Source: Phycisphaera mikurensis NBRC 102666 (GTDB taxonomy: Bacteria > Planctomycetota > Phycisphaerae > Phycisphaerales > SM1A02). Taken from it: a DNA stretch of 64,000 nucleotides. The notes beneath the pieces were generated by a model. It did not search any database and had not been told where the DNA came from. It saw nothing but the letters and a program-made list of their open reading frames with translations. The stretch's first letter is position 1. Every line of letters starts with the position of its first letter. A program made the position numbers and the translations under genes. The stretch lies in contig CAMDUB010000001.1 in the NCBI GenBank assembly GCA_945878575.1, positions 62,001-126,000 on the forward strand, read 5' to 3'. This document shows, one piece after another, positions 1 to 64,000 of this stretch.

Positions 1-79
1 ACTCAAGATCAGGAAAGCGACCCGCCTGCCGCGCGAGACGGTCAAGGGCCGCGACGCGGGCAGGCGATGGTGCTGACAT
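1..79 (-). CDS. 5' end of a hypothetical protein running off the left edge
   Basis: ATG on minus strand at 79 (MSAPSPARVAALDRLARQAGRFPDLE...), open to the window edge; only 26 codons visible. Confidence 0.35.
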   Translation of the reverse strand, partial: MSAPSPARVAALDRLARQAGRFPDLE

Positions 80-137
80 TCGTGGGGTATTCGTGACGGA
101 TGTGCTTTCGGCGGGAACGGTCACTCAGAAGCTCCAG

Positions 138-1481
138 TCATGCCATGGCCAGGTGGCGCTTGGCCTTGGAACTGGTCTTGGCATTGGACTTGGAGGTCGC
201 CTTGGAGGTCGCCTTGGAGGTCGTCTTGGAACTCGCCTTGCCAGCCGCACCGCCCGACTTCTTCGCGGGCTTCGGCTCAACCACTGCATGCGGAGCGTTG
301 ATCACGCCCGCCTTCTCAGCGGCCTTGCGGAGCGAAGCGGCCTTGTCGGTCTTCTCCCAACTGAAGGTGCCAACGCCACACTCGCCCGGGCGGCGACCGA
401 AGTGGCCGTGCGTAGCAGTGGCGTGATAAATCGGCTTGCGCAAATCAAGCGACTTGATGATGCCCTTCGGCGTGAGCTCAAACTGACGCTGCACTTCTTC
501 GGCCAACCATTCATCCGAAACCGTGCCGGTGCCTTGCGTATCCACCAACACACTGGTTGGCTTGGCCACGCCAATGGCGTAACTCAGCTGCACTTCGCAA
601 ACCTCTGCGAGGCCGGAAGCGGCGATGTTCTTGGCAATGTATCGAGCCATGTACGCAGCGCTGCGATCGACCTTGGACGGATCCTTACCGCTGAATGCGC
701 CGCCACCGTGACGACCACGACCACCGTAGGTGTCCACGATGATCTTGCGACCAGTGAGGCCGCAATCGCCGTGTGGGCCACCAATTTCAAACTGCCCGGT
801 TGGATTGACGTGAATGATGATTTGATTGTTCCACCACTTGCCAAGCACTGGCTTGATGATGTGCTTGATGACCTCGGCCTTGAGCTTCTTCTGGCCAGCA
901 ACGCCGTTCCACATCGGGGCATGCTGCGTGGAAAGCACCACCGTATCAATGCGCGTTGGCTTGAGGCCAACGTAGGCAACCGTGACTTGGCTCTTGGCAT
1001 CGGGGCGAAGGCCCTTGATGATGTTCTTCTCACGAACCAAGGCTTGACGCTTCACCAGTTCGTGGGAAATGGCGATCGGCAGCGGCATGAATTCCGGAGT
1101 CTCTTTGCAAGCAAATCCGAACATCATGCCTTGGTCGCCGGCGCCTTCGCGGTCAACACCCATGGCAATGTCCGCGCTCTGCTTGCCGAGCACCACACTG
1201 ACGCCGCAACTCTTGTAATCAAAGCCCTTGTCTCCACTGTCATAGCCAGCCTTACGGACTGCTTCGCGCACGATGTCAGGAATGTTGACAACGGCGTTGG
1301 TGGTTACTTCACCAGCGATCACTGCCAATCCCGTGGTCACCAGGGTCTCACATGCCACGCGGCTCTCCGGATGCTGTGCGAGCATCGCGTCGAGGATTGC
1401 ATCGCTGATCTGGTCAGCAAGCTTGTCGGGGTGGCCCATCGAGACGGATTCGCTGGTGAACAGGTAACGCTTGTCAGACAT
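138..1481 (-). CDS. metK: S-adenosylmethionine synthetase with Lys/Ser/Thr-rich C-terminal tail
   Basis: GHPDK and GAGDQG motifs, MetK-like over full length; C-terminal extension [44 protein letters not shown]. Confidence 0.97.
189..224. repeat. 12-bp tandem repeat x3 (cttggaggtcgc) encoding (A/T)TSK units in the metK tail
   Basis: Read directly: 189-200, 201-212, 213-224 (last copy has one terminal change). Confidence 0.9.
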
Positions 1482-1520
1482 GTCGGCTCCAGTGCTGGGA
1501 GAAATGTGCGTTCGAGACGG

Positions 1521-1556
1521 TGATCAATCCGACCATCCGGATACTCGGATGGATCA
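1521..1556 (-). promoter_or_regulatory. Structured leader candidate upstream of metK
   Basis: CCATCCG(1533-1539)/CGGATGG(1546-1552) 7-bp stem with 6-nt loop; outer TGATC/GATCA complementarity. Confidence 0.3.
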
Positions 1557-1732
1557 GCCTCATGCTATCGGTCGCGCGTGTTCGCCGCAAATATGGCGCC
1601 TGACGACAAGTTCCCGGACTTTCACGAAAGACTCAGGCGATTTTCATGGCACCGGAGCGCTCACACCTTACTGTTGAGCAGGTTCGGAATTTCCCGACCG
1701 CCCGACTGCCGGGGCGCGTATTGATTCTTCAG

Positions 1733-3304
1733 ATGACGTTACTCACGTACCCACTCTTCTCTTGCGCCGCGCTTGCCGCGGTCATGGTTGTTGCGCCAAC
1801 AATGGGCGCTGCGCCGCCGGTGTTGGCAACAGCGCCAGCGCTTGCAGTCGGTGCCGCGGACGAATGGGTGTGGGCCGCGGATCGCACGGGTGGATGGTCG
1901 AGCGATCATGTCATGGTGAAACTCGTGGCCGGTGCGCGCATCACCATTGACGTCAACCATGTGGTGACGGTTACGCAACCCAACGGACTCCGCGATGCCA
2001 CACTGACTAAGGTGCTCACGCAAGCAGGCGCAACGAGCGCCACGCGCGCCTCCACCGTTGGTTTCAGTGATGCAGCGCGCGCAACCGCCTTAGGGCTTGA
2101 TCGCTGGCAACACATTTCCGTCCCTGCGGGCACCGCAACACCCGCGCTGATTGCTCGTCTCCAAGCTGCACGCGGCACTATTGAGATTGCGGAGTTAGAC
2201 GTGATCGGTGGCATTGCCAGCGACGCACCCGCACCAACCGATCCGTACTACCCGCAGTGCTGGGGACTTGAGAACACTGGTCAAATCATCAACGGGGTTT
2301 CCGGATTGCCAGGTGCTGATGTCAGCGCGCGCGCTGCGTGGCATGTGAGTACCGGTTCAGCATCGACCGTGATTGCCATCATGGATAGCGGCATCACTGC
2401 ACATGCTGACTTTGCGCCGCGCATGATTGCCGGCTGGAATGTTCCGGCTGGCAACACTGATGTCGCCGACCAATGCGCAGATCACGGCACGCACGTCGCT
2501 GGAATCGCCGCCGCTTCCGGCAACAATGGAGTAGCGATTGCTGGCCTTGATTGGCAGGCACGCATCATGCCCGTGGTCGTTCTGAGTGGCTGCACCGGCT
2601 TCTCAAGTTGGCTTGCCGATGGCCTGGTGTGGGCCACTGATAACGGCGCCAACATCATCAACATGAGCCTGCAATATTCCGTGGGCACGCAGTACCTGCG
2701 CGATGCGGTGACGTACTCCATTGGTGGCGGCGCGCTGTTAGTGGCGTCCTCCGGAAACACCGGCTTGGGTGGCGTGGCGTGGCCAGCGCGCTGGGCGGAA
2801 GTGCTGGCGGTTGGATCGCTTGATGCGCTCGACTCTCCAGCGGGATCAACCGCAATCGGTCCGGAAGTTGACATGGCCGCGCCGGGCGTGTCGATTCTCT
2901 CCTGCGTTGGCACCGAAAGCGTTGAGTTCAAGTCCGGCACCAGTATGGCCGCGCCGTTTGCAACCGGCACACTGTCACTGATGCGCGCAGTTGCGCCGAA
3001 CGCTTCACCAACACAACTCATTGAACTGCTCGTGCAGTCATGCACTGACGTTTCAAATGCAGGCTTCGATGACCGCACCGGCTGGGGGAGAATTGATAGC
3101 GGTGTAGCGGTCCGGCTTGCGCGCAGCGCCGCGGGCATCGGTGACCTGAATAGGGATGGCGTGACCAACGGCGCAGATATCGGCAAACTGCTGGGCGACT
3201 GGGGCACGAGCGGCTATGACTGCGGTTCTGACCTGGATGATGACGGCTCCGTTGGCGGTGGCGACTTGGGAGTCCTGCTTGGCCATTGGGGATCGGCGAG
3301 TTAA
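1733..3304 (+). CDS. Secreted subtilisin-like (S8) serine protease with C-terminal dockerin-like repeats
   Basis: Catalytic Asp (IMDSGI), His (HGTHVAGI), Ser (GTSMAAP); signal-peptide-like N-terminus; C-terminal [22 protein letters not shown] and [21 protein letters not shown]. Confidence 0.93.
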
Positions 3305-3324
3305 ATCACCTGTCACCCACGTGG

Positions 3325-5307
3325 TCAACCGCCTGACTCAGCCGCCCCGCGCTGCGCTTGAGCCTCTTCAAACATCGATCGAACGACCTCCGAGTTGGGC
3401 TCCAACTCCAGCGCGCGTGCGAACTCCGCCATCGCCTCGTCAAAGTGCTGCTGGCGCATCAGGCCGCGGGCAAGTGCGGCATGGGCAAATCCATTGTTGG
3501 GAACCATGCTGATGGTTTGCCGAATCAATTCAACGCCCTCATCAATTTCCAACGGCATCGTTCCGCGCTCGACCAGCGCCAGCGATAGTCGCCGCATCGC
3601 AAGCAAATCGTTGGGACGCGCCGCGAGCCCTTGCCGAGCGCTCTGAATCACTCGCGCGTATTGACCCTCTTGATCCAGCCAAGTGATTTGTTCTTCACGC
3701 AAACGCTGCCACTCCGGATGTACGTCCAGGGCTTCGTCGTACCAAGCAATCGCATCTGATGAACGTGATACGAACGAACGAATGATCCGGCCGATGACGG
3801 CGGCGGTCGCTTCATCAGCTCCATCGCGTTTCCATGAGCCGCGCACCAAACGCTCGGCCGTTGGCATGTCCCGAATCGCTGCACTCAGATAGGCGCGGCG
3901 CAAATCAACTTGCCGCCATCCAGCAGGAATGATCGACCAGCCTTCCGGCGCGGCGGCGACCAGCGCATAGAGCTGCAGCGCACGTTCGGCATTTTCCTGC
4001 ATGGAGGCGTCCGGCGCTTGTGCATCGGTAGAGAAGATGTATTCCGCTGGAAGAGTGACGCGCGCATCGGCGCGGTCTGCGAGCCAAGTGATTCCATTGA
4101 GTGCGCCAACGTATGAAACACTTGCCAGGAGCAGCGCTGTGATACTCAGCCACGCAACACCTGATGCCCCGAGCTTTCCTTTCAGGCGCAGACGCATGCC
4201 GTGAAATGAAACTGACGGGTCGCGCAGGATGCGCCATGCTTTCCATGACACAAACACCGTGCACGCTGCGATTCCCGATGCAAAGAGAAGTGGCACGCCG
4301 ATGTAAATGCCGCGCACCGCAAAGAGCGTCATTACCCCCAGCAGTGCACACGCAATCTCCTCTGTCCAAGAAAGGTCCCACCGTCGTTCCGCTGCAGCCG
4401 AGGAGCGCGAGGCAGTGCGATCAATCAGCACGGCGGGCTTTCCAAGCCCAAAGCTCAGTGCTTCGTTCGGGCAGCTGCTGACGCAGTCCATGCACTTCAT
4501 GCATCCGGCATCGACCACCATGCCAAAGTCTTTGATTTCCTCATGCACTCGAACATTGCTGGTGCACACCGCGGTGCACACGCCGCATGAGTGGCAGCGA
4601 TCATGATCAACAACAATGCGCATGGGCGCGAGTTCATCAACGGGGGCAAAGAAGCCGCCGTACGGGCAGCCATAGGTGCAGTACCCCTTGGAACCAAGGA
4701 GCCATACCACCAAGATGCCCGAGACAAAGACAAAGGGAATGCCCATGGCAAGGCCCGGGAAAGTTGCCCAGAAATCCTGCGTCATCACCTGCGTGGTGAA
4801 ACCAGGCCAACGCAAGTCGGGCTGAATCCACGGTGCAACAGCGAATCGATAGAACAGCGGCCACACAAACATATAGAGCGCCAGGCTGAGCGGCAACCAC
4901 ACCAACAGGCGTGATCGAAATGGCTTGGGGCGAATTCCAGCGCGTGCCAGCGCCCATGCTGTTGCGTCCTGAATGGCCACCCAGTGGCAGCCCCAACCGC
5001 AGAACCATCGTCCCAGTAGCGCGGTGGACAGCAGCGCAACAGCAAAGAAGATCGCTCCCACCGTGATGATGCCATCTTTCACGGTCTGCATCGATTCGCT
5101 CGGCTCAATGGGCGCCAGCGTGGTGCCAAGCGCGAGCCACTGCACCAGATGCCCAATCATGAAGAGCCACACGCCGGCGAGCACTGCGGCGCGCACCCAA
5201 CCCCGGCGTGATCCGAACGACGTGCGGTGCGGCGCACTGGCCGAAGGAAGTACCGGAAGCGCGATCGAAACGGGGCGATCGGTGGTTCGTGGGGTGCAGG
5301 AGTCCAT
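3325..5307 (-). CDS. Membrane polyferredoxin (NapH/CcoG-like 4Fe-4S protein) fused to C-terminal TPR-like region
   Basis: CHSCGVCTAVC and CMKCMDCVSSCP clusters, membrane CGWGCHW and CTYGCPYGG motifs, several TM segments, TPR-like C-terminus. Confidence 0.85.
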   Translation of the reverse strand: MDSCTPRTTDRPVSIALPVLPSASAPHRTSFGSRRGWVRAAVLAGVWLFMIGHLVQWLALGTTLAPIEPSESMQTVKDGIITVGAIFFAVALLSTALLGRWFCGWGCHWVAIQDATAWALARAGIRPKPFRSRLLVWLPLSLALYMFVWPLFYRFAVAPWIQPDLRWPGFTTQVMTQDFWATFPGLAMGIPFVFVSGILVVWLLGSKGYCTYGCPYGGFFAPVDELAPMRIVVDHDRCHSCGVCTAVCTSNVRVHEEIKDFGMVVDAGCMKCMDCVSSCPNEALSFGLGKPAVLIDRTASRSSAAAERRWDLSWTEEIACALLGVMTLFAVRGIYIGVPLLFASGIAACTVFVSWKAWRILRDPSVSFHGMRLRLKGKLGASGVAWLSITALLLASVSYVGALNGITWLADRADARVTLPAEYIFSTDAQAPDASMQENAERALQLYALVAAAPEGWSIIPAGWRQVDLRRAYLSAAIRDMPTAERLVRGSWKRDGADEATAAVIGRIIRSFVSRSSDAIAWYDEALDVHPEWQRLREEQITWLDQEGQYARVIQSARQGLAARPNDLLAMRRLSLALVERGTMPLEIDEGVELIRQTISMVPNNGFAHAALARGLMRQQHFDEAMAEFARALELEPNSEVVRSMFEEAQAQRGAAESGG

Positions 5308-5381
5308 CGAGCGGGGAATCGTACGCCGTACTGGATGCGAGGACTGCCGAGTACGGGCCATATACTCCGCTGCCCCCTGTA

Positions 5382-6368
5382 ATGGAAAGTGAGCTCTACA
5401 AGCTCCTTGGCGTTTCAAAGACCGCAAGCGCGGATGACCTGAAGAAGGCGCATCGCGGGCTGGTGCGCAAGTTTCATCCAGACGTCAACAAGGAACCGGG
5501 CGCTGACGCGCGCTTCAAGGAAATCCAAGAGGCGTATGACATTCTTACGGATCCAGAAAAGCGCAAGATGTATGACCAGTTTGGTATTGCTGGTGTGAAG
5601 AGTGGTCCCACCGGCGCTGGCGGCGGCGCGCGCGGTGGTGCAGGTGGTGATCCGTTTGCTGGCGCTGGGCCATTTGGCGGCGGCGGTGGCGGCGGCGGTC
5701 AGTCATGGCAGAACGTTGATCCATCCACTTTCGAAGATGTATTTGGGTCGATGTTTGGGCGCGGCGGACCACGCAGTGCGCGCGGACGTGGCTTCGGTGG
5801 ATTCGAAGGCGACGACGAAGACGAGGCGCCGCAACCAGGTAGAAACGCGCCCGCTTCGGAGACCATCGACTTCACCACGGCGGTGCTGGGCGGAACACGA
5901 TCGTTCCGGCTTGAAGGCGAGTCGATCGAAGTGCGCATTCCCGCGGGCATTGCCAGCGGAGCGAAACTGGCTGTCCGTGGCAAGGGCGGAGTGAGCGCGG
6001 CGGGCGGACCACGTGGCGACTTGATCATCACCATTCATGTTTCGCCGCACCCGTGGTTCCGCCGTGAAGGCGACGACATCTTGATGGATGTACCGGTGAC
6101 GATTGCCGAAGCGGCGCTGGGCACCACCGTGCGTGTCCCGCTGATTACTGGCAGTGTGCAACTCAAAGTTCCTGCGGGCGTGAAGAGCGGCCAGCACCTC
6201 CGGGTGAAGGGCAAAGGTATTCAGCCCGCCAAGGGGAACCCTGGCGATTTCCATGCGGTGATTCAGATTGAAGCACCCAAGGAACTGGATCCGGCGGCGC
6301 GTGAACTGCTTGAGAAGCTTGCGGCATCGCTGCCCAACCCGCGTACGGGCGCGCAGTGGAATCAGTGA
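5382..6368 (+). CDS. DnaJ/CbpA-type J-domain co-chaperone (type II, no zinc finger)
   Basis: N-terminal J domain with HPD (RKFHPDVNKE), G-rich linker, DnaJ C-terminal domain, no CxxCxGxG repeats. Confidence 0.92.
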   Translation: MESELYKLLGVSKTASADDLKKAHRGLVRKFHPDVNKEPGADARFKEIQEAYDILTDPEKRKMYDQFGIAGVKSGPTGAGGGARGGAGGDPFAGAGPFGGGGGGGGQSWQNVDPSTFEDVFGSMFGRGGPRSARGRGFGGFEGDDEDEAPQPGRNAPASETIDFTTAVLGGTRSFRLEGESIEVRIPAGIASGAKLAVRGKGGVSAAGGPRGDLIITIHVSPHPWFRREGDDILMDVPVTIAEAALGTTVRVPLITGSVQLKVPAGVKSGQHLRVKGKGIQPAKGNPGDFHAVIQIEAPKELDPAARELLEKLAASLPNPRTGAQWNQ

Positions 6369-6390
6369 AACATTCAATCGGGGCACCACT

Positions 6391-6936
6391 TCAGCGGCGA
6401 TAGCGGCGGCGCGTTTCTTCAATCAGCGCGAGCACCTGTGCTGCGTTGGAAACCATCACCCACGCGGCGTCATAGTGCCCCTCATGTCGCGAACTAAAGG
6501 TAATGGTGCCAGACTGGAGCGCGCGATCGATGCGCGTTTGCAGCAGTTCCACGCGTTGCAGGGCGTTCAAATTGGCGGAGTAAACCGTGGGCGCCAAGAC
6601 GCCGCGTCGGCGCAACACGCGACGGTCGGTCAGTACATAGACGCGACTGGCCCAATCCGCACCCGCAGCGCCGATACGAGCGCAGATGAGTACTGCCCCG
6701 GCCTGAAGAACCAGCCATTCCCATGAGTGCTGCGCCCATCCGGCGGATGCTGCAGCAAGCAACGTGATGACAATCAAGACTGATACGCCGCGGGCGGAGC
6801 GCAGCGCGATCCACGCCAGACTTGGGCGCCACACGCCAACGATGATCTCGCTTGGCTCCAGCATCGACGCCGCAAAGAGCGGGATACCAGCCTCGTCGAG
6901 CGCAGTGGCCGCAAACGACGTGCGCTCCGATTTCAC
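6391..6936 (-). CDS. Bacterial PH-domain (bPH2-like) membrane protein
   Basis: Two hydrophobic segments then YVLTDRRVLRRRGVLAPTVYSANLNALQRVELLQTRIDR, typical of bPH2. Confidence 0.65.
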   Translation of the reverse strand: MKSERTSFAATALDEAGIPLFAASMLEPSEIIVGVWRPSLAWIALRSARGVSVLIVITLLAAASAGWAQHSWEWLVLQAGAVLICARIGAAGADWASRVYVLTDRRVLRRRGVLAPTVYSANLNALQRVELLQTRIDRALQSGTITFSSRHEGHYDAAWVMVSNAAQVLALIEETRRRYRR

Positions 6937-7502
6937 GGCGCGCTCGCTGCTGGATGAAGGATGCGCACCTCGGGGAGGTTGCGGAAGCAGCCATCAAAGT
7001 CGAGGCCGTAACCAACTACGAATTCATCGGGAACATCAAAGCCAACGAATTCGCACTTGGTAGCCATGGCGCTCGGAATGGTTTTGCGGAGAAGCACTGC
7101 GGTGGCGAATCGTGCCGGATGCTGAGCTTCAAACTGTTCGCGCAGGAAGTTCAACGTGCGACCAGAGTCCAGCACATCATCAATCACCAAGACGCGGCGG
7201 CCCTGCAGCTTGGCGGGCAGTTCACCAAGCGGTCGAACGCCCTGACTGGTGGTGGCATCCCCTGGATAACTGGAAACAGTGGCAAGCGTGATGCGCATTC
7301 GCACCGGCATGTGCCGCACCAAATCGGCAGCAAAGATGAACGCGCCGGTCATCACTGGAATGATCACCACGTCGTCGTCTCCTTCGCCCATCCACGCGAC
7401 GATCTCGCGCGCAAGCGCAGGAATGCGCGCGGCAATTGCTTCGGCAGAGACAACCGTTGTTCCAAGCGTGGCGCGCGCGGCGGGAGATTCACCAGTCATC
7501 AA
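6933..7502 (-). CDS. hpt: Hypoxanthine phosphoribosyltransferase
   Basis: PRPP-binding VLVIDDVLDSGRTL motif, PVMTGAFIFAADL; 4-bp overlap with neighbours. Confidence 0.9.
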   Translation of the reverse strand: MMTGESPAARATLGTTVVSAEAIAARIPALAREIVAWMGEGDDDVVIIPVMTGAFIFAADLVRHMPVRMRITLATVSSYPGDATTSQGVRPLGELPAKLQGRRVLVIDDVLDSGRTLNFLREQFEAQHPARFATAVLLRKTIPSAMATKCEFVGFDVPDEFVVGYGLDFDGCFRNLPEVRILHPAASAP

Positions 7503-9025
7503 GAGCCCTCTCTCAGTTTGGAAACAATCCGTTCATTGACGGTCTTGGCATCAACAGCACCACCGGCGAGTTTCATCACTGCGCCAACAATTCGACCAAT
7601 CGCATTCATCTTTCCAGCGCGTACGTCCTCAGCAGCCTGCGCGTTGGCGGCGACTGCTTGTGCAATCCATCCATCAAGTGCGGCGTCGTCGCGCACTACC
7701 AAGAGACCAGCGCGCGCTGCTGCATCGGCGGCAGTATCCGAGCTCCCAGCAAGGGCATTCACCAGCGCATCAACATTCTGTGCACCCAGTGAACCAGACT
7801 CGCGCAGCGTCACGATGCCAGCCACCTGCTGCGGCGAAAGCCCCGCGCGATGCAAGCCAACGCCCTGCTCATTGGCGCGCTTTCCCAGCTGATTCAAGAG
7901 GAATTTCCCGGCCGCATACCCCGCCTTGGCGGTGCCACCGAGTTCAGCGACGCACGCTTCAAAGAAGTGGCACGGGTCGCGATCTTCCACCAGTGATGCG
8001 GCGTCTTTCTCTTCAAGGCCGTACACGCCCACGTACCGGGCGCGACGTGCGAGTGGCAGCTCCGGCACTTCCGCCTGCACGCGTGCAAGCCACGCATCGT
8101 CCACGATAACGGGCACCAAGTCTGGGTCTGGGAAATACCGATAGTCGTGCGCGTCTTCTTTTTCACGCTGCAGCACGGTGACGCATTTGACATCGTCCCA
8201 ACCACGCGTGCTCTTGGCACCGGGGCCCATGACCTTGCCGTCTTCACGCCAACGCGTCACTTGCGCCTCGGTCTCAAATTCAATGGCGCCGCGCAAGGCC
8301 TTGAAAGAGTTGAGATTCTTCACCTCAACAATCGGCGTCTTCACTTCTGTGCCATCGGCCAGCTCAATGATGACGTTGATGTTTGGTTCAAAGCGCATGT
8401 GGCCCTTCTGCATGATTCCCTCAGTCACACCAAGGAATCGGCATACCCCGCGCAGTTCTTGCGCAAATGTCACTACATCCGCTGCACAATCAAAGTCGGG
8501 TGCAGTGACTACTTCCAAGAGCGGCGTGCCTGCGCGATTGAGATCGACCAGCGAACCTTCATAGTGGAACCCGCCCGGCAATTCATGGCCGAGCTTGCCG
8601 GTGTCCTCTTCAAGGTGCGCACGAATGATCCCAATGCGGCGCGTTCCACCGGCTGGCACTGGCAAATCAAACGCGCCGTCATGACAGAGCGGCAGGTCAT
8701 ATTGACTGATCTGATACCCCTTCGGGAGATCGGGGTAGTAGTAGTTCTTGCGATCCCACTTAGAGCGGCGCGCAATGCTGCAACCGAGCGCCAGACCGAC
8801 CATCATGCTCATCTCAACGGCACGAAGATTCATTACCGGCAGCGTGCCCGGTAGCGCGGCCACGGTTGGAGTCACCAGCGAGTTGGGTTCGCGGTCATAG
8901 AACTCTGGATTTCCAGGACTACCGGCACGCGCAAACATCTTGCTGCGCGTGGCGAGTTCAATGTGGATTTCAAGACCAACTTTGAGGCGAACGCTCTTGA
9001 TGGCCACGGGTGCTGCAGCGGGCAT
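7499..9025 (-). CDS. gatB: Aspartyl/glutamyl-tRNA(Asn/Gln) amidotransferase subunit B
   Basis: GLEIHIELATRSKMFA, LPGTLPVMN, RKNYYYPDLPKGYQISQYD, YDYRYFPDPDL-type motif. Confidence 0.97.
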   Translation of the reverse strand: MPAAAPVAIKSVRLKVGLEIHIELATRSKMFARAGSPGNPEFYDREPNSLVTPTVAALPGTLPVMNLRAVEMSMMVGLALGCSIARRSKWDRKNYYYPDLPKGYQISQYDLPLCHDGAFDLPVPAGGTRRIGIIRAHLEEDTGKLGHELPGGFHYEGSLVDLNRAGTPLLEVVTAPDFDCAADVVTFAQELRGVCRFLGVTEGIMQKGHMRFEPNINVIIELADGTEVKTPIVEVKNLNSFKALRGAIEFETEAQVTRWREDGKVMGPGAKSTRGWDDVKCVTVLQREKEDAHDYRYFPDPDLVPVIVDDAWLARVQAEVPELPLARRARYVGVYGLEEKDAASLVEDRDPCHFFEACVAELGGTAKAGYAAGKFLLNQLGKRANEQGVGLHRAGLSPQQVAGIVTLRESGSLGAQNVDALVNALAGSSDTAADAAARAGLLVVRDDAALDGWIAQAVAANAQAAEDVRAGKMNAIGRIVGAVMKLAGGAVDAKTVNERIVSKLREGS

Positions 9026-9058
9026 CGGCGGATCATACGGATGCGCCGCAGGAGTGAT

Positions 9059-10117
9059 TCACCCGCATCCAATGGTGGCGGGCGCGGCGAAGACGCAATC
9101 GCGACCATTGCGCTTTGCGTCGTAAAGCGCTCCGTCGGCGCGGGTCAGCAGCAGGCTGATGACCGTGTTTGGTTTCGCAGTAGCGACGCCCACAGAAGCG
9201 GTGATATCCACATAAGTGGAGTTACCCACCGTGACCGGGGTGGCAGCGATGCACGCGCGCAGGCGATCGCCGACCGCCTGCGCCGATTGTTCGTCACAGT
9301 CCGGAAGGACCACTGCAAATTCTTCGCCACCGTACCGAGTCACCGAATCGACCGGTCGAGCAGCGGCGCGAAGCCTTCGTGCCACCTCCGCCAGCGCCAG
9401 ATCCCCAGCATCGTGGCCGTAAATGTCATTGATTTTCTTGAAGTGATCAATGTCCAGCATGGCTACTGAAATCGGTTGTTCGCTTGCAGACGCTTGTGCG
9501 AATTCGCGCTCAAGGATGCTGTCAAGACCACTTCGATTCCACACACTAGTGAGGTCATCCATCATGGCTCGCCGCTGCGCTTCACCCAGTTCCGTGATCA
9601 TGGACTTCTGAGATGCCGTCAACTGACGCCGATGAAATTCATCTTCAGTGATTGCCGCAAGATCACGCAGGAAACCAATGTCGATCGCCGAATGGTGGCG
9701 CGGTTCGGTGTCCATGACGCTCAAGGAGCCGACTTTTGCACCGTTCGGCGAGCGAATCGCGATACCGGCATAGAAGCGCGCGTACGGCGCATTGATAACC
9801 ATCGCACCGCGAGCGAAAATCGGATCAGCCAATGCGTCGGGGATGAGCAGCGCTCCGTCATGATCCATGACCCAGTTTGAAAACGTATCGGTACGCGGCA
9901 GTTCGCTGATCACCGTGCCCACGCGCGACTTGAACCACACTCGCTGATCACCCACCACCGAGAGGGTGGCAATGGGCGTCGCAAAGATGCGTGCAGCGAG
10001 GCGGGTAACTCGGTCGAAGCACTCCTCGGCTGGCGTGTAAGTGACTGCCAACCGTTCGATGGCCGCTAGGCGCTGTTGCTCGGTGATGGTGTCTGATCGA
10101 CGGGCGTTTTGAGGCAT
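9059..10117 (-). CDS. GAF-GGDEF diguanylate cyclase with intact inhibitory (RxxD) site
   Basis: N-terminal GAF-like region; MDDLTSVWNRSGL, YGGEEFAVVLPD; RPVD five residues upstream of GGEEF. Confidence 0.92.
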   Translation of the reverse strand: MPQNARRSDTITEQQRLAAIERLAVTYTPAEECFDRVTRLAARIFATPIATLSVVGDQRVWFKSRVGTVISELPRTDTFSNWVMDHDGALLIPDALADPIFARGAMVINAPYARFYAGIAIRSPNGAKVGSLSVMDTEPRHHSAIDIGFLRDLAAITEDEFHRRQLTASQKSMITELGEAQRRAMMDDLTSVWNRSGLDSILEREFAQASASEQPISVAMLDIDHFKKINDIYGHDAGDLALAEVARRLRAAARPVDSVTRYGGEEFAVVLPDCDEQSAQAVGDRLRACIAATPVTVGNSTYVDITASVGVATAKPNTVISLLLTRADGALYDAKRNGRDCVFAAPATIGCG

Positions 10118-10325
10118 GGGTGAGGTTCGAAATGTCGACCCGAAGAACGTCACGGTGACATTTAGGGGGGAGTCCGCAAGGGGAATACTCCGTAAATTCT
10201 TAAATTTATGAGCAAATGGTGCTGAGCGGTGGAATTTGCGCCCCGGGCGCCAAAGCCCAGGCGGCCGCGCATGCGGACGCCGCGGACCGGGCACCGCCCG
10301 GGACGCACCGTGGCCATGAAGCGAG

Positions 10326-10356
10326 ACAGCGCGCCGCCTGAAAGGCGTCGCGCTGT
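10326..10356 (-). terminator. Hairpin just 3' of tRNA-Cys
   Basis: ACAGCGCGCCGCCT / AGGCGTCGCGCTGT, 14-bp arms with one mismatch, 3-nt loop; no strong T-tract. Confidence 0.5.
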
Positions 10357-10366
10357 TCGAGCGTAA

Positions 10367-10440
10367 AGGCCGCGGTGGGATTTGAACCCACGAATAACGG
10401 ATTTGCAATCCGTCCCCTTAGGCCACTTGGGTACGCGGCC
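10367..10440 (-). tRNA. tRNA-Cys (anticodon GCA)
   Basis: Acceptor GGCCGCG/CGCGGCC, T-arm GTGGG-TTCAAAT-CCCAC, anticodon stem-loop GGATTGCAAATCC (GCA), U73 discriminator typical of tRNA-Cys; CCA not encoded. Confidence 0.95.
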
Positions 10441-10540
10441 GGCCGAAGTCGTATAGTGGCACAGCACTCGCTCCGCGTCAACGCAAACAGCGATCCGCGC
10501 CACCAAGATTGCAACGAATCACCCACTTCTGCCCCTTCGG

Positions 10541-11632
10541 ATGATCCGAAAGACCCCAAACCTCGCCTCCGCCCTGCTTATCGCCCTCGCGGCGACCCCC
10601 TGCGCCGCCCAAGTCGGTGGCGGGCAGTCGAACCCGTTCGGTCGCAACAGCATGATGCCGACCACGGCAGCGCCCCAAAGCACCGCCAGCCCCGAGCTCC
10701 TGAAGCGCTCCAAGCCCGAAACCCCGCGCGTGCAGTCGGACGCGCCCGTCCTGAGCGAAGGAACCTTCCTCGCCAGCGTCAAAGGCTTCTTCGCGCCGTC
10801 GCTGCGTGAGCCTGGCCTGCTGACCTTCCGCCTCAATGACCGCATGGTGACCAGCGCACCGCGATCGCTCTTTGTGATGCCGTGCGATCACGCCGATGAT
10901 GTGAAAGCCATACTCGATGATCCGCGCGTGGACTCACCGACCCTCTTTGAAGTCACTGGCTCTATCTACGAATGTGATGACCGTTCCTACTTGCTGCCAG
11001 TAGCAGTCGTGGCGCTCCGTGCACCACCAGCGCCCGGCATGTTGGCACGGATCGCTCCCGCAGAACTTCGCCGTGCATCGGTACAGGCAGAAGGCCCACG
11101 TCCACCGCGGATTGAGGCCTATGCGGATCTTGCCTCTGCGGAGCTTGCTGCAACTCCAAACCGACACGCACCGGATGATCGACGTTCGCACGAGCCGAAC
11201 ACCGCCATCTTCACTGGCCTGGATGATGGCTTCGCGGATTCGCTGGAGCGATCGCTTGACGCCGGTATCGCCGCAAGTGGCATGGGGATTGCCGTCAAGC
11301 GCGACATCGTTCAATACGACCGTAGCCTGTTGCTGCCGCCCGCAACACGCTTTCAGGAACGCCGTGCATCCGTGCTGCGTGATCCGGTCACCGGCGTGTG
11401 GCGCGCGCGGCTTGATACCGCTCGCGCGGGCACTGGAGCACATGACGGCGCGGAAGTTTCTATGGAAGTGCTGCCAACCAAGGCACTGCACAAACTGGAG
11501 AAGTTGATTCGGCAACGCCCGATCGGCACCACCTGGCTACTGAGTGGCGAAGTGGTTGTTTCCAAGGAGCGCACTTACTTGCTCCTCACGCGCGCGATCG
11601 AAAGTCCGATCCACAAATTCATGTCGCCGTAA
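10541..11632 (+). CDS. Secreted hypothetical protein with two similar motifs
   Basis: Signal-peptide-like MIRKTPNLASALLIALAATPCAAQ; no recognised domain. Confidence 0.75.
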   Translation: MIRKTPNLASALLIALAATPCAAQVGGGQSNPFGRNSMMPTTAAPQSTASPELLKRSKPETPRVQSDAPVLSEGTFLASVKGFFAPSLREPGLLTFRLNDRMVTSAPRSLFVMPCDHADDVKAILDDPRVDSPTLFEVTGSIYECDDRSYLLPVAVVALRAPPAPGMLARIAPAELRRASVQAEGPRPPRIEAYADLASAELAATPNRHAPDDRRSHEPNTAIFTGLDDGFADSLERSLDAGIAASGMGIAVKRDIVQYDRSLLLPPATRFQERRASVLRDPVTGVWRARLDTARAGTGAHDGAEVSMEVLPTKALHKLEKLIRQRPIGTTWLLSGEVVVSKERTYLLLTRAIESPIHKFMSP

Positions 11633-11702
11633 TGGGGCCCATGCCTCGCGCATGACGCGCCTCGCGCGCCGCAGCGGCAGTCCCGTTACGCTTGGCGCCA
11701 TC

Positions 11703-12170
11703 ATGGCAACCAAGAAGTACCCCACCGCGACGATCGAGACTGAACATGGCACCATCGAGCTGGAGCTCTGGGACGATGTTGCGCCCCACCATGTGGCGAA
11801 CTTCCAGAAACTTGCCAAGCAAGGTTTTTACCTGGGCACCGGGTTTCACCGCATCATTCCTGGCTTCATGATCCAGGGCGGCTGTCCGAAGGGTGATGGC
11901 ACCGGCGGACCCGAGTGGAAACTCACTGCAGAGTTCAACGATCGCCCGCACGAGAAGGGCGTCGTCTCCATGGCGCGTTCGGTTCATGAAGACTCCGCGG
12001 GCAGTCAGTTCTTCATATGCCTCAACAGCGCGCCGCATCTTGATGGCAAGTACACGGCGTTCGGCAAGGTCACCAAGGGCATCGAAGCCGTTGACGCTAT
12101 CGCTGCACTTGAATGCGCGAACGATCGCCCGGTTGGGGGCATTCCCAAGATGCTCAAGGTGACTGCGTAA
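11703..12170 (+). CDS. Cyclophilin-type peptidyl-prolyl cis-trans isomerase
   Basis: FHRIIPGFMIQGG, GSQFFICLNSAPHLDGKYTAFGKV. Confidence 0.96.
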   Translation: MATKKYPTATIETEHGTIELELWDDVAPHHVANFQKLAKQGFYLGTGFHRIIPGFMIQGGCPKGDGTGGPEWKLTAEFNDRPHEKGVVSMARSVHEDSAGSQFFICLNSAPHLDGKYTAFGKVTKGIEAVDAIAALECANDRPVGGIPKMLKVTA

Positions 12171-12240
12171 ATCTTTCGGCCGCGCGCAGCGCAGCATCGA
12201 CACAGCGGCGCATCAGTCCAACGCTCACAGCCATCGCGCG

Positions 12241-13104
12241 TTACGGCTTCCAGTTGGACAACAAGAGTCCTAGGTCGGCGCCGTCCACAATTCCATCGCG
12301 ATTCAAGTCCGCTGGACCGGTTCCGCCCCATGCAGCCAGCAGAATGCCCATATCCACGCCGTTGATCTTGCCGTCGCCGTTTAAATCGCCGGGTGTTGCT
12401 GATGCAAGCGTGTAAACCACGGTGATTGTTGGGTGGTGGGTGATGTCGGAACTTTCCCGTGCATCAAAGCGCTTTGCGGTTTCCAGCGTGGCTTCGTTGC
12501 CCACCATCACCCAACCGTAGTTGACGGCGGGTGTATCGAGCCAGGCTTGAACATCCGCTACCAAGGCGGGGACAGTGGCCCATGTGTAGAAGCCCACGGC
12601 ATTCACGCTCTTGGTGGCACTGGCGGTGGGAACAAACACACCACCCGGAACCGCCCATGTTGACGTTGGCCAGAAGTTGTATGTCCACGTGGCGTCGTTC
12701 ACTTCGGGACTCGTGCCGCCGCCGCCGAATGCAAAGCTGGTTCCCTCACCCCACGGAGCAAGCATGCGATGCAACTTGCAGTCGTTCGCGCCGGAATTGG
12801 TCTGACTCATGTACGCCTTGTAGCTCACCGAAAGAATGGTGGAGCCAGCAGGAATTGCTGAGAGATCAAAGCGCACCACTGCTCGACGCAACGTACCGCC
12901 GCCATTCACGCCGACTCGACCGCAGTAGATGTTGTAGGCGGCACCCAATGCGTATTGCAGACCGTCATTCGGTTGAATCAGCGTCACATCGGCAACTGAT
13001 CGCAGCACTGCTGTGTCAGCGACCGCTGTTGATGCACAGGGCGCAGCACACGCCACTGCAAGTGCCGCGAGTCCAACATGATGACGAGAAGGACGCGGGG
13101 CCAT
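12241..13104 (-). CDS. Secreted DNRLRE-domain-like protein with dockerin-like C-terminus
   Basis: RRAVVRFDLSAIPAGSTILSVSYKAYMS... DVQAWLDTPAVNYGWVMVGNE; C-terminal GDLNGDGKINGVDMGILLAAWGGTGPADLNRDGIVDGADLGLLLSNW. Confidence 0.82.
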   Translation of the reverse strand: MAPRPSRHHVGLAALAVACAAPCASTAVADTAVLRSVADVTLIQPNDGLQYALGAAYNIYCGRVGVNGGGTLRRAVVRFDLSAIPAGSTILSVSYKAYMSQTNSGANDCKLHRMLAPWGEGTSFAFGGGGTSPEVNDATWTYNFWPTSTWAVPGGVFVPTASATKSVNAVGFYTWATVPALVADVQAWLDTPAVNYGWVMVGNEATLETAKRFDARESSDITHHPTITVVYTLASATPGDLNGDGKINGVDMGILLAAWGGTGPADLNRDGIVDGADLGLLLSNWKP

Positions 13105-13157
13105 GAGTTCAGAAGTCTGCATTGAATGCTGGCGGAGGCAGGCGATGACGGTACGAA

Positions 13158-15023
13158 TCAACCCCAATTTCCAAGCAGGATTCCCACATCGCTGCCGCCA
13201 ACGGTGCCGTTGTGATCCAGGTCAGCGGGGCCAGGGCCGCCCCAGCCCGCCAACATGATTCCAAGATCCGCACCGCTCACCAAGCCGTCGCCATTGAGGT
13301 CGGCTGGATTACCGCCGCCGATGGTGGCGCTCAACGTGGCAACAATCTGCGTCGCTGCGGCACCGGGGACATTTTCATCGCTGACTTGAATGGTGGCGTT
13401 GGCGGTGTAAACACCAGGGGTCAAGCCGGTGGGATTGAAGCGCACGCGAACGCTTCCTGGCGTTGCGCCGATGCCCGTGGTCGCACCACTGACGTAGGAG
13501 AACGGGCCGGCAGGAATCTGCACGGAGTCAATATCGAGGGTCGCCTGATCGGTGCTGAAACCAAAGTTTGCAACCGCGATCAACTCATCGACCGCGGGGC
13601 CAGCAACCGTGGCGATCATGGGGATGGTGACCGTGTTGGCATCAGCAGTCGTCGAGAACGAAGCATTGCTGACCCGCAACACTTGCACGCTCACTGGCAG
13701 CGCGATGCTGGGATTCTGAACAGCCTCGTTGCTACTTGTCACCGTGGCGGTGCCAGTACGCAGGCCAACCGTTGCAGTGATGACGGGGACGTTCACCGTG
13801 GTGTAGGAAGGCGTCAACACCGCGGATCCGGAAAGAGCGCCGGAAAGCACTCCGGTACCGGTGACGGTGTAGTCAAGCGCGTCCACGCCGATGACATTGT
13901 CGCCAGGAGCATCGTTGGCGACGCGCACTTGCGCGACAACAGCGGTTGCGCCTTGCATGACACGCGTGGGCACAGTGCCGAGCACCGCGGTGTTCCATGC
14001 TGGTACTTGGAAGTCTGCCAACACGGGCATGTGGTCGGCAGCGGCAAAGAGGTTGGCGGCAAGCGTATTGGAGCGCGCCGATTCGCCGGGGAAGTACGAA
14101 TTTGCCCCAGTATTGATAGCGAGGTTGTAGTGATTGCCGTCATTACCCACACAACGGTAACTCCCAGGAATGAAGGCGAGACCGTTGCCGTCCATCATTT
14201 GCGTGGTGGGAAGAATGAAGTCAAAGCGATCGTCAACTCCGCCACCGATCAGGCCGTCCGCAAGAATGTCGCGCGGGCTCTGTGTGTGCTTCCGGGCATT
14301 GGTCGCGCCGGTCCAGTTGGCGGTACCCAGTGGATCAACTGCAGCACCGTTGCCCGCCGCCATGAACGCGGCGTAGCCGCTCTCGGTGTTGGTGTAGAAA
14401 TTCATATCGCCGCAGTAGAGGGCGCGGACGCCAGCACCCAGCGCATCGCAATTTGAGCGCAGTAACTGCACGCCAGCGAGGCGAGAATCCACGTTGGCAG
14501 TGCCAGTGGAAGCCTTCAAGTGCGATCCGTACACGTAGAAACGCGCGGCGGTTGATGTGTAGCCGTTCAACTGAAAGAGCCAGCGATCGGAATCTCGACT
14601 TCCACCCGTTGGCAAGTCCACGTGCCCCGACGGAATTTCGGTCATCAAGTCTGTTCGATAAATGACGGCCTCGGCGCCGCTCGCTCCGTCTTGGCCAGCA
14701 CCGGTGTAGGTGGCAAGCGCGTAGGTGTAACCCGCCGGCGCCGATTGATTCACCAAGGCCAAGAGAGGCACCGGATCGGTCGTGCGTACTTCGGAGAACT
14801 GGAACAGCGCCACGGGCGCCGCGTAACCGGCGACGTTATCTGTGTGACATGACGCGATCACCGCCTTCAGTGCCACCTGGTCGCCCGCGAGACCCGTGCA
14901 GTTGTAAACAACCACACGGAATTGCGCGTTGGCTTGCGACGCAACCGCCATCACGCCACCAACAACACAGGTGACGACCCAACGGGAGAAGCGTCCGAGA
15001 ACGGGATCTGTTGTTTGGCGCAT
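13158..15023 (-). CDS. Secreted endonuclease/exonuclease/phosphatase-like protein with dockerin-like C-terminus
   Basis: FRVVVYNC, VYGSHLKAS, LYCGDMNFY, DDRFDFIL, ADHMPVLADF motifs of the EEP fold; C-terminal ADLNGDGLVSGADLGIMLAGWGGPGPADLDHNGTVGGSDVGILLGNWG. Confidence 0.82.
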   Translation of the reverse strand: MRQTTDPVLGRFSRWVVTCVVGGVMAVASQANAQFRVVVYNCTGLAGDQVALKAVIASCHTDNVAGYAAPVALFQFSEVRTTDPVPLLALVNQSAPAGYTYALATYTGAGQDGASGAEAVIYRTDLMTEIPSGHVDLPTGGSRDSDRWLFQLNGYTSTAARFYVYGSHLKASTGTANVDSRLAGVQLLRSNCDALGAGVRALYCGDMNFYTNTESGYAAFMAAGNGAAVDPLGTANWTGATNARKHTQSPRDILADGLIGGGVDDRFDFILPTTQMMDGNGLAFIPGSYRCVGNDGNHYNLAINTGANSYFPGESARSNTLAANLFAAADHMPVLADFQVPAWNTAVLGTVPTRVMQGATAVVAQVRVANDAPGDNVIGVDALDYTVTGTGVLSGALSGSAVLTPSYTTVNVPVITATVGLRTGTATVTSSNEAVQNPSIALPVSVQVLRVSNASFSTTADANTVTIPMIATVAGPAVDELIAVANFGFSTDQATLDIDSVQIPAGPFSYVSGATTGIGATPGSVRVRFNPTGLTPGVYTANATIQVSDENVPGAAATQIVATLSATIGGGNPADLNGDGLVSGADLGIMLAGWGGPGPADLDHNGTVGGSDVGILLGNWG

Positions 15024-15153
15024 CTAAGTAACAATAGTCCCGAACGCACCCAATTCAATACCCCACTTGGTCGGATTCGCCGCAGTACCCTGCGCGACCC
15101 CGGATTTGTGGTCCCGGAACCACGCCAGACACCTCACCGCAACGGAGAAATGC

Positions 15154-17043
15154 ATGCGCTTCGCCACCATTGTCACCCTGCTTGCCGCCACCCTCGCCTT
15201 CGCCCCTGCGGCTCGCGCCCAGCAGGTGGAGCCTGAAGTCTTCACACTTCCCAACGGTATGAAATTTCTGCTGGTGCCGAGACATGACCAGCCGAACACC
15301 GTGGCGGCCGGCTGGCTCGCCAAGGTGGGCTCCGTCAATGAGCGCCCCGGCATCACTGGCATCAGTCACTTCTTTGAACACATGATGTTCAAGGGCACCG
15401 ACGCCATCGGCACCCGCGATTCCGCGCGCGATGCTGACTACCGCGCCCGTCAGAAAGCGATCCGCGACAAGATCAACCAACTCACTTGGAGCGCACAGTA
15501 CGACAGCTACTTCAAGGGAAGCATCGCCGACGCATGGGATGCCAAGAACGACACGCCGGAACTGGCGCGTCTGCGCGCAGAGTTGAAGTCGCTGATGGAC
15601 GAGCAGCAAGGCAAGGCGGGCGACGCGGAAATCAAGCAGCTTGAAGTTGAGCTTGCCAAGACCGACGCTGCCACCCCAACCGGCACGCAGCGCAAGGCCG
15701 ACCTGGAGAAGCAGATTGCCAACCTCAAGGCGCAACAGACCGCGCTGTCAACGATCGTCAAGGATGAGTTCGACAAGATCTACACCGCAGCCGGTGGCAC
15801 GGGCATGAATGCCTTCACCAGTTACGACCTCACCTTCTACTTCATCAATGTGCCCAGCAATAAGTTTGAGCTGTGGGCTTGGATGGAGAGCGATCGCCTC
15901 AACAACAGCGTGTTCCGCGAGTTCTACAGCGAGCGCGATGTGGTGCATGAAGAGCGCCGCCTGCGCACGGAAAGCACGCCCACTGGTGTGTTTCAAGAGC
16001 AGTTCGACAGCATGTTCTGGATGGCCAGCCCGTATTCGTGGCCGGTGATCGGCTGGACCAGCGACCTCAACAGTTACGACATGGACGAGGCGATGAAGTA
16101 CTGGAACACCTACTACCGCCCCAACAATCTTGTGGGCATCATTGTGGGTGACTTTGATCCAGCCGCTGCTAAGAAGACCATCAGTACCTACTTCAGCCGA
16201 CTGGAGCCGGGCAAAGTTGCACCGCCACCAGTGGTGACGCTTGAGCCAAAGCAAGGCGCAGAGATGCGCATGATGGCTGAAGCGGAAACGCAGCCACAGG
16301 TGGAGATCCGCTACCACACCGTTGGCTTCCAGCACAAGGATTCCTATGCGCTGGATGTCATGAGTTCAATCCTCAATGGTCGCACTGGTCGTCTGTACAA
16401 GGACATGGTTGAAGGCAGCAAGGTGGCAAGCAGCGCCGGCGCGCAGCAAGACTCACGCAAGTACGCCGGAGCGTTTTCGTTTGACGCGGAGACCAAGGGT
16501 GATTCCACTCCGGCGCAGTTGGAGGAAGGCTGGTACGCGGAACTGAAGAAGTTGCAGACCGAAGCAGTCCCAGCGGGGGAGTTGCAGAAGGTAAAGAATC
16601 AGGCAATGGCAGACAGCTATCGCCGCTTGCAGAGCAACTTCTTCCTGCTCATCCAACTGGCACAGGCTGAGGCCCTTGGCGATTGGAGCGAAATCAACAA
16701 GGAAAGCGCCAAAATTCAGGCAGTGACTGCCGAAGACATCAAGCGTGTTGCGAACCAGTACTTCGACAAGACCAATCGTTCGGTAGCCACCTACACCCGC
16801 AAGGCGGGCGCCACGGTGGCGGCTGATCCAGAATTGGCTGCCTTGCCGGGCCCGATGCAGGGCATGGCACGTCAAGCTGCCAAGAAGATCAGCGAAGAAA
16901 AGGATGCCGGCAAATTGAAGGAAGGTCTGACGCAGTTGCGTGACCAAGCAGCGCAGGTGCCACCGCAAATGGCACCCGTGATGGAGTACCTCTTGAAAAA
17001 GATGGAAGCGCGGATTACTGAGTTGGAGAATTCCGCCAAGTGA
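15154..17043 (+). CDS. Zinc-dependent M16 peptidase (catalytic-type subunit) with helical insertion
   Basis: Signal peptide; HFFEHMMFKGT (HxxEH); downstream VVHEERR; long charged insertion after the active-site helix. Confidence 0.92.
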   Translation: MRFATIVTLLAATLAFAPAARAQQVEPEVFTLPNGMKFLLVPRHDQPNTVAAGWLAKVGSVNERPGITGISHFFEHMMFKGTDAIGTRDSARDADYRARQKAIRDKINQLTWSAQYDSYFKGSIADAWDAKNDTPELARLRAELKSLMDEQQGKAGDAEIKQLEVELAKTDAATPTGTQRKADLEKQIANLKAQQTALSTIVKDEFDKIYTAAGGTGMNAFTSYDLTFYFINVPSNKFELWAWMESDRLNNSVFREFYSERDVVHEERRLRTESTPTGVFQEQFDSMFWMASPYSWPVIGWTSDLNSYDMDEAMKYWNTYYRPNNLVGIIVGDFDPAAAKKTISTYFSRLEPGKVAPPPVVTLEPKQGAEMRMMAEAETQPQVEIRYHTVGFQHKDSYALDVMSSILNGRTGRLYKDMVEGSKVASSAGAQQDSRKYAGAFSFDAETKGDSTPAQLEEGWYAELKKLQTEAVPAGELQKVKNQAMADSYRRLQSNFFLLIQLAQAEALGDWSEINKESAKIQAVTAEDIKRVANQYFDKTNRSVATYTRKAGATVAADPELAALPGPMQGMARQAAKKISEEKDAGKLKEGLTQLRDQAAQVPPQMAPVMEYLLKKMEARITELENSAK

Positions 17044-17087
17044 AGTGCTGCACTGCATCACACGCCAGACATACACAGGAACACACC

Positions 17088-18794
17088 ATGAAGAACATCG
17101 CCACTATCGCTCTCCTTGCCGCCAGCGCAGCATTTGCTGGATGTGCATCACCGCAGAACACTGCCACAGCCAAGGAAGGCAACGCCGATACCAAGGCTGT
17201 TGCCAAGACAGGCACTCCGTCTGAAGCCAAGACCGATGCCAAAACCGATGCCAAGACCGTTGCCATGACTGATTTGCAGCCGGCAACGAAGGCCAAGATG
17301 GATGCCACTCCCGTCGCACCGGTTGCGTGGGTTGCAGACCGTTCCGCCAAACTTCCGGCTCGCCCGGAAGAGTTGAAGTTTGCCGCACTTGATTTCACTC
17401 CCCCCAAGGCGAAGGACTTCCGACGCACGCTGCCAGACGGCACCACCGTCTACATGGCACCGAGCAAGGAGTTTCCGCTGGTGTCACTGACGCTGACCTT
17501 TAAGGGCGGACAGTGGCTTGATCCCAAGGACACGCCTGGACTCACCGCAGTGATGGCGGCGATGACGCGTACCGGCGGTACCGCCACCATCAAGCCTGCA
17601 GACTTGGACGAGAAGTTCGACTTCCTTGCCACCAATGTTGGCGTGAGCGGTGGTCAGGGTGCAGTGATTGCAAACATGAACACGCTGAGTTCCAACCTCG
17701 ACCAGAGCATGACGCTCTTCTTCGACATGTTGCGCAATCCGGGCTATGACCAGGATCGCCTGAACATCATGCGTGGCCAAGCAACCGAAGGCATGAAGCA
17801 ACGCAACGACGAGGCTGGACAGATCCTCGGTCGCGAGTGGAGGTACCTGATCTTTGGCGAAGACTGCTTTGAGAGTCAGCAGGCCACCAAGGATGGCTGG
17901 GATGCCATCACTGTGGACAAGTTGCGTGCGCAACATGACAAGTTGATTCAGCCAGGGAATGTCATCATCTCCGTCACCGGCGACTTCAATCCCGATGACA
18001 TGATGAAGCGCCTTGCGGCGGGCATGGACGGTTGGAAGCGCGGCGATATGGCCGCAAATCCACCGGCTCCAACCAATGTGTTCAAGCCAGGCGTGTACCG
18101 CGTTGCCAAGGACATTCCACAGGGCAAGGTTCGCATTGGTCGCCGCAGTATTCAGCGCGACGATCCGGATTACTTCAGCGCCGAGATGATGAATGAGATT
18201 CTTGGTGGTGGTGGTTTCACCAGCCGCCTGATGAGCAACATTCGTTCCAACGAAGGCTTGGCGTACAGCGTCGGTTCACGATTCGAAGCAGGCGTGTACT
18301 ACCCGGGTCAGTTTGCCGGCGCGTTTGAATCGAAGAACGGAACCGTGGCGCTTGCCGTCAAGTTGATGCGCGAAGAGTTCAAGCGCATGCAAGACGAGCC
18401 GGTGAGTGCGGAAGAACTGGAGATTGCCAAGAAGAGCTTCATTGAAGCTTTCCCTGGTCAGTTCTCCAGTAAGGATGCCACGCTGGGAATCTTTGTCTCT
18501 GACGAGTGGACCGGACGCGACCCTGAGTATTGGCAGCGTTATCGCGATTCCATTCAGAAGGTGACCGCGGCTGACATTCAGCGGGTTGCGAAGAAGTACC
18601 TGAACTTTGATGACATGGCGGTGATGGTGGTCGGCAAGTGGGACGAAATTGCCCCTGGCGACCAGACCGGCCGCGCCAAGATGTCTGAGTTCTTCGGCGG
18701 CAAGAGTATGGAATTGCCGCTGCGCGATCCGATGACGATGAAGCCAATGGATACACCAACGCAGAGCGACGCTGCGCCGGCTCCGAAGTCATAA
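17088..18794 (+). CDS. M16-family lipoprotein lacking the HxxEH motif
   Basis: Lipobox AFAGC; M16 fold with SRLMSNIRSNEGLAYSVGS; the equivalent of HxxEH reads LTAVMAAMTRTGG. Confidence 0.9.
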   Translation: MKNIATIALLAASAAFAGCASPQNTATAKEGNADTKAVAKTGTPSEAKTDAKTDAKTVAMTDLQPATKAKMDATPVAPVAWVADRSAKLPARPEELKFAALDFTPPKAKDFRRTLPDGTTVYMAPSKEFPLVSLTLTFKGGQWLDPKDTPGLTAVMAAMTRTGGTATIKPADLDEKFDFLATNVGVSGGQGAVIANMNTLSSNLDQSMTLFFDMLRNPGYDQDRLNIMRGQATEGMKQRNDEAGQILGREWRYLIFGEDCFESQQATKDGWDAITVDKLRAQHDKLIQPGNVIISVTGDFNPDDMMKRLAAGMDGWKRGDMAANPPAPTNVFKPGVYRVAKDIPQGKVRIGRRSIQRDDPDYFSAEMMNEILGGGGFTSRLMSNIRSNEGLAYSVGSRFEAGVYYPGQFAGAFESKNGTVALAVKLMREEFKRMQDEPVSAEELEIAKKSFIEAFPGQFSSKDATLGIFVSDEWTGRDPEYWQRYRDSIQKVTAADIQRVAKKYLNFDDMAVMVVGKWDEIAPGDQTGRAKMSEFFGGKSMELPLRDPMTMKPMDTPTQSDAAPAPKS

Positions 18795-18849
18795 AGTTCT
18801 TGGTGTGAGCGCCGAGGTCTCAATCCTCAGGCTTGCAACGAGTCCTATT

Positions 18850-18898
18850 GCAACAGCGCCACAGTGAACGCTTCACGCGCTCATTGTGGCGCTGTTGC
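18850..18898. terminator. Long inverted repeat between convergent genes
   Basis: GCAACAGCGCCACAGTGA / TCATTGTGGCGCTGTTGC, 18-bp arms with one G-T pair, 13-nt loop. Confidence 0.7.
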
Positions 18899-19552
18899 GT
18901 TGAACTGCACACCGTTGATGGCGGACACGCGACCGGCGGTCACTCCCGCGGCGATGTCACTGATGTAGACGGTGGGATCATCCGCAAGACCGAGCGCTGC
19001 CAACGCGCCGTGCACGTTCGGAATGACCTTGCGCACTCTTCCAACAATCACGGTGAGGCGATCCTTCCGCACGTTGTAGGTGATGAATATGGTGGATGGG
19101 TTCCCAGCGGCAAGGACCGGCTGGCTGCCAAACGCAACGAAACTGTTTCCGTTGGAGCTGTAACGAATGACCAGGCCACTCAGACCGCCAAACGAACTGC
19201 GGTAGGGATCAAAGTACGGGTTGACATACATGAACGGCATGGTGTTCACGGAGAAGAACCCCTGGCTGCCGTTGGTCCCGGCTGCAAGCGTCGGTCCGGC
19301 AGCGGCCGAAGCCGCAGTGGGATCGGCTGGCGTGCGAAGCCTGACCGAAAGCATCCAGCTGCGATGAAAGTTGACCGTGCGATCGACGGTGATAGAAATA
19401 TTGAAATCAGTGGCGGCGCGGCACACGGGCGTCGCTGCCAACACGGCGAACAGACTGAGGAGGAGCGCGGACAGGAGGCCTGAGTGACCACCCTGCTGGA
19501 GGCTGCGCGCCGTGCGAGCGGTCAGGGTGGTCACATTGGCTTGGGGACTCAT
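18881..19552 (-). CDS. Secreted hypothetical protein
   Basis: Hydrophobic leader LLSALLLSLFAVLAATPVCRA; no recognised domain; stop codon lies inside the inverted repeat. Confidence 0.65.
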   Translation of the reverse strand: MSPQANVTTLTARTARSLQQGGHSGLLSALLLSLFAVLAATPVCRAATDFNISITVDRTVNFHRSWMLSVRLRTPADPTAASAAAGPTLAAGTNGSQGFFSVNTMPFMYVNPYFDPYRSSFGGLSGLVIRYSSNGNSFVAFGSQPVLAAGNPSTIFITYNVRKDRLTVIVGRVRKVIPNVHGALAALGLADDPTVYISDIAAGVTAGRVSAINGVQFNATAPQ

Positions 19553-19624
19553 GCTGACCAAGGGTACGCCTGCGGTGGCGCGGGGGTTCGCTGGACCTGA
19601 CATCCCGCCTATCCTTTACCTCTT

Positions 19625-20959
19625 ATGACGCTTGCCGCACCTGTTTCTGGCGCCCACGCTGCACCTGCGGTTGAGGGTCACCCTGCCCTCCGAACCCGCC
19701 GCCGCGACCCGGCACTCATGGACATCGCACGCAAAGTGGAGATGGGCGAACGGCTCACCGCGGCGGATGGCGCAGTGCTCTTTGCTACCCCGGACATCCA
19801 TGAAGTCTGCCGCTTGGCCGACATGGTGCGCCGACGCCTGCATGGCGACGCGGTCTTCTACAACATCAATCGGCATCTGAATTACTCGAACATCTGTGCC
19901 CTCAGTTGCAAGTTCTGCGCGTTCCATCGCAAGAAGGATCAGGACGGCGCGTACGAACACAACTTGGATGACATCCGCGCAGAAGCGCGCAAGGCACGCG
20001 AGAGCGGCGCCACGGAGATGCACATTGTTGGCGGATTGCATCCGTGGCTTCCGTTCAGTTACTACACCGACATGTTGCGCGCCATCGGTGAAGAAGCGCC
20101 ACAGATTCACATCAAGGCGTTCACTGCGGTAGAGATTGTGCATTTGCAGCGCATCTCCAAGCGCGGCGGCGATGGGTACCAAGGCGTGCTTGCTGTGTTG
20201 CGTGATCTGATCGCAGCGGGCCTTGGCAGCTTGCCGGGCGGCGGCGCGGAGGTCTTTGATGATCGCGTGCACGATGAGGCCTTCAAGGGCAAGATCCGCA
20301 GCGACCAGTGGCTTGATGTGCATCGCGCGGCGCATGAATTGGGGATCAATTCAAATGCGACCATGTTGTACGGGCACATTGAAGAGCGCAGCGAACGGCT
20401 GCATCACATGGAACTCTTGCGACTGCAACAAGATCACACGCTCAGTACGTGGGCTGATGCGCAAGGCATTCAGAAAGACGCGAACGGCGCGGTGGTGCTG
20501 ACTGGCCCTGCTGCCAACTACCCGCACGAGCGACTGCCGATGCCGGGTTCGCGCGGGCTGACGACGGGCTATTTCCAGACGATTATTCCGCTGCCCTTCT
20601 TCCCGAATGCGAGCGAGCTTGAGTATCTGCCAGGGCCGACGGGCTTGGAGAACCTACGCACGCTGGCGATTGCGCGCTTGATGCTCGACAACTTCCCGCA
20701 TGTGAAGGCGTTCTGGATCATGCAGACGCTGCCGATGGCACAGCTGGAGTTGCAAGCTGGCGCTGATGACATTGACGGCACCGTGGTGTGGTACGACATC
20801 ACCAAGGCGGTCGGCGAAGGCAATCACCAAGAGACGAGCGTGAGTGATTTGGCGCGCGCGATCCGCGAGGCGGGGTTTGCCGCGGTGGAGCGCGACACGG
20901 TGTATCGACGCGTGGAGCGTGATGCGCAGACGGGGGCGTGGCGGACGGCGGGGGCGTAA
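19625..20959 (+). CDS. mqnE: Aminofutalosine synthase (radical SAM, futalosine menaquinone pathway)
   Basis: Radical-SAM CALSCKFCAF, NYSNICALSCKFCAFHRKK, FNASELEYLPGPTGLENLRTLAIARLMLDN. Confidence 0.93.
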   Translation: MTLAAPVSGAHAAPAVEGHPALRTRRRDPALMDIARKVEMGERLTAADGAVLFATPDIHEVCRLADMVRRRLHGDAVFYNINRHLNYSNICALSCKFCAFHRKKDQDGAYEHNLDDIRAEARKARESGATEMHIVGGLHPWLPFSYYTDMLRAIGEEAPQIHIKAFTAVEIVHLQRISKRGGDGYQGVLAVLRDLIAAGLGSLPGGGAEVFDDRVHDEAFKGKIRSDQWLDVHRAAHELGINSNATMLYGHIEERSERLHHMELLRLQQDHTLSTWADAQGIQKDANGAVVLTGPAANYPHERLPMPGSRGLTTGYFQTIIPLPFFPNASELEYLPGPTGLENLRTLAIARLMLDNFPHVKAFWIMQTLPMAQLELQAGADDIDGTVVWYDITKAVGEGNHQETSVSDLARAIREAGFAAVERDTVYRRVERDAQTGAWRTAGA

Positions 20960-20982
20960 CTGGGGACAGTGGTGAACGGCAA

Positions 20983-22563
20983 CTATTTGCCGCGTATCGC
21001 CCAGCCAAGTTCAGGCATCTTGAGGAGACGGGCGGCTGCCATATAAGTGACGATTCCGAGACCCGCGAGCACCAGTGTGGCAGCAACACTCCAGAGCCAG
21101 GTGTCATGACCACTGAACGCAAGGGACGCCAGACCGGCAACGCCAGCCATCGCTGCACTCGCTGCAACTGTCCGCCCGAATGAAGCGCGCGTTTCGCGAT
21201 CCATGATGATGCCCATGCGCTTGTGCATGATCCGCGTCATGATGATGATCTGCACGATCGCCGCAATGGCCGTACTCAGCGCAAGCCCGCCAACGCCGAG
21301 CGGGGTCCAAATCAGGATCATGTTCAAGGCGAAATTGAGAGCCACCATCCACATACTGACTTTCACCGGGGTCACGCTGTCGCCCAATGCGTAGAACGCG
21401 CGCGTGGAAAGTTGCTGCATGGAATACGCCCAGATGGCGGGCGCGTACATCGCCAGCACGAATCCCACCTTCTGCACATCTTCGTGACTGAACTGGCCGC
21501 CTTGGAAGATTGCCGCAGCAAGCGGCTCGCGCACCAACACCAGGCCAACGCTTGCGGGAAATCCAATGAAGAAACTCAGCCGCATGCCGCGGCGCAGCGT
21601 TGCCATGAATCGATCGGGATCGTTGGATTCGCGCGCCAGCGCAGGAAAGATGGCCGTGGCAATTGCTACGCCGAACACGCCGAGTGGGAATTCATACAGG
21701 CGCTGGCCGTAACTTAAGACAGTCATGCTGCCGGGCGGAAGCGGGTAGTCCACGCCAAAGATGGTTGGACCGATGATCGTCTGGTAGCTCGCCACCAATC
21801 CATCGATAAAGGTATTCACTTGGAAGATGCCAAGACCCAAGAGCATGGGGAGCGCTTTGTAAAGCACCTCCTTCATGTGTGGCCAACTTGGCTTCATATC
21901 AAAGTGCGGTCGAATGCGGTAGTGACGGAGTGACCACAGACTCCACAGCAACTGCAACATGCCCGCCGCGATCACGCTCCACGCCACGATCTGTATGTGC
22001 GGTACCGGCTCCACGTGCTCAGTCATGCCCGCATTCACCGCGTAGTAACTGCCGTAGAACGCAGCGGCAACAATGGTGACATTCAGAATGATCGGGCTGG
22101 CCGCGCTTGGTCCAAACTTGCCGTGCGTCTGCAACATGGCGCCGACCAGTGCAACCAGGCATACCAGCGGCATGTACGGCAGCATCATCATCAAGAGCTG
22201 AATGCCCAGCATCGGCGATTCGCTCATGTCTTGAATGAAGTACAGAGCAATCTCGCCGACGATGGTCACGCCGGAGAGCAGCACCGCAAGCAGCGCCAGC
22301 ATCAACCCCGCGAATTGGCGCGCGGTCTCTGGATGGTCGCGGTCCAGCTTGGTGTAGACGGGAAGAAACGAGGCGGTGAGCGCGCCCTCGCCAAACAGGC
22401 GGCGGAACAGGTTGGGAACCTGGAAGGCGAAGTTGAACGCGTCCATCACCGCGCCAGCGCCAAAGACGCGGGCCAGCAGCGCGTCCCGGGCGAAGCCCGT
22501 GATACGGCTGATGAAGGTGAGCACCGTGAAGGTGCGAGCGTGGCGTTCGAATCCTCGACCCAT
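20983..22563 (-). CDS. murJ: Lipid II flippase MurJ/MviN
   Basis: SRITGFARDALLARVFGAGAVMDAFNFAFQVPNLFRRLFGEGALTASFLPVY; ~14 TM segments. Confidence 0.96.
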   Translation of the reverse strand: MGRGFERHARTFTVLTFISRITGFARDALLARVFGAGAVMDAFNFAFQVPNLFRRLFGEGALTASFLPVYTKLDRDHPETARQFAGLMLALLAVLLSGVTIVGEIALYFIQDMSESPMLGIQLLMMMLPYMPLVCLVALVGAMLQTHGKFGPSAASPIILNVTIVAAAFYGSYYAVNAGMTEHVEPVPHIQIVAWSVIAAGMLQLLWSLWSLRHYRIRPHFDMKPSWPHMKEVLYKALPMLLGLGIFQVNTFIDGLVASYQTIIGPTIFGVDYPLPPGSMTVLSYGQRLYEFPLGVFGVAIATAIFPALARESNDPDRFMATLRRGMRLSFFIGFPASVGLVLVREPLAAAIFQGGQFSHEDVQKVGFVLAMYAPAIWAYSMQQLSTRAFYALGDSVTPVKVSMWMVALNFALNMILIWTPLGVGGLALSTAIAAIVQIIIMTRIMHKRMGIIMDRETRASFGRTVAASAAMAGVAGLASLAFSGHDTWLWSVAATLVLAGLGIVTYMAAARLLKMPELGWAIRGK

Positions 22564-22607
22564 GGTTGTGCGCGCAGCGGTCGGCGCGGTTACCTTGTAT
22601 CGGACAG

Positions 22608-23024
22608 ATGCGACGCATAACGACAGCCATCGCCCTGCTTGCCGTCACCGCTGCCGCACTCTCGGCAACGGGATGCAGCACCGAGCCGGACAGCGTGCTG
22701 CAGTCCGACTTACCACAGATTCCTGGAATGACTCCGCGCGACAGTTCCGGCCTGCGCCAGTCCGAGGGGCGCGTCACCGCCGGTCAGTTCTCGTACAAGG
22801 GCCCGATCAACAATTTGAATGCTCGCGCCAATGAGACCATGGCGCGATTTGATCAGGCCGGGTGGAAACTTGCGTCGCAGACCTTGAGCGCATCGACCGC
22901 CAGCCTCACCTATCGCAAGGACAACCGCACTGTCCGCGTAGAGATCATTCAGAACGGCGTGCAACCGAAGATGTCGACCGGTGTACTGACGGTGACATCG
23001 GACCCCGTGCCGGTCAGCGGTTGA
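22608..23024 (+). CDS. Small lipoprotein of unknown function
   Basis: Lipobox LSATGCS; overlaps the convergent oxidoreductase by about 11 bp. Confidence 0.72.
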   Translation: MRRITTAIALLAVTAAALSATGCSTEPDSVLQSDLPQIPGMTPRDSSGLRQSEGRVTAGQFSYKGPINNLNARANETMARFDQAGWKLASQTLSASTASLTYRKDNRTVRVEIIQNGVQPKMSTGVLTVTSDPVPVSG

Positions 23025-24285
23025 ACCAACGCAACACTGCTTCGGACGCAAGCGTTCCACTTCGAACGGCGCCATCGATGGAGCCGTCGGTCACGTGGTC
23101 ACCGGCAACAAACATGCCGTCATCAATCTCAGTGGATGGTCGCGCGTGGATATCTGCGGTGTGCTGGCGTGGCAAGGCACGCACAATGCGATCCACGCGC
23201 AGTAGGCGCCAGCCGCGCATGGCACCAGTGCCAAACCATCGTTCCATTTGCACCACCATGCGTGCGCTCAGGCTGGACATGCTTTCGGCCGCCCAATCCA
23301 CTTCCACCATGTTCAGCGCAACGAGTGACTGACCAGCCGGCGCGTATTCAGGTGCAACACTGGAGAGGCAGGCCGCGTGATTCACTGGGCCATCACCGGT
23401 TCCATCAAGAAAAAGCGTTGGTTGGTGCAGCGGCGCGGGTAATCGCCCAACGTCACACGCCCAGTAGAACGTGACGTTGGAGCACCATGCGCGCGCATTG
23501 ATACGAGCATCAAGGGCGTGCGCCGCGGACATATCGGTGGCTAATACCACGGCATCGAAGATTGATTCATCGCCATTCGCAGTGCGGACTGCAAACGATT
23601 TACCGCGCCGAGCAATATTGCTCACGGGCGCGCGCAAGCGAATGCGCTCTGCCGGTAGCGATGCAGCGAGCTGCTTGGGAATCTCACCCATGCCCAGTGC
23701 GGGAATAACGGTCTGCCCGCGCGCGAATGTAGAAAAGATGTACTGGAACTGACTGAAGTCAGTGCCAAGCGTGCGGTCAAGAAATACACCGCCAAAGAAA
23801 CTGCGCATGAAGCCATCCACGGTGGCGATGCCAAGGTCCATGCGACGCAGTTCATCGAGTGTGCTGCCGGAAGCGACGCCTGGCTTCAAGATGGGATGAC
23901 GAACGGCGTCAAGGGCCATCGGCGCGAGGCGGGCGAAATCAAGCGCCATACCGGGACGGGCAGCCAGACCACGAATCGCTGAGAGTGGATGACGAAGTGG
24001 ATGGGAGATTTGCGTGAAACCACGGCCGTCGAAGACTTCTGCACCGGCACGGAAGGTTCGAAAGTTCAGGGGCGCATATTCAAGTAGTTCACCCGCTGCG
24101 CGGTACGCCGTGAGATACACCTGAAAGCCGCGGTCGAGGCGGAATCCATCAACAATGTCGGTACGGACGCGGCCGCCCACGGCATCGGATGCTTCAAAGA
24201 TGGTCCAGTCCACGCCGCGCTTCTGCAACGCGTGCGCGCAGGAAAGACCTGCAAGGCCGGCTCCGATGATCGCTGTGCGAGACAT
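23014..24285 (-). CDS. FAD-dependent amine-oxidase/protoporphyrinogen-oxidase-like oxidoreductase
   Basis: AIIGAGLAGLSCAHALQKRGVDWTIFEASDAVGGRVRTD dinucleotide-binding motif; C-terminal VAGDHVTDGSIDGAVRSG. Confidence 0.9.
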   Translation of the reverse strand: MSRTAIIGAGLAGLSCAHALQKRGVDWTIFEASDAVGGRVRTDIVDGFRLDRGFQVYLTAYRAAGELLEYAPLNFRTFRAGAEVFDGRGFTQISHPLRHPLSAIRGLAARPGMALDFARLAPMALDAVRHPILKPGVASGSTLDELRRMDLGIATVDGFMRSFFGGVFLDRTLGTDFSQFQYIFSTFARGQTVIPALGMGEIPKQLAASLPAERIRLRAPVSNIARRGKSFAVRTANGDESIFDAVVLATDMSAAHALDARINARAWCSNVTFYWACDVGRLPAPLHQPTLFLDGTGDGPVNHAACLSSVAPEYAPAGQSLVALNMVEVDWAAESMSSLSARMVVQMERWFGTGAMRGWRLLRVDRIVRALPRQHTADIHARPSTEIDDGMFVAGDHVTDGSIDGAVRSGTLASEAVLRWFNR

Positions 24286-24362
24286 GGTGGAATCGTAGTA
24301 CGCGTGGATGAGTGCAGGGAGAACAATGGCCGTGGAATGATCCGCGTAAATAGTTGGCCGCG

Positions 24363-25574
24363 CTATGCGTTGCGTTCCGGCAGGGTGCTCGGCGTGGCGG
24401 TTGCAATGCGGACAAATCCTCCACCGCATTCGTGACATGTTCCGGCGATTGCCGTGGGTGTTGTGGCGCGTAGGTCAAATCCGCACCCAAGACATGATGC
24501 ACCGCATTGATCGACGCGGGCTGCAATGCGGCGCCGACATGCAGCGAGTCCACACGCGCCGATCAACGCCACCGTAGCGATGTCACCAAGAATGCGCGCG
24601 TCCGCGGGCAACATCTGGTACCAGGTATCGATGCGAAGCACAAAGTCACTGCGAAGCCGGAGCGTGGTGACGATGGTGATGAAGGTGACGCTCAGTACTA
24701 CCAGCGCCACCGTGGACAGCAGGATGGGTAGGAGGCATGCACCAAGTTCCGCACTCGCTTGCAGTGGTGCGATCGGCGCCCAATCGGTCGCGCGTCGTGG
24801 TGTGCCGCAGCGCGTGCAATGATTGGTGGCTGAGGCGGGCGTGTTGGAGAATTCAGTGCCGACATCTGCGACAGCGGGAGCGGTCAATGGCGAAGATGCG
24901 CCACACGCCAGGCACGGGTGCTCGCTTATTGCGCGACGTACGCGCGCGCGAACACCGGCTTCCCAGAGGGCGTGTACGCCAACAGCCATTCCCAGCATGC
25001 CGCCGATGAATCCGTACTGCCACGGTTGCGGGCCCTTGCGTATGAACCACGAATCAAGCAGGACGCCCAGCGGCGCGCCTGCCGCAAATCCAAGTGCAGC
25101 CACGGTGGCGAGGTGGAGCCACGCCGTGGGTTGCACGAACAATAAATCCGCGGCAATACTTCGACGTTGACCAACGAGCCGCGATGCACCCGCTCCAACC
25201 GGTCGCGCGGCCATACAGAACGCAAGAGCGATGGCAATGCCGACTACATCAGCGCCCCAGTCATCGAGATCGGCTGAGCGGCCGAGTTGCGGAATCATCT
25301 GCAATACCTCGTCGAGCGCTGCCACGGCAATCATGAAGAGCAATGACCACCACAGTGAACGCAGCCACCGCGTGTAAACAAACAGTGCTGCAAGGACGCC
25401 GAAGGCAGCCGCGTGGATCAACTTATCGATAGGTGACTCACCGGAACCGATCGACAAGCGCGGCCACAGCGTTGTCACCAGAACAAATACCAGCGCAATG
25501 ATCCAGGCAATCCGGATGTTGCGGATGGCAAGTGCGGCAGGCGTGCCGGGTGGCAATACGCGAAGGTCCGTCAT
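24363..25574 (-). CDS. VanZ-like membrane protein fused to zinc-ribbon-like segments
   Basis: DKLIHAAAFGVLAALF...ALDEVLQMIPQLGRSADLDDWGADVVGI (VanZ-like); CLAC...CTRC and CLGCGFDLRATTPTAIAGTCHECG. Confidence 0.75.
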   Translation of the reverse strand: MTDLRVLPPGTPAALAIRNIRIAWIIALVFVLVTTLWPRLSIGSGESPIDKLIHAAAFGVLAALFVYTRWLRSLWWSLLFMIAVAALDEVLQMIPQLGRSADLDDWGADVVGIAIALAFCMAARPVGAGASRLVGQRRSIAADLLFVQPTAWLHLATVAALGFAAGAPLGVLLDSWFIRKGPQPWQYGFIGGMLGMAVGVHALWEAGVRARVRRAISEHPCLACGASSPLTAPAVADVGTEFSNTPASATNHCTRCGTPRRATDWAPIAPLQASAELGACLLPILLSTVALVVLSVTFITIVTTLRLRSDFVLRIDTWYQMLPADARILGDIATVALIGACGLAACRRRIAARVDQCGASCLGCGFDLRATTPTAIAGTCHECGGGFVRIATATPSTLPERNA

Positions 25575-25581
25575 GGGCGCA

Positions 25582-27084
25582 TCAGAGGCTCAGGCCGCCA
25601 GACCGCAACGAGCGACGAACGGGTCGCTTGGTGGGCTTTGCCATCTTTGCGGCCTTTGCAGGTTTTGATGCTTTGACTGACCGTGCTGGCTTGGAGGATC
25701 GCGCAACCTTCGCGAGCTTCGCCATGTTGGACGTGTGTGCAGCCTTGGCAACTTTGACCGCTCGTGCCGCGCGCGCTACTTTGGCAGCGTTGGCCTTCGC
25801 CGCCTTGGAGAGAGTTACCTGGGCACGTTTCACGGACTTGGTGGCAACCTTGGTGACAGCCTTGGTGGCGCTTGCCCTTTTCGTGATCTTGGATGCGGCC
25901 TTCGCGGACTTCGCCGAGATCTTCGCTGACTTCTTCGCCGACTTCTTCGCCGACTTCTTCGCAGATTTGCTCGCAGATTTCGAAGACCCAGTCGGCTTCG
26001 TTGACTTCGCTGTCTCTCCGCGCGCTGCCTTCACTCCGCGCTTCGCCCGCTTCGTTGCCTTGCGCTTCTTGGGGACAGCAGCATCCGAGTCATTGCCGCC
26101 CACTGCCGCGCCATCGAACGAGCCGTGTGGCAAGCCCCAGCCGATCAGCAACTGCTCGGCGATGCGTCGATAGTCGTCAGCGCCCGGGCATTTCGGGGCG
26201 TAATCAAAGATGGTTAGGCCGAACGATGGTGCCTCGGCAAGTTTGATGTTGCGGCGCACCGGCGGGTCGAGCACCGTAGCGGTGGACCATGGCACATCCA
26301 TGCCGCGGAATTGTGCAAGTTGCGATTCGATCTCACCAATCACTGCGCGCGCGTGACTTGATGAACCGTCATGCATACACAACAAAATGCCAGTGACGCG
26401 AATGGTTGGATTGAGCCCCTGCGAAATCAAATGCACGGTCTGCAGGAGTTTCTCAAGTCCACGCAATGGCAAGTAGTGCGCCTGCATCGGCACGAACACT
26501 TCGTCCGCAACGGTAAGCGCGTTGACGCTCAACACGCCCAAACTTGGTGGGCAGTCAAGAAGGACGACATCGTAATTTCCGTAGACCGGCTCGAGCTTTG
26601 AGCGCAGTACGGTTTGCATGCCTTCTTGCTGCGCCAGTTCGCCTTCCACCAGCGCCAGTTCGGTGACGGCCGGAATGAAATCAAGTCCAGGACGCGCGGT
26701 TTGCACTGCGTCTTCGATGCGACATGTTGGGTCAAGAAGGAGATCGCGAATCGTGCGCTGTTCCGGGCCACTTTCAACGCCAAAGTGCAGGGAAAGATTC
26801 GATTGCGGATCAAGATCAACCAGCAGAACACGCTGCCCGTAGCGCGCAAACGCAGCGCCAAGATTCACGGTACTGGTGGTCTTGCCCACCCCGCCCTTCT
26901 GATTGAGAAGTGCAATGACGCGCGGCTTGCGCGCGGGCTCGCTCGTCTCAACAGCGCTGCTCACCTCTGGTGTTCGCTCAGTGACATCAACAACGTCACT
27001 CGCTTCCGTTGCGAGCGCTGGATGCAATACTGGCTGCGGTTCGTGCGGTTCTTCGTGCATCGGAGCGCGAGTATAGATCGCCAC
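25582..27084 (-). CDS. ParA/Soj-family ATPase with ~165-aa histone-H1-like basic C-terminal tail
   Basis: LLNQKGGVGKTTSTVNLG deviant Walker A, DLDPQSNLS, LLDCPPSLG; tail KKRKATKRAKRG...SAKKSAKKSAKKSAK... Confidence 0.93.
   Translation of the reverse strand: MAIYTRAPMHEEPHEPQPVLHPALATEASDVVDVTERTPEVSSAVETSEPARKPRVIALLNQKGGVGKTTSTVNLGAAFARYGQRVLLVDLDPQSNLSLHFGVESGPEQRTIRDLLLDPTCRIEDAVQTARPGLDFIPAVTELALVEGELAQQEGMQTVLRSKLEPVYGNYDVVLLDCPPSLGVLSVNALTVADEVFVPMQAHYLPLRGLEKLLQTVHLISQGLNPTIRVTGILLCMHDGSSSHARAVIGEIESQLAQFRGMDVPWSTATVLDPPVRRNIKLAEAPSFGLTIFDYAPKCPGADDYRRIAEQLLIGWGLPHGSFDGAAVGGNDSDAAVPKKRKATKRAKRGVKAARGETAKSTKPTGSSKSASKSAKKSAKKSAKKSAKISAKSAKAASKITKRASATKAVTKVATKSVKRAQVTLSKAAKANAAKVARAARAVKVAKAAHTSNMAKLAKVARSSKPARSVKASKPAKAAKMAKPTKRPVRRSLRSGGLSL
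25928..25963. repeat. 12-bp tandem repeat x3 (gacttcttcgcc) encoding AKKS units
   Basis: Read directly: 25928-25939, 25940-25951, 25952-25963 (last base changed). Confidence 0.9.
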
Positions 27085-27099
27085 CTGCTACTTGCTCTT

Positions 27100-28797
27100 T
27101 CAGCGGCCCAAGTTGCCCCAGAGTCCCAAATCAACCAAGATTGGTGGCGCACTCGGCAACCACGCCGGGCGTGACAGGCCCGCACATTGGCGCGGTTGTG
27201 TGGGACCAGGGACGCGTTCCACGGAGAGCAACAGCGGCCGCGCGCCCGGAGTTGGGGTACCGAGCCACTTCTCAGGAATCTCTACGCGCGCGCGCCACCG
27301 ATCGGTCCATGCCATGAAACCAACGGCAACCCCGTCGTCATCACCCAATTTCATCTCCAGTGCGCCATCGCCAGTAATCCGCAACACGTGTGATGGGTCA
27401 TTTGCGTCGCCAATACGCACGATGACCTCGTCACGCTCTGGCGCGGGTGCATCCTGCGGGCGGAACGCTTCGACAAACAACTCCCAGCGGCCAGCGCGGC
27501 AACGTAACGATGCTGAAGTCTGCCACGCGGGAGCGATCGGTTCGATGGATGATGATTGAATATCTGCCAGCGACAGCGGCGGCATGAACGCACCGAAGGC
27601 CAACGCTGGTGGCTTGACCGGATATTCGCGCCCGCCCACCATCAATTTCATGTGCGCTTCGCCATCAGTGGCTTCCAGCGACTCCGTGCGCATGCGATCG
27701 TTGCTGTAAGCGTCGGCGGTTGGCTGAAGTGGCGGACGATCAACCCAGGCGCGCGCGATGCGATGCGGCGGAACAACCAATGCCGAAGTACTGGATTCGC
27801 CCGCGGATCCATTCCAGGAAAGCTGCAGAATTCGTTCCCCGGACGTGGGGTTGGCAACAGCAAGCCTGATGCGATCGCCGCAATCCTCTTCAACCCACAT
27901 GGTGCATGTCCAGCGACCACGCGCCCAAGTGAGCGCGGCTTCCACTATTTCGGCGTTGTTGCGCTGGTGATCAACAAGTAAGGCGAGCAGCGTTCGCAGA
28001 TCCTCCGGGCGTACCGCCCACGCGGCAACCGATCGCGCGTAGTCCGGATCTTCCACTACACCCGCAAGCAGATCACTGAGTTCATCGTGAACACCTCGGC
28101 TGGTTGCGCGGACGCGTTCGAGCGCACCGAGCCACAGACTCTGCACATGACGCGCCCAAAGCTTTTCAGCCGCACGCCCGCGTGGTTCGCCGATACGCGC
28201 GCCTTGACGTTCGGCAATCAACGACCATCGCCAGAATTCAAATGGCGTGTTGGGGTCGGGGCGATCATCAGAAATAGTGGCTGGCACAAACAACACCGGG
28301 GCGTCGGCACGCACGCGCTTTGGGGCAGGCAGCCAATGCGCGGTCATACTCACTCCACCAATTTCAATGTCTCCGTCGCCCGATGCAGGAAGTTCCACCA
28401 TTGCAAAGATGCCGCCAAGCGTCTCTGGCTCGGGTGTTTCGGGAAGCTCAGAAACCAGCGCAACATCAACCTGCGCAGGCGCGCGCGTCCATGAACGCAA
28501 TCCATCATCCGGGCGCGGCGCGATGAGTACCAGCGTCGCTTGCGACTGCAGCGCGCCAATCTTTACCGGAATGCGCGCGGGCCACTCCGAAAGCGCGGTG
28601 CGTTCCAGGGCGATGGCTGCCACGCCGCCTGGAGTGCAGACGACGGAATCGAAACGCGGGCGGATGTCACGCGCGGTGGCGATGGGCGTGAGGAAGGCAA
28701 CAGCGCATGACATAAGAAGCGCGACCGCGTGCCAAGACGCGGTAGTGCGCCAATTCCCGGCGCGCGCGATCGTCATGCGAACAGTTCGGAAATGCAC
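27100..28797 (-). CDS. Large secreted/envelope protein of unknown function
   Basis: 565-aa ORF with hydrophobic leader (WHAVALLMSCAVAFLTPIATA); codon structure consistent across the ORF; no recognised domain. Confidence 0.75.
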   Translation of the reverse strand: MHFRTVRMTIARAGNWRTTASWHAVALLMSCAVAFLTPIATARDIRPRFDSVVCTPGGVAAIALERTALSEWPARIPVKIGALQSQATLVLIAPRPDDGLRSWTRAPAQVDVALVSELPETPEPETLGGIFAMVELPASGDGDIEIGGVSMTAHWLPAPKRVRADAPVLFVPATISDDRPDPNTPFEFWRWSLIAERQGARIGEPRGRAAEKLWARHVQSLWLGALERVRATSRGVHDELSDLLAGVVEDPDYARSVAAWAVRPEDLRTLLALLVDHQRNNAEIVEAALTWARGRWTCTMWVEEDCGDRIRLAVANPTSGERILQLSWNGSAGESSTSALVVPPHRIARAWVDRPPLQPTADAYSNDRMRTESLEATDGEAHMKLMVGGREYPVKPPALAFGAFMPPLSLADIQSSSIEPIAPAWQTSASLRCRAGRWELFVEAFRPQDAPAPERDEVIVRIGDANDPSHVLRITGDGALEMKLGDDDGVAVGFMAWTDRWRARVEIPEKWLGTPTPGARPLLLSVERVPGPTQPRQCAGLSRPAWLPSAPPILVDLGLWGNLGR

Positions 28798-28803
28798 GCG
28801 GTG

Positions 28804-29598
28804 TTACTGCGCCTTCTTGGCACGGCGCATGAGTTCATCGATGCGGTCGCTGAAGCCAGGTTGCGAGGCACGCGGCACAGGAACGGCCGATCGGTCCACC
28901 GCATCGGGCGATGGCGGACCCATTGGTTCAGGGGAGCGCGCGGGGTACGAAATATCTTCATCCGGTGCGCGCACCGTTTTTGCAGTCGCGGGCGCATCAA
29001 ATCGACCATCAATGCGCGCTGATTGCGCGGCTGCGGCGCGTCCATCAAGCGGCGTTCCATCAATCCGCTGCACACCGTTCATGCTGGTCATGGCGGTGGA
29101 TGGTCGCTTGGAGTAATCGCCGTGATCGTCATGAACAAAGTTGATGTCACGCACTCCGGTGCTGGGGATCACGCGGAAATCAGGGCGACCGATGTAGAAG
29201 ATCGTGGCGGCGGGCACGACTGCTTTCAGTGCACCCTTCTTCTGCGGGTCGCGGATGTATGCCGACTGGCTGAACACCGCGTAGAGCGCGCCGTTGGTGC
29301 GCATCATCAGATCGTCGCGGCCGGGCACTGCGTAGAGACGTTCGAATCCGTGCGGCGAAAGATCAACCTGCATGACGCGCGACGATGTGGAAAGCGAATT
29401 GCGATCGCCGACCTTCTGATCAATCAATGTGGGATTGTCGGATGCGGAGATGCGGCGCACATCTTGCGCGTTGCTGGCGGGGGCAAGAAACAATGCCAGG
29501 CCAGATGCGCAGGCGAGCGTGACTGCACGCGAAGTGAGCGTTGTGTTCGACGTCACCGCGTTGCCGCGGTCACAGGGGATGGAATCAACGCGTGACAT
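28804..29598 (-). CDS. Secreted hypothetical protein
   Basis: Leader TLACASGLALFLAPASNAQ; no recognised domain; start overlaps end of birA. Confidence 0.7.
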   Translation of the reverse strand: MSRVDSIPCDRGNAVTSNTTLTSRAVTLACASGLALFLAPASNAQDVRRISASDNPTLIDQKVGDRNSLSTSSRVMQVDLSPHGFERLYAVPGRDDLMMRTNGALYAVFSQSAYIRDPQKKGALKAVVPAATIFYIGRPDFRVIPSTGVRDINFVHDDHGDYSKRPSTAMTSMNGVQRIDGTPLDGRAAAAQSARIDGRFDAPATAKTVRAPDEDISYPARSPEPMGPPSPDAVDRSAVPVPRASQPGFSDRIDELMRRAKKAQ

Positions 29599-30400
29599 CA
29601 ACACCACCATATCGGCTGCCGGCATGCGCCGGAACGACCGAAGTGGTGGCGGAGGGCAGAAAAAGCACTCCGGACGCAGTTTCCACCTGAATTCCAAGGC
29701 GCGGATCGACCGAGCGAACCATGCCGGTGACGCCTCCAGCGGGGGTATTGAAGGCACAGGAATGGCCGGTGAGGCGGTCGAGCGTGCAGTACGTCCGATA
29801 GATGCTCTCGATGGGCTCTTGGAACGCCGTGTCCACGCTTCGGATCAGCGCATCAAGCATGGCAAGGCGATCGGTGTGAACGCCGAGCCGCGCGAGGCTG
29901 GTGGCGTGCGCGTCAATATCTGCATGAAAGGAATCCTGGCCAACATTGATGCCAATTCCAACGAGCGCGAGGCCCGCGGTGCGTTCCACCAGAATGCCGG
30001 CGATCTTGCGGCCGTCCACCACGATGTCGTTGGGCCACTTGATGCCACACGCGTCGCCGGGCAGAAAGCTGCGGACTGCACGCGCGGTTGCGACGGCGCT
30101 GCGCATGGCAAGCGATTCCGGCGCATCATCGGGGAGCGCAAAGGTGACAGCAACACCGGCGGCGTGCGTGTCTTCCCAGGCGCGACCGAGTCGACCGCGA
30201 CCGGCGGATTGTCGCCAGGCGGTGACGAGCGTGCCAACGGGAATTCCGGCGGCACGGGCATAGTCTTGCGTGCTAGCGGTTTCGCGCAGGACGATCACGG
30301 TGCGGAGAAGCGTGCATGCGCTTGCCACGGTTGCCTCAAGGGCATCGGGCCACGATTCAATGGGGACATGCGGGCGTTCTGGGGCAGGCACGGAGCTCAT
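29585..30400 (-). CDS. birA: Biotin--[acetyl-CoA-carboxylase] ligase (monofunctional)
   Basis: RQSAGRGRLGRAWED, IKWPNDIVVDGRKIAGILVE, GIGINVG; no N-terminal HTH. Confidence 0.92.
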   Translation of the reverse strand: MSSVPAPERPHVPIESWPDALEATVASACTLLRTVIVLRETASTQDYARAAGIPVGTLVTAWRQSAGRGRLGRAWEDTHAAGVAVTFALPDDAPESLAMRSAVATARAVRSFLPGDACGIKWPNDIVVDGRKIAGILVERTAGLALVGIGINVGQDSFHADIDAHATSLARLGVHTDRLAMLDALIRSVDTAFQEPIESIYRTYCTLDRLTGHSCAFNTPAGGVTGMVRSVDPRLGIQVETASGVLFLPSATTSVVPAHAGSRYGGVDVTR

Positions 30401-30417
30401 GGTATAGAACTGCTCCT

Positions 30418-30828
30418 ATGCCAAGCATCTTCACGCGCATCATCAATGGTGAAATTCCCTGCCACCGCGTCTATGAGGACGATCATGTGATCGCGTTTCT
30501 GGACATCGGCCCGGTGTCACGCGGCCACGTGTTGGTGGTGCCAAAGGAGGAGCGCGTGCGGCTCGATCAATTGAGTGACGCGAGTGCTGCGGCGCTCGGA
30601 CGCGCACTCCGCATCGTGGCGGCGGCGGTGGTGAAGGCAACCGGGTGCGTTGATTACAACGTGCTGCAGAACAATGGAGCCGCGGCGCATCAAGCGGTGA
30701 TGCATGTGCACTTTCACATCATTCCGAAGTATGCGGATGGAAGCGGGCTCGGTGTGAAGTGGAATGCGGGCACTGCGCCAGCGGATGCGGCGGAGTTGGC
30801 GGGGGCGATCAGAACATCTTTGTCGTGA
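30418..30828 (+). CDS. HIT family protein
   Basis: HVHFHIIP histidine triad; FTRIINGEIPCHRVYEDDHVIAFLDI. Confidence 0.95.
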   Translation: MPSIFTRIINGEIPCHRVYEDDHVIAFLDIGPVSRGHVLVVPKEERVRLDQLSDASAAALGRALRIVAAAVVKATGCVDYNVLQNNGAAAHQAVMHVHFHIIPKYADGSGLGVKWNAGTAPADAAELAGAIRTSLS

Positions 30829-30848
30829 TAGCGGTGACCGACGACTAT

Positions 30849-32204
30849 TTACGGCCAGATGCCGCGCAGGTCGTAAACGCGGGCGATCTGTTCGAGTGCT
30901 GCGCAGCTGGCTGCGGTGCGCAAGTCACATTCGTAGCGGTGCCGCGCCAGCTTCACGCGGCGTGAAGCGGCGATCATCGTTTCAGCCAACGTTTCGCGCA
31001 CCTGCGTTGCAGTCCATGAGATGGCAGAGCGATTCTGTAGCCACTCAAAGTAACTCACCGCTACACCGCCGCCGTTGCAAAGGATGCCCGGCAATACTTC
31101 AATGCCGCGCTGTAGGAAGATGCTGTCCGCGTCAGGCGTCACCGGCGCGCTGCCCATTTCGGCAACTGCGCGTGCGCCCACAATCTCTGCAACTTCGCTG
31201 GTGACCATCTGTTCGAGCGCAGCAGGGACGAGCACATCACATGGCAGCTTCCAGAAGTCAGCCGCGGAAACACACTCACCACCGTGGAAGCCGTCGAGCG
31301 AATCATGCACGTCAAGGTGGTCGATCAGGTCGTCCGGATCAAAGCCGCGGAGGTTCACCACCGCTCCACTGCGATCCAGTACGCCAACCAGACGTGCGCC
31401 TGAGCGACACAAGGCCAGCGCTGTCGAGCGACCCACATTGCCGAATCCAGCAATCGTGAAAGTCAGGGAACTTGGGTCAATACCCATATCGGGGAGCATT
31501 TCGCGCAATACTTCCACCAGGCCAAGCCCGCCGGCACTGGAGCGGCCAATGATGCCGCCCGCTTCCACTGGCTTACCAGTGGCAACGCGGTGCGCGTCGG
31601 CACGCGAATGCGTGGCACCGGTTTGCGCATAGGTATCTGCAAACCACGCCATCACCTGCGGATCAGTGCCTACGCCAGGTCCAACAACATCATGGTCTGG
31701 GCCAATCTGCTCAGAGATCGCCCACGCAAAGCGCCGGGTCACGCGTTCGAGTTCGTCACGCGTTAACTCGCGGTTACTGCACTCAACACCGCCGTACGCA
31801 CCGCCAAACGGTAGGCGCAACAGGCTGCACTTCAGCGTCATCAGAATGGCGAGCGCACGCATCGAATCAGCATCCACTCCGGGGTGGAAGCGCAAGCCGC
31901 CCTTGAATGGACCGAGCGCGGAATTGTGCTGCACGCGCCAGCCACGAAACAGCCGGTGTTGGCCGTCGTCCATCAGTACCGGAAAGTTCACTTGCACTTC
32001 GGAGCGCGGCTGCGAAAGGATCAGCTGATGATGATGCTTCAGCCCAATAATCTCAGCAGCGGCGAGCAACTGCTCTAGCGTCTGATGAAAGATGTTTGAC
32101 GGATCACGGTCGATCCCGAGATCTTCAAAGACCACGCGCTGGTTCTGCACCGTGGCAGGAGTGCGGTCCGTGGCTCGGCGTTTCTGATTGCGCTTCTCAG
32201 GCAT
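30849..32204 (-). CDS. Glu/Leu/Phe/Val dehydrogenase-family protein with substituted catalytic residues
   Basis: GPFKGGLRFHPGV, LKCSLLRLPFGGAYGGVE, FTIAGFGNVGRSTA; Lys to Tyr and Asp to Gly at the usual catalytic positions. Confidence 0.9.
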   Translation of the reverse strand: MPEKRNQKRRATDRTPATVQNQRVVFEDLGIDRDPSNIFHQTLEQLLAAAEIIGLKHHHQLILSQPRSEVQVNFPVLMDDGQHRLFRGWRVQHNSALGPFKGGLRFHPGVDADSMRALAILMTLKCSLLRLPFGGAYGGVECSNRELTRDELERVTRRFAWAISEQIGPDHDVVGPGVGTDPQVMAWFADTYAQTGATHSRADAHRVATGKPVEAGGIIGRSSAGGLGLVEVLREMLPDMGIDPSSLTFTIAGFGNVGRSTALALCRSGARLVGVLDRSGAVVNLRGFDPDDLIDHLDVHDSLDGFHGGECVSAADFWKLPCDVLVPAALEQMVTSEVAEIVGARAVAEMGSAPVTPDADSIFLQRGIEVLPGILCNGGGVAVSYFEWLQNRSAISWTATQVRETLAETMIAASRRVKLARHRYECDLRTAASCAALEQIARVYDLRGIWP

Positions 32205-32270
32205 GGCGAACTCGATTTCTCTGATGGTTGAAGCATGACGCGCACACGGCGCGCGCATTCATGCAAACAC

Positions 32271-33208
32271 TTAGCGAACGAATGTCACGCGACCCCAGAA
32301 CTGCGGAAGGTGCATATCAACGGCCCACTGCGGACTCCACACCCAATTGTCTTCCGGAAGCCCGGCGCGCTTGGCATACGGCTCGGCGCCGCCTGGCGCG
32401 GAACGCGCCGCTGCGCTGGGCGTGGCAAGACGCACACCAGCAGCGTCAAGCGCTTCGTGATTGTGGCGCCACTGCACGCGCGAGAAATTGATGCGCCACG
32501 TGTCGCCGGGTGCGGGCGCAGCACCATGGCGCGCGCGTTCGCCGAAGTCGCGCTGGCCCGCAGGCAATGCATCGATGCGCGCATCGCGCGGCGGCACGAA
32601 CGCCGACCACGGGATGGCGAGCTCCACGGTCCACGTGCGGTCCACGTCACGCGAATCGTCCGCGGTGCCCTGGACAAAGCAGCCCTTCGCCATGCCCGCC
32701 GCGTCCCATTCGTGGATCGCCGGCGCACCCTCGCGGTAGCTGCGGTGCAGGAACAGGTCGAACACCGTGCCCTGCGCGTTGATCTCGATCTCGTAGTACT
32801 CGCGCCCGTCGCCGTTGGGGTCGATGAACGCCTCGAAGTCGTTGTCGTGGAAGACGATCTCGTCGTGCTTCTTCAAGGTCGACCAGACGTGCGGCTCCGT
32901 GAGCTCCGCGCCGATGTAGAGGAACTTCTCGTCCCACAGCATCTTGGCGCGCGTGCGGTACGCGGGCACCGGCTTGCGCGCGCCCTCGATGTCGGCGAAG
33001 TCCTCGGTCCACGGCGCCGCGGCCCACGCGCCGGATTCGAGCAGGCCGGTCATGGTGGGATGCGCCATGGCGTACGGCGCGCGGTACGAGAGCGGCTCGG
33101 CCAGCGGCTTCGCCATCTCCGGCGGCTGCCACACCGCGCAGGACGCGCCAGCGATCAGCGCGATTGACGCGGTGACCGCAAGTGCGAGGTGCGCGGTGCG
33201 GGGCCGGT

Positions 33209-33212
<4 letters not shown>
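32271..33212 (-). CDS. CBM9-like carbohydrate-binding-fold protein (secreted/lipoprotein)
   Basis: [73 protein letters not shown]; lipobox-like LIAGASC. Confidence 0.82.
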
Positions 33213-36124
<2,912 letters not shown>

Positions 36125-36272
36125 AGGTGTATTACTGCGATCGGATCGAGGCTTGCCATCAACGCGACGGGGTGAGCCACGAAATGTGGGTTTTCCGCGT
36201 GTAAATGCGGGTCGCCCATACTAGCGCATCCCCCTACGATCCGGCAGCGGCGGAATACCTGCCCAACCCATT

Positions 36273-37559
36273 ATGCAGCCGCTTCACTGGAAATTCACGC
36301 CGGAAACCGTGCTCGCGCACTGGCCACGCCAACGCGCCCTGGCAGCGCTGGCAACCGGCACCGCGGATGGACGCTGGGGACGCTGGACAGTGCTTGCCGA
36401 ACCGTCGCGGGTGGTGACTGCCATGACCGCCGACGATGCACTGCGTGCGATCGACACTGCTTCCACCGATGGCGCTACGTGGATCACTGCATTTTCGTAT
36501 GAACTGGGCGGCGCGTTCGAACCGCGCGCGTATCCACGCCACCGTGCGCCTGCAGACGGATGGCCGATGGCCACACTTGCATGTTGCGAAGCTCGGTTGG
36601 TCTACGACCACGAAACACAGACGTGGGAGATGAGTGCGGAAGCTGCGGCACTTGTCGCAGCCATCAGCGAGCGCATCGAGCGTGGTGAACGCGACGAATG
36701 TAACGCAGTGATCAGCAGCCTTGAGTCTGACATCACTCGCGCGGAGTTTGAATCAATGGTTGCGCGCGCGGTGGAACTCATTCACGCAGGTGACATCTTT
36801 CAGGCAAACATTGCGCAGCGATTTTCTGCCCACTGGCAGGGATCGCCGCGTGCCATTCTGCAAGCCGCTATGCACGCCGCCCGGCCTCGCTACGGCGCGT
36901 ATCTAGAAACCAGAACACACGCACTGGTGAGTATGAGCCCAGAACTGTTTGTTGAAATTGATCGCGTGGCAGGCCGTGCAATCACCCGCCCCATCAAGGG
37001 AACCCGCGCATTTCACGAGGATCCACGCGAATTGTTGGCCAGCAGCAAAGATGCTGCCGAGTTGCACATGATTGTGGATTTGATGCGCAACGATCTTGGA
37101 CGTATCGCCCTTCCCGGCGGAGTGCGCGTGACTGCATCGCGCAAGGTGGAGAGCCATGAGACGGTGCACCACTGCGTTGCCGAAATAGAGGCGGTCCTTC
37201 GCCCCAACCTAAGCGTGGTTGAAATGCTGCGCGCCACATTCCCGCCCGGCTCCATCACTGGCGCGCCAAAGGTTCGTGCCATGCAAGTGATTGATGAACT
37301 GGAACCCGTTGCACGTGGCCCATACTGCGGGACGGTTGGCTTAATTTCCCCAACTGCGATGACGCTCAACGTGGCCATTCGAACGATCGCCCTGCATCAC
37401 ACGAGTGCGGACGGCGGGACGCTGCGCTACAGCGCTGGATGTGGAATCGTTGCGGAGAGTCAGCCGCGTCACGAATACGAAGAGAGTCTGCACAAGTGCG
37501 CGGTACTACTGCGCACTGCGCACGCACTCACTGCGACTGTCGGCGCTCCAGATTCCTGA
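36273..37559 (+). CDS. pabB: Para-aminobenzoate synthase component I / anthranilate synthase component I family
   Basis: Chorismate-binding core; PIKGTR (PabB-type), FPPGSITGAPKVRAMQVIDELEP. Confidence 0.85.
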   Translation: MQPLHWKFTPETVLAHWPRQRALAALATGTADGRWGRWTVLAEPSRVVTAMTADDALRAIDTASTDGATWITAFSYELGGAFEPRAYPRHRAPADGWPMATLACCEARLVYDHETQTWEMSAEAAALVAAISERIERGERDECNAVISSLESDITRAEFESMVARAVELIHAGDIFQANIAQRFSAHWQGSPRAILQAAMHAARPRYGAYLETRTHALVSMSPELFVEIDRVAGRAITRPIKGTRAFHEDPRELLASSKDAAELHMIVDLMRNDLGRIALPGGVRVTASRKVESHETVHHCVAEIEAVLRPNLSVVEMLRATFPPGSITGAPKVRAMQVIDELEPVARGPYCGTVGLISPTAMTLNVAIRTIALHHTSADGGTLRYSAGCGIVAESQPRHEYEESLHKCAVLLRTAHALTATVGAPDS

Positions 37560-38367
37560 TCGATCGCTCCACCTGCTCGGCCACTACTTTCTGATGACCC
37601 GGGTTGAAGCTGAAGTCAAAGCTCATACCTGCGTAGGTGCGCTGCGAACTATCAATATGCGTGTGCACCAACTTGGCAGTGGTGACAATCGGAACGCTTG
37701 CGCCATCACTTGGCTCAAGACGCAGCCAAAATAGCCGGTGATGCGAAAGCAAACCCGCGTTCTCAGGATCCACCATCAAGCCAGCGCCGCCACCGCCGAT
37801 GTTGGCGACATGCGCTGTGAAGCGCGGCCCCACTTGAGGGAGCATCGCTTCTTCATCGGTCTTCTCTGCTGTTACCGCACCAGTGATGCTGGCTGCAAAT
37901 GCCAACTCGTTGGCGCGCTCGGCAGCGACCACGGTCTTTGGGTCAAGGAGCGGCCAGACATCAATCGGCGCCAGCGTCAACGGACCAACATCAAAGCGCG
38001 CGTGCCGACGCAGGCAGCGCTCCACGTGATCGGGTAGTGCCAATCGAGCTGCACCGTTGCGCGCATCTGGGTACTTGCCTGGCAAAATTTCTTCGGTGAC
38101 CGCGGTGCGGAACTCCCAGCGATTCTGACCAATGACAATGAACGCCACGAGGCGCGTACCAATATGGAGCGGAAGCGAACGACCAAACGCGCCCGGATTT
38201 TCAACAACGATGCCGCTGTCGCGCACTTCCAAAATGCGCAGACGCCACACCAAGTCATGACCACGCGCATCATCACGCGCAATCGCGATTTCCAGCGCCC
38301 CGCCCTTCTGGCAAAGCTCTTCCAGACTCCGTCTCCACTCGTTGGTGCGCGATCGTGCTGCGGACAT
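37528..38367 (-). CDS. PilZ-like domain protein
   Basis: RRHAR (RxxxR) and HVANIGGGGAGLMV resembling a degenerate (D/N)xSxxG; overlaps pabB-like gene tail-to-tail by 32 bp. Confidence 0.5.
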   Translation of the reverse strand: MSAARSRTNEWRRSLEELCQKGGALEIAIARDDARGHDLVWRLRILEVRDSGIVVENPGAFGRSLPLHIGTRLVAFIVIGQNRWEFRTAVTEEILPGKYPDARNGAARLALPDHVERCLRRHARFDVGPLTLAPIDVWPLLDPKTVVAAERANELAFAASITGAVTAEKTDEEAMLPQVGPRFTAHVANIGGGGAGLMVDPENAGLLSHHRLFWLRLEPSDGASVPIVTTAKLVHTHIDSSQRTYAGMSFDFSFNPGHQKVVAEQVERSIRNLERRQSQ

Positions 38368-38415
38368 ACTTGCTCCTGTGGTGCGACGGACGGAACGCCC
38401 GCGCTGCACGGAAGT

Positions 38416-40677
38416 CTAGCCGCGCGCCAATGCAGCACGCAGGGGCGGTATCAACGCGTCAGCGGCCGCACGTTGCGCACGCGAAGGCGTCATTCCTCCG
38501 TAGCGGATTTCATAAAATCGATCCACTACCGCTGCAAATGCCAGGCCAGCAGCCGGGTTCACGCGCTGTAGTGCCTGAACATGCATGCGTGGGGTGCAAT
38601 TGCGCGGCTTCTCACAGCCCGCGCGCTCGAGGGCATCAAGCGAATCAAAGTAGAACGCCACATCGCGACCAAGTGCAATGCGCCGAGTGAAACGCTCGTT
38701 GCCGGCGCCCAGTTCACGGGCCACTCGCCGCGCGCGGCCGCCCACCACCCATACCGCCGTTGTAGCGATCGCCAACGTGACTCCAACAAGACCAAGCCAC
38801 AGTGCGCCGGCTGGACCAAGCCGAAACCAACGATTCGCGGCATCCAGCAACTCCTTGGACTGCTCCGCAATCCATTCACCGGTGCCACGTGTGCCTGCGC
38901 CAACCCGCTCCACCAACTCTGCCTGCGCGCGACTATCAAAGGATGCAAATTGGCTGTTCCATGCAAACTCAATGGGATCAAATACCCAACGGAAACTATC
39001 CATCCAAGTGCGATTCGCTTGTTGAATGGCGAGCAACTCCGCTATTGGCGATGGATCAAAGGTGCCCCACTGCCATTCGCCCGTGCGCACTTCGGCCCAC
39101 GCGTGTGCTCCAGATTCACGAATCACATAACGTTCGGAAACGGTGTCGTACTCGGTTGCCATGTACCCAGTGACCACGCGCGCTTCGATACCGATGGAGC
39201 GACACAATGCCACCATGGCAGACGCAAAGTATTCGCAGTGACCGAATCGGTAACGCTCCATAAACAACACGATGGGATCCTGGCCTTCCACGCGCCGGAA
39301 CGCAGAAAGGTCAGTGGTGTAGGCAAATTTTGCTCCCGAAAGGTACTCCTGGAACATGGCTGCAATACGCCGCTGCCGCACCCACTTGAGTTGCGGGTCG
39401 GCTTTGATGGCGTCTTCGTCTGGCAAATCAACGAGCCCCGCATCGGCAAGAATCCGTTCGGCGATCACCCGCACTTCGGGCACGGGGAATTCCGCAAGCT
39501 CAGACGGCGTGGCGCCCGCCACCGCACGCGCTAACGCACCGGACGGGTAGCCCTGCATGCGAATGCTGTAACTGCGCGGACGGCCGACAATACCTGCGGT
39601 TGCCTCGGTGATTTCGGCAGTTCGCGGATCAAGAACGAATGATCGTAGCTCCTCGCTGGCAACCGCTAGCGGTAGCCACGCAGTGAATACATGTTCGCTT
39701 GCTAGCGAGCGCATCTCCACTACTTGCGTCCACACATTCGACCGCTCCAGGCGCGCCTCAGCAGCGAACCACTGAAAGCCCTGCGCAGGTCCGGTCTGGT
39801 ATGAGCGATCGCCAGCGTGCGTAGTGTTGCCACGCCACTTGCCATCGGGCCCGGAATACACATCCAAGACCGCGCCGCGCAGGCGCAGTGGCAATGTCAA
39901 CGGTCCAGCCGCCCCGCGCGGATCAAGAAGCGTCACCGTCATGGCCACGCGCGAGGAAAGCGAAACGCGACCGGCGCTCCACAAGGAAATATCGGGTCGG
40001 AATCCACTCTGCCGATTTCCAGATTGCCCCCCGAGCACGGATTCACGCGGGAACATCACAAACACCATGGCACTCAGCGCAATGCCCAATACGACACCGG
40101 CACCGGCGAGACGCCGCAAGTGCCGCATCGGCGCGGCACCATGCGGAGCTTCCATGGGCGCAAGTGCACCCGGGCGCAACGCGGCGGCACGGCGGTCATC
40201 CTCGGCACGCGTTGCACCGGCATGCAGGTGATAAAGCATGGTGGTGGCGATAGTGGCCACCGCGTAGCCGATCACCAACACGCCCACAAGAAAGTCACCG
40301 GAGGCAAGCGCAGATGCAACCACCAAGACGATGGATAACGCCATGACTTGTCGCCAATCACTGGGAGTCTTGCGGTCCCACAGTTTGAGCAGCAATGCCC
40401 CAAGCACCACATACGCCACAATGCGCGGCGCCTCATCAGGCGAAGGGCGCGCCATGAATTGCACAGCGCCCCAGCCGATGCCGACAAAGACCCCAAAGCG
40501 AATTGCCCAGGCGGGTAAGTGACGCTTGCGCGGACCGTCGGTGATGCGCGTGGCGGCAACGGCAAGCAATCCACCGATGACCAACACCCATCCGCTTCGT
40601 TCGCTGGCAGCGAATGCGGCGATCGAAAGGAACACCAAGAGCAGTACCGCGCGCCGAAACAGGAGTGCAACATTCAT
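38416..40677 (-). CDS. Transglutaminase-like (TgpA-type) membrane protein
   Basis: N-terminal TM segments; RFGHCEYFASAMVALCRSIGIEARVVTGY...GAHAWAEVRTGEWQWGTFDPSP Cys-His-Asp triad; C-terminal TM and DUF4129-like end. Confidence 0.9.
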   Translation of the reverse strand: MNVALLFRRAVLLLVFLSIAAFAASERSGWVLVIGGLLAVAATRITDGPRKRHLPAWAIRFGVFVGIGWGAVQFMARPSPDEAPRIVAYVVLGALLLKLWDRKTPSDWRQVMALSIVLVVASALASGDFLVGVLVIGYAVATIATTMLYHLHAGATRAEDDRRAAALRPGALAPMEAPHGAAPMRHLRRLAGAGVVLGIALSAMVFVMFPRESVLGGQSGNRQSGFRPDISLWSAGRVSLSSRVAMTVTLLDPRGAAGPLTLPLRLRGAVLDVYSGPDGKWRGNTTHAGDRSYQTGPAQGFQWFAAEARLERSNVWTQVVEMRSLASEHVFTAWLPLAVASEELRSFVLDPRTAEITEATAGIVGRPRSYSIRMQGYPSGALARAVAGATPSELAEFPVPEVRVIAERILADAGLVDLPDEDAIKADPQLKWVRQRRIAAMFQEYLSGAKFAYTTDLSAFRRVEGQDPIVLFMERYRFGHCEYFASAMVALCRSIGIEARVVTGYMATEYDTVSERYVIRESGAHAWAEVRTGEWQWGTFDPSPIAELLAIQQANRTWMDSFRWVFDPIEFAWNSQFASFDSRAQAELVERVGAGTRGTGEWIAEQSKELLDAANRWFRLGPAGALWLGLVGVTLAIATTAVWVVGGRARRVARELGAGNERFTRRIALGRDVAFYFDSLDALERAGCEKPRNCTPRMHVQALQRVNPAAGLAFAAVVDRFYEIRYGGMTPSRAQRAAADALIPPLRAALARG

Positions 40678-41876
40678 GATGCCGCTCCGGGTGTTGGTGA
40701 AGGCGAGCGCCCGTCGCTTGCCGACATTGCCGAGGTGGTCGGTGTAGCGGCTGCAACAGCGGGCGCCAACGTGGGCGTTGAAATGGGTGCAATCAGTGCG
40801 CCCAATTGCGTGGCCCCAATATGCACGGCGCCATCGGTAACTAGGCGCATATCGGCGCGATCGACATGAATCACCAGCGTGGTGGCGCGCTCGCGTTCCG
40901 CGGGCAACACGGCGGACACATCGCGCGGTGCATCAAGGTCAAGTGCCGCAAGTACAGCCAATTCCTTCTGCAAATGCCAGTGCCCACGCCGCATTGGCAT
41001 CGACGGCGATGGAAGCCCAAGGACACAAAGCCGGGTTTCGTATCCATCGCGCTGCGCGTGCGAGAGAATGCTGGCGGCCAAGACAATCGCGTCTTCTTCC
41101 AAGTCGCGCGCTGTGCGACCAGTAGGGTCAACACGCAGTGCGTCAGTCGACCGTCGCAGATCCAGTGCCACTCGAATACGCGGCGGTGCGTCAATGGAAC
41201 GTTCGATCACTGCGAGTGTGCCAGCCGATGCACTGCGCCGCCAGGCAATGTGTCGCAATCCGTCGCCGGGGCGGTACTCGCGAATTCCTAAGAAATCACT
41301 CCCCGGACCGGAGCGCGTACTTGTTGACGGACCGGCAACACTGCCCGAAGCAAGTGACACGAGCACCCCGGGGCGTAGTCGTTCAACGCGCGGCAGTACC
41401 AGGCATTCACTGGCATCATCGAAACGAACGCTCTTCATCACTAGGCCGAACGGGAAGACCGTTTCGATGCGGAATCGTTCAAGGCGCATCGGCCCGCGCC
41501 GACTTGGCCAGTATGCGGTTTCTGCAGTTACTTGCTCGCCCGGGCCAACATGTTGCACAAAGGCGCGCGAGCCAGGGATCGTGGTGATTTCACGGACAAA
41601 CAGCGCAAACAATGGCCACAACGATGACTCATTGATGACCGTGTAGCGAACAATCACCGGTTCACCAACGCGCCCGGTGCGGGGCATGGTGCGCAGCGCG
41701 CGCAGTTTCATCAGTGGCTGACCAGAGAGAACTCCGGAGAGCAACACACCAGAGAGCATGGCTGCAAACACCCACACCAACAGATTGCTCGGCCGATTTG
41801 CAGCGGCAAGACCCACCAGCACCACCACTACGAGGTAGAGAAGTCCAGGAGGATGTATGTGGTAGCGCCTGCGCAT
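40674..41876 (-). CDS. DUF58 domain-containing protein
   Basis: GPGSDFLGIREYRPGDGLRHIAWRRSASAGTLAVIE; two N-terminal TM segments; 4-bp overlap with TgpA-like gene. Confidence 0.9.
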   Translation of the reverse strand: MRRRYHIHPPGLLYLVVVVLVGLAAANRPSNLLVWVFAAMLSGVLLSGVLSGQPLMKLRALRTMPRTGRVGEPVIVRYTVINESSLWPLFALFVREITTIPGSRAFVQHVGPGEQVTAETAYWPSRRGPMRLERFRIETVFPFGLVMKSVRFDDASECLVLPRVERLRPGVLVSLASGSVAGPSTSTRSGPGSDFLGIREYRPGDGLRHIAWRRSASAGTLAVIERSIDAPPRIRVALDLRRSTDALRVDPTGRTARDLEEDAIVLAASILSHAQRDGYETRLCVLGLPSPSMPMRRGHWHLQKELAVLAALDLDAPRDVSAVLPAERERATTLVIHVDRADMRLVTDGAVHIGATQLGALIAPISTPTLAPAVAAATPTTSAMSASDGRSPSPTPGAAS

Positions 41877-41894
41877 CGGCGGTTGTTGACTACG

Positions 41895-42440
41895 TCAGGG
41901 GCGGATATTTCCAAGCGATGGCTCGAACGCCTTCGCCTCATCAATCATCGATCGCGAACTATCCGGCTCGCGAAATTGCCCACTCTTTCCAGCGTGCATT
42001 CCAACAATGACCAGGCGGCCGGAAGTGGAACCCGGCAACTGCACTTCGCTCTCCACGTTCTCGTACCCATTGCGTCGCACGCGGATCTGCCACGATTCAT
42101 CCATCCAACCCGCACCGAATGCGGGGACTTCCAAAACGAATCGGCCGTCCGAGCCACTCGTGGCGCGCGCCGCAACCGCTCGATTCATGGTGCCGGCATC
42201 GCGAATGAGTTCCACAGTGGCGCCGCCAAGCCCGCCCTTGCGCGCATCGGGATCCTTGTCACGACCCATGACCACGCTGCCGAAGCCCTCCACCACTTTG
42301 CCATCCAGCGTGTAGGCGCATCCGGCGAGCAGAGTGCACGCGGCAACGGCGGGCAAGGCACTCAGGCGGCAAGCCTTGGGCAACACCGCAGCGCAAGTAA
42401 CGTGCATGATTTCAAGGACATTCATGATGATTCTTCGCAT
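41895..42440 (-). CDS. Lipoprotein with carboxypeptidase-regulatory-like domain
   Basis: Lipobox LLAGC; GGATVELIRDAG...ATSGSDGRFVLEVP...RVRRNGYENVESEVQLPG. Confidence 0.72.
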   Translation of the reverse strand: MRRIIMNVLEIMHVTCAAVLPKACRLSALPAVAACTLLAGCAYTLDGKVVEGFGSVVMGRDKDPDARKGGLGGATVELIRDAGTMNRAVAARATSGSDGRFVLEVPAFGAGWMDESWQIRVRRNGYENVESEVQLPGSTSGRLVIVGMHAGKSGQFREPDSSRSMIDEAKAFEPSLGNIRP

Positions 42441-42487
42441 GATCTCTCCGATCTGTTGCACTGTTTCTGGTGACCAAATCCACCAAC

Positions 42488-43051
42488 TCACCGCCCCGCG
42501 ATGGACCGCACCAGTCCAATGGCGACGCTCGCTAGTACGGTGGCAATGGCAATCCACGCGACTGCCATCATCACGCGGCCGATCACTCGATCGGTCCGCG
42601 CGCGGCTGAGCATACGAATGACATCGGGCGGCATTTCGCCCACATCCACATCGTCCCAGTCGACACTCTTGCCCACCCAACGCGCTTCGGAAATCATTTG
42701 CTTGGCGCGGCTCAAGTCTTCGGGCAACACTCGCACTGGAACAACCGTGCTACCAGCACGGAGTGGAAATCCAAAGATTGCCACGCCGGATGGATCCACC
42801 ACGCTCTGAATCCCTGCGTCCTCAAGTACGGACTGCACGCATTGCGCTTCAAATTCATTACGCGCTTCGCATGCAATTGGCATGCTGCTTGCGTCCATCC
42901 GGTGTTGCGGCACAGCGTTGCTTCGTTGCGCGCCATCGCTGCTGCTTGCGCCGTGACCGTCACTAGCGCCGCCACCAGTGCCGCCGCTCGGCGTGCTGTT
43001 ATCAGCGTCGTTGCCACTCGCATCATGATCATCATGCTGCTGAATGTTCAC
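42488..43051 (-). CDS. DUF2007-like (putative signal-transducing) membrane protein
   Basis: NEFEAQCVQSVLEDAGIQSVVDPSGVAIFGFP...VRVLPEDLSRAKQMI; C-terminal TM; low-complexity acidic N-terminus. Confidence 0.65.
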   Translation of the reverse strand: MNIQQHDDHDASGNDADNSTPSGGTGGGASDGHGASSSDGAQRSNAVPQHRMDASSMPIACEARNEFEAQCVQSVLEDAGIQSVVDPSGVAIFGFPLRAGSTVVPVRVLPEDLSRAKQMISEARWVGKSVDWDDVDVGEMPPDVIRMLSRARTDRVIGRVMMAVAWIAIATVLASVAIGLVRSIAGR

Positions 43052-44532
43052 GCCAGCCCTCGCAAACGATCAACCGCTGCAAGCAACGCATCGCTGCGCG
43101 CTGGCCCAAAGACTTCTTCCGGAAGGAACACGCGCCAATCCGTGACTTCGGCGCGCAGAATACGGATCGCGTCGCCAACATGAAGATCTTGGCGAGTGAC
43201 CGGCTCTTCGGAAAGAATCGCATCCACAACATCATGATCGAAGCGCTGCACCGTGAACCAACCCTGTTCGCGGCGATCGTGCTCATCGACGGATCCGAGC
43301 GGCGCTTGCACTTGGAACGCTTTGGTGGCAAGCGCCAACACATCCGGCTCCTCGGCGCGACGAATGCTTGCGAACGCCGTGGCGAACTTTGGCCAGGTGC
43401 GCTGCGCACGACGCTCCGTGGCGGCAGCGGAATGTTCGCTGGCGTACAACACCGCGCGACCAGCTTCCATGCTCTCAATGATTTCCGTTGGCCATGCCCA
43501 AAGCTGCTTGAAACTGCCGCGTTTTTTTGCGGAACAGATCACTGCGCGCACCGCCATCAGCGAGCCGTCGCCCTGCTCGCGCGCAGTCTCGCGGAAGGCG
43601 GTTGAACCCGGCGTTTCTTCCGCGATGTACCGCGCGCACTCTTGCCACGGAATGAGTGTCACGAAAATATCCGGACCGATTTCAATTGGCTCCTCCGGCT
43701 CTGGGGGCGGCGCTTCCAGCAGCAGACTTGCCACATGATTCAGCAAGATGGCAGCCGCTTGCGAGTGACGCGCAGGCACTTCAAGCATCTCCAATTCCGG
43801 AAGACCGCAGCGTAAAAGTCCGGTGGTGAACAGCATCATCGGCACATCATCTTCGTCAGATGTTGCAACGGCGGTGATCGTCCACAGGCTCTCGTCATTC
43901 GGAACTGCGTCGGCGGCCAGAAACTGCTCTTCGATTTCTTGGCGCGGCCAACGACGCGCGTTGGAGACATCCAATATGCCCGTGAGCTCCGGTAGCGAAC
44001 CGGCAAGCATCGCCATCAAATGGAAGTATTCGGCGTGCGCCTCGCCGGGCTCAAGCACGGTCTGCATGCCAACCACCCACTTGCAGGCCGCCATGGCCGG
44101 GTCTTCAAGTTGCCCTGGTTCGGCATTGAGCGCGCGTTCAGCCCACAGCACCACCGGCGAATTCACGCCCGGGATATTCACCATCAGCGCCCACAACATG
44201 CCTTCATCTTCATCGGGCTCGCTTGACTCCATCTCCACTTCGCGGCCCACCCAGCTTGCCACCGCGCGACCCACTTCATCACGCGTTGGAGCATCGGGGT
44301 GCGGCCAGAATCCGACCCATGCGCTGGCGACGGGCGCGGGAAGCTCCCAAGCACTCTCGCTAAGTGGCTCGTCAGTGCCCTCGTCATTGCCGTCATCCGC
44401 ACCTTCGGCAGCGCTGGTATCGCCATCGGTTTCAGGGTCGCCATCTTGACTCGGCGTATCAGATGAGCCTGGCTCAGGCGCGCTGTCGCCATCGGGCTGC
44501 GGGTCGAGGGGCTCGTCATCCGGGGACTTCAT
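43048..44532 (-). CDS. DUF4026/DUF2314-like protein with acidic N-terminus
   Basis: C-terminal WFTVQRFDHDVVDAILSEEPVTRQDLHVGDAIRILRAEVTDWRV resembles DUF2314; start chosen at 44532 to avoid overlap with leuS. Confidence 0.65.
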   Translation of the reverse strand: MKSPDDEPLDPQPDGDSAPEPGSSDTPSQDGDPETDGDTSAAEGADDGNDEGTDEPLSESAWELPAPVASAWVGFWPHPDAPTRDEVGRAVASWVGREVEMESSEPDEDEGMLWALMVNIPGVNSPVVLWAERALNAEPGQLEDPAMAACKWVVGMQTVLEPGEAHAEYFHLMAMLAGSLPELTGILDVSNARRWPRQEIEEQFLAADAVPNDESLWTITAVATSDEDDVPMMLFTTGLLRCGLPELEMLEVPARHSQAAAILLNHVASLLLEAPPPEPEEPIEIGPDIFVTLIPWQECARYIAEETPGSTAFRETAREQGDGSLMAVRAVICSAKKRGSFKQLWAWPTEIIESMEAGRAVLYASEHSAAATERRAQRTWPKFATAFASIRRAEEPDVLALATKAFQVQAPLGSVDEHDRREQGWFTVQRFDHDVVDAILSEEPVTRQDLHVGDAIRILRAEVTDWRVFLPEEVFGPARSDALLAAVDRLRGLA

Positions 44533-44580
44533 TGCGGCGCATCGTAGGGCACACGGCGCCTGAAGTACGCTTCGACCCCT

Positions 44581-47500
44581 ATGTCTGCTGCGAACAACGC
44601 TACCGACGGCCACGCTCGCACCCCTGGGCCACCGGGCGGCGCGAACGAGACGCCCTTCCGATACACGGCGGCGTTCGCCAATGCCACCGAAGAACGCTGG
44701 CAGGCGCGGCTTGAACAGGCGGAGGCAGCGGGCAGCGGATATCGGCAGCCGAACCCGGGTGAGCCTGGATTCGATGCGTCGCGCCCCAAGTTCTATTGCT
44801 TGGACATGTTCCCGTACCCATCCGGCGCGGGGCTCCATGTTGGGCATCCCGAGGGCTACACCGCGACCGACATCATCTGTCGATTCAAGAAGATGAAGGG
44901 CTTCAACGTTTTGCATCCCATGGGTTGGGACGCATTCGGTCTGCCCGCGGAGCAATACGCCATTCAGACCGGCGTACATCCAGAGGTCACCACCAAGAAA
45001 GCCATCGACAACTTTCGTCGCCAGTTGAAGCGCTTTGGATTCATGTACGACTGGTCCCGCGAATTTGCAACGATCGATCCTGACTATTACAAGTGGACGC
45101 AGTGGATTTGGCTCTTGGCATACAGCGCATGGTTTGATCCCAAGGCGAAAGCCGCGCGACCGATCGCTGAACTTGAGGCGACGATCGTCAAGGAGGATCG
45201 AGAAATCGCGGTGGCAAATGCTGAGCGTGCTGCGGGCGGCGCGGCCGCCTCTGCGAATGGCGCCAGTGCCAGCGTGACCAAGCGCTGGAGTGCGTGCACG
45301 AAGCGGGAACGGCAGGTGTATCTCGATGGATTCCGCTTGGCGTATCTGGGCACGCAAACCGTGAACTGGTGCGCAAAATTGGGCACTGTGCTTGCCAACG
45401 AAGAAATCATTGATGGCCGCAGTGAACGCGGTGGTCATCCGGTGGTGCGCATGCCACTCAAGCAGTGGATGTTCCGCATCACTTCCTACGCCGATCGATT
45501 GCTTGCTGACCTTGGTTTGGTGGAGTGGCCGGATTCAACGCGCACCATGCAGACCGAGTGGATTGGTCGCAGTGAGGGTGCGGAGATTCGATTTGCAGTG
45601 GAGGGTCCGGTGGGTGCTGATCGGGAGTTCCTCTCCGTATTCACCACCCGGCCAGACACGTTGTTCGGTGCCACCTACATGGTGGTCGCACCGGAGCATC
45701 CGCTGGTGGCGAGCGTGGTGGCGCGCGGCGGTGATGCGCGGCTTGCGGAATATGTGGCGTGGGCGAAGAATCGCTCAGACATCGATCGCCAAGATTCAAA
45801 GAAGAAGACCGGCGTTCCAACTGGCTTGTTTGCAGTCAATCCAGCGACCGGCGAGCGTATTCCCGTCTGGACCGCGGACTATGTGCTCATGGGCTACGGA
45901 ACCGGTGCGATCATGGCGGTGCCTGCGCACGATGAGCGTGACTTTGAATTTGCCAAGGAGTTTGCGCTGCCGGTGCTGCAGGTTGTCGACATCGCGGGCG
46001 TGGCTTGGACCGGCGAGATGGCCACCAGCGGCGAAGGGCGTGCAATCAATAGCACGAACGCGGCGAGTGGACTTTCACTGAACGGCATGACGACCGCCGA
46101 AGCGAAACGTGCGGCGATTGCGTGGCTTGAATCGAAGGGCATCGGTGGATTGCGCATCAATTATCGCCTGCGCGATTGGCTGTTCAGTCGGCAGCGCTAT
46201 TGGGGCGAACCGTTCCCAGTGGTCTACGACGCTGAAGGAAATCACTATCCGGTTTCGGTGGCTGCGTTACCGGTGGCATTGCCGCCGCTTGCTGACTATC
46301 GACCAGTGGAAAGCAGTACGCCGCAGCCACCACTTGCAAAGGCGCGTGATTGGACGCACACGACGGCTGGTGCGGCGGGTGTCGACCCGGTGCTCTTGCC
46401 AGCTGACACCGCCGTGGTGCGCGAGACCAACACCATGCCAGGTTGGGCGGGAAGTTGCTGGTACTACCTGCGCTACTGCTCGCCGAAAGATGCGCAGGCG
46501 TTTGTGGATCCGGCAGCGGAGCGGTATTGGATGTTGTCGCGAAAGAAGAGTGCGCCGGGTGCCGGCCAGCCCGGTGCTGGTGCAGCGGCGTTTGCCGCGC
46601 CCACTTCGTATGACGCAGCCACGTGTCACGCCGGCGGAGTTGATCTATACGTTGGCGGCAGCGAGCACGCGGTGCTGCATCTTCTCTATGCGCGTTTCTG
46701 GCACAAGATACTCTTTGACCTTGGTCAGGTGAGTACCCCGGAGCCAATCGGCAAGTTGTTCCACCAAGGACTGATCACCAGTCATGCGTACCAGCGCGCC
46801 GACCGAACGTTGGTGCCGATCGATGAGGTTGAAGATCGTGGCGAAGGTCAATGCGTGGAAAAATCCACGGGCGAACCGGTGACACAGATTGTTGCCAAGA
46901 TGTCAAAGAGCCTGCGAAATGTGGTCAACCCAGATGATGTGATTGCCGAGTACGGCGCAGACACGTTCCGTTTGTATGAGATGTACATGGGGCCGCTGGA
47001 GGCATCAAAGCCGTGGAATACGCGCGATATTGTTGGCGTGTTCCGCTTCCTACAGCGCGCGTGGCGACTAGCGGTTGATGAGCGCACTGGCGATGTCTTG
47101 TGCGCAGCGGTCGCTGATGTTGGTATCGAGAAGCAATTGCATCGGACCATTGCCAAGGTTGGCGAAGACATTGAACGTCTCAGTTTCAACACGGCCATCG
47201 CGGCGATGATCGAACTGGTGAACGCAGCAACGCGCCCGAGCGACATGACCGACGCAACCAAGGGCGGCATGACGCGCGATCAGCTAGTGCGATTCGCATG
47301 TGTCTTGTGGCCATTTGCGCCACACATTGCCGACGAGATGGGGGAGCGCCTCGGCGTAGCGGGCGGTCTACAAGCAATGCCATGGCCGACGTTCGACCCA
47401 GCGATGTTGGTGGACAATGAAGTGGAAATTGCCGTGCAGGTTCAGGGCAAGGTGCGCGCGCGGATCATGGTGCCGACGGCAGCAAGTCCGGCGGAGATTG

Positions 47501-47604
47501 AAGCCATGGCACTGGCGCACCCACAAGTTGTGCCGCACCTGGGCGCGACACCACCAAAGAAGGTGGTGGTTGTGCCAGGCCGAATGGTCAACATCGTCCT
47601 CTAA
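44581..47604 (+). CDS. leuS: Leucyl-tRNA synthetase
   Basis: HVGHPEGY (HIGH), KMSKSLRNVV (KMSKS), PMGWDAFGLPAEQYAI, CP1 editing region. Confidence 0.98.
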   Translation: MSAANNATDGHARTPGPPGGANETPFRYTAAFANATEERWQARLEQAEAAGSGYRQPNPGEPGFDASRPKFYCLDMFPYPSGAGLHVGHPEGYTATDIICRFKKMKGFNVLHPMGWDAFGLPAEQYAIQTGVHPEVTTKKAIDNFRRQLKRFGFMYDWSREFATIDPDYYKWTQWIWLLAYSAWFDPKAKAARPIAELEATIVKEDREIAVANAERAAGGAAASANGASASVTKRWSACTKRERQVYLDGFRLAYLGTQTVNWCAKLGTVLANEEIIDGRSERGGHPVVRMPLKQWMFRITSYADRLLADLGLVEWPDSTRTMQTEWIGRSEGAEIRFAVEGPVGADREFLSVFTTRPDTLFGATYMVVAPEHPLVASVVARGGDARLAEYVAWAKNRSDIDRQDSKKKTGVPTGLFAVNPATGERIPVWTADYVLMGYGTGAIMAVPAHDERDFEFAKEFALPVLQVVDIAGVAWTGEMATSGEGRAINSTNAASGLSLNGMTTAEAKRAAIAWLESKGIGGLRINYRLRDWLFSRQRYWGEPFPVVYDAEGNHYPVSVAALPVALPPLADYRPVESSTPQPPLAKARDWTHTTAGAAGVDPVLLPADTAVVRETNTMPGWAGSCWYYLRYCSPKDAQAFVDPAAERYWMLSRKKSAPGAGQPGAGAAAFAAPTSYDAATCHAGGVDLYVGGSEHAVLHLLYARFWHKILFDLGQVSTPEPIGKLFHQGLITSHAYQRADRTLVPIDEVEDRGEGQCVEKSTGEPVTQIVAKMSKSLRNVVNPDDVIAEYGADTFRLYEMYMGPLEASKPWNTRDIVGVFRFLQRAWRLAVDERTGDVLCAAVADVGIEKQLHRTIAKVGEDIERLSFNTAIAAMIELVNAATRPSDMTDATKGGMTRDQLVRFACVLWPFAPHIADEMGERLGVAGGLQAMPWPTFDPAMLVDNEVEIAVQVQGKVRARIMVPTAASPAEIEAMALAHPQVVPHLGATPPKKVVVVPGRMVNIVL

Positions 47605-47616
47605 CGAGGCAGTGAT

Positions 47617-49524
47617 TTACTTCTTCTCGGAGATGTACTTCAAGGCCTCACCGACAACGTAGAAGCTGCCGGTCACGCAAATCAGGTCCTCGCGACTCAC
47701 GCCGCGGATCGCCATGTCGATGGCCTCCGGAACGGTGCGCGCAATTTGGCTCATCTTGCCGGAACGCTCTTGGAAGAGCTTCTGCAAATCTTCAGGACTT
47801 GCCGCACGTGGCGTCGAGGACGCACGCGTGAAGATCACCTTGTCGGCGCCGAGATTGACCTTATCAATCATCTCGGCGATGTCCTTGTCCGCGCAGCAAC
47901 CGAAGACGCACACCATGCTGTCGTACGGAACATGCGCGCCAACGCAACGCATCAACGCATTCACCGCCGCTGGGTTGTGGGCACCGTCACAGAGAACGCG
48001 TGGACGGTGCGAAACCACTTCCATGCGCCCAGGGATCTTGGTGGCCGCAAGTCCGGCCGTCAGCTTGTCTTCAGACAGCTCAAAGCCGAAGTTCTTCAGC
48101 ACATCAACAGCAGCAAGCGCAAGTCCGCAGTTGCTGGCCTGATGCTCGCCCTGGAGCGGCACCGGCACATGCTCAAGGCGACTGTTCTTGGTGTACATGC
48201 ACACGCGCGTGTGCGGCCCAAGGTCAGGGGTAACGCAGAAGCGGCTGGAGAACTCAATGTCCTTGTTCACAATCCGAAGTTCAGCGCCAACAGATTGTGC
48301 CACTTCGCGCATCACCGAATCAACTTCGGGATCCTGCTCGAAGAACAGCGCCGGGACGCCCTTCTTAAAGATGCCCGCCTTCTCCCGAGCAATCAGCGCC
48401 TTCGTTCCACCCAACAGCTTGGTGTGATCAAGATCAATCGAAGTCACAATGCTGACGAGCGGCGTGATGACGTTGGTTGAGTCGAGTCGACCGCCAAGCC
48501 CCACCTCAATCACCGCAATATCTACGGCCTGCTGCGCGAAATACGCAAACGACACAGCGGTCATCAATTCAAAGAACGTCGCTTGTTCACCCAACTTCTC
48601 CGCGGCCTTCGCCACCGAGCGCACCGTGTCCACGAAGTCATTCTTCGGAATCAGGTTCCCATCAATCTGCACGCGTTCGCGCATATCGATGAGATGCGGG
48701 CTGGTGTACACGCCCACCGCATAGCCGGAGGCGCGCAGCATTGAAGCGATCATCGCCACGGTGCTGCCCTTGCCGTTGGTTCCTGCAACGTGCACCGTCT
48801 TGATCTTTTGGTGCGGATTGCCAAGCAAATCCATCAGCTTGTGCATGCGATCAAGCTTGAAGGTCTCCTCGCCATACTTGGTGGGACGGAGCCGCTCAAA
48901 GTCTGGGCGCGCCATCAAGTAGCGCGTGGCCATCATGATGGAGGTAATTTCGTTCGGCTTCGGGCACTCGAACACCGCCGCAGGCTTGGGCTCAACAGTC
49001 ACAGGCGCCTTGGGCGTGAGCGTGAACGGAGTCCGCGGTGCAGCGGCCGGCTTGCTGGTGGTCTTGCTGGTCACCGTGGTGGTCGACACCTTCAGATTTG
49101 TTGCCGGAGGCGTCGAACCCTTGGCAGCAACCGTCTTGGTGACGGGTGCAAACTTTGTTGGTGCCGCTGTCTTCGCGGTTACCGTGGCTTTGGCGGTTGC
49201 CGTTGTCTTGGTGGTTACCGTTGTCTTGGTGGTTGCCGTGGGCTTCGCAGTTGCCGTGGGCTTCGCAGTTGCCGTGGGCTTCGCAGCAACGAACGTCACT
49301 GCAGCCTTAGCTGCCAGCGAAACTTTCGCCGTCACCGTCGGCTTCAATGCAGACTTCAACGCGGGAACATTCTTCCCCTTGGCCGCTGACTTCACTGTGA
49401 CTGTCGCTACAACTTTCGACTTGCCGTTTCCGCTTGTCTTAGCGGTGGCGCTTTTTACGGGTGCGAGGCGGGAAACCGTCTTGGAGCCAGCACGCGAAGC
49501 GCTAGCGGAGGTCACCTTTGGCAT
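47617..49524 (-). CDS. folC: Bifunctional folylpolyglutamate/dihydrofolate synthase with ~190-aa basic Thr/Lys-rich N-terminal extension
   Basis: VAGTNGKGSTVAMIASML, GVYTSPHLIDMRERVQIDG, VIEVGLGGRLDSTNV, CDGAHNPAAV; N-terminal repeats TAKPTATAKPTATAKPTATTKTTVTTKTT. Confidence 0.95.
   Translation of the reverse strand: MPKVTSASASRAGSKTVSRLAPVKSATAKTSGNGKSKVVATVTVKSAAKGKNVPALKSALKPTVTAKVSLAAKAAVTFVAAKPTATAKPTATAKPTATTKTTVTTKTTATAKATVTAKTAAPTKFAPVTKTVAAKGSTPPATNLKVSTTTVTSKTTSKPAAAPRTPFTLTPKAPVTVEPKPAAVFECPKPNEITSIMMATRYLMARPDFERLRPTKYGEETFKLDRMHKLMDLLGNPHQKIKTVHVAGTNGKGSTVAMIASMLRASGYAVGVYTSPHLIDMRERVQIDGNLIPKNDFVDTVRSVAKAAEKLGEQATFFELMTAVSFAYFAQQAVDIAVIEVGLGGRLDSTNVITPLVSIVTSIDLDHTKLLGGTKALIAREKAGIFKKGVPALFFEQDPEVDSVMREVAQSVGAELRIVNKDIEFSSRFCVTPDLGPHTRVCMYTKNSRLEHVPVPLQGEHQASNCGLALAAVDVLKNFGFELSEDKLTAGLAATKIPGRMEVVSHRPRVLCDGAHNPAAVNALMRCVGAHVPYDSMVCVFGCCADKDIAEMIDKVNLGADKVIFTRASSTPRAASPEDLQKLFQERSGKMSQIARTVPEAIDMAIRGVSREDLICVTGSFYVVGEALKYISEKK
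49178..49285. repeat. 18-bp tandem repeat, six units, in the folC N-terminal extension
   Basis: Three identical gttgccgtgggcttcgca copies (49232-49249, 49250-49267, 49268-49285) preceded by three diverged 18-bp units from 49178. Confidence 0.9.
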
Positions 49525-49599
49525 AGACCAGCATTCTAACGAAACAACGCATAAAACGCGAATTGCCGCACGCTAATCGTTATACTGCAGACAGTTACA

Positions 49600-52188
49600 T
49601 CATCGCCACTCATGCCGCGGATAGCGCCGTTTGAGTTCCTTTTTCACCTCGGGGTACAGCCGCTCCCAAAAGCCGGGGAGATCCTCGGTCACCTGCAATG
49701 GTCGCCGATTCGGCCCAAGCAACTCCAGCACCACCTTCACTCGACCACCTGCCACCGTCGGATGTCCAGCGAAGTCATAGAAGTCCTGAATCTTCCCGCG
49801 CCCGCGCGGTGGCTTGCCCTCTGCATACTCAACCTTCATCTTCCATCCACTCGCCAACGCCAACGCCGCAGGCGCTGCTCGCTCAACAAACTGCTGCTCA
49901 TCCCAGGAAAGCGCGCTGCGAAATATGTCGAGCACCGGACGCGAGTCAAGATCCGAAGCCCGCGCACATCCCTGCGCGATCTCCGCTGCTAGCACCCCCA
50001 TATCGTCGGCGTCATAGGTGATCAGCCCGCGTTCGGGAAACCACGCCGCAACGCATCGCACCCGTGCGATCCACTGATCAACGGATTCGTCCCAGGTTGC
50101 TGGCCGTAGTTCGCCGCTCGCCACGCGCGATGCCAACTCGTCATGCGCAGCGGCTTTGGCCTCGCGCCCCCGCAAGGGGCGAACGATCTGCGCAAACACA
50201 ATGCCATCAAACACACGTTCTTCAAATTCTGCGGCCGCGCCAAGTTCATCGCTAAATCGAATCTCGGTCTGCGTAGAAACTCGATCAGGCATCGCGTGCT
50301 CAACCCACTCAACCTCCAAGGGCGTGACCATGCCAAGCGACTGATGCACTTGATCACCGCGTCCACCCTCGCGCACTTCAAGTGCCAAAATGAAGCCCAT
50401 TCCACGCTGAATACTGGTTGGATCGATACTTACCTTGCGGCGCCCAGGCATGGCACAATGCGGTCGTTGCGCATCCATCCGCCAACCGACATGATCAGCA
50501 AATCCTGCAAGTAGCGCACGGGAAACCCGCGCAAACGAATCGCCAGCGAATGCCGCGGTCGCGCCGATCTCATCATCACCACTCGCGGCGGCTCGCACCA
50601 ACTCCCGTGCCGCCGATGCCACCTCGCGACACGCGCCCAGCGAAGCCTCTACGCCCTCATGTCGCGCGTTGCGGAATCCACTGGCCTCCACGCGCAACAA
50701 CAATTCTTCGCGTGCAGCGATGTCACTCGGCGGCTCGCCATCCGGTGTCAATCGCACCAATTGTGCCGCCCCGCCACTCTGCACGACATCTCGGTCGGAA
50801 ACAATGGCGCACCAACGCGCCGCGCGCTCCAAGACGCCAAGCGATGCCGCCTCGACCAACACGCGCCCAAGCCGTGGATGCACCGGAATGCGCGCGAGCC
50901 GACTTCCAAGCGCGGTCAACATTCCATCAGCTTGGAGCGCGCCAATCGATTCAAGCGTCCCGCGTGCGCGCAACACCGCGTCATCACTCGGTGGGTCAAG
51001 CCACGGAAATTTCTCAAACGGACCGAACCCCATGGAGAGCACCATCAACATTGATTCCGCGAGGTCAATACGGCGCACCTCAGGCGTTTCCGCGGCAGGC
51101 CGCTGCGCTTGCTCCCACTCCGTCCACAAACGCACGCACACTCCCGGTGCTGTTCGCCCCGCTCGACCGGAGCGCTGATCGGCACTGGCGCGGCTAATCG
51201 CCTCAGTACGCAGGGCATTCAGTCCGCGGCGCGGATCCACGCGAAACACTCGCGCTAACCCAGAGTCAACCACCATGCGAACACCAGGAATGGTGATCGA
51301 CGTCTCAGCCACGTTGGTAGCCACAATGACCTTGCGCCGACCACGCGCAGCGGGTGCAACCGCCGCGTCTTGTCGATCAGCCGGCATTGATCCATGCAGC
51401 GGAACCACATCAAACGCGCTGCCTCCAGCAATCACCCGTAGTTCGGCGCGCACCGCATCCACAGTGCGATCAATTTCAAAGGCGCCCGGCATAAATACCA
51501 ACGCATCGCCTTCGTGTCCTTCATCAACCAACCGTCGCACCGCACGCGCTGCGCGCTCCCACACCGGCACGCCTTCCGCCCCCGGCTCGTAGCGAACACT
51601 CACTGGATATGCGCGACCTTCCGCCGTAAGTACTGGCGCATTGAGATATGCGGCTGCCTGCCCTGCGTCCATGGTTGCGCTCATGGCAGCCACCATCAAT
51701 GCCGGGCGCTGTTGGCGCGCAGCACGGACCACTCCAAGTGCAAGATCAGCAAACACACTGCGCTCATGAAACTCATCGAGCAACACACAACCAATGCCCT
51801 TGAGCAATGGATCGCGTTGCGCCTGGCGCAAGAACACCCCTTCGGTGACAAATCGAATGCGCGTCCGCGGTCCGACCACGCGCTCGAATCGCGTTTGGAA
51901 TCCGACATCTTCACCGAGGACCACGCCCATCTCTTCGGCCACCCGCCGGGCGGTCATGCGTGCCGCCAAACGACGCGGCTCCAACACCACAATCTGCCCA
52001 TCGACGAGCCCGGAACGCGCCAAAATCTGTGGAACTTGCGTGGTCTTACCGCTTCCCGTGGCAGCCGTCAGCACCATGGCGCGCGCAGTGCGCATGCATT
52101 CGGTGATCTCGGCCGCGGCGCGCAATACCGGCAATGCGCCATCCGCACCCGCACCCGAGCCGCCGTCGCTCGCGCGCGCGCCTGTCAC
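49600..52188 (-). CDS. hrpB: ATP-dependent helicase HrpB
   Basis: TAATGSGKTTQVPQ, LLDEFHERS, MSATMD, TNVAETSITIPGV, QRSGRAGRTAPGVCVRLW. Confidence 0.95.
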   Translation of the reverse strand: MTGARASDGGSGAGADGALPVLRAAAEITECMRTARAMVLTAATGSGKTTQVPQILARSGLVDGQIVVLEPRRLAARMTARRVAEEMGVVLGEDVGFQTRFERVVGPRTRIRFVTEGVFLRQAQRDPLLKGIGCVLLDEFHERSVFADLALGVVRAARQQRPALMVAAMSATMDAGQAAAYLNAPVLTAEGRAYPVSVRYEPGAEGVPVWERAARAVRRLVDEGHEGDALVFMPGAFEIDRTVDAVRAELRVIAGGSAFDVVPLHGSMPADRQDAAVAPAARGRRKVIVATNVAETSITIPGVRMVVDSGLARVFRVDPRRGLNALRTEAISRASADQRSGRAGRTAPGVCVRLWTEWEQAQRPAAETPEVRRIDLAESMLMVLSMGFGPFEKFPWLDPPSDDAVLRARGTLESIGALQADGMLTALGSRLARIPVHPRLGRVLVEAASLGVLERAARWCAIVSDRDVVQSGGAAQLVRLTPDGEPPSDIAAREELLLRVEASGFRNARHEGVEASLGACREVASAARELVRAAASGDDEIGATAAFAGDSFARVSRALLAGFADHVGWRMDAQRPHCAMPGRRKVSIDPTSIQRGMGFILALEVREGGRGDQVHQSLGMVTPLEVEWVEHAMPDRVSTQTEIRFSDELGAAAEFEERVFDGIVFAQIVRPLRGREAKAAAHDELASRVASGELRPATWDESVDQWIARVRCVAAWFPERGLITYDADDMGVLAAEIAQGCARASDLDSRPVLDIFRSALSWDEQQFVERAAPAALALASGWKMKVEYAEGKPPRGRGKIQDFYDFAGHPTVAGGRVKVVLELLGPNRRPLQVTEDLPGFWERLYPEVKKELKRRYPRHEWR

Positions 52189-52916
52189 TGTCCAGTCAGC
52201 ATGCGCGTGCGCACCGCGTCCATGAATCGCGAAATCTGCGCCTGCTCGCGCGGACTGGAAGCCGGCTCAACTTCCTTCTCCCAGAATCCAAGGAATCGAT
52301 CCGCGCCCTTGTCACTCAAGCTCTTGCCCTTCATGCGCTCACGCTGACGCTCTTCGCCGCGCTTCGCTTCCGCGCGCGCGTTGGTCATGATGTCTTCGTT
52401 GGTGCTCTCTGACTCCTTGCCAGTAGCGGTGGTCTCTGCAAAGCGGAACCAATCAGCTACCCACTTGTCAATGAATGCCCCGCGCTCACCAGCTGGCAAG
52501 TTCACGTAGGTAGCAGCACCTTGGATCAAGATGTCCTTGGCGAGAATTCGCACGTTCTGCGTCATCTGCTCGCGCACCTTGCCGGTAACACCCGCCAAGA
52601 ACGCCGAAGCCACCACACTGTCCTGCTGGTTCATACCGCGGAAACGACCGATGAACTGCTGCACATACTTGACGCGCTCGTCCACCGAAAGCATGTTGAA
52701 ATCATCGGTCGTGAAGTAGCCAAGCACGTTGTCCACTGGCGAATCAAAGATGGAGGGCGGGGCCTTCCAGCGCCCAGCAAACCACCACCATGATCCACTT
52801 GCCAACAGCGCCACAACAAGTGCGGCGGCAAAGGAAGCAACAATCTGCGAACGGTGCTCTTCCCAAAGCTCCCCGATATCCATGTCACGAGATCTGATTG
52901 ATTCCATCAAGTTCAT
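52185..52916 (-). CDS. Single-TM membrane protein of unknown function
   Basis: TM VASFAAALVVALLASGSWWWF; 4-bp overlaps with both neighbours. Confidence 0.7.
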   Translation of the reverse strand: MNLMESIRSRDMDIGELWEEHRSQIVASFAAALVVALLASGSWWWFAGRWKAPPSIFDSPVDNVLGYFTTDDFNMLSVDERVKYVQQFIGRFRGMNQQDSVVASAFLAGVTGKVREQMTQNVRILAKDILIQGAATYVNLPAGERGAFIDKWVADWFRFAETTATGKESESTNEDIMTNARAEAKRGEERQRERMKGKSLSDKGADRFLGFWEKEVEPASSPREQAQISRFMDAVRTRMLTGQ

Positions 52917-53551
52917 GGTGTAGCTCCGGTTTCGGCGTCCTGCGAAAGGTCTTCCGCCATTCGCGCACTGCCGTCAATATAGACGCCGTTCCGCTCCACG
53001 CCAACGCGGCGATGGCGATCCTGGCTATCAGTCAGAAGTGGATACCGCGCTGCCTCGCGCTCAAAGAACTCGGTCATCGCGCGCGCCTCTGCATCTAACC
53101 GAACGGTCATCAATCGATCCATCGATGTAGTCGTTGGATCAAATGACATCAGTAATGTCACTACATCCACTTGCACAGCGGGTGTGTAACGCAGCAAGCC
53201 CGGCAAGTACATGTAACTGGTTCCAGTTGAAAGCGACTCTTCATCCTTGTCAGAGGGGCAAATCCATGACGAAGAATCCGCTGGCATAAAGCCCGAAAGA
53301 AAGTTTGGCAACCCGCCGTCGATACCCGCATCGGTGACCACCGGCAGGAATTCACACATGGGCAGGCGACCGCTGTTCTGCTGCCGATACGAATCCACCG
53401 CAATGAAATCTTGGCGCAGATTGGAGAGGCACCCCGCATTCTGACTTTCGCGCTGAATTCCGCGCGCGCTCGGAACAATAATCCCAATGAGAATTCCGAT
53501 GATGGCAACCACCACCAAGAGTTCAACGAGAGTGAACGCTTTCCGACTCAT
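52913..53551 (-). CDS. Type II/IV pseudopilin-like protein (prepilin N-methylation motif)
   Basis: KAFTLVELLVVVAIIGILIGIIVPSARG. Confidence 0.88.
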   Translation of the reverse strand: MSRKAFTLVELLVVVAIIGILIGIIVPSARGIQRESQNAGCLSNLRQDFIAVDSYRQQNSGRLPMCEFLPVVTDAGIDGGLPNFLSGFMPADSSSWICPSDKDEESLSTGTSYMYLPGLLRYTPAVQVDVVTLLMSFDPTTTSMDRLMTVRLDAEARAMTEFFEREAARYPLLTDSQDRHRRVGVERNGVYIDGSARMAEDLSQDAETGATP

Positions 53552-53575
53552 GAACGGCATTCTAGGCACCCCGGC

Positions 53576-54496
53576 TCATGCAGCAAACATGGCTTCCACG
53601 AACCTATCCGGGTCAAAGGGCTGCACATCGTCGGGCGTTTCGCCAACTCCAACAAGTTTCACCGGCACGTCCAGCGCATCGCGAATGGCCACCACAATGC
53701 CGCCCTTGGCAGTTCCATCAAGCTTTGCTAGGAATATTCCGCTGACATCACATGCCGCCTTAAATGCCGTTGCCTGTAACACCGCGTTCTGGCCACTGGT
53801 GGCATCGAGCACCAAGAGAATCTCGTGCGGCGCGCCGGGAATCTTCTTAGCAAGGACATTCCTGATCTTGGTCAGTTGCCGCATGAGGTTGTCTTGTGTG
53901 TGCAGACGTCCCGCCGTGTCGACCAGCAAAACGTCAACTCCGCGCGCAATCGCAGCCTCCGCTGCATCAAACGCCACGGCTGCAGGATCCGCTCCTTGCG
54001 CACCCTTGACAAGGTCCACACCAAGGCGCCGCGACCAGGTTTCCAGTTGCGCCACGGCGCCCGCGCGAAATGTATCGGCGGCAGCCAGCAACACACTTCG
54101 ACCGTCATCCTTCAAACTCTTAGCGATCTTGGCAACGCTGGTGGTCTTGCCGGCACCGTTGATCCCGACCACGAGCACGACGGTTGGCTTGGAAGCCGCC
54201 ACCGCAATCTCACGCGAACCAGATGCCAAACGTGCCTTCAGGCGCGCCTTGAGGAATTCAATCGCATCCTCTCCGCGCGGCACACGGCCCGAGCGAAACT
54301 CCGCGCGCAACTCCGCAGCGATTTCGCGCGCGGCACGCACCCCGACATCAGCAGCAACCAAGGTCCGCTCAATATCGTCGATCAGTTCCTCACTGAGCGT
54401 GCGGCCATGCAGAATGGAACGAAATCCGGCGCCGAATACCTCGGCCGTCTTCTGCAAGCCACGCTTGATCGCATCGACCGCGGCACGAAAGAACAT
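53576..54496 (-). CDS. ftsY: Signal recognition particle receptor FtsY
   Basis: VVGINGAGKTTSVAKIA, AAADTFRAGAVAQLETW, LLVDTAGRLHTQ, TKLDGTAKGG-type LAKLDGTAKGGIVVA, GVGETPDDVQPFDP. Confidence 0.97.
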   Translation of the reverse strand: MFFRAAVDAIKRGLQKTAEVFGAGFRSILHGRTLSEELIDDIERTLVAADVGVRAAREIAAELRAEFRSGRVPRGEDAIEFLKARLKARLASGSREIAVAASKPTVVLVVGINGAGKTTSVAKIAKSLKDDGRSVLLAAADTFRAGAVAQLETWSRRLGVDLVKGAQGADPAAVAFDAAEAAIARGVDVLLVDTAGRLHTQDNLMRQLTKIRNVLAKKIPGAPHEILLVLDATSGQNAVLQATAFKAACDVSGIFLAKLDGTAKGGIVVAIRDALDVPVKLVGVGETPDDVQPFDPDRFVEAMFAA

Positions 54497-54497
54497 C

Positions 54498-55019
54498 TCA
54501 GCCTTCCCCCACGGCTTCCGCATCGCCAGCGGCGGCATCGTCATCGCCACCCACGCCGTTCATGATCTTGTCGAGCACCCCGTTGACGAACTTGCCGCTG
54601 TCGGCTGTTCCAAATTCCTTCGCTAACTCGACAGCATCGCTGACCACTTTGCGTGGCGGCTCGGATGATTGACGCAGTTCGTACCAACCCAAGCGCAGCA
54701 AATTTCGATCAACCACTGGCTGCCGGTGCGGCGGCCATTCGCGGGCCAAAGTTGCGATTTCACGGTCGGCATCGTCATGGAATTCCCACGCCAGCGCAGC
54801 AAGCGCCATGCCACGCTCAATGTCGCCAACAGTTGCGTGATCGGTATCGGTTTCCGCTTGTGACATGCCCACCAACGCGCCATCGGAACTCTGCCCGGCG
54901 TCCAGTTGATACATGGCCTGCAGAGCGCAACGACGCATCGCGAGTGTCGCTGCACCTCCAGGAAGTCGTTCGTGCCCACCAGCCGCCCCGGCGCCAGTGG
55001 TTCGTTCATTGCTAGTCAT
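54498..55019 (-). CDS. nusB: Transcription antitermination protein NusB
   Basis: RRCALQAMYQLDAG, VDRNLLRLGWYEL, VVSDAVELAKEFGTADSGKFVNGVLDKI. Confidence 0.93.
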   Translation of the reverse strand: MTSNERTTGAGAAGGHERLPGGAATLAMRRCALQAMYQLDAGQSSDGALVGMSQAETDTDHATVGDIERGMALAALAWEFHDDADREIATLAREWPPHRQPVVDRNLLRLGWYELRQSSEPPRKVVSDAVELAKEFGTADSGKFVNGVLDKIMNGVGGDDDAAAGDAEAVGEG

Positions 55020-55486
55020 TGGCGGAGGTCCTCACAAGCGCGCACACAGGCGAGCGCAGCGGTCATTGCTTCCGCGCCTTTGTTACCGATCTCGCCACCA
55101 GCACGCGCGCGCGCCTGCTTCAAATTCTCAACAGTCAACACTGCCAAACCGACCGGCTTGCCGCGCCTCACGGAAATGCGCGCCAACTCACTGGTCACGG
55201 CTTGACCAAGGTGCCGATCATGTCGCGTCTCCCCGCGCACGATGCACCCGATCGCTACCGCCGCTGCAATGCCTGCACGCGCGAGCGCCGTGTCAATGAG
55301 CAGCGGAATTTCAAATGCGCCCGGGGCCTGCAAACGAACGATGTCCGATGCTTGGCCGCCAAGCCGCAGAAACTCGGCAGTGGCTGCCAATTCCATTGCC
55401 TCGGTAATGTCACGGTGATACGCGCTCACCACGATCGCCACGCGAAGCCCGCGTGCGTCCGCAGGAATAGTGCTGTCAGCCTTCAT
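55016..55486 (-). CDS. ribH: 6,7-dimethyl-8-ribityllumazine synthase
   Basis: VAIVVSAYHRDIT, APGAFEIPLLIDTAL, AIGCIVRGETRHDRHLGQAVT, PVGLAVLTVENLKQARAR. Confidence 0.93.
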   Translation of the reverse strand: MKADSTIPADARGLRVAIVVSAYHRDITEAMELAATAEFLRLGGQASDIVRLQAPGAFEIPLLIDTALARAGIAAAVAIGCIVRGETRHDRHLGQAVTSELARISVRRGKPVGLAVLTVENLKQARARAGGEIGNKGAEAMTAALACVRACEDLRQ

Positions 55487-55573
55487 TTCGGTAAGGATCT
55501 CTGTTGAATCTCAGAACAAGCAACTTGCTTCAGGAGCACACGCAAACTGACGCGCCCGGCGGTTCCGGGCGGA

Positions 55574-56626
55574 ATGCCCACCGTTGGGCTGATGATCGTA
55601 GCAGCGCCCCGTTACCATGACCCGGTGCGTCCAGTTGCCGAGCGCATCCTCGACGCGTTTCAACTGACGCGGCTCTCCCTCGCGTTCGGCGCGGTGTGCG
55701 AGCTGTGGCTGGTGACGCTGCTCACACGTGCCGACCCGCGGTACGTGCACCTACCGCTTTATCACATGCCACTTTGGAAGGCACTGGCGTGCACCGCGCT
55801 GGTTGCGATCGGTCTGTTCAGTTTTGCAGCCAGTCTGAATGATCTCCTTGATGTTCGCCATGATCGCCGCTTCAGTCCGGAACGACCGCTTGCAGCTGGC
55901 CGCATCCGCACCTCAAGCGCGGCGCTGCTTTCGTTCGGCGCATTGATGACGGCCGTGATTTCGGCAAGCACACTGGGCGAGCCCGCGTTGATCTTGACGG
56001 TTGCCGTTGCCGCGGCAGTCATGTTCTATGACGCCATTGGCAAACACATTCCATCCATTGGCATCGTCACCATCGGCCTTCTGCATGCAGCCAACATGCT
56101 GATCCCCAACTGGACGCTGACGTTCACGTTGCCGATCTGGTGGTCCATGTCGCACGCGGTGGCCATTGCTGCCAGTGTGCATCGATACGAAGACAAGCGC
56201 CCGTACTTTGGAACCAAGCGCATTCTGTCATTGGTGGCAGTCTGGTTGTTCTGGTCGATCGCCCTCCTTGGGGGGGGAGCGCTCGCCGCTCGCAATTCCG
56301 CGGGCGGCTACTGGCCGCAAGTGGCGCGTGGTGATGAACTCATTGGCTCGGGTCCGATCGGAATCATTTGGCCCGTCCTCGCGCTCGCTGGATTCCTACT
56401 CCTGGTGCGCGCAAAAGTGGCGGGATCGCCCGGTGCTACTGGCGCTGAACGACTGCGTCGCTACGGCGCCATGTGGCAAGCCGTCTACGCGGCGGCATGG
56501 CTGATGGCTGCCGGGCTACAAGCCGAGGCGCTGGGCATGGCCGCGCTCGCCCTGGCTGGGATCGTGGCGATGACCCTGCTAAAAGAAATCAACGGATTGA
56601 GCGGGCGCCCGATCAGTTGGCGGTGA
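55574..56626 (+). CDS. UbiA-family prenyltransferase
   Basis: NDLLDVRHDRRFSPERPLAAGRI (NDxxDxxxD) plus ~8 TM segments; exact start uncertain. Confidence 0.85.
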   Translation: MPTVGLMIVAAPRYHDPVRPVAERILDAFQLTRLSLAFGAVCELWLVTLLTRADPRYVHLPLYHMPLWKALACTALVAIGLFSFAASLNDLLDVRHDRRFSPERPLAAGRIRTSSAALLSFGALMTAVISASTLGEPALILTVAVAAAVMFYDAIGKHIPSIGIVTIGLLHAANMLIPNWTLTFTLPIWWSMSHAVAIAASVHRYEDKRPYFGTKRILSLVAVWLFWSIALLGGGALAARNSAGGYWPQVARGDELIGSGPIGIIWPVLALAGFLLLVRAKVAGSPGATGAERLRRYGAMWQAVYAAAWLMAAGLQAEALGMAALALAGIVAMTLLKEINGLSGRPISWR

Positions 56627-56656
56627 ACCGCCCGCGGCTCAAGTAGCCTTCCGCGC

Positions 56657-59600
56657 GTGCCCCGCGCGTCCATTACCACCATGCGAAGTTTGGCATCCAT
56701 GATCGGTTGCCTCAGCATCACGGCGGTTCTATCGACCGCGCATGGACAAGTGGAACGAGCACGCGTCGAAGGTGATCGATTGGGCGGATTTGTCATTCCC
56801 ACCGAACCTGGTGTGTGGCCGATCACGCTTCGTTCTACCAATGCACACGTCTGGAAAGTGGACAGCACGCAGCGTGTCTATCTCACCGGACGCGTCGGTG
56901 TGAACCTTGGCACCTACGACTTCACTTCCGAGCGCGCGGTCATCTGGATCGAACGGATTCCAAGTGCCAAGGGACTGATCACGCAGATCGCTGTGTGGTT
57001 CCCGGAAACAATCGAGCCCACCAAGGCGGCGGGTCTCGGCGCGGGCGGTTCGAATCTCTTCATCACTGCCAGTACCTACGGCGAGGTCTCGCTCTCGGCG
57101 GTGCTCTTTGAGCCAACCGCTCCTGCGGCCAACGAAGACCTGGCGCGCGCGCAACAGCGGCTCGCCGCATACTTGGTTGAACTGAGCGCCAAGCCACCGG
57201 CGCTGCGCATTCTTCCTGAAGTACTTCGACCGCCGCGTCCGCCCAAGCCGGCCCCCATGGTGGTTGGCGAAAACGCACCACTCGACCGAAGTGTTGCGGC
57301 AAAGCTGGAAGCAGCTGCGCAGCCCGGCGCTGCACAATTGATGGCGCAAATGCCGGCCGCCCCGCCAATTCCAGTGGTTGCTGGCGAAGCGATTCCCGGC
57401 TCATCATCGCGACCAATTGTTGCCCCGGACAGCATGGTGTCATTTGCCGCCGAGCAGATTGATGCTGACGCGCAGACGGATCAAATTGCACTCACCAAGG
57501 GCGTGACCATCGATGTGTTGCCGCGGTTTGAAGGCGGCGCATCACGAGCGCTGCAAATGCGCGCTGATCGTGGGGTGGTGTTTCTGAAGAAGGGAACACT
57601 CGGCGCACTCAAGGGTGGATCCACTGAAACCACCGCTGAGTCCGTGGCTGGCATTTACCTGGAAGGTGATGTCTACGCCACTGACTTCAAGTACGTGATC
57701 CGCGCCCGCCGTGCCTACTACGACTTTGCTACCGGCAAAGCCAGCATGGTGGACAGCGTGCTCCGCACCACCGCTCGAGGCGGCATACCACTGATTGCAC
57801 GCGCCGCGGAATTGCGCCAGTATTCGCAGCAGCAGTTTGAAGGCAATGACATTCAGATCTCCATGAGCGAGTTCTTCGAGCCGCATCTTTCCATTGGCGC
57901 CGATCGTGCCACCATCACCGAAGCCGAGGGCGCCGACGGCGGAACCATCAGCAAACTGCGCGCTGACAACGTGACTTTCAAGTCTGGCGCAGTGCCATTC
58001 TTCTGGCTGCCCACCTTCGCATCCGAAGGCGACATGATGCCGCCCATTCGAGCCATCGGTGGCAACTACAACGAATTGACCGGCGCACAAATCTACTCGG
58101 AATGGGACCTGTTCTCACTCATGGGGATTGCCAAGCCGCGCGACACTGACCTGAATCTGGTGCAAGAAACGCTCACCAATTACGGTGTTGGCGGCGGCGT
58201 TCGCGGCAAAGTAGGTGCTGCGAAGGTTGACGCACTGATCGTCGCCGACTTCGGAAATCCCGAGCAGACCTCCGCGGGTGAGGAAGTGGTCGCCACCGAC
58301 TCCATTCGCGGCACATTCAATCTGTCGCGCGAATTTGTGTTCTCCGATACGTCGAAGTTGGAATTGCGCACTTCCTACGTCACCGACGAGAGCTTCCTGC
58401 AGATCTGGCGGCAGCAACAATTTGCCACTGAGTTTCAGCGCGAAACCAGCACCTACTACGTTGACCGCGGCGACCGTTCGGAGTTCTCTGCACTTGGAGC
58501 AATTCCCACCAACGACGTGATCACCAATAGTTCGCAGTTGGCATCACGGCCATACCAGGTGCGCAAATTCCCCGAGGTTGCCTACAAGCGTTGGGGCGAC
58601 ACGCTGTTTGGCGATTCCATCGTCTGGCAGCAGGAATACAACTTGAACCTGATGGCGCTGGAGTTCGGCCGCGGTTCACAAGACACCACTGGCGTACGAC
58701 CCAATACGTTCAACCTGAACGGCCAAACCTATGCGCCCGGCAAGACGTTCACCAATGCCACCACGCTGACGGATCTGTACGAATCAAGTGGATACAACGG
58801 CGATACGGTCTCGCGCATCTTCACCCGCCAAGAACTCTCCTCAACATTTGGCGGTAATGGCTGGAAAATCACGCCATTTACCTCCGCGAACGTCTTTGGA
58901 TACATCAGCGGTGATCGCACCAGTTACAACACCGAAGCGGAAGATTTCCGCGCCATCATCGCTACCGGCTTCCGCTCCAGCGCCGACTTCACTTCTAACT
59001 TTGATAAGTTTGAAGTGGCAACACTTGATCTGCACCGCATGCGCCATGTGCTGACTCCGTATGTCAATACCTGGGCGGGTTACAACTCCACCGACGACCT
59101 TGCCTACGCCATCTACGATCAAGAGATGGAAGGCGCCACCGGCGGCGCTGTGGTGCAAGCTGGACTGAAGCAACGCCTGCAAACCATGCGTGGCGGTCCA
59201 GGCAATTGGCAGTCCGTCGATTGGTTGATGTTTGATGTTGGCATCATGTGGAACGAAAGCGGCGACGACTTAGCACGTAACTACACCGACGGCGCCAAGT
59301 ACAAGCAGAGTCTGTTCCCGCAGTATTTCGCGTGGCGCCCGGAATTGAGTCAGTGGGGTCGTAACGCGTACAGCAGCTTCCAATTTGCGGCGAGTAGTTC
59401 GTTGACCCTGCGTGGCAGCATTACCTATCTGCTCGCCGATGATCTGCCCTCGGATGGCACCGGTGCATTCGGTCTTGCCAGCGCTGGCCGCGGTTCGATC
59501 GGTGCCACCATGCAACACTCACCGGATGTTTCAACATTCATCGAATACCGTGGCATCAACAACTTCGCGCCGGAGAGCGTGTACCTCTCTGACTCGTTGC

Positions 59601-59845
59601 TCTCTGGTGGCGTGAACTACCAGATCAGCAAGGCTTACACGGCGTCGTTCATTCCAACCTACGACCTCGAAGAGAACGACTTCCGCCTGTTCACCGCCAA
59701 TTTGAGCCGCGAAATGCCTGATTTCACGCTGCTCGCCACCATTGGCTATGACGCCATTCAGGACCAGTATTTCGGTGGAATCAATATCGCTATCGGTGGC
59801 AAAACAAGCGCCATGCCCTTCACGACGCAAGCGATCAACCGCTGA
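56657..59845 (+). CDS. LptD/OstA-like outer-membrane LPS-assembly protein
   Basis: OstA-like region (GIYLEGDVYATDFKYVIRARRAYYDFATGKASMVDSVL), AVPFFWLPTF, beta-rich C-terminal half. Confidence 0.82.
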   Translation: MPRASITTMRSLASMIGCLSITAVLSTAHGQVERARVEGDRLGGFVIPTEPGVWPITLRSTNAHVWKVDSTQRVYLTGRVGVNLGTYDFTSERAVIWIERIPSAKGLITQIAVWFPETIEPTKAAGLGAGGSNLFITASTYGEVSLSAVLFEPTAPAANEDLARAQQRLAAYLVELSAKPPALRILPEVLRPPRPPKPAPMVVGENAPLDRSVAAKLEAAAQPGAAQLMAQMPAAPPIPVVAGEAIPGSSSRPIVAPDSMVSFAAEQIDADAQTDQIALTKGVTIDVLPRFEGGASRALQMRADRGVVFLKKGTLGALKGGSTETTAESVAGIYLEGDVYATDFKYVIRARRAYYDFATGKASMVDSVLRTTARGGIPLIARAAELRQYSQQQFEGNDIQISMSEFFEPHLSIGADRATITEAEGADGGTISKLRADNVTFKSGAVPFFWLPTFASEGDMMPPIRAIGGNYNELTGAQIYSEWDLFSLMGIAKPRDTDLNLVQETLTNYGVGGGVRGKVGAAKVDALIVADFGNPEQTSAGEEVVATDSIRGTFNLSREFVFSDTSKLELRTSYVTDESFLQIWRQQQFATEFQRETSTYYVDRGDRSEFSALGAIPTNDVITNSSQLASRPYQVRKFPEVAYKRWGDTLFGDSIVWQQEYNLNLMALEFGRGSQDTTGVRPNTFNLNGQTYAPGKTFTNATTLTDLYESSGYNGDTVSRIFTRQELSSTFGGNGWKITPFTSANVFGYISGDRTSYNTEAEDFRAIIATGFRSSADFTSNFDKFEVATLDLHRMRHVLTPYVNTWAGYNSTDDLAYAIYDQEMEGATGGAVVQAGLKQRLQTMRGGPGNWQSVDWLMFDVGIMWNESGDDLARNYTDGAKYKQSLFPQYFAWRPELSQWGRNAYSSFQFAASSSLTLRGSITYLLADDLPSDGTGAFGLASAGRGSIGATMQHSPDVSTFIEYRGINNFAPESVYLSDSLLSGGVNYQISKAYTASFIPTYDLEENDFRLFTANLSREMPDFTLLATIGYDAIQDQYFGGINIAIGGKTSAMPFTTQAINR

Positions 59846-59875
59846 GAATGCTGCAACCCGCACCACGCGGCCTTG

Positions 59876-60904
59876 TTAATCAAAGAGCTCTTCCGAACGC
59901 GCGGGCGGTTCGATGCCCACGTGTCGGAACGCTGCATGGGTCAACCGGCGACCCTGCCGAGTGCGCGCCAAGAATCCCACCTGCAACAGGTACGGCTCCA
60001 CGACATCTTCAAGCGTGAGCGCATCTTCACCAATCGTGGCTGCGATCGCTTCCAGACCGGCCGGACCGCCTCCGTAAGTAGTGGCCAAGGTCCGCAAGTA
60101 GCGACGGTCAAGTTCATCAAGCCCCAGCGCATCGACGCCTTCAAGAGCAAGCGCGTCGTCGACCACGCGAGTGTCAAGTCGCCCGGCGGCGCGCACCGCG
60201 GAGAAATCCCGCACGCGACGCAAGAGCCGAAGCGCCACGCGCGGTGTCCCGCGACTCCGTTCGGCAATTGACTGCAAGGTGCTTGCGGGAATTCCATCCA
60301 TCCGCAACAACCCGGCGGCGCGCGCCAAGATGGCAACAATGTCCGTCACCGGATAGAAGCCAAGGTTGTGGGCAATTCCAAAGCGTGATCGCAGCGCCTG
60401 CGTCAACAGACCAGAGCGCGTCGTTGCACCGATCAGCGTGAACGGACGCAGCCCGATCGTCACCACCTTGGAATTCATACCGCTATCGACAGTGAAGTCG
60501 ATGCGAAAGTCTTCCATAGCGGGGTAGATGTATTCCTCAACCGCCGTGGGCAGACGGTGGATCTCATCAATGAAGAGGACATCATGCGCCTCCATCTTGG
60601 TGAGTGTGCCGATCAAATCGGCCGCTTTGGTGAGCGCGGGGCCGCTGGTCACATAGGCGCGGGTGCCCATTTCTGCGGCAATCACATGCGCAAGCGTGGT
60701 CTTACCAAGCCCAGGTGGACCATGCAGAAGCACATGCTCCATCGGTTCGCCGCGACCCTTGGCCGCTTCGATGGCAATGCGAATCCGCTCAATCAGATCA
60801 CGCTGACCAACGTACTCATCAATGCGAACAGGACGAAGCGCACCGGTTGCCTGCTCGGCGTCAGTGGCTTGTTCTGCTGCTGAAACGATGCGTTCGCGTG
60901 CCAT
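59876..60904 (-). CDS. ruvB: Holliday junction branch migration helicase RuvB
   Basis: LRPVRIDEYVGQ, HVLLHGPPGLGKTTLAHVIAAEMG, LFIDEIHRL, GATTRSGLL. Confidence 0.98.
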   Translation of the reverse strand: MARERIVSAAEQATDAEQATGALRPVRIDEYVGQRDLIERIRIAIEAAKGRGEPMEHVLLHGPPGLGKTTLAHVIAAEMGTRAYVTSGPALTKAADLIGTLTKMEAHDVLFIDEIHRLPTAVEEYIYPAMEDFRIDFTVDSGMNSKVVTIGLRPFTLIGATTRSGLLTQALRSRFGIAHNLGFYPVTDIVAILARAAGLLRMDGIPASTLQSIAERSRGTPRVALRLLRRVRDFSAVRAAGRLDTRVVDDALALEGVDALGLDELDRRYLRTLATTYGGGPAGLEAIAATIGEDALTLEDVVEPYLLQVGFLARTRQGRRLTHAAFRHVGIEPPARSEELFD

Positions 60905-60918
60905 GCCAACGAAGTCCG

Positions 60919-61503
60919 TCAGAACTGAACCTGCGGAGCGTTGCGCTGCGCCGGATCATCCACTTCAAAGAATGGCATGTCTTGGAACCCGCACATGCGG
61001 GCAATGAACAGTGCAGGAAATTGCCGTGCAGTGGAATTGAAGGTCTGCGCCGCGCCGTTGTATCCGCCACGCGCTCCAGCGATTCGATTTTCAACCTGCG
61101 AGAGCTCGCCCTGCAATTGCAAGAAATTCTGATTGGCCTTCAGATCTGGATACGCCTCGGCAACAGCCATCAGGCGACCAAGTGCACCGCCCAGGCCTTG
61201 TTCTGCCTTGAGGCGCTCGTCCATGTTCATGCCGGGACGTACCGCAGCGGCGCGCGCAGAGATGACGCTTTCAAAGGTCTGCTTCTCGTGCGCCGCGTAG
61301 CCCTTGACCGTATTGACGAGGTTTGGCACCAGATCATGGCGACGCTTGAGTTCAACATCAATACCACTAAACGAACCCTGCGCAGCAATGCGTGAGCGCG
61401 TGAGTGTGTTGTAAACACCAATGCCCCACAGCACGAGCCCCAGTGCTACAACGGCGATCAAACCAATGATTCCCAGCGCGATGATTCCGATTCCTGCACC
61501 CAT
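60919..61503 (-). CDS. lemA: LemA family protein
   Basis: N-terminal TM; YNTLTRSRIAAQGSFSGIDVELKRRHDLVPNLVNTVKGYAAHE; YPDLKANQNFLQLQGELSQVENRIAGARGGYN. Confidence 0.96.
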   Translation of the reverse strand: MGAGIGIIALGIIGLIAVVALGLVLWGIGVYNTLTRSRIAAQGSFSGIDVELKRRHDLVPNLVNTVKGYAAHEKQTFESVISARAAAVRPGMNMDERLKAEQGLGGALGRLMAVAEAYPDLKANQNFLQLQGELSQVENRIAGARGGYNGAAQTFNSTARQFPALFIARMCGFQDMPFFEVDDPAQRNAPQVQF

Positions 61504-61556
61504 CGAAGTCCTCCTTGCGCCAGCGAATGCCGGCGACACGGTAAACGATACCCCAA

Positions 61557-62036
61557 TCAGCGCTTCCGGCCTTTCGATGAATTCGCAAGTCGCAGCACCG
61601 CGGCAAACTCCGCGGCGGTGACCGGCGTCACGCTGAGGCGATTTCCCTTCTGCAGCGCAACCATGGACTGCAGGGCGGCTGCGGTGCGCAATTCTTCCAG
61701 CGCCACCACCTGCGTGAAGCACTCCACGAATTTGAGGTCACGCATCATCCACCGGGGCGCCGTGCGTGTTGACTTTGGGTCGTGGTACTCGCTCTTGGGG
61801 TCAAACTGGGTCGGATCAGCGCGCGCCTCGCCCACCACCTCGGCAACGCCGGCGACACCGGTCGGTTCCGCGTTGGAGTGGTAGATCAACACTCGATCGC
61901 CGGGCGACATGGAATCGCGCATGAAATTGCGCGCTTGGTAGTTACGAATGCATTCCCAGCCCGTCACGCCGTCGCGGCGCAGGTCAGTGATGGAATAGAC
62001 GGTGGGTTCGGTCTTGCAAAGCCAGTAGGAAGGCAT
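61557..62036 (-). CDS. EVE domain protein
   Basis: YWLCKTEPTVYSITDLRRDGVTGWECIRNYQARNFMRDSMSPGDRVLIYHSNAEPTGVAGVAEV. Confidence 0.93.
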   Translation of the reverse strand: MPSYWLCKTEPTVYSITDLRRDGVTGWECIRNYQARNFMRDSMSPGDRVLIYHSNAEPTGVAGVAEVVGEARADPTQFDPKSEYHDPKSTRTAPRWMMRDLKFVECFTQVVALEELRTAAALQSMVALQKGNRLSVTPVTAAEFAAVLRLANSSKGRKR

Positions 62037-62060
62037 GCACCGAGGATATGCTCGTCGCAG

Positions 62061-63593
62061 ATGCTCGTCGCGATTCTCAGCGCTGCACTCATGACCGCGC
62101 CGCCCGCTGCGGGTGCGCCGGACGCCGCGCCACCGAATCCACCAGTGACGCCAGCGCCCGAAGTACCGATCGCCCCACCTGCAGCGGCTCCAACCAGTAA
62201 CCCTGCCACGCCAGCACTTGCCACCGCGCGCCCCGCGCATGGCAACGGCGCCAATCCCAGCCGCGACGCACGCAGCGCCGCTCGCGCCACAGCTGAGTCG
62301 GAACTCATGGCCACGTTGGTGCCAGCGCCGTCCACGGCCGAGGAGATGCGCGCCACCGCCGCAGCCCTGGGGGCTGAACCGGGCGCGAAAGATTCTTTGG
62401 ATTCGTTGATCCTGCAGTACGAGTCGCTCACCAAGGTGTCGTACGCAAACGCATCTGCGCTTGTCCACTCACGATTGTCTGCTGCCTACCGAAGTGCCAC
62501 TGCTACTGGAGCTTTGGAACCAATGGCTGGTCCAGAGCTTGCCGCACTTCTGGAAGCAACCATTGACTGGCGCCGCACACTTGCTGCGGCGGACATGGAA
62601 TTCATCACGCGTGCCGCAACGCTTCGAACAAGCGACCCCGCACAACTGCCTGGAATGGCGTTGTTCATGCGCGTGGTCAAGCGTGATGATGTACCCGCCA
62701 ATGACCCCGCCGCGGCTGTTCGTTTACCGGATTTACTGGACGAATCCGGAATCACGGGCATGGATCGCCGCCGAATTGAGGGCGCGCTGGAACGACATTG
62801 GTCACGCCTTGCCGGCGTCATCGCTGCGCGGCGTGTGGAACTGATGAGCACCGCTCTTGATCGAGCACGGCTTGAAGAATCCTGGGGACCGGCCTGGGAA
62901 CTCACCGCTCCACAGAGCACGATCGACGAACGAATTCGCTTGCTCGACCAGTTCGCAGCACGCGATCGCGCGTCGGAAGCACCATTGCGTGCCGCCAATC
63001 ATGATGCCGCGCTTGCGCTCTTAAAAATGCTTCCGGCGCCCGCGGCGGACCTCCTGCGTGATGCGGCTGATCGATCGATCTGGCCGTGGATCTTTGATTC
63101 CGAAAGTGCACTTGAACTGGCGGTAACACGCGCCACGGAGATCGGCGGGCCATCACTGGGCGAGCCGCTCACTGCCATGATGTACGACCTGCAGTTGCGA
63201 TTGAATGCATCGCGTCGCGAACTGAGTAAGCGTGCTGCCAACTCGGAGGAGCTTGACGCCATCGTGGCGAGTGCGCAATCCGGCGCGCCGCCACAGACGG
63301 TGGTTGCGCTTCTGGGAGCGCAGCGGCGCTTGCAAGAATTGATTGACAAGCGGCGCCGATTGGTGCGGGACACCGCTGTTCGTATGGAGCAAGCGTCATC
63401 CGGTGATCCACGAACGCGTGCGATCTTCGCGGAGCGCATCATGGCGTGTGACGCGGAAACGCGCACCGCGCAATGGCGACTGCGAGGGATCGATGATCGC
63501 ATCGCCCAACTCAACGCCGGCGATTCGGCGAGCGATCAGTCCACTGATATGGATGAACCGACAACGAGTGGTGGTAGTGCGAAGGATCGATGA
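62061..63593 (+). CDS. Secreted hypothetical protein (helical, Pro/Ala-rich N-terminus)
   Basis: Leader MLVAILSAALMTAPPAAGA; helical-repeat-like body, no recognised domain. Confidence 0.7.
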   Translation: MLVAILSAALMTAPPAAGAPDAAPPNPPVTPAPEVPIAPPAAAPTSNPATPALATARPAHGNGANPSRDARSAARATAESELMATLVPAPSTAEEMRATAAALGAEPGAKDSLDSLILQYESLTKVSYANASALVHSRLSAAYRSATATGALEPMAGPELAALLEATIDWRRTLAAADMEFITRAATLRTSDPAQLPGMALFMRVVKRDDVPANDPAAAVRLPDLLDESGITGMDRRRIEGALERHWSRLAGVIAARRVELMSTALDRARLEESWGPAWELTAPQSTIDERIRLLDQFAARDRASEAPLRAANHDAALALLKMLPAPAADLLRDAADRSIWPWIFDSESALELAVTRATEIGGPSLGEPLTAMMYDLQLRLNASRRELSKRAANSEELDAIVASAQSGAPPQTVVALLGAQRRLQELIDKRRRLVRDTAVRMEQASSGDPRTRAIFAERIMACDAETRTAQWRLRGIDDRIAQLNAGDSASDQSTDMDEPTTSGGSAKDR

Positions 63594-63600
63594 GTCATCA

Positions 63601-64000
63601 ATGGTGAACCCAAACCGCTTCATTCATAACCATCGCCATGAATTGGCAACCGTGGCGCTTGCATTTGCATGCATCGTTGCGTTTGTCGCTGGCCCACAGG
63701 CGACCACCGCTGCGCCGCCAACGGCCGCTCCTGCCCCCACGCCCGCGCTCACGGCACGGGTCGATACCGCGCGTGGCACATTTCGAATCACCTTGCGTGT
63801 GGCCGAAGCTCCCATCTCCTGCGCCAACTTTGTCAATCTCGTGCAGCGCGGCGCGTATGACCGGAGTGCCTTTCATGATTGGACGCGTGTCTTGCGCCAA
63901 AGTGGCGGGCCGAGTCAGTCGTTCGACCCGGGCTACACCATTCGCCGTGAATTCAGCGCCAAACTCATGTTTGAAGGGCCAGGCATGGTGGCGATGCAGA
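63601..64000 (+). CDS. Secreted cyclophilin-like protein, truncated by right edge; catalytic Arg replaced
   Basis: Signal peptide then VDTARGTFRITLRVAEAPISCANFVNLVQRGAYDRSAFHDWTRVLRQSGG...; FHRxIPGFMIQGG equivalent reads FHDWTRVLRQSGG. Confidence 0.8.
   Translation, partial: MVNPNRFIHNHRHELATVALAFACIVAFVAGPQATTAAPPTAAPAPTPALTARVDTARGTFRITLRVAEAPISCANFVNLVQRGAYDRSAFHDWTRVLRQSGGPSQSFDPGYTIRREFSAKLMFEGPGMVAMQ

What the first reader, a model, noticed from the sequence alone, without database searches (positions are those of the whole stretch)
30849..32204. Glutamate-dehydrogenase homologue lacking both catalytic residues
The glycine-rich motif normally GG(A/G)KGG reads PFGGAYGG (codon TAC, + strand 31794-31796), replacing the catalytic lysine (Lys125 in Clostridium symbiosum numbering). 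The (P)APDVxT motif holding the catalytic aspartate (Asp165) reads VGPGVGTD (Gly codon at 31674-31676). The substrate-site Lys of FKGGLR and LKCS and the Rossmann motif GFGNVGRS remain. This suggests a dinucleotide-binding protein with changed or no deaminating activity, possibly regulatory or acting on another substrate.
Basis: partly seen in the sequence, partly recalled or inferred. Interest (0 to 1): 0.66.

Follow-up and report, generated by a model that had tools for sequence, protein, structure and literature searches.

The report
Dead-enzyme glutamate dehydrogenase in a planctomycete
A group of uncultured planctomycete bacteria has kept a glutamate dehydrogenase gene for a long time after its catalytic residues were lost, while still preserving the pocket that senses leucine in related enzymes, so the protein has probably become an amino-acid sensor or regulator rather than an enzyme.

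Summary
The protein at window 30849-32204 (-) is a full-length GDH-fold protein (451 aa). Tyr137 replaces the catalytic Lys and Gly177 the catalytic Asp, at exactly the codons named. This is not an error: all eight full-length orthologues from other genomes of the genus (76-100% identical) carry Tyr/Gly. In the wider family the Lys position is Tyr, Phe, Ala, Cys or Met. One genus keeps Lys but has lost Asp. Of 114 sites conserved in active relatives, the catalytic and substrate positions are mostly changed in the 32 Lys-less proteins of the main group. The five positions that bind allosteric leucine in Thermus and bovine GDH are kept. Pairwise dN/dS, where measurable, is about 0.01-0.05, and synteny shows vertical descent. 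The genome's other GDH is an intact large NAD-GDH; glutamate synthase was not found in 14 genomes of the genus. I conclude that it is a maintained pseudoenzyme, most likely a hexameric leucine/branched-chain amino-acid sensor or regulator. It resembles the inactive regulatory subunit GdhA of Thermus thermophilus but has no GdhB partner. Loss of GDH catalysis is near certain; the sensing role is inferred. New variant of a known kind.

The parts
30849..32204 (-). pseudo-GDH coding sequence, 451 aa plus stop (longer in-frame start at 32258 possible)
   Evidence: AlphaFold2 mean pLDDT 91.2, pTM 0.90; Foldseek best hits are GDHs, TM up to 0.97 by target length
31794..31796 (-). Tyr137 in place of the catalytic Lys (Lys125, C. 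symbiosum)
   Evidence: 0 of 32 proteins of the main Lys-less group have Lys
31674..31676 (-). Gly177 in place of the catalytic Asp (Asp165, C. symbiosum)
31680..31682 (-). Gly175 in place of the Ala of PAPD (Ala163, C. symbiosum)
31149..31151 (-). Ser352 in place of the Asn of the GAN motif near the coenzyme
31902..31904 (-). Lys101 of FKGG, substrate lysine retained here (Lys89 equivalent), lost in two related genera
31830..31832 (-). Lys125 of LKCS, substrate lysine retained here (Lys113 equivalent), lost in two related genera
31731..31733 (-). Arg158, equivalent of T. thermophilus Arg135 / bovine Arg207, binds leucine carboxylate
   Evidence: kept in the main-group Lys-less proteins; residue mapping
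31635..31637 (-). Asp190, equivalent of bovine Asp241 (T. thermophilus Asp166), binds leucine amino group
30852..30866 (-). C-terminal RGIWP (447-451), third wall of the leucine pocket, kept exactly at the end of the protein
31431..31448 (-). Rossmann glycine motif GFGNVG (253-258)
32271..33212 (-). upstream same-strand neighbour with CBM9-like domain; next to the gene in most of the group's genera sampled; no functional link shown

Best explanation
The gene encodes a catalytically dead, vertically inherited GDH that is kept by selection as a non-enzymatic protein. It most likely still forms the GDH hexamer and still binds leucine (or another branched-chain amino acid) in the inter-subunit allosteric pocket, and passes that state on as a sensor or regulatory subunit to a partner not yet identified. 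GDH chemistry is supplied by the genome's large NAD-GDH. SHOWN by sequence: loss of catalytic residues, clade-wide maintenance, low dN/dS in measurable pairs, retained leucine-pocket residues, presence of the large GDH. INFERRED: hexamer, leucine binding, regulatory output, partner.
For: Catalytic residues are replaced in every full-length genus member and across a 39-row clade with SH-aLRT 95, built with the catalytic columns left out. Pairwise dN/dS is about 0.014-0.052 in Lys-less pairs where it could be computed, against about 0.01-0.11 in active pairs. Of 114 sites conserved in active relatives, 50 stay conserved in the 32 main-group Lys-less proteins, among them Arg158, Asp190, Gly448 and Pro451; the changed ones include Lys101, Lys125, Lys137, Ala175, Asp177, Asn352 and Ser384. 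Arg447 is Arg in all Lys-less rows with a C-terminus, and position 450 stays aromatic. Leucine pocket 5/5 against catalytic/substrate positions 0/8: Fisher p 0.0008, sites chosen after the fact. Identity in the catalytic block 373-397 drops from 0.81 to 0.47, while the C-terminal helices stay at 0.59 to 0.57. The pocket is dispensable in active GDHs elsewhere (23 of 113 lack Arg158, 25 of 113 lack the C-terminal motif) but all 8 inactive ones in that set keep Arg158 and Asp190. Leucine binds there between three subunits in bovine and Thermus GDH, and Thermus GdhA is an inactive leucine-regulatory subunit (PMC9570180). Large GDH hit in 47 of 49 pseudo-GDH genomes against 11 of 19 with the active form (my tally; Fisher p 0.0003, no correction for kinship).
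Against: No ligand, oligomer or partner evidence. Arg158, Asp190 and the C-terminus could be kept for hexamer packing alone. All active Phycisphaerales relatives compared keep Arg158, Asp190 and the terminal Pro too, so retention is not a gain. The gene was not found in some nearly complete genomes of the same genera (G045, G070, G123, G126, 96-97% complete), so it is dispensable or missed there. Unlike Thermus, no catalytic GdhB-class paralogue is present in this genome.
Confidence: 0.5

Rival explanations
1. Dead structural partner without ligand sensing: the pseudo-GDH hexamer binds and modulates another protein, as B. subtilis GDHs do with glutamate synthase or S. aureus YwlG does with HPF, and the leucine-pocket residues are kept only for assembly.
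For: GDH-class proteins have documented protein-partner roles (PMC9522360; PDB 7mfm). Clade-specific near-invariant residues outside the active site (E27, Q194, R415, R392, A262) suggest a new interface.
Against: Glutamate synthase, the best-known partner, was not found in any of 14 genomes of the genus. No partner gene is linked; the only regular neighbour is a CBM9-domain protein.
Confidence: 0.27
2. Changed catalysis: the fold now processes another substrate with different residues.
For: Rossmann glycines, Lys101, Lys125 and Ser384 are retained in this genus, and Tyr137 is fixed within it.
Against: Position 137 is Tyr, Phe, Ala, Cys or Met in sister genera; the pocket varies further; Asp277, both substrate lysines and other pocket residues are lost in genera g17/g45. 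No set of new conserved polar pocket residues replaces them.
Confidence: 0.1
3. Neutral decay: the gene lost its role when the large NAD-GDH took over and is on its way out.
For: The gene was not found in a few nearly complete genomes; large GDH is present in nearly all pseudo-GDH genomes.
Against: Open frames without stops in all listed orthologues; dN/dS about 0.014-0.052 in Lys-less pairs; the clade spans many genera with proteins down to about 42% identity; C-terminus preserved to the last residue.
Confidence: 0.06
4. It is still an active GDH that uses other residues.
For: Overall fold and most of the substrate pocket remain in this genus.
Against: Lys125 and Asp165 of C. symbiosum GDH are the established acid-base pair (prior knowledge) and both are absent; nothing conserved takes their place across the clade.
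Confidence: 0.04

Closest known systems
Thermus thermophilus GdhA (PDB 3AOE), inactive regulatory subunit of heterohexameric GDH
   Same: GDH fold, catalytically inactive, keeps the leucine pocket (Arg, Asp, C-terminal Arg and Tyr-Pro end) (PMC9570180)
   Different: Thermus GdhA works with catalytic GdhB in one hexamer; here no GdhB-class paralogue is found in the genome. This protein scores better against GdhB (298.6 bits) than GdhA (239.1 bits), so the loss looks independent. GdhA's own letters at the catalytic positions could not be read with these tools.
Active GdhB-type GDH of Phycisphaerales relatives (e.g. L018, L014, L013)
   Same: Orthologous by tree; one compared at length (L103) shares neighbouring gene families with the window; 57-59% identical
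   Different: Relatives carry GGGKGG and PAPDVGTN
Polyangiaceae GDH pair (L241 active, L242 with Lys to Ala and Lys to Gln)
   Same: L242 is also an inactive-looking GDH with Arg158, Asp190 and an aromatic-Pro end kept
   Different: There the active form is in the same genome, as in Thermus; the C-terminus is RELFP rather than RGxFP
B. subtilis RocG/GudB and S. aureus YwlG
   Same: GDH-fold proteins with regulatory protein-protein roles (PMC9522360)
   Different: RocG and GudB remain catalytic; YwlG is only 11% identical to GudB homologues; glutamate synthase not found in this genus

Membership tests
Glutamate dehydrogenase family (PF02812 + PF00208), by descent and fold | Both ELFV dehydrogenase domains | tested here: met
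   PF02812 159.8 bits (cut-off 25.3), PF00208 193.4 bits (cut-off 23.4); AlphaFold2 model matches GDH structures
Glutamate dehydrogenase, enzyme (EC 1.4.1.2-4) | Catalytic Lys (GG-x-K-GG) and Asp (PAPD) | tested here: not met
   Tyr137 and Gly177, same in all full-length genus members
Glutamate dehydrogenase, enzyme (EC 1.4.1.2-4) | NCBIfam equivalog score | tested here: not met
   348.2 bits against a cut-off of 620 for the best model, GdhB_Halo; those models are clade-specific, so this is weak evidence
Glutamate dehydrogenase, enzyme (EC 1.4.1.2-4) | Glutamate oxidation activity | not testable with these tools
   needs assay
GdhA-type inactive regulatory subunit (Thermus) | Inactive GDH with leucine-site residues kept | tested here: met
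   Arg158, Asp190, RGIWP kept; site mapping
GdhA-type inactive regulatory subunit (Thermus) | Catalytic GdhB-class partner in the same genome | tested here: not met
   Only one GdhB-class copy; the other PF02812 hits are a Leu/Val-DH-like protein and a large NAD-GDH; the MAG is 86% complete, but genus members at 97% (G025, G058) also show one match
GdhA-type inactive regulatory subunit (Thermus) | Leucine binding and regulation of a catalytic activity | not testable with these tools
   needs biochemistry

The most novel reading that the evidence does not exclude
A stand-alone family of GDH-derived leucine (branched-chain amino acid) sensors: hexamers whose only retained ligand site is the allosteric one, with no catalytic partner of their own class, made by stripping an ordinary metabolic enzyme of its active site in one family of planctomycetes.
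Probability: 0.35. Interest if true: 0.75.

Novelty: new variant of a known kind. Interest (0 to 1): 0.57.

Why it matters
If true, it shows a metabolic enzyme turned into an amino-acid sensor within one bacterial family, with intermediates still alive: the genus g39 keeps the catalytic Lys but not the Asp, and other genera have lost different further parts of the site. That makes the order of enzyme-to-sensor steps directly testable. It also warns that 'glutamate dehydrogenase' annotations of this group in metagenome-based nitrogen budgets are wrong: the activity should be assigned to the large NAD-GDH, and in this genus glutamate synthase was not found.

Tried and rejected
Sequencing or assembly error: rejected, same residues in eight other full-length orthologues. 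Decaying pseudogene: rejected by open frames and low dN/dS; most dN/dS pairs in the window's own genus failed because dS was saturated, one pair gave 0.023. Glutamate synthase regulator (GudB-GltAB type): weakened, PF01645 not found in 14 genomes of the genus. A heteromer with a GdhB paralogue: none found in the genome. Number of Lys losses: not resolved, one origin for all is not rejected by the AU test (p 0.23-0.61). Reading the active-site letters of Thermus GdhA from 3AOE chain E: searches with several queries never placed it among the printed alignments (tables of 60, 61). The papers on Thermus GDH (PMC3199488, PMC6597394) are not held. No paper on an inactive GDH in planctomycetes was found.

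Full report
Observation. The reverse strand of 30849-32204 encodes an uninterrupted 451-aa protein with both ELFV dehydrogenase domains. It aligns over its length with solved GDHs. At the catalytic lysine it has Tyr137 (codon 31796-31794) and at the catalytic aspartate Gly177 (31676-31674). Two more active-site changes accompany them: the Ala of PAPD is Gly175 and the Asn of the GAN motif is Ser352.

Not an artefact. Eight full-length orthologues from other genomes of the genus, 76-100% identical, all show GGAYGG and GPGVGTD. One 98% match lies in a named record, a Lac Pavin Planctomycetota MAG; other relatives are titled Phycisphaerales or Phycisphaerae, so the window belongs in that order.

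A clade of inactive GDHs. In the same family (group code f1), genera g18, g42 and g2 have Ala, g17, g45 and g6 have Phe, g43 has Cys and g26 has Met in place of the catalytic Lys; g39 keeps Lys but has PGPGVGTD. Two further genera, g9 and g32, also lack Lys (Ser and Ala) and may be separate. Other families of the order and class that I read are canonical, GG-x-KGG or GG-x-KGA and PAPD. In a tree built without the catalytic columns, all these proteins except g9/g32 form one group of 39 rows with SH-aLRT 95. The number of Lys losses is not settled: one origin including g9/g32 is not rejected. Neighbouring gene families are shared between the window and both inactive and active orthologues (PPDK, chorismate-binding enzyme and others), so this is vertical descent at one locus and not a transferred oddity.

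Selection. In Lys-less pairs where dN/dS could be computed it is 0.014-0.052, comparable to or lower than in active pairs. In the window's own genus only one pair was informative (0.023); the rest were saturated at synonymous sites. Every listed orthologue has an open frame without internal stops. The gene was nevertheless not found in a few nearly complete genomes of these genera, so it is probably dispensable.

What is lost and what is kept. Of 114 sites conserved in all or all but one of 35 active rows, 50 stay conserved in the 32 Lys-less proteins of the main group. The changed ones include Lys101, Lys125, Lys137, Ala175, Asp177, Asn352 and Ser384, i.e. substrate binding, acid-base catalysis and coenzyme contact. 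In g17 and g45 both substrate lysines and the NAD-specificity Asp277 are gone too. Kept are Arg158, Asp190, Gly448 and Pro451; Arg447 is Arg in all Lys-less rows with a C-terminus and residue 450 stays aromatic. These are the residues that hold allosteric leucine between three subunits of the hexamer in Thermus and bovine GDH (PMC9570180; mapped through the alignment of T. thermophilus GdhB, where Arg135 is the second Arg of TRR, Asp167 by my count is the Asp of DTY, and R420/Y423/P424 are the C-terminal residues). The paper prints Asp166; I take the one-residue difference as chain numbering. Identity in block 373-397 (substrate loop) falls from 0.81 in active to 0.47 in Lys-less proteins, while the C-terminal helices hold at 0.59 and 0.57. 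As a control, the leucine pocket is not universal: among 113 active GDHs sampled, 23 lack Arg158 and 25 lack the C-terminal motif, while 8 of 8 inactive ones in that set keep Arg158 and Asp190 (the 8 include repeats of clade members and one protein seen in two loci). The caveat is that all active Phycisphaerales relatives compared keep Arg158 and Asp190 too, so this is retention, and packing could explain it.

Genome context. The genome (MAG, 2.79 Mb, 86% complete) has two other ELFV-type genes: a Leu/Val-DH-like protein with GGAK and AEDVG motifs (L002) and a large NAD-GDH with PEGGAK and LGPDEN motifs (L003; PF05088). My tally gives a large-GDH hit in 47 of 49 genomes with the inactive or Asp-less form and 11 of 19 with the active form (Fisher p 0.0003, uncorrected for kinship). 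Glutamate synthase (PF01645) was not found in any of 14 genomes of the genus at E 1e-10, with 13 of 14 control genomes ringing.

Structure. AlphaFold2 on 35 aligned sequences gives pLDDT 91.2, pTM 0.90. Foldseek's first hits are active GDHs; Thermus 3AOE and bovine leucine-bound 8AR7 are also among the matches. This shows that the fold is kept, not what it does.

Interpretation. Loss of GDH activity: about 0.93. The best reading of what remains is a hexameric amino-acid sensor or regulator, by analogy with the inactive leucine-regulatory subunit GdhA of Thermus, but without a GdhB-class partner in the genome. A Polyangiaceae MAG carries an active and an inactive GDH together (L241, L242), which is closer to the Thermus arrangement and shows that such losses recur. 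Rivals are a partner-binding scaffold without sensing, changed catalysis, neutral decay and residual activity; evidence for each is in the Rival explanations section. Novelty: a pseudoenzyme GDH is a known kind; a stand-alone, clade-wide, progressively stripped one is a new variant.

Noticed in passing
L242 (Polyangiaceae MAG, G285:C392) with L241 (G285:C565): Another inactive-looking GDH (Lys to Ala, Lys to Gln) in a myxobacterial MAG that also has an active GDH, a Thermus-like pair.
   Followed up: partly
genus of the window, 14 genomes: No glutamate synthase (PF01645) found; glutamate supply may rest on the large NAD-GDH alone.
   Followed up: partly
window 25582-27084 (-): ParA-like ATPase with a long Lys/Ala-rich, histone-H1-like C-terminal tail; the PPDK at 33209-36124 (-) has a similar shorter Lys-rich tail.
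   Followed up: no
window 32271-33212 (-): CBM9-domain protein directly upstream of the pseudo-GDH, conserved beside it in most of the group's genera sampled and not seen beside the two active orthologues compared at length (L103, L104).
   Followed up: partly
large NAD-GDH hits in G015, G052, G123, G095, G016, G131, G077, G060: Large NAD-GDH matches are reported with one or two in-frame stops in several related genomes; might be alignment edges or real breaks.
   Followed up: no
positions 27, 194, 392, 415 of the protein (window 30849-32204): E27, Q194, R392 and R415 are invariant in 32 Lys-less proteins but variable in active relatives; candidate new interface.
   Followed up: no
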